DNA of 37,495 nt, from positions 1 through 37,495 of IMG/VR virus record IMGVR_UViG_3300021438_000037; one strand, written 5' to 3'. Positions 1 to 37,495 of the stretch are shown here, piece after piece. The number at the start of each line of letters is the position of its first letter. Position 1 is the first letter of the stretch. The notes below the pieces were generated by a model. The model was not told the DNA's origin. It saw nothing but the letters and a program-made list of their open reading frames with translations, and searched no databases. Source of the DNA: a virus. The translations under genes were made by a program, and so were the position numbers.

Positions 1-99
1 CGTGCTGACCTCATTCGGCTACGCATGACCGACCCTAAGAGGTATGAGGCCTTGTCTGATGACATTATGGCTGCATATAACGAAGGTCGGGTTAAATAG
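1..99 (+). CDS. Scaffold protein, C-terminal part (continues from 36824)
   Basis: The frame is open from base 1 to a TAG at 97-99 and has no start of its own. It encodes a helical, charged tail ending in DIMAAYNEGRVK, a C-terminus typical of podovirus capsid assembly/scaffolding proteins. The reading frame leaving the right edge (from 36824) ends on a full codon at 37495 and continues here in phase, giving one protein of 256 residues. Scaffold C-termini normally contact the coat protein, which fits the major capsid gene 55 bases downstream. The joint reads Arg-Arg-Arg; one repeated CGT codon could be an assembly overlap. Confidence 0.85.
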   Translation, partial: RADLIRLRMTDPKRYEALSDDIMAAYNEGRVK

Positions 100-154
100 T
101 CGCCTACGGCTCCCGCTGTAAGCGCTTAATAATTTATTTTTAAGGAATTTATAT

Positions 155-1078
155 ATGGCTCTCGGTACTGCTCACGTAACTAAAACCACTGCGGCGACAT
201 TTATCCCCGCACTGTGGTCTGATGAAATTGTTGCTGCCTATCAGAAAAATCTGGTTATGGCAAATCTTATCAAGAAGATGAACTTCAAAGGCAAGAAAGG
301 TGACACCGTTCACATTCCTGCGCCTACTCGTGGTTCTGCTTCTGCTAAGAGCGCCTCTACTCAGGTAAATCTGATTGCTGCAACTGAATCGGAAGTTATC
401 GCCTACATCAACAAGCACTATGAATATAGCCGCTTGATTGAAGATATTGTGGAAACACAAGCTCTGTCCTCGCTGCGTAGCTTCTACACAGAAGATGCTG
501 GTTATGCCCTTGCTCGTCAAGTGGATAGCGACCTCATTGCTCTGGGTCGTGCTGTTAACGGCGGTGGTGGCACTACTGCCTATTCTGGTGCTTTCTCCGG
601 TGCTGATGGTACTACCGCTTATGTGGCTGGTACAAACAGTGGTTTTGCAGCTCTGACTGATGCAGCAATTCGTCGTTCCATCCAGCGTTTGGATGATTCT
701 GACGTTCCTATGGATAACCGCTTCTTGGTGGTTCCTCCTTCCAGCCGTAACACCTTGATGGGTATTGCACGTTTCACTGAGCAAGCCTTTGTTGGCGAAG
801 CCGGTGCAAACAACACTATCCGTAACGGTGAAATTGGTAATGTGTATGGCGTTCCCGTGTTTGTCACCAGCAATGCTGACACCACTTCGGGTTCTACTGC
901 TACTCGTATCGCTTTGATGGGCCACAAGGACTTCGCAGTTCTGGTGGAACAACAAGCTGTTCGTGCTCAAACGCAATACAAACAAGAGTATCTAGGTACT
1001 CTGTTCACTGCTGACACCCTGTACGGTGTTCAGGAGCTGCGTGACGGCGCTGCTGTAGCTTTGGCTGTCCCGGCCTAA
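155..1078 (+). CDS. Major capsid protein
   Basis: A 307-residue protein that should form the HK97-fold icosahedral shell. The N-terminus (ATFIPALWSDEIVAAYQKN, then a stretch with GKKGDTVHIP) is the pattern of podovirus major capsid proteins. The position directly after the scaffold gene is the standard order. The ATG is preceded by a clear AAGGA Shine-Dalgarno at about 141-145. A strong hairpin terminator follows nine bases after the stop, so scaffold and capsid look like the end of one transcript. No long extra domain is seen. The call rests on the N-terminal pattern, length and position; the precise capsid subfamily is not assigned. Confidence 0.9.
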   Translation: MALGTAHVTKTTAATFIPALWSDEIVAAYQKNLVMANLIKKMNFKGKKGDTVHIPAPTRGSASAKSASTQVNLIAATESEVIAYINKHYEYSRLIEDIVETQALSSLRSFYTEDAGYALARQVDSDLIALGRAVNGGGGTTAYSGAFSGADGTTAYVAGTNSGFAALTDAAIRRSIQRLDDSDVPMDNRFLVVPPSSRNTLMGIARFTEQAFVGEAGANNTIRNGEIGNVYGVPVFVTSNADTTSGSTATRIALMGHKDFAVLVEQQAVRAQTQYKQEYLGTLFTADTLYGVQELRDGAAVALAVPA

Positions 1079-1086
1079 AGCTAGAT

Positions 1087-1116
1087 GGTCAGCTTCTTCG
1101 GAGGCTGGCCTTTTTT
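1087..1116 (+). terminator. Rho-independent terminator after the capsid gene
   Basis: A 10-bp stem (arms 1087-1096 and 1101-1110, three G-T wobbles) is closed by a C(TTCG)G tetraloop and followed by six T residues at 1111-1116. UUCG loops are unusually stable in RNA, so this is a strong intrinsic terminator. It sits 9 bases after the capsid stop, presumably capping the scaffold-capsid transcript. Confidence 0.9.
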
Positions 1117-1154
1117 CTATTCTTTTGTAAGAAAGCATATAACAAAGGTACATC

Positions 1155-1316
1155 ATGGCTAAATTTAAATGCGTACATACAGGACAAGTATACGAATATT
1201 TCACTGACCACGACATTGAATCAATGTTGGAGCATGATGAATATGAATATGTAGAAGAAGAGGATGCTGAAGAAGAAGCACCTAAACCTCGCAAAACACG
1301 TAAAGGAACGAAATGA
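1155..1316 (+). CDS. Small acidic hypothetical protein downstream of capsid
   Basis: A 53-residue protein starting MAKFKCVHTGQVYEYF. A short N-terminal half with one Cys is followed by a very acidic run (about residues 33-42, mostly Glu and Asp) and a basic tail (KPRKTRKGTK). An AAAGG at 1144-1148 lies just before the ATG, and the stop overlaps the next start (ATGA at 1313). Small proteins of this charge pattern often follow phage capsid genes. No function is recognised. The gene is beyond the capsid terminator, so it needs readthrough or an unseen promoter. Confidence 0.65.
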   Translation: MAKFKCVHTGQVYEYFTDHDIESMLEHDEYEYVEEEDAEEEAPKPRKTRKGTK

Positions 1317-2341
1317 CTTCTGTAACCCTTGCTTCTGGTGCTGTAAACAGCTCAGCAGACCTTGCTATAAAGGTTAATAGCACAACTAAAGTTCTTTCTT
1401 TTAATACGTCTGGTGCTTATGGGCTAGGAACTACTCCTAGTTATGGAACAGCAGGACAAGTTCTTACTTCTGCTGGAACAGGAGCTACTCCTACTTGGCA
1501 AAGCGATATTAGTGGTAATGCTGCTACAGCTACGTTGGCTACCAATGCAACCAATGCCACTAATGCTACCAATGCCACGAATGCTACCAACGCCACATAT
1601 GCTACTTCAGCAGGGAGCGCAACTACGGCAACTAGCGCCACTAGCGCTACAACAGCTACAAACCTAGCAGGCGGAGCAGCTAATCGTATTGCTTACCAAA
1701 CAGGCTCAGGAGCAACAGCGTTCCTTACAGCTCCTTCTACCACAGGTTATGTACTTGGATGGACAGGTTCTACTATTGATTGGGTAAGTGCTCCAGCGGC
1801 TTCTACTACGAATAATATTTCTGGTGGGACTGCTGGCGTACTGCCTTATCAATCTGCTACTGGAACTACTGGTTTTACTGCTGCTGGAACTTCAGGCCAA
1901 ATTCTAACTTCGACAGGAACAACTGCTCCTGTATGGACGAGTACTCCTACTCTTGGAACACCAGCATCAGGTAATTTAAGCAATTGTACGGCTGATGGAA
2001 CTGACCAAGTTGGTTTTAAAAATATTCCACAAAATAGTCAAGCTGCTTCTTACACCTTAGTTTTGTCGGATGCTGGTAAACATATTTATCATCCAGCTAC
2101 TGATGCTAATGCACGTACATATACAATTCCAGCAAATAGTAGTGTTGCTTATCCTATTGGTACAGCTCTAACTTTTCTAAATATGACAGCACAAGTAGTG
2201 ACAATTGCTATAAATACTGATACAATGTATTTATCTAGTACAGGAACAACTGGTTCACGTTCGCTGGCTCAATATGGCTCAGCTACAGCTATTAAAATGA
2301 CAGCAACAACGTGGCTTATCTCTGGGAGTGGTTTGACATGA
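1313..2341 (+). CDS. Tail fibre-like structural protein (module 1)
   Basis: A 342-residue Ala/Thr/Ser/Gly-rich protein with the repeat motif AGQVLTS..G..PTW, common in phage tail fibres. A seven-unit Thr-Asn-Ala repeat lies at about residues 77-97. The C-terminal 130 residues (from GTPASGNLSNCTADGT to WLISGSGLT) are clearly homologous to the C-terminus of the fibre protein at 32126-33958. In both, the stop overlaps the ATG of an adhesin-like gene as ATGA. It is likely a trimeric beta-structured fibre or collar presenting the next gene product. Assignment to fibre is by composition and motif; which virion part it occupies is inferred. Confidence 0.75.
   Translation: MTSVTLASGAVNSSADLAIKVNSTTKVLSFNTSGAYGLGTTPSYGTAGQVLTSAGTGATPTWQSDISGNAATATLATNATNATNATNATNATNATYATSAGSATTATSATSATTATNLAGGAANRIAYQTGSGATAFLTAPSTTGYVLGWTGSTIDWVSAPAASTTNNISGGTAGVLPYQSATGTTGFTAAGTSGQILTSTGTTAPVWTSTPTLGTPASGNLSNCTADGTDQVGFKNIPQNSQAASYTLVLSDAGKHIYHPATDANARTYTIPANSSVAYPIGTALTFLNMTAQVVTIAINTDTMYLSSTGTTGSRSLAQYGSATAIKMTATTWLISGSGLT
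1541..1603 (+). repeat. 9-bp tandem repeat, 7 units (Thr-Asn-Ala codons)
   Basis: Seven imperfect copies of a 9-base unit, consensus ACCAATGCY, run without gaps inside the fibre gene. Each encodes Thr-Asn-Ala (Thr-Tyr-Ala in the last). Gain or loss of a unit keeps the frame, so length variation among relatives is possible. It is coding, not a CRISPR or origin repeat. Confidence 0.85.
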
Positions 2342-3201
2342 GTGGTGCGCTGCAAGCTGTATATCAAAATTTAAGAAGTTTTGGTGTTACAGGTTCACAA
2401 TCTTATACCACGGCTGGAACTTATTCTTGGATTGCGCCAACTGGAGTAACTTCTGTTTCTGTTGTTGCTGTTGGTGGCGGCGGGTCTGGCGCAGGAGGTT
2501 TCCGTGCCTGTCTTCCATGCTGTATGACTTGTGTGCCCGCCGGTGGTGGAGGCGGTGGTGGTGCATTGGCCTACCGTAATAACTACACTGTAGTTCCCGG
2601 AAATACTTATACCGTTGTAGTTGGCGCTGGTGGCACAGGCTCAGGTGTCAATGGTGGTGGTTCTTCTTTTGCTGGAGCATTTACTGCTGGTGGAGGACAA
2701 AGCGCAGTGAATTATTCGTACTGCGGAAGAACTGGTGGCGCACCCTCTGGGACGTATACAGGCGGTTTTAGCGGCGGAACCGGAAGCGCAATGACCCAGT
2801 GGATTGCTCCTTATGGTTGCACCTCTCGCGCAGGTGGTGGTGGTGCCGCCGGTTATGCGGGCAACGGCGGGGATGGCAACAATTCCTCAGTACCTACAGG
2901 TGGTGGCGGTGCTGGCGGTGCGGCTTCAACTACGGGCGGGTCTGGTCGTCAAGGCGGCGGCGGTGTGGGCTTGCTAGGGCAGGGGGCCAGTGGCACCTTT
3001 GGTGGTGGAGGAGGCTCTGGCGGTTCCTCTGCCACTTATATTGCTGCTTGCAACTCTACCGCAACACCCGGTGGTGTTTATGGTGGCGGTGGTGGTCAAG
3101 GGTCAGCTACATTCTACGGTACAGGCGGAATAGGTGCAGTTCGTATAATTTGGCCCGGAACTTCACGTACTTTCCCATCAACCAATGTAGGGTCGCCATG
3201 A
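2338..3201 (+). CDS. Glycine-rich tail adhesin-like protein
   Basis: A 287-residue protein. I start it at the ATG of the ATGA overlap with the fibre gene, because the paralogous gene at 33955 begins the same way (MSG..L); an in-frame ATG at 2311 is less likely. After a domain with SYTTAGTYSWIAPTGVTSV (about 21-40), the rest is dominated by poly-glycine tracts. These tracts are separated by short variable loops and suggest stacked polyglycine-II helices, as in the T-even-type gp38 receptor-binding adhesins. Seven cysteines are present, four crowded at C58, C61, C62 and C65. Likely a receptor-binding tip carried by the preceding fibre. Family is inferred from composition. Confidence 0.7.
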   Translation: MSGALQAVYQNLRSFGVTGSQSYTTAGTYSWIAPTGVTSVSVVAVGGGGSGAGGFRACLPCCMTCVPAGGGGGGGALAYRNNYTVVPGNTYTVVVGAGGTGSGVNGGGSSFAGAFTAGGGQSAVNYSYCGRTGGAPSGTYTGGFSGGTGSAMTQWIAPYGCTSRAGGGGAAGYAGNGGDGNNSSVPTGGGGAGGAASTTGGSGRQGGGGVGLLGQGASGTFGGGGGSGGSSATYIAACNSTATPGGVYGGGGGQGSATFYGTGGIGAVRIIWPGTSRTFPSTNVGSP

Positions 3202-3671
3202 ACTTATATATTGAAATTAGAGATGGACAAACCATCAACCATCCTGCTTTTGAATATAATTTAATCGAAGCATTTGGAACAGTTCCTAATACATGGGAAC
3301 CATTTGTGCGAATTGAAAAACCTACTCCAAGTTTGTATCAAATTCTTGAAAGTGAAGAACCAACATATCAAAAAGTTAATGGTGTTTGGACAGATGTTTG
3401 GGCACTTCGTGATATGACTTCTGAAGAAAAAGCCGCTAAGCAACAACCCATAAAAGATGCTTGGGCTGCTAAAGAGCAGGCATCCAACTGGGCCGCATGG
3501 ACTTTTGATGAAAACACTTGTACATATCAGCCTCCAATCCCACGTCCAACAGATAGACTCGTTATTTGGAGTGGTACTAATAACAATTGGGTTGACCGAC
3601 CTCAAAAACCTACTGATGGAAAACAGTATAAAATGGACTTCTACACCTCTTCTTGGGTAGAAATAATTTAA
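3198..3671 (+). CDS. Small tail-fibre-associated protein
   Basis: A 157-residue protein beginning MNLYIEIRDGQTINHPAFEYN, with the start in an ATGA overlap with the adhesin gene. It has a central charged segment (EEKAAKQQPIKDAWAAKEQ) and a Trp-rich C-terminus with two similar proline/aspartate-rich pieces ending SSWVEII. Proteins of this architecture occur beside tail fibre genes in many aquatic phages and are thought to be fibre-associated or assembly proteins. That role is inferred from position only. The longer open frame extending upstream to 2799 overlaps the glycine-rich gene and is not used. Confidence 0.7.
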   Translation: MNLYIEIRDGQTINHPAFEYNLIEAFGTVPNTWEPFVRIEKPTPSLYQILESEEPTYQKVNGVWTDVWALRDMTSEEKAAKQQPIKDAWAAKEQASNWAAWTFDENTCTYQPPIPRPTDRLVIWSGTNNNWVDRPQKPTDGKQYKMDFYTSSWVEII

Positions 3672-3686
3672 TTTTAGGAACCTATC

Positions 3687-4394
3687 ATGGTAAAAACTGT
3701 TATTAACAAATCAAAAGCATGTAAAGCTGCTGAAGCTGTTGCTGAAGTGGTAGCGAATACGCAACTTCAAGTAGCCTTTCATTTTCCTTGTCCAATCTAT
3801 ATTATTGAGCGCCCTGACTTCTTAGAAATAGTAAATCAAGTGTCAGAGGAAAATCTTGATGTTTCTCGTAAAGACCATAATTTGAATGAGATTTATCCTG
3901 TATACATGAGTGACAGTTATTATGCTGACCCTCGTTTAGCTAAGTTTTCTGAATTTATTGGTGCTACTGCTTGGAATATTCTTAATGAACAGGGATATGC
4001 AATGCAGGATAAAGGAGTTTCATTTACTGAGATGTGGACACAAGAACATCACAAGCACTCAGCAATGGATGCACATGTTCATGGATTTGGCTCACAAATT
4101 GTAGGTTTCTATTTCCTTGAAACTCCTGAAAATTGCTCCCATGTAGTGTTTCATGACCCTCGTGCAGCTAAGGTGCAAATAGACCTTCCTGAACAAGATG
4201 TTAATATAGCAACCCCTGCTAGTAAAATGATTAACTTTACGCCTAAGCCCGGAATGATGATATTTGCAAACGCTTGGCTTATGCACTCGTTTACTCGTCA
4301 TGCTGCTGAATTGCCAATAAAGTTTGTTCATTTCAACCTAACCGTTGTTAATCAAACACAAACTAATTCTTTACCTGCGGCTGAAGTAATATGA
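3687..4394 (+). CDS. Putative 2OG-Fe(II) oxygenase
   Basis: A 235-residue protein resembling the phage/cyanophage 2-oxoglutarate-Fe(II) oxygenase family known as CHP02466 (PF13759-like). Visible features are a His pair (HVH, H130 and H132), then VGFYFLETP, VVFHDPR, and a C-terminal strand with PGMMIFANAWLMHSF (H200) and IKFVHFNLTV. H130 or H132 and H200 would be iron ligands. Lys212 sits where an Arg usually binds the 2OG carboxylate. An AGGA lies just before the ATG. The substrate is unknown, and the position among tail genes is typical of such phage enzymes. Loss of activity through the Arg-to-Lys change cannot be excluded. Confidence 0.65.
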   Translation: MVKTVINKSKACKAAEAVAEVVANTQLQVAFHFPCPIYIIERPDFLEIVNQVSEENLDVSRKDHNLNEIYPVYMSDSYYADPRLAKFSEFIGATAWNILNEQGYAMQDKGVSFTEMWTQEHHKHSAMDAHVHGFGSQIVGFYFLETPENCSHVVFHDPRAAKVQIDLPEQDVNIATPASKMINFTPKPGMMIFANAWLMHSFTRHAAELPIKFVHFNLTVVNQTQTNSLPAAEVI

Positions 4395-4624
4395 ATAAGT
4401 ATTCCATCCGCTTCAATAAATCTCGTGGTCAAGAAGGCAGAGGGACTATGGAACACTGCTGGCGTGTATTTGAAAACGATAAAGAATACTTGTTTAAGCA
4501 TTTTATAATTAATGTGCCGTCACATAGCGAGAAGGAAGCCAATAGCGAAGATTGGAATGTTGTGTGCCAAGGAATAATGACTATAGATAGAACAACATCT
4601 ACAGCTACTATAAACTGGGACTAA
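4391..4624 (+). CDS. Conserved small hypothetical protein
   Basis: A 77-residue protein beginning MNKYSIRFNKSRGQEGRGTM. Its start overlaps the preceding stop as ATGA, implying translational coupling. It contains VWRVFENDKEYLF-like sequence (CWRVFENDKEYLFKHFIIN) and a C-terminal WNVVCQGIMTIDRTTSTATI strand pattern, suggesting a small mainly beta fold. Similar small proteins occur next to structural genes in aquatic phages. No function is recognised and no membrane segment is present. Confidence 0.7.
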   Translation: MNKYSIRFNKSRGQEGRGTMEHCWRVFENDKEYLFKHFIINVPSHSEKEANSEDWNVVCQGIMTIDRTTSTATINWD

Positions 4625-4625
4625 A

Positions 4626-4859
4626 ATGGAACTTCAAGCCTTAATTAATATTGTTCTCTCCGTTCTTATGTCTATTGTAGGATGGCTTGCTAGAGAATTA
4701 TGGACAGCGGTGCAGAATCTTAAGGAAGACCTTTACAAACTCCGTGAGGAAATTGCTAAAGATTATATTCCTAAAGAAGACTTTGCTTCATTTAAAAGTG
4801 AATTGTTCACTGCTCTTCGCCGTATCGAAGATAAACTAGAAAGTAAGGAAGATAAATAA
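4626..4859 (+). CDS. Small membrane-anchored coiled-coil protein
   Basis: A 77-residue protein. An N-terminal hydrophobic segment (about residues 5-22, INIVLSVLMSIVGWLA) is followed by a highly charged helix (WTAVQNLKEDLYKLREEIAK) and a Lys/Glu-rich tail. This one-TM-plus-coiled-coil plan is common in podovirus structural regions. Holin-like or virion-membrane roles have been proposed for such proteins, but nothing here proves either. The stop overlaps the next start by one base (TAATG). Confidence 0.65.
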   Translation: MELQALINIVLSVLMSIVGWLARELWTAVQNLKEDLYKLREEIAKDYIPKEDFASFKSELFTALRRIEDKLESKEDK

Positions 4860-5023
4860 TGGCTACTATGAAAAAACCTAAGACAAAAGAAGAGAAAGTA
4901 ATGCACGAGTATAAGACAGGAACTCTGCATTCTGGCAAGAAAGGCCCTGTTGTCACTTCCCGTAAACAAGCCATTGCTATTGCCTTGAGCGAAGCTGGTA
5001 AAACAAAGAAAAAGAAGAAATAA
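4859..5023 (+). CDS. DUF6496-like small basic protein
   Basis: A 54-residue protein with the pattern VMHEYKTGTLHSGKKGPVV followed by RKQAIAIALSEAGK and a poly-Lys tail. This matches the small DUF6496-type family seen in phages and bacteria; function is unknown. It starts in a TAATG overlap with the previous gene and ends directly before the ATG of the tail adaptor gene at 5024, so it belongs to the same tight operon. Its strong positive charge would allow nucleic-acid binding, but that is speculation. Confidence 0.7.
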   Translation: MATMKKPKTKEEKVMHEYKTGTLHSGKKGPVVTSRKQAIAIALSEAGKTKKKKK

Positions 5024-5686
5024 ATGGCACTCCCAACTTACCTTCAATTGGTAAACGAAGTATTGGTTCGTATGCGTGAACCAACGGTATCTACTGTCAA
5101 TGAAAATACTGTGTCTGCTCTTGTAGGTAAGTTTATTAACGATACTAAGCGCTACATGGCAGATGCTTATGATTGGGATGCTTTTAATACTTCTTTTAAT
5201 ATAACAACTACTGCTGATAATAGTGGCCCATACACCATTACAGGCTCAGGCTTACGATTTAAAATTAATAATGTTCTTGATATTACATCGTATGCTGAAC
5301 TAACACCAATAACTCGTAATGAACTAGACCTGTATTTATATGGCACTTCTAGTACACAGAAAACTGCTCCGGGCAATTATGTACTTACTGGTGTAGATAC
5401 AAACGGAGATACACAAGTAAACTTCTGGCCTGTGCCTGATAAAGCCTACGTTATGCGCTTTAGCATGATGATTCCAGAAGCAGATTTGTCTGGTGATAAT
5501 GATGTAACCAAACTGGCTAAAGAGCCTATTATCCTTGGTGCTTTGGCTCGTGCTCTTATTGAACGTGGCGAAGATGGTGGTATTACTAGCTCAGATACCT
5601 ATGCTTTGTTTAAACAATGCTTGGGTGATATTATTGCCCTAGAACTGGCTCGTTCACCTGAATTTGATGCTTGGGAAGAGGTATAA
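5024..5686 (+). CDS. Head-tail adaptor / tail accessory protein
   Basis: A 220-residue protein beginning MALPTYLQLVNEVLVRMREP. The N-terminal helical region with DAYDWDAF (about residues 45-55), a central beta region and a C-terminal helical segment (LALARALIERGE-like, then CLGDIIALELARS) match podovirus head-completion/adaptor proteins of the P22 gp4 or T7 gp11 role. These form a ring under the portal. It is followed directly (TAATG overlap) by the larger hub-like protein, the same order as the adaptor-hub pair in other podoviruses. The role is inferred from pattern and order. Confidence 0.65.
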   Translation: MALPTYLQLVNEVLVRMREPTVSTVNENTVSALVGKFINDTKRYMADAYDWDAFNTSFNITTTADNSGPYTITGSGLRFKINNVLDITSYAELTPITRNELDLYLYGTSSTQKTAPGNYVLTGVDTNGDTQVNFWPVPDKAYVMRFSMMIPEADLSGDNDVTKLAKEPIILGALARALIERGEDGGITSSDTYALFKQCLGDIIALELARSPEFDAWEEV

Positions 5687-7233
5687 TGGCTTTACCACTA
5701 CAAGCATTTTCTATTTCAGCTCCGGGCTTCTATGGGCTTAATACCCAAGATAGTAGCCTAGACCTGCCATCTGGATATGCTCTTATTGCCAACAACTGTG
5801 TCATTGACCAGTATGGTCGTGTAGGAGCACGTAAGGGATGGGCGCCAATTAACTCCACTTTGGCAGCATTGGGAAGTAATGATGTTCAAGCTATTGGTGA
5901 GCTTGTAACCCGTGACGGTACGTCTTACACCATATGTGCAGGTAATAATAAGCTGTTTAAGCTAGTTGGTAGCACACTAACAGAACTTACCTATGGCGGT
6001 GGTGGTACAGCTCCAACCATTACAGCAAATTATTGGCAGTTTGCCATGTTGCTCAATGTGTTTGTTATGTTCCAAAGCGGACATGACCCCATATACTTCG
6101 ACCCTACGGTGTCCACAACCACGTATAAGCGCATTAGCGAGGCTGCTACATACTCAGGTACGGTACAGAAGTCTAACACGGTTCTAGCGGCCTATGGACG
6201 CTTCTGGCACGCTGATACAGCTACGGATAAGCTCACCATCCAGTGGTGTGATATTAATAGTCCATTTAACTATGCCACAGGCACTTCAGGTACGCTAGAC
6301 ACGTACACTGTATGGCCCAAAGGTGGTGACAGTATTGTTGCCTTGGCTGCACATAACAATAGTTTGTTTATCTTTGGTAAACGTAACATTTTGGTATATA
6401 CAGGAGCTAATAATCCTGCTACAATGACACTGGCAGATACTATTGTTGGTATTGGTTGTGTTGCTCGTGATAGCATTGCGTACACTGGTACAGATTTGAT
6501 ATTCTTGTCTGAAACTGGTGTTCGTAGCATTATGCGTACAATTCAGGAAAAAAGTAGTCCAATTAATGACTTGTCGAAGAATGTTCGTAATGATTTGACA
6601 GAGTTGGTTAAGAATGAAACAAATACAACTAAGATTAAGAGTGTATACTCCACTCGTGATGCTATTTATTTGGTAACGCTTCCTTCGTCCTTTATTACAT
6701 ATTGCTTTGATACAAAGAACTTCCTGCAAGACGGTTCTAGTCGTGTAACGACATGGGACGGTATTAATCCTACAAGTATGTTCTTCCGTTCAGACGGTAC
6801 TTTGCTTATGGGAAAACCCGGATATGTTGCTTCCTATGGTGGATATAAGGACAATGGGCTTGCATATCGTATGCAATATTATACTAACCATCTTGACCTT
6901 GGCGACCCTTCTGTTACTACGGTACTAAAGAAACTAACAGCTACGCTGGTAGGAGGTAGTAATCAAAGTATTACGTTTAAGTGGGGTTATGATTTTAAAG
7001 GTAATTATAACTCAGCAACTAAACTTATTCCTAACCAAAGTATTGCTTATTTTGGTGTAGATGAGTATAATATGTCTGCTACTTATTCTAATGGTTCACT
7101 AATTCAATCATTGTCTGTATTCCCTAACGGAGCAGGTAAGGTTATTCAAACTGGTTATGAAACAGATATTTTTGGTTCTGCTTTAAGTATTCAGAAGATT
7201 GAGATATTTGCTAAAAACGGCAAACTAATTTAA
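5686..7233 (+). CDS. Tail hub / stabilisation protein (gp10- or gp12-like)
   Basis: A 515-residue protein starting MALPLQAFSISAPGFYGLNT. The ATG is in a TAATG overlap with the adaptor gene; an ATG 15 bases upstream is in frame but less likely. The N-terminal signature (LPSGYALIANNCVIDQYGRVGARKGW is read as segments of it) and repeated beta-strand blocks (for example NNSLFIFGKRNILVYTG and FLSETGVRSI) suggest a beta-propeller. This is as in P22 gp10 or T7 gp12 tail nozzle proteins. It would extend the short tail below the adaptor ring. The C-terminus ends KIEIFAKNGKLI, a typical beta end. Confidence 0.7.
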   Translation: MALPLQAFSISAPGFYGLNTQDSSLDLPSGYALIANNCVIDQYGRVGARKGWAPINSTLAALGSNDVQAIGELVTRDGTSYTICAGNNKLFKLVGSTLTELTYGGGGTAPTITANYWQFAMLLNVFVMFQSGHDPIYFDPTVSTTTYKRISEAATYSGTVQKSNTVLAAYGRFWHADTATDKLTIQWCDINSPFNYATGTSGTLDTYTVWPKGGDSIVALAAHNNSLFIFGKRNILVYTGANNPATMTLADTIVGIGCVARDSIAYTGTDLIFLSETGVRSIMRTIQEKSSPINDLSKNVRNDLTELVKNETNTTKIKSVYSTRDAIYLVTLPSSFITYCFDTKNFLQDGSSRVTTWDGINPTSMFFRSDGTLLMGKPGYVASYGGYKDNGLAYRMQYYTNHLDLGDPSVTTVLKKLTATLVGGSNQSITFKWGYDFKGNYNSATKLIPNQSIAYFGVDEYNMSATYSNGSLIQSLSVFPNGAGKVIQTGYETDIFGSALSIQKIEIFAKNGKLI

Positions 7234-7241
7234 GGAAAATT

Positions 7242-7517
7242 ATGTCAAACTATACAAAGGCAACGAACTTTGCATCGAAAGATAGCCTCCCTTCTGGTAA
7301 TACCTTAAAGATTATTCGTGGTACAGAAATTGATACAGAGTTTACAAACATTGCAACAGCTATTGCATCTAAACTCGACGGTGTTCTAACCAACTTCACC
7401 ATTGCTGAGGTGTCTGGAACATTGCAATTTAAATATAGTGGAACAACGGTGGCAACACTAGATAGCTCAGGAAATTTAACAACCTTGGGCAATATTGTTT
7501 CTAACGGTACAATTTAA
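7242..7517 (+). CDS. Small structural-region protein
   Basis: A 91-residue protein starting MSNYTKATNFASKDSLPSGN with a good AAGGA Shine-Dalgarno. It contains KIIRGTEIDTEFTNIATAIA and a C-terminal beta repeat (TVATLDSSGNLTTLGNI) like the units that cap phage fibres. Short proteins with this N-terminus are frequent in aquatic podovirus tail regions and are thought to be minor virion proteins. No catalytic motif is present. Confidence 0.65.
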   Translation: MSNYTKATNFASKDSLPSGNTLKIIRGTEIDTEFTNIATAIASKLDGVLTNFTIAEVSGTLQFKYSGTTVATLDSSGNLTTLGNIVSNGTI

Positions 7518-7526
7518 GGAAGATAT

Positions 7527-9434
7527 ATGCCAAATAGTGCTGCTTTTACAGCTCCAGTTGTTGCCCCTGTAGCTGCTCCTACTTATGCAGGTGCAGAAGG
7601 TTTTGTTACTCCTTCATGGGTTGATAATGCTCGTCAAACCATTGGTACTGGCGTAGAGCCTGTCTATCCCAAGAAACTAGGTGGACATGGTGGTGATACG
7701 CTTATTGACGATACCTCCAAGGCTCCTATTGGTTATCGCTACGATAATGGAAAGAGTGAATATGTTTACCTAGACTTGGCAGGCAAGCCTACAGGACAGG
7801 TTGAAAACCGTGGTAATGGAATCTTTGGACAAGTTACCGATATGGCTAAGACACTGGCTCCTTTGGCTATTGCAGCCCTAGGTGCTAATTACCTCCCCGG
7901 CTTGCTTAGTGGCGCTGAAGGAGGCGGTGGTGGCTTAATTGAAGGCTTAACTGGCGGAGGTGGTGCAGGTACGTCTATCAATGAGATGATTGCTTCTGGC
8001 CTTGCTCCCGGCTCTGCTGGAGCTGCTGGGGCTGCTTCAGGCTTGCTAACAGGCTCTGAACTGGCTGTTGCTGCTGGCTTGTCTGGCACTGCTGCTACAA
8101 CTCTAGCTTCTACCCTTGGAGCGGGAGCTGGTAGTGTTCTTAATGCAGAACAAATTGCTTCTTTAGGTGGAGCAGATATTGCTGGTTTGTCTAATACCGC
8201 TGCTGCCAATTTAGCTTCTTCTGTTGCTGGTGGAATGCCTGCTCTACAAGCTGCTGCCGCTGCTGGGGCTGGCGGGCTACTCACAGGTGGTGCTGGTGGT
8301 GCTTCAGTCAATGAAATGGTAGCTTCAGGAACTGCTCCGGGCTCTGCTGGTGCTGCCGGGGCTGCTGCTGGTGCTTTGACGCCTGCTGAGCTTGCTGCTG
8401 CTACAGGAACTGTAACTAGCGGTAGTTTGTTATCTGGACTAGGTGGAACTTCTTTACTAAGCTCCATTACAAACCCCTTGGCTGCTTTAGCTTCATCGGC
8501 TGTGTCTGCCCTTAATACTGCTGGTGTAGGTGGTTTAGTTACTGCTGCTCTTCCAGCTATTGCAGGTGTGGTACAAGGAAACTCCGCTGCTGATGCTGCT
8601 CGTATTCAAGCAGACGCTATTACCAAAGCTGCACAAACTGCTGCTGATGCTGCTAAGTTTAAGCCAGTAGGTGTTACCACTGCTTTTGGTTCTAGTAACT
8701 TTGGCTACGATGCTAATGGCAACCTAACCAGTGCAGGTTATCAGCTTACCCCTGAACTTGCTGCTCAGCGTGATGCTATTCTCAAAGCAGCAGGCACTAC
8801 TGGCATGGATTGGATGAAGAACACCCAAACTGCTGGTCAAGGTTTGTTTAATCTGGGACAAAGCTACATTGCTAAAACCCCAGAACAAGCTGCTGCTGAA
8901 TGGATGGCAGCTCAGCAGAAGGTGCTACAACCTGCTCAAGACACTGCTTATGCACGTATGCAGCAGAACTTGGCTAATACAGGCCGTGGTGGGTTGTCTA
9001 TTGCTCAAGGCACTGGCATGGGAGCTGCTAATCCAGAAGCACAAGCCTATTACAATGCTCTAGCTCAGCAGAACAACCAATTGGCTGCTCAAGCTCAGGC
9101 TGAAGGACGTGCTGCTACAACCTTTGGACAAGGCTTGCTAACTGGTGGTCTTGATTTGGTTAGCCAAGGATATAATCCATATAAGACACAGTTTGGCACT
9201 GCTCAAAGTGTTGAACAAGCTGGTCAGAATGCTCTGGACATTGGTTCTGCCCTTGGTGGTCGTGCTGCCACAGCAGGCGCTAATGCTGGAAATACTTTGT
9301 ATCAAGGAGCAGTAGCAGCTTCTGGCCCAACAGCTAAGGCAAATGCTTATAATCCTTATGCTGACCTCCTAGCAGGGGCAGCTAAAGCGCCTACAATTGC
9401 AGATTTCTTACAAACGTGGATTAATAAGGTTTAA
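7527..9434 (+). CDS. Internal virion / DNA-ejection protein, Ala-Gly-rich
   Basis: A 635-residue protein preceded by AAGGAAG. Residues 1-110 are ordinary; about 110-350 is extremely Ala/Gly-rich and hydrophobic; the rest is helical with Gln/Ala repeats. A block of about 45 residues is duplicated (from about 140 and from about 250, 110 residues apart, both with NEM(I/V)ASG.APGSAGAAGAA). Being first of three large Ala/Gln-rich proteins between tail and lysis genes, it fits the ejection proteins (P22 gp7/16/20 or T7 gp14-16 role) that pass through the host envelope. No lytic transglycosylase motif was seen. Confidence 0.6.
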   Translation: MPNSAAFTAPVVAPVAAPTYAGAEGFVTPSWVDNARQTIGTGVEPVYPKKLGGHGGDTLIDDTSKAPIGYRYDNGKSEYVYLDLAGKPTGQVENRGNGIFGQVTDMAKTLAPLAIAALGANYLPGLLSGAEGGGGGLIEGLTGGGGAGTSINEMIASGLAPGSAGAAGAASGLLTGSELAVAAGLSGTAATTLASTLGAGAGSVLNAEQIASLGGADIAGLSNTAAANLASSVAGGMPALQAAAAAGAGGLLTGGAGGASVNEMVASGTAPGSAGAAGAAAGALTPAELAAATGTVTSGSLLSGLGGTSLLSSITNPLAALASSAVSALNTAGVGGLVTAALPAIAGVVQGNSAADAARIQADAITKAAQTAADAAKFKPVGVTTAFGSSNFGYDANGNLTSAGYQLTPELAAQRDAILKAAGTTGMDWMKNTQTAGQGLFNLGQSYIAKTPEQAAAEWMAAQQKVLQPAQDTAYARMQQNLANTGRGGLSIAQGTGMGAANPEAQAYYNALAQQNNQLAAQAQAEGRAATTFGQGLLTGGLDLVSQGYNPYKTQFGTAQSVEQAGQNALDIGSALGGRAATAGANAGNTLYQGAVAASGPTAKANAYNPYADLLAGAAKAPTIADFLQTWINKV

Positions 9435-9435
9435 T

Positions 9436-10722
9436 ATGACAGAAATTGTTCAAGGCCTATTTGGAGCAAGCCCACAAGAGCTTATGGCTCAGCGTCAGGC
9501 TGCTATGCAGGCACAAGGCAATGCCTATGCTGCTCAAGACCCCTTTGCTCGTGCTAGTTCCTTGCTTTATCAAGGTGGACAAGGACTAGGCAATGTAGTA
9601 GGTGGAATGCTTGGTGGTAAAGACCAAGAGATGATTACAGCTTCTAAAATTGCTGCCATTGTTAAGAATGGAGACCAAACAACACCTGAAGGCATGATGG
9701 CTATTGCTAAGCAGTTTGCTGCTGAAGGCTTGTCAGGCCCTGCTTCCTTGGCTCAGCAGAAGGCTCAGGAAATGCAGCTAGGACAGGCTAAAATGGGCTT
9801 GGTTGCTGCTCAAACTAAGCAAGCAGAAGCTCATGCAACTAAATATGAAAGTGATGCAGCTAAAGCAGCAGCAGGAGCCATTGGTGGTTTGGGTAAAATT
9901 AATCCCAATCTGTATACTCCTTCTAGTGTTGCTGATTATGCTGCTTCGCTAGAAAGCGGTTCCCCCGATTACACTGTTCTTGTCCCTCGTGACCCCATTG
10001 CACGTACTCAAGCATTATCCTCAGCAGGTAAACAAGCAGCAGAAGAAGGGAATGCTCCGGGTAGTCCAGAGTTTGTTGCTCGTGTAAAAGAAATTAATGC
10101 TGCTAAAGGAGCAGAAAAGCCTCCTTCTGCTACTACGCTTAAAGACATAGCTGATACCGCAGAAAAAACAACACTTCTCGCAAGCACAAATAATAAACTA
10201 CAATCAATATTACCTCAAGTTCGTAATCTTGATTTAGGTTTAGTATCTAATTGGTTCCGTCAAGGCGCTGCCGCTGTTGGTGTTAATACTCAAGACCGTA
10301 TTGTTTTTGATAATACAAAACGAGAATTGATGAGACTAACTAATAATTTGTTGCTTTTGGCTAAAGGCCCACAAACTGAGGGTGATGCAATACGTGCTCG
10401 TGACCAGATTGCAGATGAAAATACATGGAAAAATAAAGATGCTTTGGAAGCTGCAATTAAAGATGTTATGGACACATCTGATAAAATAACAGCTTCTTAT
10501 GCAGTACGTACTAATATTTTACAACAAGCAGGAAAACCAGCTAGTCAGATTAATGTAGCTGCTCCCGCTGCCGCTGCTCCAGCTCCTATGGCTGCTAAGC
10601 CAGCCGCTGCTGCTGTGGTAGACTACGCTGCTGCCTTTGCACGAGCTAAACAACTAAACCCTGCTTGGGCCAACTTCACTTTAGAGCAATTTACCGCTAA
10701 AGCAAAACAACAAGGAAAGTAA
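9436..10722 (+). CDS. Internal virion / ejection protein
   Basis: A 428-residue protein. I use the ATG at 9436 (MTEIVQGLFGASPQELMAQ), one base after the previous stop; an ATG 39 bases upstream would overlap the previous gene. The N-terminus has a Gly-rich hydrophobic patch (QGGQGLGNVVGGMLGG) and the middle is helical and Ala/Gln/Lys-rich. A proline/alanine linker (about residues 375-395) separates a C-terminal segment DYAAAFARAKQLNPAWANF. Its place between two other large helical proteins supports an ejection or internal core role. No family is recognised. Confidence 0.55.
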   Translation: MTEIVQGLFGASPQELMAQRQAAMQAQGNAYAAQDPFARASSLLYQGGQGLGNVVGGMLGGKDQEMITASKIAAIVKNGDQTTPEGMMAIAKQFAAEGLSGPASLAQQKAQEMQLGQAKMGLVAAQTKQAEAHATKYESDAAKAAAGAIGGLGKINPNLYTPSSVADYAASLESGSPDYTVLVPRDPIARTQALSSAGKQAAEEGNAPGSPEFVARVKEINAAKGAEKPPSATTLKDIADTAEKTTLLASTNNKLQSILPQVRNLDLGLVSNWFRQGAAAVGVNTQDRIVFDNTKRELMRLTNNLLLLAKGPQTEGDAIRARDQIADENTWKNKDALEAAIKDVMDTSDKITASYAVRTNILQQAGKPASQINVAAPAAAAPAPMAAKPAAAAVVDYAAAFARAKQLNPAWANFTLEQFTAKAKQQGK

Positions 10723-10723
10723 G

Positions 10724-12955
10724 ATGCCCCAATATAAAACTTCGGAAGAAGCACGAATTGGTATTAATCGGGAACTTGACATAGCTCGTCAAGAGCTAAA
10801 CAATGCTGTTAAAAGCGGTTCTATTAAGAGCGACAGCCGTAGTATTTTAGCTAGTCCTCAGTATGCAAAGATTGAAGAGCTGCAACGCCAACTTCGTGGT
10901 ACAGGAACACTAGGGGAAATTGGAACTGGCCTAATGAGCACCCTTGTGGGTGGCGTTACAGGCATTCCTGACCTTGCTATTGCAGGTGTGAACTATGCTC
11001 GTAGCAAGATGAGTGAAACCCCTGTACAACCTATTCCTTCGCTGTATCCTCAAGCTATGGCTTTGGCTGGTGTTCCTTCTGAACCCACCTCAGAGGCTGC
11101 TGCTCCTGCCTTCTATGGCCCAGACGTAGCCACTGGTGTTTATGGCTTGTCTAAGCTGCTGGCTGGTGGCTTTAAAGTGGGCAAGGATTGGTTTACAAAC
11201 CGTAAGGTAAAAGCCTTTATGGATAGTTTGCCTGAAGAAACTTCTAACACCTTCAAGAAGTTTATGCTGACAGGTCAAGGCAGTGATTCTCCACAAATTG
11301 CTGATGTGCTCCAGCGTTTGCAACGTAACCCTGAATATGCTGAGATTTTCCACAAGCTAGAAGCTGGTGCTTCTCAGGCTGCTTTGAAAGGTATGGCTCC
11401 TGCGGGAAGCAGGCTTTCACAGGAACAAGCAGCTTCTGGTATTTTCGAAGCTGTAAAGAATAAAATAGAAGATATTTCTTTTGCAGATAAAGAAAAAGCT
11501 AGTCGTATCTTTGAGAAAGCCAAGGAATATGGTGCTCAGAAGCCTGTCCTTGAGCCTACACAGCTTCGTAGCACCCTAGACAGCCTTATTGCTGAGTTCT
11601 CTAAGAAGCCCACTCCTAGTTCACAGAATGCTACTGAATTCCTCACAGCATTGAAAACTAGAATTACTCCCGGAAGTGAGGCTTATAGCAAGAACATGAC
11701 AGCAGAAGCTGTACAGGGAATCTTGTCTGAGTTTGGTAAGAAAGCTGCTGTTGGTGACACCTTACTTAAAGATGTTTCTTTATCCACAGAAAACCGTATT
11801 AGTAGTGCTATCTTTGGTAGCCTGAAGGATGACCTACGGGCAGCACGTCAAGTAGCTAAAGATAATAATGAAATTGCTTCTCTTGATTTGCTTATTAAAG
11901 CACGTAATTTAACTGCTGCTACTGCTGCTAAATATGAAGAAGCCATTGGTAAAGGCCTTCCTGCTATTCTCAAAGATAAAACTATTAATGAAGTAGATTT
12001 TGAAGACTTGTACAAAACCTATAAATCTCTTCCTGTTAATCAACAAGCTGTCACACGTAGTTATATTGCTGACTATAATCCAGAGGCCTTGAAGAATCTT
12101 GATAGCCGTGTATATCAAGACTTCGTTGAAATGGCTCGTAACAAAACACCCAAGCCTGATGGTACTTATGGTATTTCAATGGACGGTTTGGCTTCAGCTT
12201 GGAACAAACTAAAGCAAACAGAGAAAGACAGCTTAGCTACGTCTATGGGCCAGAATGCCGATGAGTTTTCTAAACGTATGCAAGATGCTGCTATTTTCTC
12301 TCGTCGTATGCAAGTAGGTAAAACTGCTGATGCGTCTATGGAAGCCTTCGATACAGTGGCTACAGACGCAGCTCGTGTGGCTGGAACAAGTTTAGGCTAT
12401 CAATTTAATCAAGCAGTTAAACTTACTGCTGATGTTATTAAACAAGTAGTAAAAACAGGACTATCTGACGAACAAACAATGAAACTTCTGCTAACACCAG
12501 AAGGCAAGGATTTCCTTAAAACATCCTCATTGTCGCCTGCTTCTGCTAAAACACTAGAAGCCTTTGCTAAGGTGGAAAAAGCTACACCTCCTTTATGGGC
12601 CAAGCTGCCTGTAATGAGTGTTGTAGCAGAGAAAACAGCTCAAGCAGCTACTCCAGCTCCGCAGATGCCTGAAATTCCTCAAGGAGCCATGCCTGATGTG
12701 CCTATGGAGGCCTTTGCTCCAGCAGCACCTGCTTCAGAAGGAGCAATGCCTGACATTCCAGCAGAGGTGTTTGGTGCTCCTGCTGTGCTTTCAGGTTCTC
12801 CTACTTCTACACCCGTAGACCGCAGAGCAATTCTGAATCAGGAACTTGCAGCAATTATGCAACGTATGCAGAACACTGCCAACCCTGATGACCAGCAACG
12901 TGCTCAAGCTGATTTAGCTGGCATTCAGCGTGAGTTTAGCCGATTGCCTCAGTAA
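10724..12955 (+). CDS. Large internal virion / ejection protein
   Basis: A 743-residue, mostly helical protein. A glycine-rich hydrophobic stretch near residues 66-88 (LMSTLVGGVTGIPDLAIAG) could insert in a membrane. The C-terminal 120 residues are Pro/Met/Ala-rich with a duplicated motif (QGAMPDVPMEAFAPA and EGAMPDIPAEVFGAP). This looks like the largest member of a podovirus ejection set. An AAGGAAAG precedes the ATG, and the stop overlaps the next start as ATGA, coupling it to the lysis cassette. No enzymatic domain is recognised. Confidence 0.55.
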   Translation: MPQYKTSEEARIGINRELDIARQELNNAVKSGSIKSDSRSILASPQYAKIEELQRQLRGTGTLGEIGTGLMSTLVGGVTGIPDLAIAGVNYARSKMSETPVQPIPSLYPQAMALAGVPSEPTSEAAAPAFYGPDVATGVYGLSKLLAGGFKVGKDWFTNRKVKAFMDSLPEETSNTFKKFMLTGQGSDSPQIADVLQRLQRNPEYAEIFHKLEAGASQAALKGMAPAGSRLSQEQAASGIFEAVKNKIEDISFADKEKASRIFEKAKEYGAQKPVLEPTQLRSTLDSLIAEFSKKPTPSSQNATEFLTALKTRITPGSEAYSKNMTAEAVQGILSEFGKKAAVGDTLLKDVSLSTENRISSAIFGSLKDDLRAARQVAKDNNEIASLDLLIKARNLTAATAAKYEEAIGKGLPAILKDKTINEVDFEDLYKTYKSLPVNQQAVTRSYIADYNPEALKNLDSRVYQDFVEMARNKTPKPDGTYGISMDGLASAWNKLKQTEKDSLATSMGQNADEFSKRMQDAAIFSRRMQVGKTADASMEAFDTVATDAARVAGTSLGYQFNQAVKLTADVIKQVVKTGLSDEQTMKLLLTPEGKDFLKTSSLSPASAKTLEAFAKVEKATPPLWAKLPVMSVVAEKTAQAATPAPQMPEIPQGAMPDVPMEAFAPAAPASEGAMPDIPAEVFGAPAVLSGSPTSTPVDRRAILNQELAAIMQRMQNTANPDDQQRAQADLAGIQREFSRLPQ

Positions 12956-13248
12956 TGAAATGGTTTGTTCTCTTCCTCTGTCTCTTGCTCTCTGGAGCCT
13001 CTGCTGAGAAGAGGGCAAACTGCCAGAAGCAAGAGCTCTATGCCTTAGCTTGGACAATTCACGTACCAGATGAGCGCCATAAGGCCATGATGCGTTGGCT
13101 AAATGAGAACAAATGTAGCTCAGATGAGTACACAGCAATATGGAACTCCTTGTCTGAGCTGGCAGGTTCAGCAGATAGTGCTCTATTACGTTCAAAGGTT
13201 ATACAAGGCTACGAGAAAGCTATAAAGGAAGAAGCAAGTGGAAAATAA
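12955..13248 (+). CDS. Secreted small protein at the head of the lysis cassette
   Basis: A 97-residue protein with a textbook signal peptide: MKW, a hydrophobic core (FVLFLCLLLSG) and a signal peptidase I site after ASA17. The mature part is a soluble helical domain with two cysteines (C23, C54) that could form a periplasmic disulfide. There is no lipobox, so it is not an Rz1-type lipoprotein. The start overlaps the preceding stop (ATGA), and the end overlaps the GTG of the holin candidate by 11 bases. Position suggests a role in lysis or envelope modification; the family is not recognised. Confidence 0.65.
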   Translation: MKWFVLFLCLLLSGASAEKRANCQKQELYALAWTIHVPDERHKAMMRWLNENKCSSDEYTAIWNSLSELAGSADSALLRSKVIQGYEKAIKEEASGK

Positions 13249-13462
13249 AGATTCATGGGTTACTAAGAACTTACAGGCCATAACGCTTATCTTCTTGCTT
13301 TTCTCCTATTTCTTCTTTGCCCTGTTGTCAGTGTTTGAAATGGAAACCAGAGGAGCTTATGTGGAGCTTCTAGGCCAATGTATGATAATTGTCATCACTG
13401 CTGCCTTTGCTGGCAAGAGTGTTGAGAAGGTTGTTGAAATTAAGAACAGGAAGAAGGATTAA
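13238..13462 (+). CDS. Two-TM holin candidate (GTG start)
   Basis: A 74-residue protein that starts with GTG; AAGGAAG lies at about 13226-13232, and the next in-frame ATG would remove the first membrane segment. Two hydrophobic segments (about residues 12-32 and 43-60) and a basic tail (EIKNRKKD) give a class II-like holin topology. Together with the 3-TM-type protein after it and the endolysin two genes on, it is a plausible holin or antiholin, acting in the inner membrane to release or gate the muramidase. Confidence 0.6.
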   Translation: MENKDSWVTKNLQAITLIFLLFSYFFFALLSVFEMETRGAYVELLGQCMIIVITAAFAGKSVEKVVEIKNRKKD

Positions 13463-13463
13463 T

Positions 13464-13958
13464 ATGTTAGAACTGCTTGGTGGAGGTATCTTTGGCTCGT
13501 TGGTGGGTGGTTTGTTCCGTATGGCCCCTGAAGTGCTCAAGTGGCTAGACAAGAAGGATGAGCGTGCGCATGAGTTGCTGATGTTTAATCAACAATGCCA
13601 ACTTGAAACCCTCCGTGGGCAGCAAAAGCTGTCTGAGATAGGTGCTCAGCGTGAGGCTACGGTGGACAACGGTGTTATGCAGGCCTTTAATAGCGCCATA
13701 GAGCAGCAAACAGAGATGGTTAAGGCTGCTGGTGGCTGGGTTGCTAGTTTATCTGCCTCCGTGCGTCCTGTTGTCACCTACTGGATTCTAGGAATCTGGA
13801 GTTTCATCCATGTTTGGTTTGCATGGAATGCTTGGAGCACAGGTGCTGCCCCTGATGTGGTGTTTAAGCTCATGATGAGTGGAGACATGGCTGCTCTAGT
13901 TTCTGGAACACTAAACTACTGGTTCCTTGACCGTACACTGGCTAAGCGGGGCCTATGA
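13464..13958 (+). CDS. 3-TM-type holin-like protein
   Basis: A 164-residue protein; the ATG at 13464 follows GAAGGAT and fits better than a longer frame from 13389 that overlaps the previous gene. A Gly-rich N-terminal helix (LLGGGIFGSLVGGLF) precedes a charged helix (about 25-90) and a motif SVRPVVTYWILGIWSFIHVW (100-119) with a second hydrophobic stretch near 135-155. This resembles the GTA/phage holin of 3 TMs family (RP..-W membrane motif). It overlaps the endolysin start by 4 bases, so the two are probably co-translated. Confidence 0.65.
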   Translation: MLELLGGGIFGSLVGGLFRMAPEVLKWLDKKDERAHELLMFNQQCQLETLRGQQKLSEIGAQREATVDNGVMQAFNSAIEQQTEMVKAAGGWVASLSASVRPVVTYWILGIWSFIHVWFAWNAWSTGAAPDVVFKLMMSGDMAALVSGTLNYWFLDRTLAKRGL

Positions 13959-14398
13959 ACTTAGACATTGCTGCTGCCCTGTGTAAGCAGTTTGAGGGCT
14001 TCAGAAGCAAGCCTTATCTTTGCCCTGCTGGAATAGCTACAATTGGGTATGGTAGCACCTATTATGGGAATGGTGCAAAGGTGAGCCTCTCTGATGCCCC
14101 TATAAGCGAGCCAGAGGCCTCTAATCTGCTCTTAAACGAGCTTAGGCACACCTACCTACCGGGAGTGCTCAGAAACTGCCCTATACTGGCTACAGACGAG
14201 AAAAAGTGTAATGCCATTGTAGACTTCTGCTACAACCTTGGCGTAGGTAGGCTTCAAACCAGCACCCTAAAGCGTAAGATAAATACTCAGGATTGGGAAG
14301 GAGCCAAGGAGCAGCTAATGCTCTGGACTAAGGGAGGTGGAAGAGTGCTTCCGGGCCTGCTAAAGAGGCGAACTGCTGAATGTTTATTGCTTAACTAA
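13955..14398 (+). CDS. Endolysin, GH24 lysozyme (muramidase)
   Basis: A 147-residue T4/P22-type lysozyme that cleaves the MurNAc-GlcNAc bond of peptidoglycan. The catalytic pattern is clear: E14 (KQFEGF), C23 in place of the T4 Asp20 (YLCPAG), and T29 in ATIGYGST, with exactly the E-x8-[D/C]-x5-T spacing of the family. AIVDFCYNLGVG and GLLKRRTAECLL are the usual C-terminal lobe motifs. No signal peptide is present, so it needs a holin to reach the wall. It is the last gene of the rightward arm, just before the convergent terminator. Confidence 0.93.
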   Translation: MNLDIAAALCKQFEGFRSKPYLCPAGIATIGYGSTYYGNGAKVSLSDAPISEPEASNLLLNELRHTYLPGVLRNCPILATDEKKCNAIVDFCYNLGVGRLQTSTLKRKINTQDWEGAKEQLMLWTKGGGRVLPGLLKRRTAECLLLN

Positions 14399-14419
14399 AA
14401 AGGCCCCTCACGGGGCCTT
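14395..14419. terminator. Bidirectional terminator between convergent arms
   Basis: A perfect 8-bp stem (AAGGCCCC at 14400-14407 with GGGGCCTT at 14412-14419) closes a TCAC loop. Read leftward it is followed by five T residues, giving a good terminator for the minus-strand arm. Read rightward it is followed by a weaker T-rich stretch (CTTGTTT). It lies exactly between the endolysin stop and the last minus-strand gene. Confidence 0.85.
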
Positions 14420-14426
14420 CTTGTTT

Positions 14427-14630
14427 CTAGGGATTCTTTGTTACTGGAGGGCCTCCTGTGCCTCCATTGTCAAAGATAATTGACACTATAAACAAACCAA
14501 TATAAATAACAATCATGCTATCTGGTGGTTCATCGAAGTTAGGGTTTGGATTATCTTCTGTTGTAGGCCAAATTTCATCAGCCTGAATTCCAAAGACAAG
14601 GCCATTAGACCATTCAAAGTTAAATTGCAT
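14427..14630 (-). CDS. Small hypothetical protein at end of minus-strand arm
   Basis: A 67-residue protein beginning MQFNFEWSNGLVFGIQADEI, with AAGGAAC before the ATG. A central acidic/proline region (TTEDNPNPNFDEPPDS) is followed by a hydrophobic strand (MIVIYIGLFIVSIIF, about 39-53) and a Gly/Pro tail. The hydrophobic part could be a beta core or a short membrane segment. Small proteins with this N-terminus occur beside replication genes in several podoviruses; no function is recognised. It is the last gene transcribed before the terminator. Confidence 0.65.
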   Translation of the reverse strand: MQFNFEWSNGLVFGIQADEIWPTTEDNPNPNFDEPPDSMIVIYIGLFIVSIIFDNGGTGGPPVTKNP

Positions 14631-14638
14631 ATTGTTCC

Positions 14639-16549
14639 TTAAATTTCACACACACCAGCGGTGCAGGCCAACATCTGAGCACCTTCGACATTATCGGTGT
14701 TCTCAATGAACGAATCCCAATCAATGCTCTTAGGCATAGCCTTAAACATCGTTTCATAAGTTGTTTCATCAATCGTTTCATACGGAGCCTGCCGATATGT
14801 TCCTCCGTCCATAGGCAAGAAGCTCACACCTGTAATCTCGTTGAAGTTTTCCCATACAGCAGCACCCACTGAAGGCCATTCATCTTCTTTGATAGAAATG
14901 GTTACAGAAGGCTTATGCTCGCAGTAGTAGCGTTGGTACATTAGCCACAATTCTAAATGTTCTGCTGCACTGAGCTGCTCACGGAATAAAGCATTCTTAT
15001 TCACCTTAACAGGGAAACTAAACACTGTAGTGGTATCAGGCTTCATAACACAAGGCTCACTGTCAAACCCCTGATTCTTCAAGAAGGTTGTCAAGGGGTC
15101 TTTATTATCTCCACGAATCCGTCGAATAAAGAACTCGCTATGTTGGGGATGAAGACCACTAGCAGTACCAGCAAGCTGGCTAACAGTTCCTTCTGGCTTA
15201 ATAGCGGTGATAGCAACAGAAGCATTAATATTAAGGGCATCAGCAATAGAAGAATTGATAAATACAGCACGTTGTTTTAACCTTTCAAGCAAACCGGGCA
15301 ATGAGGCACTATAAGCATTATTGAGCAAAGGATTGTCCAGAATGCCTGTCATCGACACGCCAAGCAAGCGCTCCTGCTCTGTGTTGTTCTGCCACACCTT
15401 ACGCAAGTAGGGGAAACTGGTCAATGTGCTCTGGAATGTTCCCAGAATGGTTGCCATTTCAATTTTATTCAACAAGGTTTCTTCTGTATCTTCAGGGCGC
15501 ACAATAACGCTGCTCAGGTTACAGAATTGATAAGGACGAAGAATAATCTCTGAGCAAGGATTTGTTCCCCACTCGTGACCACCCTCACGGCGTCCATTTC
15601 GTAGCACCTGAAGCTCTGACGCATAACGATTGAAAATACCACGCTCTCCGCTATGGCTTTCATAAATGCTGCTCCATTCCTTCATGAATGCACCAACATC
15701 AGGCATCTCGTTGTACACAGCACTGTTGTTAGCCAAAGCACGTTGTCCATTAGTGTCCCACCAGTTGCCTGCCTTGGCTGAAGCCATACGGTTATCAGAC
15801 AAGTCGGACAAGGAAATCATAGCACTTCGACGAACACCACCAACGACAACCACTTCTCCAATTTTACAAAGAATGTCGTGCGCTTCGAGGCTTGTAAGTT
15901 TTCTACCGGCTGCTCCTTTAAACTTAGAAATAACGTATTTGAATAGGTCTTCCAAAGGGGCAGGGCCACTAGCTCGACCTCCAAACGTCTTAAGACGTGT
16001 TCCCGCTGGTCGTACTTTTGATACGTCCCACTTAGGCACTTCTCCACTATAGAGTAGAGCAACCACTTGGCGAAGCGCTTTAGCCCAACCTTCTTTGCTA
16101 TCAGAAACAACAATAGTTGAAGCACTATCAAACAAGAAGTCAGGAACCTCTGGCAATTTATTAACATATTTCTGCTCCACGCTATAGCCTACACCAGTGC
16201 CACACAACAAAATGTACATGGCTTCATCAAAACACTTGGGGTCATCAATTGGCAAGTAGCTGCAATTGTAGCCAGCAATGTTCTGACGCTCAAGGGCCTC
16301 ACCTGCTGTCATGATGCAGCGCATAGACGGTACAACTTCAAGATTTGTCACTGCTGTTTCCAGACGGAAGCGCAGGTCAGGAGGCAGCTTGTAGGAATGT
16401 TTGTCCCACAGGTGCTTCTCCATGAAGTTGAAATAACGAGCTACGGTTTCATCCCAATTCTCCCGGCGCTGCTCATTGTCCAGAAAACGTGCATAGCGGC
16501 TCTTAGCAATGTATGTCTGGTATGGCGTCATGGTAGTATTTTTAGTCAT
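14639..16549 (-). CDS. nrdJ: Adenosylcobalamin-dependent (class II) ribonucleotide reductase
   Basis: A 636-residue monomeric-type ribonucleoside-triphosphate reductase that makes dNTPs. Key residues are visible: C96 in AGYNCSY; C332 and E334 in NPCSEI, with C343 in FCNLSS, for the radical and redox site; and a C-terminal redox pair C629/C634 in ACTAGVCEI. The length and the CxxxxC tail match the Lactobacillus-type RTPR, so activity needs host-supplied B12 coenzyme. No separate small subunit (NrdB) is present, consistent with class II. An AAGGA sits six bases before the ATG, and the start overlaps the preceding small gene by 8 bases. Confidence 0.93.
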   Translation of the reverse strand: MTKNTTMTPYQTYIAKSRYARFLDNEQRRENWDETVARYFNFMEKHLWDKHSYKLPPDLRFRLETAVTNLEVVPSMRCIMTAGEALERQNIAGYNCSYLPIDDPKCFDEAMYILLCGTGVGYSVEQKYVNKLPEVPDFLFDSASTIVVSDSKEGWAKALRQVVALLYSGEVPKWDVSKVRPAGTRLKTFGGRASGPAPLEDLFKYVISKFKGAAGRKLTSLEAHDILCKIGEVVVVGGVRRSAMISLSDLSDNRMASAKAGNWWDTNGQRALANNSAVYNEMPDVGAFMKEWSSIYESHSGERGIFNRYASELQVLRNGRREGGHEWGTNPCSEIILRPYQFCNLSSVIVRPEDTEETLLNKIEMATILGTFQSTLTSFPYLRKVWQNNTEQERLLGVSMTGILDNPLLNNAYSASLPGLLERLKQRAVFINSSIADALNINASVAITAIKPEGTVSQLAGTASGLHPQHSEFFIRRIRGDNKDPLTTFLKNQGFDSEPCVMKPDTTTVFSFPVKVNKNALFREQLSAAEHLELWLMYQRYYCEHKPSVTISIKEDEWPSVGAAVWENFNEITGVSFLPMDGGTYRQAPYETIDETTYETMFKAMPKSIDWDSFIENTDNVEGAQMLACTAGVCEI

Positions 16550-16700
16550 CTAGTTCCTTAATCAGTTTATCAATATTCTCTTCAATTTCATCTGCAAAAC
16601 GGTTTACAAGCTCGTCACTGGAAATGTTTAGCATTTCTAGCAAAGCCACCTCTTCAACGTTTCGCAGCTTTTCCTTTAATTCTTCAAGCAGCATTGTCAT
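16542..16700 (-). CDS. Small acidic helical protein
   Basis: A 52-residue protein (MTMLLEELKEKLRNVEEVAL) with acidic helices and the motif LLEMLNISSDELVNRFADEI; a second Met two codons later is an alternative start. The longer frame from 16742 adds a Cys-rich leader that lies entirely within the upstream gene and is unlikely. It overlaps the diphosphohydrolase end by 17 bases and the reductase start by 8. Similar short proteins lie near replication genes in T7-like aquatic phages. No function is recognised. Confidence 0.6.
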   Translation of the reverse strand: MTMLLEELKEKLRNVEEVALLEMLNISSDELVNRFADEIEENIDKLIKELDD

Positions 16701-17031
16701 TTTTGTCGTGCCACAGCATAAACAACAAGCAGCACATGGCATGGGCTAAATGGTGGTGTTGCGATTCTGGGTCAATAGTTTCACCTGTTCGAAAAGCAAC
16801 CAGATGACGCATAGTTGCATCCATATACCTAGAAGGAGAATTAGGCACTTTCTTCCAATTATCCGGGGCATATTTAATAGCTCCAAAGGTTAGCACTTTA
16901 ACAACATCTTCCAACTCTTCCCAAGGAAGCAAGTCCCATTGTGGTTTCCCTTGGTCATGCTTAACCCCATCTTTGCTCAACAGCTTAATATATTCGTCCA
17001 CTGTGAGCCGGTTTTGTTCACTTGTTTCCAT
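16684..17031 (-). CDS. dATP/dGTP diphosphohydrolase-like protein (MazZ/DUF5664-like)
   Basis: A 115-residue all-helical protein with KHDQGKPQWDLLPWEELEDV, VLTFGAIKYAPDNW, MRHLVAFRTGE and PESQHHHLAHAMCC. This is the pattern of the family described as dATP/dGTP diphosphohydrolase N-terminal (formerly DUF5664), related to MazG-like pyrophosphatases. It would hydrolyse purine dNTPs to monophosphates and so tune the dNTP pool beside the reductase. I chose the start at 17031 because GGAG lies seven bases upstream; an earlier ATG at 17052 is possible. No PurZ-like gene is present, so a Z-base pathway is not implied. Confidence 0.65.
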   Translation of the reverse strand: METSEQNRLTVDEYIKLLSKDGVKHDQGKPQWDLLPWEELEDVVKVLTFGAIKYAPDNWKKVPNSPSRYMDATMRHLVAFRTGETIDPESQHHHLAHAMCCLLFMLWHDKNDNAA

Positions 17032-17785
17032 ATTTACGCTCCAAGTATTCAATGGACAACATCATCTCGTCAAAGTGTCCATCCTTAACATCGTTTAGAA
17101 CTACTAGTCCTCGCCAATGTCGGTTGCTGAGGCTATCCATATAATCCTCATCGTGCATATAATAACTACCAGCAATGATGCTACAGATTGGTTTTCCATC
17201 AGCACGTTTACCATAAGCTATTTGCTTTCCTTGTTGGTGGCCTGCCACACAAGACATATGCAGCTTGTTAATGATTGCAGCAGGCGAAGCGGCAGGACGA
17301 CCCATTGCACCCACAGGCCAATAATGAGAAAACCCAACACCAGAAATAAACACTGGATGGAGAAACTCAAATACTTCCCAATCTTTCTCATACCCTAAGT
17401 CCTTTACGCTAATAAGCCCTTCAAGAGTAGGGTTATTATTCACAGCCCGGTTTATACGGTTTTCATGGTTCCCTAGGGTAAGCACTAGGCGTGGCTTATA
17501 AACCTTGTGTTTGGCCTCTTTCTGAGCCTTTTGGAGGCTTCGTAAGGGCGCTAGGAGCTGCTGCATTGCCTGCTTAACAACTTCTACATCCTTTTTGTAA
17601 CGAAGGCCTTCAAAATACTTGCTGCCCTTCACATCATGGGTAGATAGAGAAGGCATATCTGCAAAGTCACCTATGTTCACTACAACATCAGGCCTGTATT
17701 CACAGATAGCCTTCCCTGCCCATTCCAGATGCTGTAAAGGAATGTTCTCCTTTACTTGGCAGTCAGGAATTACAAGAATTCTCAT
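17018..17785 (-). CDS. Calcineurin-like metallophosphoesterase
   Basis: A 255-residue phosphoesterase with the two-metal motifs in order: PDCQ (D8, Q10), VNIGDFAD (D40), LGNHENR (N106, H107), a SHYWPVG His and VAGHQQGK. The family hydrolyses phosphomono- or diesters with Mn or Fe. Phage members near replication genes are of unknown substrate. The ATG overlaps the upstream stop (ATGA) and has no evident Shine-Dalgarno, so translation is probably coupled. All core motifs are intact, suggesting an active enzyme. Confidence 0.85.
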   Translation of the reverse strand: MRILVIPDCQVKENIPLQHLEWAGKAICEYRPDVVVNIGDFADMPSLSTHDVKGSKYFEGLRYKKDVEVVKQAMQQLLAPLRSLQKAQKEAKHKVYKPRLVLTLGNHENRINRAVNNNPTLEGLISVKDLGYEKDWEVFEFLHPVFISGVGFSHYWPVGAMGRPAASPAAIINKLHMSCVAGHQQGKQIAYGKRADGKPICSIIAGSYYMHDEDYMDSLSNRHWRGLVVLNDVKDGHFDEMMLSIEYLERKYGNK

Positions 17786-18117
17786 TTATTGGGTTCGTCC
17801 AAGTCAAGAGAAAGTTGCTTATCGTCTTCTGGCTCGTCCGGGTACAGTTCATCCCAATCTATTTCTTCATCATCAGAATAATCATAAGAAAAGAATTCAC
17901 CATCCCAATCCTGTGTAATCATAGGGCTGTCTTCTAAACGAATTTTCTCACGCACACCTATATAGCCAGAAGCCTCAAGAAAGGCTACAAAACGGTTAAG
18001 AACAGCTACCCATGTAATTCCTTCATCTTCACTAAAAGAAAAGGACACACTGCCGCCTACGCCATCGTAGCTAAATGAGAAAAATTCTTTATTATCTTCA
18101 CTATTAAATTTAAACAT
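17782..18117 (-). CDS. Acidic hypothetical protein
   Basis: A 111-residue protein starting MFKFNSEDNKEFFSFSYDGV; AAAGGAAA lies eight bases before this ATG, whereas an earlier in-frame ATG at 18156 overlaps the preceding gene. The N-terminal half is a beta-rich domain (SVSFSFSEDEGITWVAVLNRFVAFLE is its central region). The C-terminal third is strongly acidic (DWDELYPDEPEDD) and ends LDLDEPNK. An acidic tail might bind a basic protein or mimic DNA, but there is no direct evidence. Unknown function. Confidence 0.6.
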   Translation of the reverse strand: MFKFNSEDNKEFFSFSYDGVGGSVSFSFSEDEGITWVAVLNRFVAFLEASGYIGVREKIRLEDSPMITQDWDGEFFSYDYSDDEEIDWDELYPDEPEDDKQLSLDLDEPNK

Positions 18118-18128
18118 ACTATTTTCCT

Positions 18129-18287
18129 TTAATTTATTTCGTAAAACATATCGCATTCTTTAAGCTCAGCATTGTATGGAACAAAGGTAAAGAAAGCCTG
18201 CCAATGTTCATTCGAAGGTGCTGTGAATCGGTAGCATTTCTCCTTCAAAGGACACTCACCGCCTTCACATTTAGAAATATCAGCCAT
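18129..18287 (-). CDS. Small Cys-rich protein (putative metal-binding)
   Basis: A 52-residue protein starting MADISKCEGGECPLKEKCYR. Three cysteines in a C-x4-C-x5-C array (C7, C12, C18) plus a later Cys in LKECDMFYEI and a conserved-looking FTFVPYNAEL segment suggest a small zinc or iron-sulfur fold. Proteins with this N-terminus are widespread as tiny phage ORFs. GAGGA lies seven bases before the ATG, and the start overlaps the HNH gene end by 8 bases, so it is part of the operon. Function is unknown. Confidence 0.7.
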   Translation of the reverse strand: MADISKCEGGECPLKEKCYRFTAPSNEHWQAFFTFVPYNAELKECDMFYEIN

Positions 18288-18660
18288 TTTTCTTCCTCAA
18301 TGTTTTCTCATAAGCTGTTTTCTCTTTATGGCATTCCTTACAGAGAAGTTGCAGCTTATCTTTCTCACAAAACAGCCTATCAACATAAACATCCCAAGAC
18401 ACAAATCCTTTCTTAGGGTCTACTACAGGCTGTATGTGGTCAACCTGTATGCCCTTAGACGGAAAAAGAGCCTTGCATTCGTTACACCGATAGTGCATAG
18501 CCAGCTTACCAGTTTTCTCGTTTACCTTCTTCTCTACATACCCTTCACGCAATGTTTCAAACTTAGGAGGCCATCGCTGTGTTGCTGTACGCAGAGCTGA
18601 AGTTATAAAACTCTTAAACCTTGCTTCTGTCCAGTTTCCACCGTTGTAACTACGCTTCAC
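18280..18660 (-). CDS. HNH endonuclease
   Basis: A 126-residue protein when read from the GTG at 18660 (VKRSYNGGNWTEARF), which overlaps the exonuclease end by 11 bases. An ATG start at 18714 would overlap it by 65. The HNH/zinc core is clear: C-x2-C at 59/62 (YRCNECKALFP), the catalytic VDHIQPVVDP (D74, H75), and LLCKECHKEK (C107, C110, H111). The helix with RWPPKFETLREGYV is typical of podovirus HNH proteins in replication operons, which may cut DNA during host degradation or recombination. It is not flanked by intron or intein signs. Confidence 0.8.
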   Translation of the reverse strand: MKRSYNGGNWTEARFKSFITSALRTATQRWPPKFETLREGYVEKKVNEKTGKLAMHYRCNECKALFPSKGIQVDHIQPVVDPKKGFVSWDVYVDRLFCEKDKLQLLCKECHKEKTAYEKTLRKKNG

Positions 18661-19354
18661 TTGGCAATTCCCACATCTGTTCAGGAAAGCGCCGTAGCCA
18701 TAAAAGCTGTCCATTCTCTAGTATGCGCTCTGGAGCCTCTCCAGCATCTTCATAGGCTTTTTTAACTGCCTTGTAGAGCTGTTCCTCTGTCACAGCATCC
18801 TTGAGAATCTTATTAGCCTTCACTGGCCCAATGCCACGTAGCCCAACAATGTTATCAACCCTATCACCTGTCAACATCTGTAGGTAGAAGTTCTTTAGTC
18901 CCTCTTCCTCAGTGATGTAATATTCCTCATCTTTCACAGGGTTGTAATGCCATCCCGGAAGCTGGTCTAAGTCTTTATCAACATGAACAATCCAAGCTAA
19001 ATACCGTGTACTTTCTATTCCAACAGCATCATCAGCTTCTTCATTCTCTGTTGTAATGGCTTCCATCCTTGTTAAATGCTTACGCAAGGCTTCATAGTGC
19101 TCTGGCCTCTCAAAGTCTTTCCTGTTTCCCTTGTATGGCACTGTTGTTGCAACACCATAACGGAAGTTGGTTTTACCAGAGATGAAGGCCGTATAGTCTT
19201 CACAAGCAAGCCGTATGTAAACAATGTCAGTAAACCATTCTGTAAGCCGATTCTTAGCTATTTGCTCATCAGCATCTTTGCATGAAAAAGCAATTGAATA
19301 AACTAAGAAGTCGGCGTCCACAATAGCCACCTTTGGTTTTGGTGGCAAGTCCAT
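18650..19354 (-). CDS. 5'-3' exonuclease (FEN/T7 gp6-like)
   Basis: A 234-residue nuclease with the metal-binding acidic residues of the FEN family: IVDADFLVY (D13, D15), NEEADDAVG (E106, D108, D109), VHVDKDLDQLPG (D126, D128) and TGDRVDNI (D164, D167). A helix-hairpin-helix-like GLRGIGPVKANKIL follows. It would remove RNA primers and degrade DNA ends, like T7 gp6, since the phage polymerase lacks a 5'-3' domain. It is coupled to the SSB-like gene by a one-base TAATG overlap. All catalytic positions look intact. Confidence 0.9.
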   Translation of the reverse strand: MDLPPKPKVAIVDADFLVYSIAFSCKDADEQIAKNRLTEWFTDIVYIRLACEDYTAFISGKTNFRYGVATTVPYKGNRKDFERPEHYEALRKHLTRMEAITTENEEADDAVGIESTRYLAWIVHVDKDLDQLPGWHYNPVKDEEYYITEEEGLKNFYLQMLTGDRVDNIVGLRGIGPVKANKILKDAVTEEQLYKAVKKAYEDAGEAPERILENGQLLWLRRFPEQMWELPSEA

Positions 19355-19779
19355 TACAGAACCAAGTCTTCCTCTTCAGCTTCAGTAGGAGTGTAGGTAA
19401 GAATGTCAGTTACCAATAGCTTACGGATTGTAGGGCTATTACCATGCTTAGCAGACAGCTTATGAGCGTAGCTAGTAACCAAAGCAACACACTTCGAGCC
19501 ATTGCCAATGTCCTTTACCTCTGTAGTGATGGGGTTACCATCTTCATCCACAGGATTAAACAAATACTTGCTCTTAGCAACAATGTAGTTGCCTTGGGCT
19601 TCCTTGTTCTTCACCTTAATGCCAAGGCTTTGCAGAGCCTTAACGTCCTTGTCACTGATGTTGCCAATAGTGCATTCATAACGATTGTTGTCTTCGTTAA
19701 AGTGTGTATTAAATTCTCCCATAAAGCGGCTCCAGAAGAGTTCACCAGAGATACGAACGGGTTTAATAGAAGTTTCCAT
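19354..19779 (-). CDS. Single-stranded DNA-binding protein-like
   Basis: A 141-residue protein starting METSIKPVRISGELFWSRFM, with AAAGGAAA before the ATG. It has a beta-rich core and a short acidic tail (TEAEEEDLVL), the layout of T7 gp2.5-like SSBs, whose acidic tail contacts polymerase and helicase. It lies between polymerase and exonuclease, the usual SSB position in T7-like replisomes. It is shorter than T7 gp2.5 (232 residues), and no single diagnostic motif was found, so the call leans on context and the tail. Confidence 0.6.
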   Translation of the reverse strand: METSIKPVRISGELFWSRFMGEFNTHFNEDNNRYECTIGNISDKDVKALQSLGIKVKNKEAQGNYIVAKSKYLFNPVDEDGNPITTEVKDIGNGSKCVALVTSYAHKLSAKHGNSPTIRKLLVTDILTYTPTEAEEEDLVL

Positions 19780-19796
19780 TTTAAGTTTCCTTTAAG

Positions 19797-21512
19797 TTAA
19801 TGCGTTTCACGCCAAGTTTTACCAACCTTATACTCACCATCCAGAGGACACCTAAGGTTAAAGTGTTCTCCAGCTTCCACAATGCTTTGTTTAGCTGCTT
19901 CACCAGCCATTATAGCATATTTATCAGTTGTTTCAAACTGAATTTCATCATGTACGTTAGCAACCAGTTTCACAGGCCACTTGTTCTTCTGCACCTTCTT
20001 GTGGAAGAGCACTAAAGCCTTCTTCATCACAACAGCTCCAGCACCTTGCAGCAAGCTGTTCAATGCAGCATGTTCACTACGTACCCAAATTACTCTACCA
20101 TCAAGGCCCGGAACATAGCCTAAAGCTGCGTACTTTTGTACTTTTCCGATAAGGCTTCTAAGTGCTGGAGTTTTTCGTAGAAACTCTTCCTTAAGTTTTT
20201 TACCTGCATTAGCATTTCCCCCGACGATTTTTCCAATTTTAGCATCTCCAGCTCCATAGAGGAAGGCATATATGAATGTTTTAGCATTATCTCTTGTTGC
20301 CAATCCCGCAGCTCTTTGATTAATTGTGTGTACATCTGTCCCATCTTTGCTGTTTCCTTCACAGACCGTCTTAACATAGTTTTCATCCTTCATGTAATGA
20401 GCCAACATTCGTAGCTCTAAACCACTAGCATCAACACCTACCAATACATTACCTTCTTCCACTGTCCAGCACTCACGACACTCTGGCCCGTATATGCTGC
20501 CAGCGTTAGGAATCTGAGCCATGTTAGGCCCACTGTGTGTCATACGACCAGTAACAGCACCGTTCGTAATAACTTTCCCATGCACACGTCCGTCTGGCCC
20601 CATTGCTTCTAACCAGCTTTCAATTTGAGCTACACGTTTCTGTAGCATCAAATATTCCACAATGGGCTTAGCCTCTGGCAAATCAATCTTAGACAGTACT
20701 CCCTCGTCTACAATTGGTTGTCCATGCTCTGTGTGCTTTTCTGGTTTCCACCCAAGAGATATGAGCTTTTCCCCAATCTGCTTCCTGCTTCCGGGGTTGA
20801 AGGTGTCAATCCCATCCTTGAGCTTCTTCCCTGTTTTCTCGCTGATTCGCTCGTAGACAACGGGAGGCCATCGTTGCTGCATTTCCTCGTAGAGGCTATC
20901 CAGTTTTCCTTTGATTGTAGTAAGTAAGCAAGTTGCATATTCAGTATTTAGTTTAAAGCCGTTACGTTCCTGTTGTGCAATAATTGCAGCCACCTCATGC
21001 TCAAGCTGCACAGATTCCTCGCTGAATGATTCCTCAGCAAGTTGTTCAATACAAGTTGCATACAAAAGCTCAGTAACTTGTACGTCTTGTATACAATATT
21101 GCTCTAATAAATCGGGGACAGGTTTGTCATAGCATTCTCCTACATAGTCTTCCTTTCGTCCAATAGCCTCTTCCCATGTAGCCTTATAGTTCGTCTTCTC
21201 TAGGCCTAGTGTTGTTCCCCATGCTTCGAGTGAGTGCCCTTTCTCTCTGCTCGGCTCTAGCAACCTGCTTACTATTAGAGTATCGAAGCATTGGCTCAAA
21301 ACTATCCTCGTCTTCCAGATATTGTTCAACATCGGAGCATCGAACGCTAGTATGTTTTGTCCGATAATTAGCGTAGCGTCCTTTAAATACTCCGATAGGT
21401 TGTTTGCTGCTTTCCATACTTTAATTTCTTTCGTATCAATGTCTTTGGTAACACAAAGCCAAATTTTATCATGGGCAAGGTTTGTCTCAATATCGAGAAC
21501 AATACGTTTCAC
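19797..21512 (-). CDS. DNA polymerase, family A, with 3'-5' exonuclease
   Basis: A 571-residue T7-type replicative polymerase. Exonuclease: LDIET (D7, E9), GQNILAFD (N53, D58), YCIQDV (D143). Polymerase: motif A VGVDASGLELRML (D361), motif B R407-x3-K411 through YG at 419-420, and motif C ANVHDEIQFE (D522). The residue equivalent to E. coli Pol I 762 is Tyr (Y415), as in T7. It starts with GTG (GGAGG five bases upstream) in a GTGA overlap with the primase-helicase stop. There is no 5'-3' nuclease domain; a separate gene supplies it. All catalytic positions look intact. Confidence 0.96.
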   Translation of the reverse strand: MKRIVLDIETNLAHDKIWLCVTKDIDTKEIKVWKAANNLSEYLKDATLIIGQNILAFDAPMLNNIWKTRIVLSQCFDTLIVSRLLEPSREKGHSLEAWGTTLGLEKTNYKATWEEAIGRKEDYVGECYDKPVPDLLEQYCIQDVQVTELLYATCIEQLAEESFSEESVQLEHEVAAIIAQQERNGFKLNTEYATCLLTTIKGKLDSLYEEMQQRWPPVVYERISEKTGKKLKDGIDTFNPGSRKQIGEKLISLGWKPEKHTEHGQPIVDEGVLSKIDLPEAKPIVEYLMLQKRVAQIESWLEAMGPDGRVHGKVITNGAVTGRMTHSGPNMAQIPNAGSIYGPECRECWTVEEGNVLVGVDASGLELRMLAHYMKDENYVKTVCEGNSKDGTDVHTINQRAAGLATRDNAKTFIYAFLYGAGDAKIGKIVGGNANAGKKLKEEFLRKTPALRSLIGKVQKYAALGYVPGLDGRVIWVRSEHAALNSLLQGAGAVVMKKALVLFHKKVQKNKWPVKLVANVHDEIQFETTDKYAIMAGEAAKQSIVEAGEHFNLRCPLDGEYKVGKTWRETH

Positions 21513-23062
21513 AGCTCCTCCAAGGCCCGTAGGTCACATTCGTTTAAATAACCAGTGGCTCGGTCATAGAAAATACCAAACTTCTCACCAGTGGCGCTAC
21601 CAGCAAACCTGTCCTTTAACACACGGAATGTGGTTGTTTGACGAGCTATAGGACACTCAGCTTGCTTATCACGTTCCAGTCCAAACATATAATGGCTCCA
21701 ACGGGCAATAGCCCTGCTGCCAGTAAAATGTTTCTCCAGAACCCGTCCTCCTTCCTCATGGGCTTTTCCTTCAGGAGTGGTAAGGTGACTAACAAAATGT
21801 ATGATAAGCCCATCAGATTGAGCCAAAGAAGCCATATCAGCCATAATCCCATCGAGTGCTCTCCTTTCGTCCTGTTCATTGGCAGCAAGTGCCGTTAAGT
21901 GGTCTAAATATATCATCTTAATGTCGTATGCCTTGGCAAAGTAGCGAATAATACCCTTTACGCTCTTCCAATCCATAGCACCGAAGTGCTCCATCATGTA
22001 AAGCTGGTTACGTTTATCCAAACTGTCAATGCTTTCCTCATATTCCTGCCGTGTCCATGTGGCATCAGGGATATGATACAGCTTCTTGTCCAGCTTTCCC
22101 GCTACTCGCTGCGCAGTTTCAACTACGTTCTGCTCAAGGTAGATAACTCCAACCTTCTCGTGTAAAACATCAATATCATAGGCAATTTGCTGCGTAAATA
22201 CGTCTGTTTTACCTACTCCAACGCCTGCACCAAAGCCGTACAGCTCTCCCTTGCGCCGCCCATAGGTGAGCCGTGTAAGGGTAGGGAAGCACCAAGGCAC
22301 ACCAGCCACTGGAGGCGTAAGAAGCCGTTCCTTGATGCTGCTAACGGTAACAATGCCTTCAGGACGATGCTCCTCAGCTCTCCACCAGAGGGCCACAAAT
22401 TCCTTTGTTTTCTCTGCTGCCAAGTAGTCGCAGGCATCCTTGTAGGTGGAATGCTTGAATATTTTACTTTTTCCTGTGAACAGCTCTGCCACTTCCTTTG
22501 CAGCTTTCTGACCCGGTTCGTCCCCATCAAAGCAAATAACAATGCTATCGAAGGAATCTAACCATTCATAATGGGTTTTGCAGGCCTTTAAAGCCCCCGC
22601 AGCACCGTTTGGGACAGATACCGTAGGGTAGAGGCTCCCCATCATCTGAAACGCTGCTAGAGCGTCTAATTCTCCTTCGCATATTGTTACAGCTTTTCCA
22701 CCTGCTGGAAACAGGCTTTGCCCAAAGAGGCTTTCAATTTTCCCTGTCACAAAGAAGTCTTTGGTGTCCACCTTGCGGGTTTTCCAGCCACCAGTGTAGG
22801 GATAGTGGTGTTTATTCTCTTCCTGAAGAACACCAAACTTTTCGCACGTTGCCCTGAGAATGCCACGCTCAGGAATGCTTTTTACAACACCGTTTGTCGG
22901 TTGCATAATTTCTTTCTTAATAAGTTTAAATCTAAATCGTTCAATATCGCTGCTGGTGGTTTCACACTTAAAACAATGGGTGTGTCCATCATCGTATAAG
23001 GCATTAGCATTACTACTGCCGCAGGCTTCACATGAAATATGTTTTACAAAGGAGCTAGTCAT
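21509..23062 (-). CDS. Primase-helicase (T7 gp4-like)
   Basis: A 517-residue bifunctional protein. The N-terminal zinc finger has C11, C14, C30 and C33. The TOPRIM primase core has ICEGELDA (E129 to D133) and CFDGDEPG (D179, D181). A DnaB/Twinkle-type ATPase follows, with Walker A GAGVGVGKT (278-286), IYLDHLTAL (D387) and a later HFVSHLTTP. It unwinds DNA and lays primers for the polymerase encoded next. Its ATG has no Shine-Dalgarno and overlaps the stop of an 18-residue ORF (ATGA), so its translation is probably coupled. Confidence 0.95.
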   Translation of the reverse strand: MTSSFVKHISCEACGSSNANALYDDGHTHCFKCETTSSDIERFRFKLIKKEIMQPTNGVVKSIPERGILRATCEKFGVLQEENKHHYPYTGGWKTRKVDTKDFFVTGKIESLFGQSLFPAGGKAVTICEGELDALAAFQMMGSLYPTVSVPNGAAGALKACKTHYEWLDSFDSIVICFDGDEPGQKAAKEVAELFTGKSKIFKHSTYKDACDYLAAEKTKEFVALWWRAEEHRPEGIVTVSSIKERLLTPPVAGVPWCFPTLTRLTYGRRKGELYGFGAGVGVGKTDVFTQQIAYDIDVLHEKVGVIYLEQNVVETAQRVAGKLDKKLYHIPDATWTRQEYEESIDSLDKRNQLYMMEHFGAMDWKSVKGIIRYFAKAYDIKMIYLDHLTALAANEQDERRALDGIMADMASLAQSDGLIIHFVSHLTTPEGKAHEEGGRVLEKHFTGSRAIARWSHYMFGLERDKQAECPIARQTTTFRVLKDRFAGSATGEKFGIFYDRATGYLNECDLRALEEL

Positions 23063-23115
23063 TTTGAAATTAAATCTAAGAGAAGGACAACAATGGCAAG
23101 TAGTAAGACAATCAT
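23059..23115 (-). CDS. 18-residue hydrophobic microprotein
   Basis: An ORF of 18 residues, MIVLLLAIVVLLLDLISK, nearly all aliphatic, enough for one membrane helix. Its ATG overlaps the stop of the 57-residue gene upstream and its stop overlaps the primase-helicase ATG, both as ATGA. It could be a real membrane microprotein, or a translated leader that passes ribosomes to the helicase, whose own start lacks a Shine-Dalgarno. Too short for statistical support; the double overlap is the evidence. Confidence 0.45.
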   Translation of the reverse strand: MIVLLLAIVVLLLDLISK

Positions 23116-23285
23116 TTCTTGTTTTCCATTTCCTCCAAATATTTATTTATTTCACTCAATATGGTGTCTTGTCCATGTTGAATTACCAATTGTCGTACAT
23201 TCTCTAATGTTGAATGATAAAACAATTCTTGATAAAGTTGTTCATCTTCGTCAGACCAACCAATTGTTTGTTCTTTAACTTTCAT
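23112..23285 (-). CDS. Small hypothetical protein
   Basis: A 57-residue protein starting MKVKEQTIGWSDEDEQLYQE, entirely helical and charged, ending in EEMENKK. AAAGG lies five bases before the ATG. An in-frame ATG 45 bases upstream has similar surrounding sequence but no better ribosome site. It ends in an ATGA overlap with the 18-residue microprotein. No family is recognised; the coupling to the primase-helicase suggests co-regulation with replication. Confidence 0.6.
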   Translation of the reverse strand: MKVKEQTIGWSDEDEQLYQELFYHSTLENVRQLVIQHGQDTILSEINKYLEEMENKK

Positions 23286-23336
23286 AGAAGCCTTTAATGC
23301 TTTAATGTTATAAATAATAATGAATACATAGAAGCA

Positions 23337-23576
23337 TTAAAGTTCTTCATTGTAGTCTTTAAAGTTATCATACACTGGTTCTTCATAGCTGTCAAACAAG
23401 TCATCAATGTCCACTTCGCTAACAAGGTCTTTACGGTCGTTTGTCTCGAAGGAAGGCACTGTTTCTTGTACAAATTTAAAGCATTGATTGCAGGTGTCTA
23501 AGAATTCACCTGTGCGTCCATGCTTACGTGTGCTTTCGTAGTCTGAAAGCATATTGTTGCAGCAAATACATCTCAT
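23337..23576 (-). CDS. Small zinc-finger-like protein
   Basis: A 79-residue protein. The N-terminus has CICC (Cys at 3, 5, 6) and a later CNQC (C29, C32), giving a four-Cys ribbon with the intervening LSDYESTRKHGRTGEF, likely binding zinc. The remaining half is acidic (VDIDDLFDSYEEPVYD). Similar small zinc-ribbon proteins are frequent in aquatic phages; roles in transcription control are possible but unproved. AAAGGAG lies inside the C-terminal codons of the upstream gene, and the start is in an ATGA overlap. Confidence 0.65.
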   Translation of the reverse strand: MRCICCNNMLSDYESTRKHGRTGEFLDTCNQCFKFVQETVPSFETNDRKDLVSEVDIDDLFDSYEEPVYDNFKDYNEEL

Positions 23577-23770
23577 AATAGCTCCTTTGATTCAAAGAAA
23601 AACATAACTTCATCATCAGCTTCTTTTATTTCTTTATTTAATTTTTCCCTTCCATCAATAACACCTTGAAGATAATTTAAAGAGTTGTCTTTCCTTCCTT
23701 TAAAATCAAGTAGTGTGTGCAAAGGAATGTTTTTATATCCTGCATATTTACCTAGTTCGTAGTAGTTCAT
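23573..23770 (-). CDS. Small hypothetical protein
   Basis: A 65-residue helical protein starting MNYYELGKYAGYKNIPLHTL and ending EVMFFFESKELL. No motif is recognised and no membrane segment is present. It starts in an ATGA overlap with a Shine-Dalgarno carried by the last codons of the previous gene, and its own KELL end carries the Shine-Dalgarno for the zinc-finger gene. It belongs to the chain of tiny early genes. Confidence 0.6.
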   Translation of the reverse strand: MNYYELGKYAGYKNIPLHTLLDFKGRKDNSLNYLQGVIDGREKLNKEIKEADDEVMFFFESKELL

Positions 23771-24144
23771 GTGTTTTCCTTTAGTTTAGCTTGGAGCTTT
23801 TCAACAATTTCCCAAGCATCGTCTTTTAATACTTTTCCTCCTAATCGAACAATTTCATACAACTGCTCATCTGTCAGCCCCACCCAAGGGCGCTGTGGTG
23901 GTGCTGTTTCCGACAAAGGTTGAACAACATAGTTACCCTCTGGATTCGTTGTGTTTAATCCTTTGCAGTATGCTTCTGCCCCAGAAAGGCTTGCAAACGC
24001 TTGGCGTTCATACTTCCCTGTTACAGACCAAAACATAGGCTCCTGCGCTGACTTTGTTACCCCATCAGGCTCATGGTCTGCCCAATTAACTTCGTCTATT
24101 GTCTTGGCTTGCGCTGCTGCTTTCTTTGATTCGTAGCCTGTCAT
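23767..24144 (-). CDS. Hypothetical protein with PWVGLTDEQ motif
   Basis: A 125-residue protein: MTGYESKKAAAQAKTIDEV at the start, a middle domain (MFWSVTGKYERQAFASLSGAE), then RPWVGLTDEQLYEIVRLGGK, a helix motif seen in many small phage proteins of unknown role. The end (LQAKLKENT) carries AAGGA for the next gene. ATGA overlaps exist on both sides. Function is unknown; the position in the early cluster suggests host takeover or regulation, which is inference. Confidence 0.6.
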   Translation of the reverse strand: MTGYESKKAAAQAKTIDEVNWADHEPDGVTKSAQEPMFWSVTGKYERQAFASLSGAEAYCKGLNTTNPEGNYVVQPLSETAPPQRPWVGLTDEQLYEIVRLGGKVLKDDAWEIVEKLQAKLKENT

Positions 24145-24392
24145 GTGTTGCCCCTTGCTCTGATTTCAGTTTCAATTGCTTCCAATGTTGACGCAGCAAC
24201 CCGATAAAATCCAATGGGTGTTTCTGGATACCAATGCAACACCCAGACGCTGTCCTCCGCTATAGCCTTGCACCATTCCTCTGAAGAAACAAAAAAGTCA
24301 GCTTCATAGAATTGCTCAACAGTTTCATAAACATCTCGGTGTTCATTGTGGGATAAATGCAGTCCGCACTTGTGTTCCGGTAGCCAGTTCAT
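24141..24392 (-). CDS. Small hypothetical protein
   Basis: An 83-residue protein starting MNWLPEHKCGLHLSHNEHRD with several His and two Cys. It then has VWVLHWYPETPIGFYRVAA and a C-terminal EIRARGNT that repeats the end of the upstream gene (QIRARSNT). The core looks mixed alpha/beta. No known family is recognised. Start and stop are both in ATGA overlaps, with the Shine-Dalgarno within the neighbouring C-terminal codons. Confidence 0.6.
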   Translation of the reverse strand: MNWLPEHKCGLHLSHNEHRDVYETVEQFYEADFFVSSEEWCKAIAEDSVWVLHWYPETPIGFYRVAASTLEAIETEIRARGNT

Positions 24393-24625
24393 GTGTTGCT
24401 CCTTGCGCGGATTTGTTGTGCAATAAACGCACCGTAGTTGCTAAGTTTGTTTACCTTATCCCATTCATCCGCTATCGTGGCACACTCCTCACGCTCATGC
24501 GCTGCTACCAAAGCGGCAAAGGTTTCAAGAAATTGAATGTTTCCTTTATAGTAACTATAACCATCTTCTGCAACCCATCGTTCCAATGTTTTATTTGCAA
24601 ATTCAATAATTTTATCCTGTGTCAC
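24389..24625 (-). CDS. Small hypothetical protein (GTG start)
   Basis: A 78-residue helical protein starting with GTG (MTQDKIIEFANKTLERWVAE), preceded by GGAGG seven bases upstream and overlapping the previous stop as GTGA. It contains AALVAAHEREECATIADEWD, a segment common in short phage proteins, and ends QIRARSNT. No catalytic motif is visible. The C-terminal codons contain AAGGAG, serving the next start. Confidence 0.6.
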   Translation of the reverse strand: MTQDKIIEFANKTLERWVAEDGYSYYKGNIQFLETFAALVAAHEREECATIADEWDKVNKLSNYGAFIAQQIRARSNT

Positions 24626-24789
24626 AACAAAGCCTCCTCGTGGTTATCAGGGTTGAAGGGAAGGCCCGCCAAAGGCTTAAAAGGGTTCAATTTGGAAGGA
24701 AAAGGCCATACCCTAGGCTTGGGGTGCTCTTCTGGCTTTTCTTTGGCTAAACGCCCCAAATTCATATAAAATTTATCTGCTTCTGTCAT
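24622..24789 (-). CDS. Small proline-rich protein
   Basis: A 55-residue protein starting MTEADKFYMNLGRLAKEKPE, then a Pro/Phe-rich segment (HPKPRVWPFPSKLNPFKPL, LPFNPDN). AAGGGC lies in the C-terminal codons of the upstream gene, whose stop overlaps this ATG as ATGA. It ends in a GTGA overlap with the next gene. Rich in short PxP-type motifs, so it may be a disordered binding peptide; this is inference. No family is recognised. Confidence 0.6.
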   Translation of the reverse strand: MTEADKFYMNLGRLAKEKPEEHPKPRVWPFPSKLNPFKPLAGLPFNPDNHEEALL

Positions 24790-24974
24790 TGCTTGCCCTT
24801 CAGTTTAGTTGTAAGACGTTCAATTCTAGCTTTGTTGTAAGACACAACACTCTGAGCATATTCTACGGCTGTCTCAGCGTCCAAAAGCTCCACCTGAGCA
24901 CGTTGCAGCTCACTTTGCATTAGCTCAGCGGGAGCTGGGCCACGTAAATGGGTTTTCAAATAGTCAATTATCAT
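24786..24974 (-). CDS. Small helical hypothetical protein
   Basis: A 62-residue protein starting MIIDYLKTHLRGPAPAEL; AGGA lies seven bases before this ATG, better than an ATG 15 bases upstream. The rest is one long helix (LQRAQVELLDAETAVEYAQ, then KARIERLTTKLKGKQ), coiled-coil-like. The end encodes the Shine-Dalgarno and ATGA overlap for the next gene. No function is recognised. Confidence 0.6.
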   Translation of the reverse strand: MIIDYLKTHLRGPAPAELMQSELQRAQVELLDAETAVEYAQSVVSYNKARIERLTTKLKGKQ

Positions 24975-25221
24975 CAAATTTTCCTGCATTAGTTAAGGCA
25001 TTCAAGGCCATTGTTTCCAAACGTGACAAATTATTGGCCTGAGCAACTTCCAAAGCTGCATAAGCCACGTTTACCAAAGAATCCATAAGTTCTTTCCTTT
25101 TTTGTCGATATTCCTTCTGCTGAATAGCCATCTGTTGTTTTTTTACAACATATTCAGGCTTTTTCTTCTGTTTTTCCCTATAGGCCCGATTGTATTCCGA
25201 ACGACTAGATTTTTCACTCAT
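24964..25221 (-). CDS. Small basic helical protein
   Basis: An 85-residue protein starting MSEKSSRSEYNRAYREKQKK; GGAG lies eight bases upstream. Residues 6-50 are strongly basic and helical (RAYREKQKKKPEYVVKKQQM, EYRQKRKEL), followed by an Ala/Leu-rich helix. The charge would allow DNA or RNA binding, but there is no domain match. It overlaps the upstream gene by 8 and the downstream gene by 11 bases. A longer open frame upstream is ignored because it runs through the neighbouring gene. Confidence 0.6.
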   Translation of the reverse strand: MSEKSSRSEYNRAYREKQKKKPEYVVKKQQMAIQQKEYRQKRKELMDSLVNVAYAALEVAQANNLSRLETMALNALTNAGKFDDN

Positions 25222-25411
25222 CGAATTCGCTCCATTCCTCTGTTTCCTCATATTCAGGAAATTCGTGGTATATCCCTGCGCTGTCAATAGCCCCATAATC
25301 GTCGGTATAACGGTCACGCAGGGCTTCCTCCAGCTCCCAAGAGAGTGCCCCTTGATTAATAAGACGATGGGCATCTTGAGACACTAAGGCCTCGAATTGT
25401 TCGTTGGTCAT
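25214..25411 (-). CDS. Small acidic hypothetical protein
   Basis: A 65-residue protein starting MTNEQFEALVSQDAHRLINQ and ending in an acidic, aromatic tail (PEYEETEEWSEFDE). GGAG lies about ten bases before the ATG. Negative charge over a small helical body resembles known phage anti-host or DNA-mimic proteins only in composition. Function is unknown. Confidence 0.55.
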   Translation of the reverse strand: MTNEQFEALVSQDAHRLINQGALSWELEEALRDRYTDDYGAIDSAGIYHEFPEYEETEEWSEFDE

Positions 25412-25414
25412 AGG

Positions 25415-25534
25415 TTACATTCTCCAAAAGTATATAAAAAAGGAACAGAACATTATTGCAGCCAGTGCAGCGGCCTGCATTAGCTCAATTGCAAGCATGG
25501 CTAGAGTGTAGCGCTTAGGGCAATGGTGTTTCAT
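25415..25534 (-). CDS. Small membrane protein
   Basis: A 39-residue protein, MKHHCPKRYTLAMLAIELMQ followed by a membrane helix (AAALAAIMFCSFFIYF) and WRM. The ATG at 25534 is preceded by GGGAAA; a longer frame from 25621 runs through the neighbouring gene. Basic N-terminus and hydrophobic helix give a clear single-pass inner-membrane topology. Possible early host-membrane effector; role unknown. Confidence 0.5.
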   Translation of the reverse strand: MKHHCPKRYTLAMLAIELMQAAALAAIMFCSFFIYFWRM

Positions 25535-25544
25535 AAAATTTCCC

Positions 25545-25820
25545 TTAGATTGAAATATGCTCAACTTTGCCTTCATGCTCTTTTCGTGCCTGAGCATAGG
25601 AAACCCTGCGAGAGCTTCCAAAGGCCTTTAGAATGGCGTTTAAATGGCTAGCAGTGGTGCGAGTGTAATAGCCGCCCCAATTGGTCACCAAATTGCCCTT
25701 ATCGTTTACATGGGCAATAATTGTACGGTGTAGCACATATTCCGTGCCATTGGTTGTAGCATTGTGGCACTTGAATGGCTGGCCTGCTGCAAAGGATTGA
25801 GCTGTTTTCTCAATAGTCAT
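25545..25820 (-). CDS. Small hypothetical protein
   Basis: A 91-residue protein starting MTIEKTAQSFAAGQPFKCHN. It contains HRTIIAHVNDKGNLVTNWGGYYTRTTASHLN, a beta-hairpin then helix pattern, and a basic C-terminal helix (SSRRVSYAQARKEHEGK), which together could bind nucleic acid. The ribosome site (AGAGAGAA) is moderate. No named family. It is transcribed early, near the control region. Confidence 0.55.
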   Translation of the reverse strand: MTIEKTAQSFAAGQPFKCHNATTNGTEYVLHRTIIAHVNDKGNLVTNWGGYYTRTTASHLNAILKAFGSSRRVSYAQARKEHEGKVEHISI

Positions 25821-25859
25821 AGAAATTCTCTCTTTAGTTTAAGGGCAATAGCGCCCCGT

Positions 25860-25880
25860 AAAGCCCCATCAAAGGGCCTT
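25860..25880 (-). other. Hairpin in the leader of the 25820 gene
   Basis: An inverted repeat, AAGGCCC and GGGCTTT (minus strand, one G-T wobble, 7-base loop), lies 15 bases after the stop of the gene at 25896 and before the next ribosome site. It lacks a T-run, so it is not a terminator. It resembles the hairpin at 26137-26156, which sits in the equivalent place after the previous gene. Confidence 0.4.
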
Positions 25881-25895
25881 ACAGTGCTTCATTGT

Positions 25896-26093
25896 TCAAC
25901 GGTTATTGTATGCCAAACCTGCATTGAAAGCATCGGCATAAGTTCCGTATAAGCTCCCTCGCTGATTCTCAGGGGTTATAAGGCCCCATTGTAGGCCCTT
26001 CGGTGTTTCCTGCGCATAAATAATGCAGGGATATAAAGGCCCTACGCTATGATTCTGAATTGAGCTTCCATCCTTTGAATGTCCTAAGTACAT
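25896..26093 (-). CDS. Small hypothetical protein
   Basis: A 65-residue protein starting MYLGHSKDGSSIQNHSVGPL; GGAG lies eight bases before this ATG, while the longer frame from 26213 overlaps the preceding gene and has no such site. It contains IIYAQETPKGLQWGLITPEN and ends LAYNNR. Mostly short strands with Gly/Pro turns. No family is recognised. Confidence 0.55.
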   Translation of the reverse strand: MYLGHSKDGSSIQNHSVGPLYPCIIYAQETPKGLQWGLITPENQRGSLYGTYADAFNAGLAYNNR

Positions 26094-26114
26094 GGCGATT
26101 CTCCATAAGTTACA

Positions 26115-26156
26115 GTTTACGACAATGTAAACCCCTAAACCCTCAATCAAGGGCTT
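26115..26156 (-). other. Two small hairpins between early genes
   Basis: In the 73-base gap between two early genes there are two inverted repeats. One is AAGCCCT with AGGGTTT (26156 to 26137). The other is a perfect GTTTAC/GTAAAC with a 6-base loop (26132 to 26115), ending about 12 bases before the next ribosome site. Neither is followed by a T-run. They could stabilise or process the early transcript. Confidence 0.4.
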
Positions 26157-26166
26157 AGAGAGTACA

Positions 26167-26472
26167 TTATGGCATAATGAAATATTCAGGGTTGAAGGGC
26201 CATTTATCTGCATTAGGCCCTACGCATAGGCCAGTTTCACCATCATAAGACAATGCTACACAATCCTGATTGAATAGCATACAAAAGGTGAACCACTGGT
26301 ATGCGCTAGCGTTAGTGTAGGCAATGGCTTTTACTTGGATTCCTAAATCGCTATCGCCTGAGGGCTCAGAAACACCATGTAGGTGAAGGCCTACTGGTTC
26401 AATGATGTTTGCCAGCACTGTCAGAGCTTCGCCCATACGTGAAAGAGGGAATTCTAGGTTTACGATTTTCAT
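26167..26472 (-). CDS. First gene of the minus-strand arm, hypothetical
   Basis: A 101-residue protein starting MKIVNLEFPLSRMGEALTVL, preceded by AAGGA about ten bases upstream. It contains LTVLANIIEPVGLHLHGVSE, AYQWFTFCMLFNQDCVALSY and GPNADKWPFNPEYF. The pattern suggests a compact alpha/beta fold. As the gene nearest the control region it is probably the first expressed on this arm, where phages often place host-takeover proteins. No family is recognised. Confidence 0.6.
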   Translation of the reverse strand: MKIVNLEFPLSRMGEALTVLANIIEPVGLHLHGVSEPSGDSDLGIQVKAIAYTNASAYQWFTFCMLFNQDCVALSYDGETGLCVGPNADKWPFNPEYFIMP

Positions 26473-26522
26473 GGCTATTCTATCCTTTGTTACTGCCTTG
26501 CAATATTGCTTGGCATGGCTCA

Positions 26523-26550
26523 ATTATATAGTGTTTTTACGTTTAAACAA
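26523..26550 (-). promoter_or_regulatory. Possible promoter for the minus-strand early genes
   Basis: On the minus strand TATAAT (26528-26523) lies 16 bases downstream of TTGTTT (26550-26545). The -10 is perfect, the -35 weak. It would start transcripts about 45 bases before the first minus-strand gene. It lacks the TG extension and the shared spacer of the two plus-strand promoters, so confidence is limited. Confidence 0.4.
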
Positions 26551-26644
26551 TACGTTCAATTTATAGAATTGATACCGTTGTATTTTTACAACATATTCAT
26601 ATTTCCTATTGGTAAGACACAAATCATAGGCATTCTTTAATGCT

Positions 26645-26672
26645 CTTATGTCTTACATCTTATGTCTTATAT
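26645..26672. repeat. 14-bp tandem repeat, 2 copies
   Basis: Two adjacent copies of CTTATGTCTTAYAT with one mismatch, ending in the palindrome CTTATATAAG. A reverse-orientation TAAGACA occurs 26 bases before them (26613-26619). Iteron-like arrangement, possibly a protein-binding site. Confidence 0.6.
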
Positions 26673-27259
26673 AAGAGTGTTTTCCTAGAATCGACGATAG
26701 CACACCACCTAAGGGTATAGGTGCACCTCCATGCTTTAAGGCAAAGAAAAACGTTTAACTTGCTTTTGTCAGATACTTGACAGTAATAACGTATACTGAC
26801 CAGTCACATTCTAGTCTTATGGTATGGAATGGAAACTGCTAAGTTACAATTCAGATTCTTAGGTTGCTTTATAGGCACCATCTCTGCCCCTCACACTGCG
26901 CAGTTACTGACCAGTGGGTCATTAGTAGATACGAATAAGAATCATTCGCATTGAGCAATAATCTAGCAAGATTCATGCCAAGTGAGCAATATAGTTGCCT
27001 AGGCAAGCATAGGGGGGAGTGCTATGGAGTTATGAAAACTTTTACAGGAGCCTACTACGTTTACAAAAAGGAAAAAGAGACAAAAAAAGGACAAAAAAGA
27101 ACATAATTAGCCATTGAGTAAAACTACTTAAGCCATTGAGTTATATAGACAATATATAAATAGACAAGAAAGTAGTAAATGAAGACAGGGTAGGGCTATC
27201 TGTGCTCCCTGAAAGGGGAACTTAAGTGTAGCTACCAGCTAAATTATTATAAATAGTTC

Positions 27260-27288
27260 TTGACTTTAAGACAAAAGTGTGCTATAAT
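27260..27288 (+). promoter_or_regulatory. Strong sigma70-type promoter for the packaging/virion arm
   Basis: TTGACT (27260-27265), a 17-base spacer and a perfect TATAAT (27283-27288) with an extended -10 TG (27280-27281). It points to the terminase genes and leaves a leader of about 185 bases before the small terminase ATG. Its spacer end AAGTGTG is shared with the promoter at 36249. Confidence 0.85.
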
Positions 27289-27341
27289 GTCTCTATAGTA
27301 CGAAGAAGTTAGCTGGCTTCTAAGTTCTCAGAAGGCAATAC

Positions 27342-27353
27342 GCCATTAATGGC
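27342..27353. promoter_or_regulatory. Perfect 12-bp palindrome in the terminase leader
   Basis: GCCATTAATGGC is a perfect palindrome about 55 bases downstream of the -10 box at 27283. It could be an operator or an RNA stem. No known site is matched. Confidence 0.4.
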
Positions 27354-27477
27354 ATAGAAGTTAAATATACATTAATTATATAACTAATTAAGAATAAACA
27401 TTAATGCCTTAAGCAGTTTAGCTTCTCTAGAGTATCTTACATAAAAGGTTTGTCTCCCTGAAAGGATAAAGCAAACA

Positions 27478-27852
27478 ATGGAAAATGAACTAAGTGTTGT
27501 GGCCCCTAAAATAAGAGGCAAAGGGCGTCCCCCTAAAGCAGATATAGAAGCTGTTAAAAATAGAACTAAGAACAAGGTGGGCCGACCGAAGGGAGATGCA
27601 GGGCGCTTAGAGGAATTCAAACAGAGGCTCCTTGCCACTGGTGGTACGAGAATATTGGATAAGATGATAAGCATTGCCCTAGATGACAATCATCCGGGTC
27701 AGATGGCTGCGATAAAGATGAGTATTGATAGAATGCTTCCAGTGAGCAGTTTTGAAGCAGCTAAGAATGGAGGGCAAAGCCCAACTATTTCGATTAACAT
27801 TACCGGGTTGTCTAGTAGTGTTGAAACAGTAGACGAAGTGGTAGACGTATGA
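27478..27852 (+). CDS. terS: Terminase small subunit
   Basis: A 124-residue DNA-recognition subunit of the packaging motor. The basic N-terminus with two GRP(P/K) AT-hook-like motifs (KGRPPKADIEAV and VGRPKGDAGR) would bind DNA. The helical part (DDNHPGQMAAIKMSIDRMLP) and beta tail (TISINITGLSS) match podovirus small terminases, which assemble into rings. AAAGGA is 12 bases from the ATG, a rather long spacing. It ends in an ATGA overlap with the large subunit. Assignment is supported strongly by this neighbour. Confidence 0.8.
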   Translation: MENELSVVAPKIRGKGRPPKADIEAVKNRTKNKVGRPKGDAGRLEEFKQRLLATGGTRILDKMISIALDDNHPGQMAAIKMSIDRMLPVSSFEAAKNGGQSPTISINITGLSSSVETVDEVVDV

Positions 27853-29099
27853 CAGCTTTGAATTTCTCCCTGCTCAAGTGGCAGCAAACAGTATTCAAGG
27901 ACAGTACAAGGTTTAAAATTGTTGCTGCTGGTCGTCGTTGTGGCAAGAGCCGCTTGTCTGCGGTTACCTTGCTCATTGAGGCTCTAAACTGTCCAGAGGG
28001 AAGCTCGGTAATGTATGTTGCTCCCACCATTGGACAGGCTAGAACAATTATTTGGGACTTGCTCCATGACTTGGGAAGGCAGGTAATTAAGAGCAGCCAT
28101 GTGAACAACCTAGAGATAACGTTGGTTAATGGTAGGAAAATTCTGGTACGTGGTGCGGATAATCCAGATAGTTTGCGTGGTGTAAGTTTGGTTTATGTTG
28201 TGATGGACGAATGTGCGTTTATCAAACAGGATGTATGGGAGAAAATTATCCGTGCTTCCTTGTCTGATAAAAAAGGAAGAGCTTTGTTCATTTCCACCCC
28301 TAGTGGACGTAATTGGTTTTACGATGTGTATAAGCTAGGAAAGGAAGAAGAAGACGAGGAATGGAAAAGCTGGCACTTCACCACCGAAGACAATGAAACC
28401 ATTGACCCCAAGGAAATTGAGGCAGCTAAGCGCACCCTAAGCAGCTTTGCCTTTAAGCAAGAATACTTGTCTAGCTTTGACACTGCTGGTAGTGATGTGT
28501 TCAAAGAGGAATGGTTTAAAACCTCCTCTGAGCCAAAGGATGGTGTGTTTGTCATGGCCTTTGACTTAGCAGGCTTTGAGGCTGCTTCTGGAACAAAGAA
28601 GAAGCATTTAGACGACAGTGCCATTGCCATTGTAAAAATAACAGATGATGGTAAGTGGTGGGTACAGAAAATAGAACATGGACGGTGGGACGTAAAGGAC
28701 ACAGCAATGCGCCTTCTACGCAACATCAAGGAATATAGCCCTGTAGCTGTAGGCTGTGAGCGTGGAATGGCTAGGAATGCTGTTCTGCCCTACTTAACAG
28801 ATTTTATGCGCAAGTACAACACCTATGCGCACATTGCTGAGCTAACGCATGGCAACAAAAAGAAAACAGACCGCATTGTCTGGAGCTTGCAGGGACGAAT
28901 GGAACATGGACGGGTGTCGTTCAACGAAGATGAAGAATGGGATAAGTTTAAAGACCAGCTAATTATGTTTCCTACTAATGGGGTGCATGATGACTTAGTG
29001 GATGCCTTGTCTTACATTGACCAACTTGCTGTGACTAGTTATAACAGCGACTATGAGGAAGAAGAATATGAAACCTACGATGTTATATCGGGATATTAA
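27849..29099 (+). CDS. terL: Terminase large subunit
   Basis: A 416-residue ATPase-nuclease that pumps and cuts phage DNA at the portal. ATPase: Walker A AAGRRCGKS (K33), Walker B VYVVMDE (D120, E121), coupling motif STPSG. RNase H-like nuclease: MAFDLAGFE (first Asp), VGCERG (Glu) and HDDLVDALSYI (final Asp). It is translated from the ATGA overlap with the small subunit. All motor and nuclease residues are present, so it should be active. The packaging mode (headful or cos) cannot be told from this alone. Confidence 0.96.
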   Translation: MTALNFSLLKWQQTVFKDSTRFKIVAAGRRCGKSRLSAVTLLIEALNCPEGSSVMYVAPTIGQARTIIWDLLHDLGRQVIKSSHVNNLEITLVNGRKILVRGADNPDSLRGVSLVYVVMDECAFIKQDVWEKIIRASLSDKKGRALFISTPSGRNWFYDVYKLGKEEEDEEWKSWHFTTEDNETIDPKEIEAAKRTLSSFAFKQEYLSSFDTAGSDVFKEEWFKTSSEPKDGVFVMAFDLAGFEAASGTKKKHLDDSAIAIVKITDDGKWWVQKIEHGRWDVKDTAMRLLRNIKEYSPVAVGCERGMARNAVLPYLTDFMRKYNTYAHIAELTHGNKKKTDRIVWSLQGRMEHGRVSFNEDEEWDKFKDQLIMFPTNGVHDDLVDALSYIDQLAVTSYNSDYEEEEYETYDVISGY

Positions 29100-29516
29100 A
29101 TGAATTGTCCTCTACCTACTCACGATGTAAAGCTCAACCTGAAGAACAGGGATTGGGCTTTTAAGAATGTAGGCTACGGCCCTGCCAACACAAATATGCC
29201 CAATGAGGCTTTCTGGGCTGACAAAGCAGACCAGTGGCAGACAGATTTAAAACAAGCTAAGAATATGCGCTGCGGCAATTGTGCTGCTTTTATTCAAACC
29301 CCTGAGATGCTCCAGTGCATCCACGATGGTATTGATAAAGAAGCAGATAGCTATGCCACCGATGTAATGGAAACAGCAAACCTTGGTTTCTGTGAACTGT
29401 TTGATTTTAAATGTGCAGGAACACGTACTTGCTCCGCTTGGCTAGTTGGAGGCCCTATTACCTCCAGCAGCACCGAAGTGGACGAAGCACCCTTTAGTGA
29501 CACAACAGAGGATTAA
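29100..29516 (+). CDS. Cys-rich protein between terminase and portal
   Basis: A 138-residue protein starting MNCPLPTHDVKLNLKNRDWA, placed directly after the large terminase stop. A central cluster of six cysteines (RCGNCAAF, MLQCIHDG, FCELFDFKCAGTRTCSAW) suggests a zinc or iron-sulfur site. Similar proteins sit between terminase and portal in some aquatic podoviruses; function is unknown. The acidic tail (SSTEVDEAPFSDTTED) is probably flexible. It has no strong Shine-Dalgarno, so translation may be coupled to the terminase. Confidence 0.7.
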   Translation: MNCPLPTHDVKLNLKNRDWAFKNVGYGPANTNMPNEAFWADKADQWQTDLKQAKNMRCGNCAAFIQTPEMLQCIHDGIDKEADSYATDVMETANLGFCELFDFKCAGTRTCSAWLVGGPITSSSTEVDEAPFSDTTED

Positions 29517-29518
29517 TA

Positions 29519-31570
29519 ATGGCGAATGAACAACCAGAACAATCACAATGGGAAGAGCCTTCTGAGAATGATAAGGAACTCACCCAATGGGTTGTAGCTC
29601 ACCTTGACCGTTGGCGTGACTACCGTGACACCAACTTCATTGACGATTGGGAAGAGTATGAGCGTATTTTCCGTGGTCAATGGGCTGCTGAAGATAAAAC
29701 CCGTGAGAGCGAACGTAGCCGCATTATTTCTCCTGCCACCCAACAAGCAGTAGAAACACGTCATGCTGAAATTATTGAAGCCATCTTTGGCAATGGTGAG
29801 TTCTTTGACATTCAGGATGACATTCTGGATGTAGACAAGAATCCAATGGATGTGGAAAGCCTTAAAGCCTTGCTGATGGAAGATTTTAAGCAAGATAAAA
29901 TTAAGAAGAGCATTGACCACATCGAACTGATGGCTGAAATTTATGGCACAGGCATCGGTGAGATTATTGTTAAGGAAGTTGTTAGCCTTAAGCCAGCTAC
30001 ACGACCCATTCCCGGCGCACAAGGCCAAGCAGCCATTGGTGTGCTCGAAGGAACACGCACAAGCGTTAGCCTCAAGCCTGTAAACCCCAAGAACTTCCTC
30101 ATTGACCCCAATGCTGAAACCATTGACGATGCAATGGGCTGTGCAATTGAAAAGTATGTGTCTATTCACAAAATTGTGGAAGGCATGGAGAAGGGAATCT
30201 ATCGCAAGGTTGACATTGGAACCACCTATGACGATAGCAGCCTAGAGCCTACTCAAGAAATTGTAGACTTTCAGGATGATAAGGTAAAACTAATTACCTA
30301 TTACGGCCTTGTCCCTAAAGAATATTTGATGGGCTTGGATGAGAATAAGGTTGAAATGGTTGACCTGTTCCCAGAAGATTCTCTGGCAGATGATTATTCC
30401 CAGCTTGTAGAAGCTATTATTGTTATTGCTAACGATAGTATGCTGCTCAAAGCAGAAGAAAATCCCTATATGATGAAAGATAGGCCTCTGGTTGCCTATC
30501 AGGATGATTCTGTACCCGGACGCTTCTATGGGCGAGGCACGGTAGAGAAGGCCTACAACATGCAGAAGGCCATTGACGGGCAGCTACGTGCCCACATGGA
30601 TTCTGTGGCCCTCACAACGGCCCCTATGATGGGCATGGATGCCACTCGTCTGCCTCGTGGTGCTAAGTTTGAGGTGCGTCCCGGCAAGGCTGTGCTTACT
30701 AACGGGCCTCCGGGAGAAATTCTATTCCCGTTCCACTTCGGACAAACCACCCAAGACGCCCCTGCTGCGGCCCAGAACTTCGAGCGTATGCTGCTTCAGG
30801 CCACTGGCACAGTAGACAGTGCTGGTTTGCCCTCCAATGTGCCCCGTGACGCCGGTGCTCAGGGTATGTCGATGGCAATGGCTGGAATTATCAAGAAATA
30901 TAAACGCACCTTGGTTAATTTCCAAGAAGATTTCATGATTCCGTTCATTTATAAGGCTGCTCACCGCTATATGCAGTTTGCACCTGAGCGTTATCCATCG
31001 GTGGATGTAACTTTCATCCCCACAGCCACCCTTGGCATTCTTGCCCGTGAGTTTGAACAGCAGCAGCTTATTGGTTTATTGCAAACCCTTGGCCCGAACA
31101 CCCCTGTTCTGCCTTTGTTACTCAAAGGAATTCTGGCTAATAGCAGCATTACCAACCGTGGCGAGCTTATGGCAGCTCTGGACAAGATGGGCCAGCCAGA
31201 CCCACAGGCAGCAGCAGCTCAGCAGGCTCAGGTACAGGCTCAAGCAGAGCTCCTACAGGCCCAAACAGCCGATTTGAAGGCTAGTGCTATGTCCAAGGCT
31301 GCAACGGCCCAGAAAACAACCGTAGAAGCCCAATACATACCACAGGAAGTGCAGGCTAAGCTCACAGCAGCTATTTCTACCAATTTAGACCAAGGCTCGG
31401 CTGATGACAAAGAGTTTGAGAAGCGGGCTAAGCTGGCTGACCTGATGTTTAAAGAGAAAACCCTTTCTTTGAAGGAAAAAGACATTCAATCCAATGAGCG
31501 CATTGCTTTGGCCCAGATGACCCATAAAAAGGCCTCTGACCAAGCGTTTTCCCAAGCTCTTGGGGGATAA
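29519..31570 (+). CDS. Portal protein
   Basis: A 683-residue protein that should form the dodecameric DNA gate of the head. It follows the terminase and has the P22-like pattern: an N-terminal helical clip (ELTQWVVAHLDRWRDYRDTN), a conserved core with DDWEEYERIFRGQWAAED and RSRIISPATQQAVETRHAEI, and a helical Ala/Gln-rich C-terminus (from about residue 560) like the barrel of long portals. The length is similar to the P22 portal. It is preceded by GAGG. Assigned by pattern and order; no alignment was possible. Confidence 0.88.
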   Translation: MANEQPEQSQWEEPSENDKELTQWVVAHLDRWRDYRDTNFIDDWEEYERIFRGQWAAEDKTRESERSRIISPATQQAVETRHAEIIEAIFGNGEFFDIQDDILDVDKNPMDVESLKALLMEDFKQDKIKKSIDHIELMAEIYGTGIGEIIVKEVVSLKPATRPIPGAQGQAAIGVLEGTRTSVSLKPVNPKNFLIDPNAETIDDAMGCAIEKYVSIHKIVEGMEKGIYRKVDIGTTYDDSSLEPTQEIVDFQDDKVKLITYYGLVPKEYLMGLDENKVEMVDLFPEDSLADDYSQLVEAIIVIANDSMLLKAEENPYMMKDRPLVAYQDDSVPGRFYGRGTVEKAYNMQKAIDGQLRAHMDSVALTTAPMMGMDATRLPRGAKFEVRPGKAVLTNGPPGEILFPFHFGQTTQDAPAAAQNFERMLLQATGTVDSAGLPSNVPRDAGAQGMSMAMAGIIKKYKRTLVNFQEDFMIPFIYKAAHRYMQFAPERYPSVDVTFIPTATLGILAREFEQQQLIGLLQTLGPNTPVLPLLLKGILANSSITNRGELMAALDKMGQPDPQAAAAQQAQVQAQAELLQAQTADLKASAMSKAATAQKTTVEAQYIPQEVQAKLTAAISTNLDQGSADDKEFEKRAKLADLMFKEKTLSLKEKDIQSNERIALAQMTHKKASDQAFSQALGG

Positions 31571-32122
31571 ATGGACGATAAACTTCTCATCCTTGCGGAG
31601 GTTGTAGGGAAGCTGAAGGCTCAGGTAAAGGAGCTTTCTTCTACAACCGCTGAGGTTTCCAAGCAGGAAGGCCCACAAGGAGCACAAGGCCCTATGGGAG
31701 CCACTGGTAAGCAGGGGCCTAAAGGAGAACGAGGGGAAAGAGGCGCTGATGGCGTAGACGGTAAGGATGGGGCTGATGGACAAGATGGAACTTCTGTTGT
31801 AGATGCGTACATTGCAGCAGATAACAGCCTTGTTTTAAAACTATCCAATGGGAATGAAATTGACACAGGCCCAATACTGGACAGTTTCAACAATGCTACA
31901 TACATTGCAAATTCTCAAGCTGGCTTCGACCCTTCAACACTTCCTTTTAGTTCTTCAACAACAACACCTACAGAAATTATTGTTAAACAAAATAATGCTT
32001 GGGTAAGAACATCGTGGAGTACGTTTACAAGTTGGCTGGGCACTATATCAACCCCGGGCGTAACGGTAAACAGTGAACTTATTACAGTTAATGGAGCAAC
32101 AGTTTATGTTAATGGAGCTTAA
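31571..32122 (+). CDS. Collagen-like fibre protein
   Basis: A 183-residue protein. Residues 1-30 form a helix suited to a coiled coil; residues 34-75 contain 14 uninterrupted Gly-X-Y triplets (GPQ, GAQ, GPM to GTS), a collagen-like triple helix. This is followed by a globular beta segment (VVDAYIAADNSLVLKLSNG) that resembles trimerisation domains of phage fibres. Proline occurs only in the X position. It follows the portal and precedes the large fibre, so it probably forms a trimeric head or tail fibre. Confidence 0.8.
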   Translation: MDDKLLILAEVVGKLKAQVKELSSTTAEVSKQEGPQGAQGPMGATGKQGPKGERGERGADGVDGKDGADGQDGTSVVDAYIAADNSLVLKLSNGNEIDTGPILDSFNNATYIANSQAGFDPSTLPFSSSTTTPTEIIVKQNNAWVRTSWSTFTSWLGTISTPGVTVNSELITVNGATVYVNGA

Positions 32123-32125
32123 TAC

Positions 32126-33958
32126 ATGGAACACGTAGTTATCGGCTTAGGTGAAATTCACCGACCACATAATTGGGAATGGGCTGATGCAACTGCTCGT
32201 GCTAATGAGGTTGTAACCGACACAACCCTTATTAACTGCTTTGGTTTACAGCTTTCTGACAATTCTCTTTGGAGGTTATCAGCAGCAGCCCCTGCCGTGT
32301 GGACTTCAGTGGCAGGGGGTGGAACTATTGGAAGCATTGCTTCTGCTGATGGTTCAGTGACAGTGACCACCGTTGGGAGCGCTGTAGACCTTTCTGTTCC
32401 AGCAGCTACTGCTACCACTGATGTTGTGATACAAGTACGCAACACCACTGGAGCCACACTAACCAAAGGTACTGTAGTTTATATTTCAGGAGCTACAGGA
32501 CAAATTCCTACGGTTTCTAAAGCATTGGCTACATCGGATGCAACCTCTGCTCAAACCTTGGGTGTGCTTTCTGCTAACATAGCAAACAATGCTAACGGTT
32601 ATGTAACTATTACAGGTATTCTTACTGGAATGGATACCTCAGCCTTTGCTGATGGGGCTCAACTGTATTTAAGTGGAACAACAGCAGGAACATATACTTC
32701 GACAAAAACCCTTGCACCAACACACTTGGTTTATGTTGGCATTGTAGAATATTCTCATGCCACCCAAGGTAAAATATTTGTTAAGGTTCAAAATGGCTAC
32801 GAATTGGATGAACTCCATAACGTAGATGCGGATGCTCCTGCCACTGGACACACCATTCTGTATAATGCTTCTAATAGCTTGTGGGAAAGCCGTTCTATTA
32901 CTTATTCTGACCTCACAGGCACAGTTCCTACATGGAATCAAAACACCACTGGTAATGCTTCTAATGTTACAGGAATTGTAGCTATAGCTAACGGAGGTAC
33001 AGGCACTACTACTCCCGGACTCGTAGCAGGCACGAATGTAACCATTTCAGGTACATGGCCTAATCAAACTATTAATTCTACTGCTAGTGGTTCTGGTACA
33101 GTTACTTCGGTTGCTGCGTCAGTTCCTTCTTTTCTATCAGTTACAGGAAGCCCAATAACTAGCTCTGGAACACTAGCAATTAGTTATTCTGGAACTGCTC
33201 TTCCAATTGCTAATGGTGGAACAAACTCTACTGATACTCCTACGGCTGGTGGTATTGGCTACGGAACAGGAACTGCACACGCATATACCTCCGCTGGTAC
33301 AGCAGGGCAAGTGCTTACATCTAACGGAGCTTCTGCGCCTACTTGGACAACGGTTAGTGGAAGTGGAACCGTAACATCTGTTGCTGTGTCTGGAGGAACT
33401 ACTGGATTAACTACTTCTGGTGGCCCAATTACTAGCTCTGGAACAATTACTTTAACTGGTACGCTTGCTGTTGCAAACGGAGGAACAGGTGTAACAACAT
33501 CTACTGGTTCCGGGTCGAATGTATTAAGTACAAGTCCAACACTTGTAACTCCTCTTCTTGGCACACCAACATCAGGAATATTAAGCAACTGTACAGTAGA
33601 TGGGACAAATCCTGTAGGCTATTTGAATGTTCCACAAAATGCCCAAGGAACTTCTTATACACTTGTTGCTTCGGATGCAGGTAAGTTTATTTATAACTCT
33701 GCTGGTACTAGCGTAACTTATACCATTCCTCTAGCATCTGTTGTAGCCTTTCCTATTGGAACAGTTATTAGTTTTGTTAATATGTCATCTAGTCCAGTTA
33801 CTATTGCTATAAGTTCTGGTTCAGATGTTTTATGGCTTGCAGGAACAAATACAAGCGGTAGCCGAACATTGGGACAATATTCTTTAGCGTCAATTACTAA
33901 AGTAGCAGGACTTGCTTCTAATGGTGTGTGGCTTATTGCTGGAGCTGGTTTAACATGA
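32126..33958 (+). CDS. Large tail fibre-like protein (module 2)
   Basis: A 610-residue Gly/Ser/Thr/Ala-rich fibre with repeated beta units (for example IANGGTGTTT, SGSGTVTSVA and AGQVLTSNGASAPTW). GGAG precedes the ATG. The N-terminal region with HRPHNWEWADATARAN may attach to the virion. Its C-terminal 130 residues are homologous to those of the fibre at 1313-2341, and the stop overlaps the next adhesin gene as ATGA in both. This is a paralogous, module-level duplication. Probable host-recognition fibre shaft. Confidence 0.8.
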   Translation: MEHVVIGLGEIHRPHNWEWADATARANEVVTDTTLINCFGLQLSDNSLWRLSAAAPAVWTSVAGGGTIGSIASADGSVTVTTVGSAVDLSVPAATATTDVVIQVRNTTGATLTKGTVVYISGATGQIPTVSKALATSDATSAQTLGVLSANIANNANGYVTITGILTGMDTSAFADGAQLYLSGTTAGTYTSTKTLAPTHLVYVGIVEYSHATQGKIFVKVQNGYELDELHNVDADAPATGHTILYNASNSLWESRSITYSDLTGTVPTWNQNTTGNASNVTGIVAIANGGTGTTTPGLVAGTNVTISGTWPNQTINSTASGSGTVTSVAASVPSFLSVTGSPITSSGTLAISYSGTALPIANGGTNSTDTPTAGGIGYGTGTAHAYTSAGTAGQVLTSNGASAPTWTTVSGSGTVTSVAVSGGTTGLTTSGGPITSSGTITLTGTLAVANGGTGVTTSTGSGSNVLSTSPTLVTPLLGTPTSGILSNCTVDGTNPVGYLNVPQNAQGTSYTLVASDAGKFIYNSAGTSVTYTIPLASVVAFPIGTVISFVNMSSSPVTIAISSGSDVLWLAGTNTSGSRTLGQYSLASITKVAGLASNGVWLIAGAGLT

Positions 33959-35958
33959 GTGGTATTCTAGCTCAACTTTCAAGCGTTGCTACAAAGGTAT
34001 TAGACCCTTTGTGGGAATATGTTACCCTACTTCTGCATGGTGACGGGACTAACGGCGCTCAAAATAATACGTTTCTCGATAGTAGCACAAACAACTTTAC
34101 TATCACCCGCAACGGCAATACTACGCAAGGTACGTTTACGCCGTATGGTGCTAATTGGAGTAACTACTTTAGCAGTAATGCCTACATAACCACTACTGGA
34201 GGAACCGCTACCGCAATGGGTTTGGGAGATTTCACATGGGAATTATGGGTAAACGTTCCCGCATCTGGATTGTATCAAACTTTTATTGAAAATCGAAGCA
34301 ATCAAGCAACGGGTAGTACTGATGGATTTTATTTTGGGTTAAATACTGGAACGCTTACACCTATAGTGTATACAACGTCCTTGGTTTTAAGTTCATCAGT
34401 CGCCTTAACCGTAAACACTTGGAATCATGTTGCACTTGTACGCTCTGCTGGTACATTACAAATTTGGATAAATGGTGCTTCTGGTGGAACTGTTTCCAAT
34501 AGCACCAACTTAACAAGCCAACCAGTTTATTTTGGTAATTCCACAGGTACAAGTCTTGCTCTTACAGGACATATCTCTAACGTCCGTATGGTAAAAGGAA
34601 CTGCGGTTTATACAGCAGCTTTTACACCCAGTACAATACCCTTAACCGCTATTAGTGGAACATCTTTGCTTACTTGCCAATCAAATCGTTTTATTGACAA
34701 CAGTAGCAACGCTTTTACTATTACTCGTAGTGGTTCTCCTGCCATTCAACACTTTAGTCCTTTTAATCTATATTCTCAATATAGAGATAAAACTATTGGT
34801 GGGTCAGGGTACTTTGATGGTACGGGTGATTATTTAAACTTTACTGATACAAGTAATGTAATGGATTTGGGTGGTGCAACTGCATCGTTTGAGGCTTGGA
34901 TATATCCTACTGCTGCGACTTGTGTTTTGATGACAAAGTATGGTGGCGCTACTACTTATAGTATTACAAACGGCATTGAATATACAATTGCTTTAGTTTC
35001 ACAGCAATTTTTAATGTATTACAACGTAGCGGGTACTTTTGGAACTTTAGCAGACCCAACTACAGGACGAGCATTAAATCAGTGGTATCACATTGTTGTA
35101 GCATCAAACACCACAACTTTATCGTTGTATGTAAATGGAACAAGAGTAGTAACTGCAACTGCTGGTATTACAAAACCAACAACTAGAACTACTGTTAGAT
35201 TTGGTTTGGATTCTGCTACTACTTATTTAAACGGGTATTTATCAGATGTTAGGTTTATACAAGGCACTGGTGCTTACGATGCTTCTCAAACAACAATTAC
35301 TATACCAACTGCTCCACTTACCGCTGTAACTAATACTAGCCTTTTACTTTCCTACACCAATGCTGGCATCTACGACAACACCTCAATGAACATTTTGGAG
35401 ACTGTTGGTAATGCACAGGTAAGTAATACAAAATCTAAATTTGGAGGAACATCTCTTTATTTTGATGGAACTGGAGATTATTTAACTATTCCAGCACAAC
35501 AGAATTATAATTTTGGAACTGGTTCATTCACTATTGAATTCTGGATAAATTATACATCTGTTACAACATATGCAGGTTTATTTGATTCCCGTGCCGCTGG
35601 TGGAACTACAGCAAACTGGGCAATAGGTTTATACACAGTTAGTGCAACAAATAGAATTGATTTTATTTATGGAACAACTAGATTAACAACAACTTCTGCT
35701 ATTACTGCAAATACATGGACGCATGTTGCTATTGTAAGGTCTGGAGGGGTTATAAAAGTTTATATTAACGGAACCGCAGATGCCACTACTGCAACATCAT
35801 CAGTCGCTATAGATGCAGGTTCATCAACGGTTTGGATTGGAGCAGCAAAAGACCCTTATTATTTAAACGGTTATCTTGATGATTTTCGTATTACTAAAGG
35901 TGTTGCTCGTTATACAACTAATTTTAGTGTTCCAACACAATCTTTTATAAATCAATAA
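33955..35958 (+). CDS. LamG-repeat adhesin (receptor-binding candidate)
   Basis: A 667-residue protein; the start is the ATG of the ATGA overlap (an in-frame ATG at 33928 is possible). Three concanavalin/LamG-like domains are visible, each with W-N-HVA(L/I)VR, Y(I/V)NG and YLNGY(L)(S/D)D(V/F)R-type strands (around residues 90-210, 310-450 and 510-655). LamG folds bind glycans, so it is a strong candidate for the tip that contacts host polysaccharide. Carried by the fibre encoded just upstream. No enzymatic residues identified; a depolymerase is not shown. Confidence 0.78.
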   Translation: MSGILAQLSSVATKVLDPLWEYVTLLLHGDGTNGAQNNTFLDSSTNNFTITRNGNTTQGTFTPYGANWSNYFSSNAYITTTGGTATAMGLGDFTWELWVNVPASGLYQTFIENRSNQATGSTDGFYFGLNTGTLTPIVYTTSLVLSSSVALTVNTWNHVALVRSAGTLQIWINGASGGTVSNSTNLTSQPVYFGNSTGTSLALTGHISNVRMVKGTAVYTAAFTPSTIPLTAISGTSLLTCQSNRFIDNSSNAFTITRSGSPAIQHFSPFNLYSQYRDKTIGGSGYFDGTGDYLNFTDTSNVMDLGGATASFEAWIYPTAATCVLMTKYGGATTYSITNGIEYTIALVSQQFLMYYNVAGTFGTLADPTTGRALNQWYHIVVASNTTTLSLYVNGTRVVTATAGITKPTTRTTVRFGLDSATTYLNGYLSDVRFIQGTGAYDASQTTITIPTAPLTAVTNTSLLLSYTNAGIYDNTSMNILETVGNAQVSNTKSKFGGTSLYFDGTGDYLTIPAQQNYNFGTGSFTIEFWINYTSVTTYAGLFDSRAAGGTTANWAIGLYTVSATNRIDFIYGTTRLTTTSAITANTWTHVAIVRSGGVIKVYINGTADATTATSSVAIDAGSSTVWIGAAKDPYYLNGYLDDFRITKGVARYTTNFSVPTQSFINQ

Positions 35959-35960
35959 TT

Positions 35961-36233
35961 ATGCTTTACTCTAAATTTGGTTCAATTCCTAAAGAAGAAA
36001 CAGACGGCACAGAAGGCTGGATTGAGGTAGATTATCCTCCTACCGCTGGTGAGGGACAAGAGGTAGTTTGGTGGTTTCCCCCGGGATGGGTTGTACGGCC
36101 TGTAAAACCCGATGGAAACTGGTCATGGAGCCAATCTACGGAACAGTGGGTGGAATATTTTGTTGAAACCACTACGCTAGACGTGCAAAACACAGGTACT
36201 GACACAATTCAAGTAGGAACTACATTAACTTAA
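35961..36233 (+). CDS. Small Trp-rich protein after adhesin
   Basis: A 90-residue protein starting MLYSKFGSIPKEETDGTEGW, rich in Trp and Pro (VVWWFPPGWVVRP, NWSWSQSTEQWVEY) and ending with a beta repeat. It occupies the place that the 157-residue protein holds in the other fibre module and shares the Trp/Asp style of its C-terminus. A fibre-associated accessory role is plausible but unproved. Confidence 0.6.
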   Translation: MLYSKFGSIPKEETDGTEGWIEVDYPPTAGEGQEVVWWFPPGWVVRPVKPDGNWSWSQSTEQWVEYFVETTTLDVQNTGTDTIQVGTTLT

Positions 36234-36240
36234 ATATTAA

Positions 36241-36259
36241 AGAAATGCTTGACATTTCT
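36241..36259. promoter_or_regulatory. Inverted repeat over the -35 of the capsid promoter
   Basis: A perfect 7-bp inverted repeat, AGAAATG and CATTTCT with a 5-base centre, covers the -35 box TTGACA (36249-36254). It has no T-run. A repressor bound there would block the promoter, or it may be a chance stem. No known operator matches. Confidence 0.45.
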
Positions 36260-36277
36260 GAATAAGTGTGGTATAAT
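36249..36277 (+). promoter_or_regulatory. Strong sigma70-type promoter for scaffold-capsid unit
   Basis: A perfect TTGACA (36249-36254), 17-base spacer and perfect TATAAT (36272-36277) with an extended -10 TG (36269-36270). Transcription would begin about 18 bases before the ATG at 36302 and run through scaffold and capsid to the terminator at 1087-1116 across the window joint. It shares the spacer end AAGTGTG with the promoter at 27260. Confidence 0.9.
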
Positions 36278-36301
36278 AACAACACTTGAAAGGATAAGTC
36301 T

Positions 36302-36544
36302 ATGACCCCTGAACTACAGAAATATTATGAAGATATGTTTTCTTTAATGGCTATGCCCGGATGGACAGCCTTGATGGAAGATTTAACAACCCTAAAAACC
36401 GAACTTAGTAATATTACTACTGTCAATGACGAAAAAACATTGAACTTCCGTAAAGGACAGCTAGATATTCTAACTTTAATACTAACACGTAAAGAGGTTT
36501 GTTCACAAGTATATGAGGAGCTAAAGAATGAAGAGATTCTTTGA
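36302..36544 (+). CDS. Small protein upstream of scaffold
   Basis: An 80-residue helical protein starting MTPELQKYYEDMFSLMAMPG; AAAGGA lies eight bases upstream. Charged helices (EDLTTLKTELSNITT, KGQLDILTLILTRKEVC) with no membrane segment. It is the first gene of the short operon driven by the 36249 promoter. Small proteins like this precede scaffold genes in many podoviruses. Function is unknown. Confidence 0.7.
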   Translation: MTPELQKYYEDMFSLMAMPGWTALMEDLTTLKTELSNITTVNDEKTLNFRKGQLDILTLILTRKEVCSQVYEELKNEEIL

Positions 36545-36767
36545 ATTCCGCTGTACGAACAACCACTTATTTGAACGATACATAGACGAGAACATTCGTA
36601 TAGACAATTGCCCAACCTGTAACGAAGAAGCTCAAAGAATTGTATCCATGCCTCGTGTATCTTTGGAGGGCATTACTGGTGCTTTCCCCGGAGCTGCTGA
36701 TGCGTGGGTGCGTAAGCGAGCTGAAAAGCTCAATCAAGAACGGAAACTAGCCGCCCAAGAAGCATAA
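36528..36767 (+). CDS. FmdB-like zinc-ribbon protein
   Basis: A 79-residue protein starting MKRFFEFRCTNNHLFERYID, with C9 in the first knuckle and CPTC (C28, C31) in the second: the zinc-ribbon pattern of FmdB/CxxC_CxxC regulatory proteins. After the finger comes a helical tail with PGAADAWVRKRAEKLNQE, usual for phage members. It overlaps the previous gene by 17 bases. Zinc binding is probably incomplete by simple count (a His at 13 may be the fourth ligand). Its role in the capsid operon is unknown. Confidence 0.7.
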   Translation: MKRFFEFRCTNNHLFERYIDENIRIDNCPTCNEEAQRIVSMPRVSLEGITGAFPGAADAWVRKRAEKLNQERKLAAQEA

Positions 36768-36823
36768 GCTAGGTTCATAGATAAGTTTCCTAAAACCCCT
36801 TGCGGGCAGGATGAAAGGCAAAC

Positions 36824-37495
36824 ATGGCTATTATTGATAATGAAGAGGCGTCTACTGAAGACATTAGCGATATTACAGAGATTGATAAACCTGTAGAACA
36901 AGAAGAAGCTCCCCGTCCTAAGATTCCCGATAAATATGCGGGCAAGAGTTTAGAGGACATTGTGAATATGCACCAAGAGGCTGAAAAGCTAATTGGGCGA
37001 CAAGCACAAGAAGTAGGTGAGGTTCGAAAGCTCGCTGATGAACTCATTAAACAAAACCTTGCTAAGAATCAGCAACCGCCTGTACAAGAAGAAAACGAAA
37101 TTGATTTCTTTGAAGACCCAAAGAAAGCAGTTCGTAACGCTGTAGACAAACATCCAGATGTTCTTGCTGCAAAGCAGGCAACACAGGAATTTAAACAGAT
37201 GAAGACACAAGAGATGCTTGCAAAGAAGCATCCCGATGCGTCTGAAGTTGTTAGAGACCCGGAGTTTGTTGAATGGGTTAAAGGCTCTCCTTTGCGACTA
37301 AATATGTACGCTCAGGCAGATGCTGGTTATAACTTTGAGATGGCTGACGAACTTCTATCCACGTTTAAGCAGATTCGTTCTGTAAAAACTCAGCAAACAC
37401 AAACTAATGGCGAACAAGTTCGTAAACAGAGTTTGAAGGCTGCTGGTGTTGATACAGGAGGCTCTGGTGAAACTTCACAGAAAATATATCGTCGT
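36824..37495 (+). CDS. Scaffold protein, N-terminal part (continues at base 1)
   Basis: 224 codons run open to the window edge. AAAGG lies seven bases before the ATG. The N-terminal region is acidic and disordered, followed by IPDKYAGKSLEDIVNMHQEA and long charged helices, then a Gln-rich region. This is the usual layout of podovirus scaffolding proteins, which chaperone coat assembly and leave the prohead. The final codon is complete at 37495 and the frame continues in phase at base 1 to the TAG at 97-99, giving 256 residues in total. Confidence 0.85.
   Translation, partial: MAIIDNEEASTEDISDITEIDKPVEQEEAPRPKIPDKYAGKSLEDIVNMHQEAEKLIGRQAQEVGEVRKLADELIKQNLAKNQQPPVQEENEIDFFEDPKKAVRNAVDKHPDVLAAKQATQEFKQMKTQEMLAKKHPDASEVVRDPEFVEWVKGSPLRLNMYAQADAGYNFEMADELLSTFKQIRSVKTQQTQTNGEQVRKQSLKAAGVDTGGSGETSQKIYRR

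Follow-up and report, generated by a model that had tools for sequence, protein, structure and literature searches.

Why does a single phage genome encode two fibres with a common type of C-terminal domain and an unlike adhesin gene behind each? Host range is usually determined by the fibre tip, and this genome appears to carry two such tips of unlike construction. The DNA in question, hereafter the window, is the whole of virus record IMGVR_UViG_3300021438_000037 (37,495 bases).

A preliminary description held that the two fibres share a homologous C-terminal domain of about 130 residues, an ATGA junction and an MSG start in the following gene. The homology is clear: the fibres are 57% identical over their last ~135 aa, with an alignment score of 356 against a best of 65 among 300 shuffles. 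The junction and start are likewise common to both, adhesin A beginning at 2338 (MSGALQ) and adhesin B at 33955 (MSGILA). The adhesins themselves differ as described, one polyglycine (Gly_rich_2, E 8e-14) and one with three LamG domains (Laminin_G_3 in three stretches, E 7e-54, 182.5 bits versus a gathering score of 27.6). The interval 1313-3671 does contain fibre A and adhesin A, but it holds three genes rather than two, the third being ATGA-coupled at 3198-3671. We call the shared fibre end the socket, the first 15–20 adhesin residues the plug, and the rest of the adhesin the tip. The features of the two modules are as follows.

1313..2341, +: fibre A, 342 aa; open reading frame whose C-terminus matches the minor tail protein family phrog_8780 (E 3e-9)
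1934..2338, +: socket domain A, the last 135 aa of fibre A; predicted XD1 (T4 gp9/gp10-like) fold
about 2018-2332, +: well-predicted core of socket A, from the structure model
2338..2341, +: ATGA stop/start overlap of fibre A and adhesin A, read from the sequence; this junction class recurs in relatives
2338..2382, +: plug of adhesin A, MSGALQAVYQNLRSF; helix predicted at residues 4-11
2338..3201, +: adhesin A, 287 aa, with plug, TNF-like domain and glycine-rich domain; Pfam Gly_rich_2, fold matches 7ypx and 9d93
3198..3671, +: third gene of module A (157 aa), coupled through ATGA and likely encoding a chaperone for the tip; in a similarity cluster, weak tail-fibre-assembly matches
3687..4394, +: 2OG-Fe(II) oxygenase, often beside Gly-rich modules; PF13759, E 6e-9
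31571..32122, +: collagen-repeat protein upstream of fibre B; PF01391
32126..33958, +: fibre B, 610 aa; residues 76-240 kept at the portal-capsid slot of relatives
33551..33955, +: socket domain B, the last 135 aa of fibre B, by alignment to socket A
33955..33958, +: ATGA stop/start overlap of fibre B and adhesin B, read from the sequence
33955..35958, +: adhesin B, 667 aa, with another plug type (MSGILAQLSS...) and three LamG/concanavalin-like domains; Laminin_G_3 in 3 stretches
35961..36233, +: third gene of module B (90 aa), its product likely a chaperone for LamG tips; homologous genes come after adhesins in L131, L150, L155 and L162

We propose that these genes form a modular connector. 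The fibre C-terminus, with its predicted XD1 fold, would serve as a socket, perhaps a trimer symmetric about a threefold axis. The next gene, overlapping at ATGA, would supply an adhesin that docks on the socket by its plug and carries, beyond the plug, an exchangeable, putatively receptor-binding tip; the third gene probably encodes a chaperone that folds this tip. A crossover upstream of the conserved socket and plug would bring in a new shaft, and one directly behind the plug a new tip. It is quite likely that this phage holds two such modules, each with socket, plug, exchangeable tip and probable chaperone, that they were separately acquired, and that the phage displays both its Gly-rich and LamG tips, or at least encodes both.

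Two modules of probably separate origin in one genome

The scaffold gene forms one continuous frame across the joined ends of the record, a join that every one of its 79 matches in relatives also crosses, so the record looks like a circularly permuted, near-complete phage genome. Profile matches identify an SU10/P22-like portal and a phrog_267 capsid protein. Going round the circle, one meets the portal, the collagen-like protein, fibre B with its LamG adhesin and 90-aa gene, small genes, scaffold and capsid, then fibre A with its Gly-rich adhesin and 157-aa gene, and after these the 2OG oxygenase and tail genes. Modules A and B therefore lie only ~2.6 kb apart, flanking scaffold and capsid. 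The collagen-repeat protein stands directly 5' of fibre B in the same genome that encodes the 2OG-Fe(II) oxygenase. Elsewhere, a ribonucleotide reductase gene (14639-16549, -) matches B12-dependent (class II) models.

The modules had been described as a duplication, a view that the sockets contradict. Among the matches listed, socket A is nearest L083 (87%) and socket B nearest L150 (67%), whereas A and B are just 57% identical to each other. Since each socket is closer to those of other phages than to its partner, duplication in place was rejected, and by sequence the two modules look like separate acquisitions with sockets of different lineages. The suggestion that tips are swapped within this genome fares no better, because identity between the modules runs to 11 bases at most, short of what ordinary homologous recombination needs. 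The lack of any exact repeat longer than 11 nt between them also makes chimeric assembly of the record unlikely.

Carrying two modules need not mean mounting two tips. One module alone could be assembled in virions, the other being a recently acquired or decaying spare; this reading is compatible with the connector, contests only the two-tip part, and is possible if somewhat doubtful. Two fibre-adhesin modules are rare, occurring only in the window's own record and G012 among 53 long socket records (among the matches listed), and tandem spare adhesins exist elsewhere (L203, L310). Yet both modules here are intact, each with a full-length fibre, a coupled adhesin and a third gene, and neither has a stop or frameshift. 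In G012 (the record of L116; L318), one of the two sockets is divergent (E 5e-16). Tandem fibres with a single adhesin occur in G008 and G014.

The socket and the adhesin gene are linked in both directions

No Pfam model above its cut-off covers the socket domain, and in PHROGs it forms the end of phrog_8780 'minor tail protein' and of a few other families. A search with the domain returned at least 80 best-scoring viral loci, which with the window's own record make 81 records; since environmental contig collections are fragmentary, the figures that follow describe this sample rather than a population. In all 81 the socket ends exactly at the stop codon, at the extreme C-terminus of the fibre, and in most the downstream gene starts at ATGA or TAATG. 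The usual exception to a coupled adhesin is the first fibre of a tandem pair. In L103, L104 and L119, for example, tandem fibres both carry the socket and an adhesin follows only the last.

The reverse search made no use of the domain. A degenerate DNA pattern of the first 15 codons of A-type adhesins matched at least 120 sites in 119 contigs, all starting as ATGA, and among the matches listed a socket lay within 600 nt upstream of 117 of the 120. The three others are two second tandem adhesins (L203 and L310) and one site at a contig edge (L285), where the adhesin begins 33 nt from the stretch end. L234, which at first appeared to be a plug gene without a socket, was rejected as such: its socket is present and the fibre frame is disturbed upstream. 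L203 carries two adhesin genes of the same plug and tip type (4085 and 4959, +) in tandem behind one socket, and L310 has an adhesin-like repeat gene upstream of the adhesin found by its plug; these tandem genes are possibly spare or alternative tips.

Behind these sockets the tips take many forms. The 59 distinct adhesins among the matches listed comprise Gly_rich_2 (25), fn3 (11), Laminin_G_3 (8), SBBP beta-propeller (3), SPRY (1) and other types. A LamG protein of phage DSL-LC04 (L319, OR003939) matches adhesin B at 45% identity, beginning at residue 17, and sits in another gene context, which indicates that the LamG tip is also used without this plug.

Carriers of the module

The module is not tied to the backbone of this phage. 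At 80 loci of capsid relatives (68-90% identity), the slot after the capsid is filled by unrelated fibre cassettes; the socket is absent from all stretches fetched for these loci and from the 21 capsid relatives searched whole. Conversely, none of 39 other socket records among the matches listed has a capsid or portal like this phage's. The plug search did recover contigs with this backbone, where the module sits either in the portal-scaffold slot (L259, L261, L289, L302, L311, L316) or beside tail genes (L205, L213, L218, L273, L297, L307, L315). In the portal-capsid slot of one backbone relative, L045, residues 76-240 of fibre B are kept at 68% identity in a fibre that ends without the socket.

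Socket domains also occur in bacterial genome contigs, including those of Afipia clevelandensis, Variovorax sp. JS1663, Novosphingobium arvoryzae and Sphingobium sp. DEHP117, which are presumably prophages. Limnohabitans phage YIMV22061 and Synechococcus phage S-B28 carry the socket with an overlapping next gene that starts MSG or MSL. Searches of named phages with record positions 1-8000 as DNA, and with adhesin A as protein, gave no matches. The 'minor tail proteins' of Gordonia phages were set aside as a distant form of the domain (~40% identity); in Yeezy the gene that follows lacks the plug and starts 4 bases past the stop.

Plug type covaries with socket type

Across 63 representatives among the matches listed, plug similarity tracks socket similarity with tip similarity controlled (partial Mantel r 0.24, p 0.0005, relatedness partly remaining). 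Where the tips of a listed pair are unrelated, plugs average 0.27 identity if socket identity is below 0.5 and 0.55 if it exceeds 0.8, relatedness again partly remaining. Plug class also follows the last five residues of the socket (Fisher p 4e-6, among the matches listed and with relatedness not removed). Specifically, 19 of 21 NxRxF-class plugs go with sockets ending in GSGLT, and 9 of 9 GGSYG plugs with sockets ending in GTALT or GTNVT, both counts being among the matches listed with relatedness not fully removed.

Conservation within the plug is a different matter. All 68 aligned loci have G3, Q6, N11, R13 and F15, but these residues were required by the search pattern and so are not independent evidence. 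Conservation at such positions is partly by construction, whereas the linkage to the socket is not. The plug is also modelled with modest confidence (pLDDT 55-65), which counts against the connector.

The socket is predicted to adopt the XD1 fold

The socket structure is a single-chain AlphaFold2 prediction with a mean pLDDT of 88, above 90 in the core (about residues 31-135). The model has the XD1 (T4 gp9/gp10-like) fold. Its matches include the C-terminal domain of the Pa223 capsid spike (PDB 9ny6, Z 13.1), a KP1 baseplate protein (Z 12.0), residues 79-180 of CBA120 TSP4 (Z 10.0), T4 gp9 (Z 9.2) and T4 gp10 (Z 8.8), while unrelated rows of the search fall below Z 4. As the best match is a capsid spike domain, the end domain may serve on capsids too. 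The TSP4 domain was named XD1 and occurs also in gp9 and gp10; its function is not fully understood, and it is an apparent spacer, partner binding by TSP4 being the work of XD2 and XD3 (PMC8825819). An XD1 fold alone is thus no proof of docking.

Adhesin A was modelled with a mean pLDDT of 73. The predicted structure combines the TNF-like and Gly-rich folds of Pam3 gp24-type fibres, matching gp24 itself (7ypx) at Z 18.6, with an rmsd of 2.7 over 192 aligned residues, 29% identity and a profile match at E 0.003. The Bxb1 tail-tip protein 9d93 follows at Z 13.7. gp38 is absent from the listed fold matches, and a weak match to phrog_863 is probably glycine-driven. Pam3 gp24 itself comprises N-terminal helices that dock on the baseplate, a TNF-like domain and a Gly-rich receptor-binding domain (PMC9608196).

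The shared domain could itself be the receptor-binding tip, recognizing glycans, with the next gene encoding another virion protein or else a chaperone, neither of them docked on it. This draws some credit from two secreted proteases with the socket fold, CpaA (Z 9.9) and StcE (Z 8.3), in which the domains are described as glycan-binding (PMC8825819). We nonetheless find this unlikely. The domain is conserved and the downstream protein varied, the opposite of what host-recognition pressure should produce; plug class tracks socket class across unlike tips; and adhesin A resembles the Pam3 receptor-binding fibre, not a chaperone.

Exchange occurs inside the adhesin gene

Comparing related junctions, as the preliminary description had proposed, revealed like sockets joined to unlike tips in 68 pairs among the matches listed. 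In these pairs DNA identity holds at 0.83-0.88 across the 45 nt that precede the ATG, drops to 0.74 over the 15 nt that follow it, lies near 0.5 as far as +45, and past +60 is no better than chance. This decay places the exchange boundary inside the adhesin gene, after the 15–20-codon plug. In the plug set, listed pairs whose sockets are nearly identical have a block of ~400 nt in common, with divergence on its upstream (shaft) side and on its downstream (tip) side alike. The idea that the shared end is an interchangeable socket is supported across many phages by the varied downstream adhesins and by a predicted fold known from phage tail attachment proteins, but the break lies 15–20 codons into the adhesin gene rather than at the ATGA.

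Such a block could be a mere recombination hot spot or translational-coupling element, transferred as a linked unit with no protein contact needed, as the high DNA identity through socket and start and the near-universal ATGA coupling among the matches listed would allow; conservation of the protein down to 51-60% socket identity, and the pairing of plug class with socket class, make this highly improbable. ATGA coupling is frequent in phage operons, a further point against the connector.

Third genes and neighbours

The third gene of module A is a recurrent partner: 86 of 115 genes downstream of plug-adhesins, among the matches listed, fall in its similarity cluster. With its weak matches to tail-fibre-assembly proteins, its product is likely a chaperone that folds the tip. 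In Pam3 the chaperone gp25 is a separate protein that forms a 3:3 complex with gp24 (PMC9608196); the 3198-3671 product matched neither gp25 nor any other solved chain. hhalign detected no homology between the third genes at 3198 and 35961. Among the matches listed, 25 of 106 other modules have a homologue of the 2OG-Fe(II) oxygenase ~0.5 kb past the adhesin, and it accompanies Gly-rich tips (23 of 68) more often than other tips (2 of 38; Fisher p 0.0007).

Relation to known adhesin systems

The connector is best read as working like the gp37-gp38 pair of T2-type phages with a different socket fold; membership of the gp37/gp38 family is not claimed. In T2, S16 and PP01, too, the adhesin is encoded apart, directly downstream of the distal fibre gene, and is mounted on the fibre end by its N-terminal part, the arrangement we infer here. 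T2 lacking gene 38 took the PP01 tip only when the N-terminal 113 aa of PP01 were swapped for those of T2 (PMC12892980). Unlike gp37-gp38, the modules here have a predicted XD1 socket, tips that include LamG, fn3 and propellers, carriers that include podovirus-type genomes, and a third gene after the tip. Searched against PDB sequences to E 1, the socket profile did not recover gp37, nor is gp37 among the socket fold matches. More broadly, gp37, gp38 and gp25 appear neither by sequence nor among the listed folds, and kinship could still exist.

Other systems share parts of this design. The predicted socket fold is that of CBA120 TSP4, T4 gp9 and gp10 (Z 8.8-10), but there XD1 is an internal domain, called a spacer, whereas here it is the last fibre domain beside a coupled adhesin gene. 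Pam3 gp24-gp25 resembles module A in the TNF-like and Gly-rich folds, the N-terminal helix and a possible chaperone gene after the adhesin; gp24 docks on the baseplate via a long helical bundle, while the plug here is short. In the branched tailspikes of Ackermannviridae (CBA120 TSP1-4), gp10-like domains also join exchangeable receptor-binding proteins (PMC8825819), although one protein there recruits others into a branch and here each fibre end has one adhesin. Alteromonas phages A5, V22 and P24, distantly related and of different tail types, have a host-recognition fibre and chaperone in common (PMC10579305); they share the whole fibre, whereas here the connector is common and the tips vary.

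The concept of a socket is well supported, and duplication and swapping within the genome are not. The finding is of interest for its breadth, and the observation is larger than first stated. It is about an even call whether an XD1 socket with a short plug is a connector standard among phages with unrelated capsids, through which tips of many folds circulate and some phages mount two at once. The connector would mark the boundary between fibre and tip in hundreds or more uncultured phages, so that tips could be located, sorted into classes and set against their hosts; whether tips travel between unrelated phages, as has long been supposed, could then be tested gene by gene.
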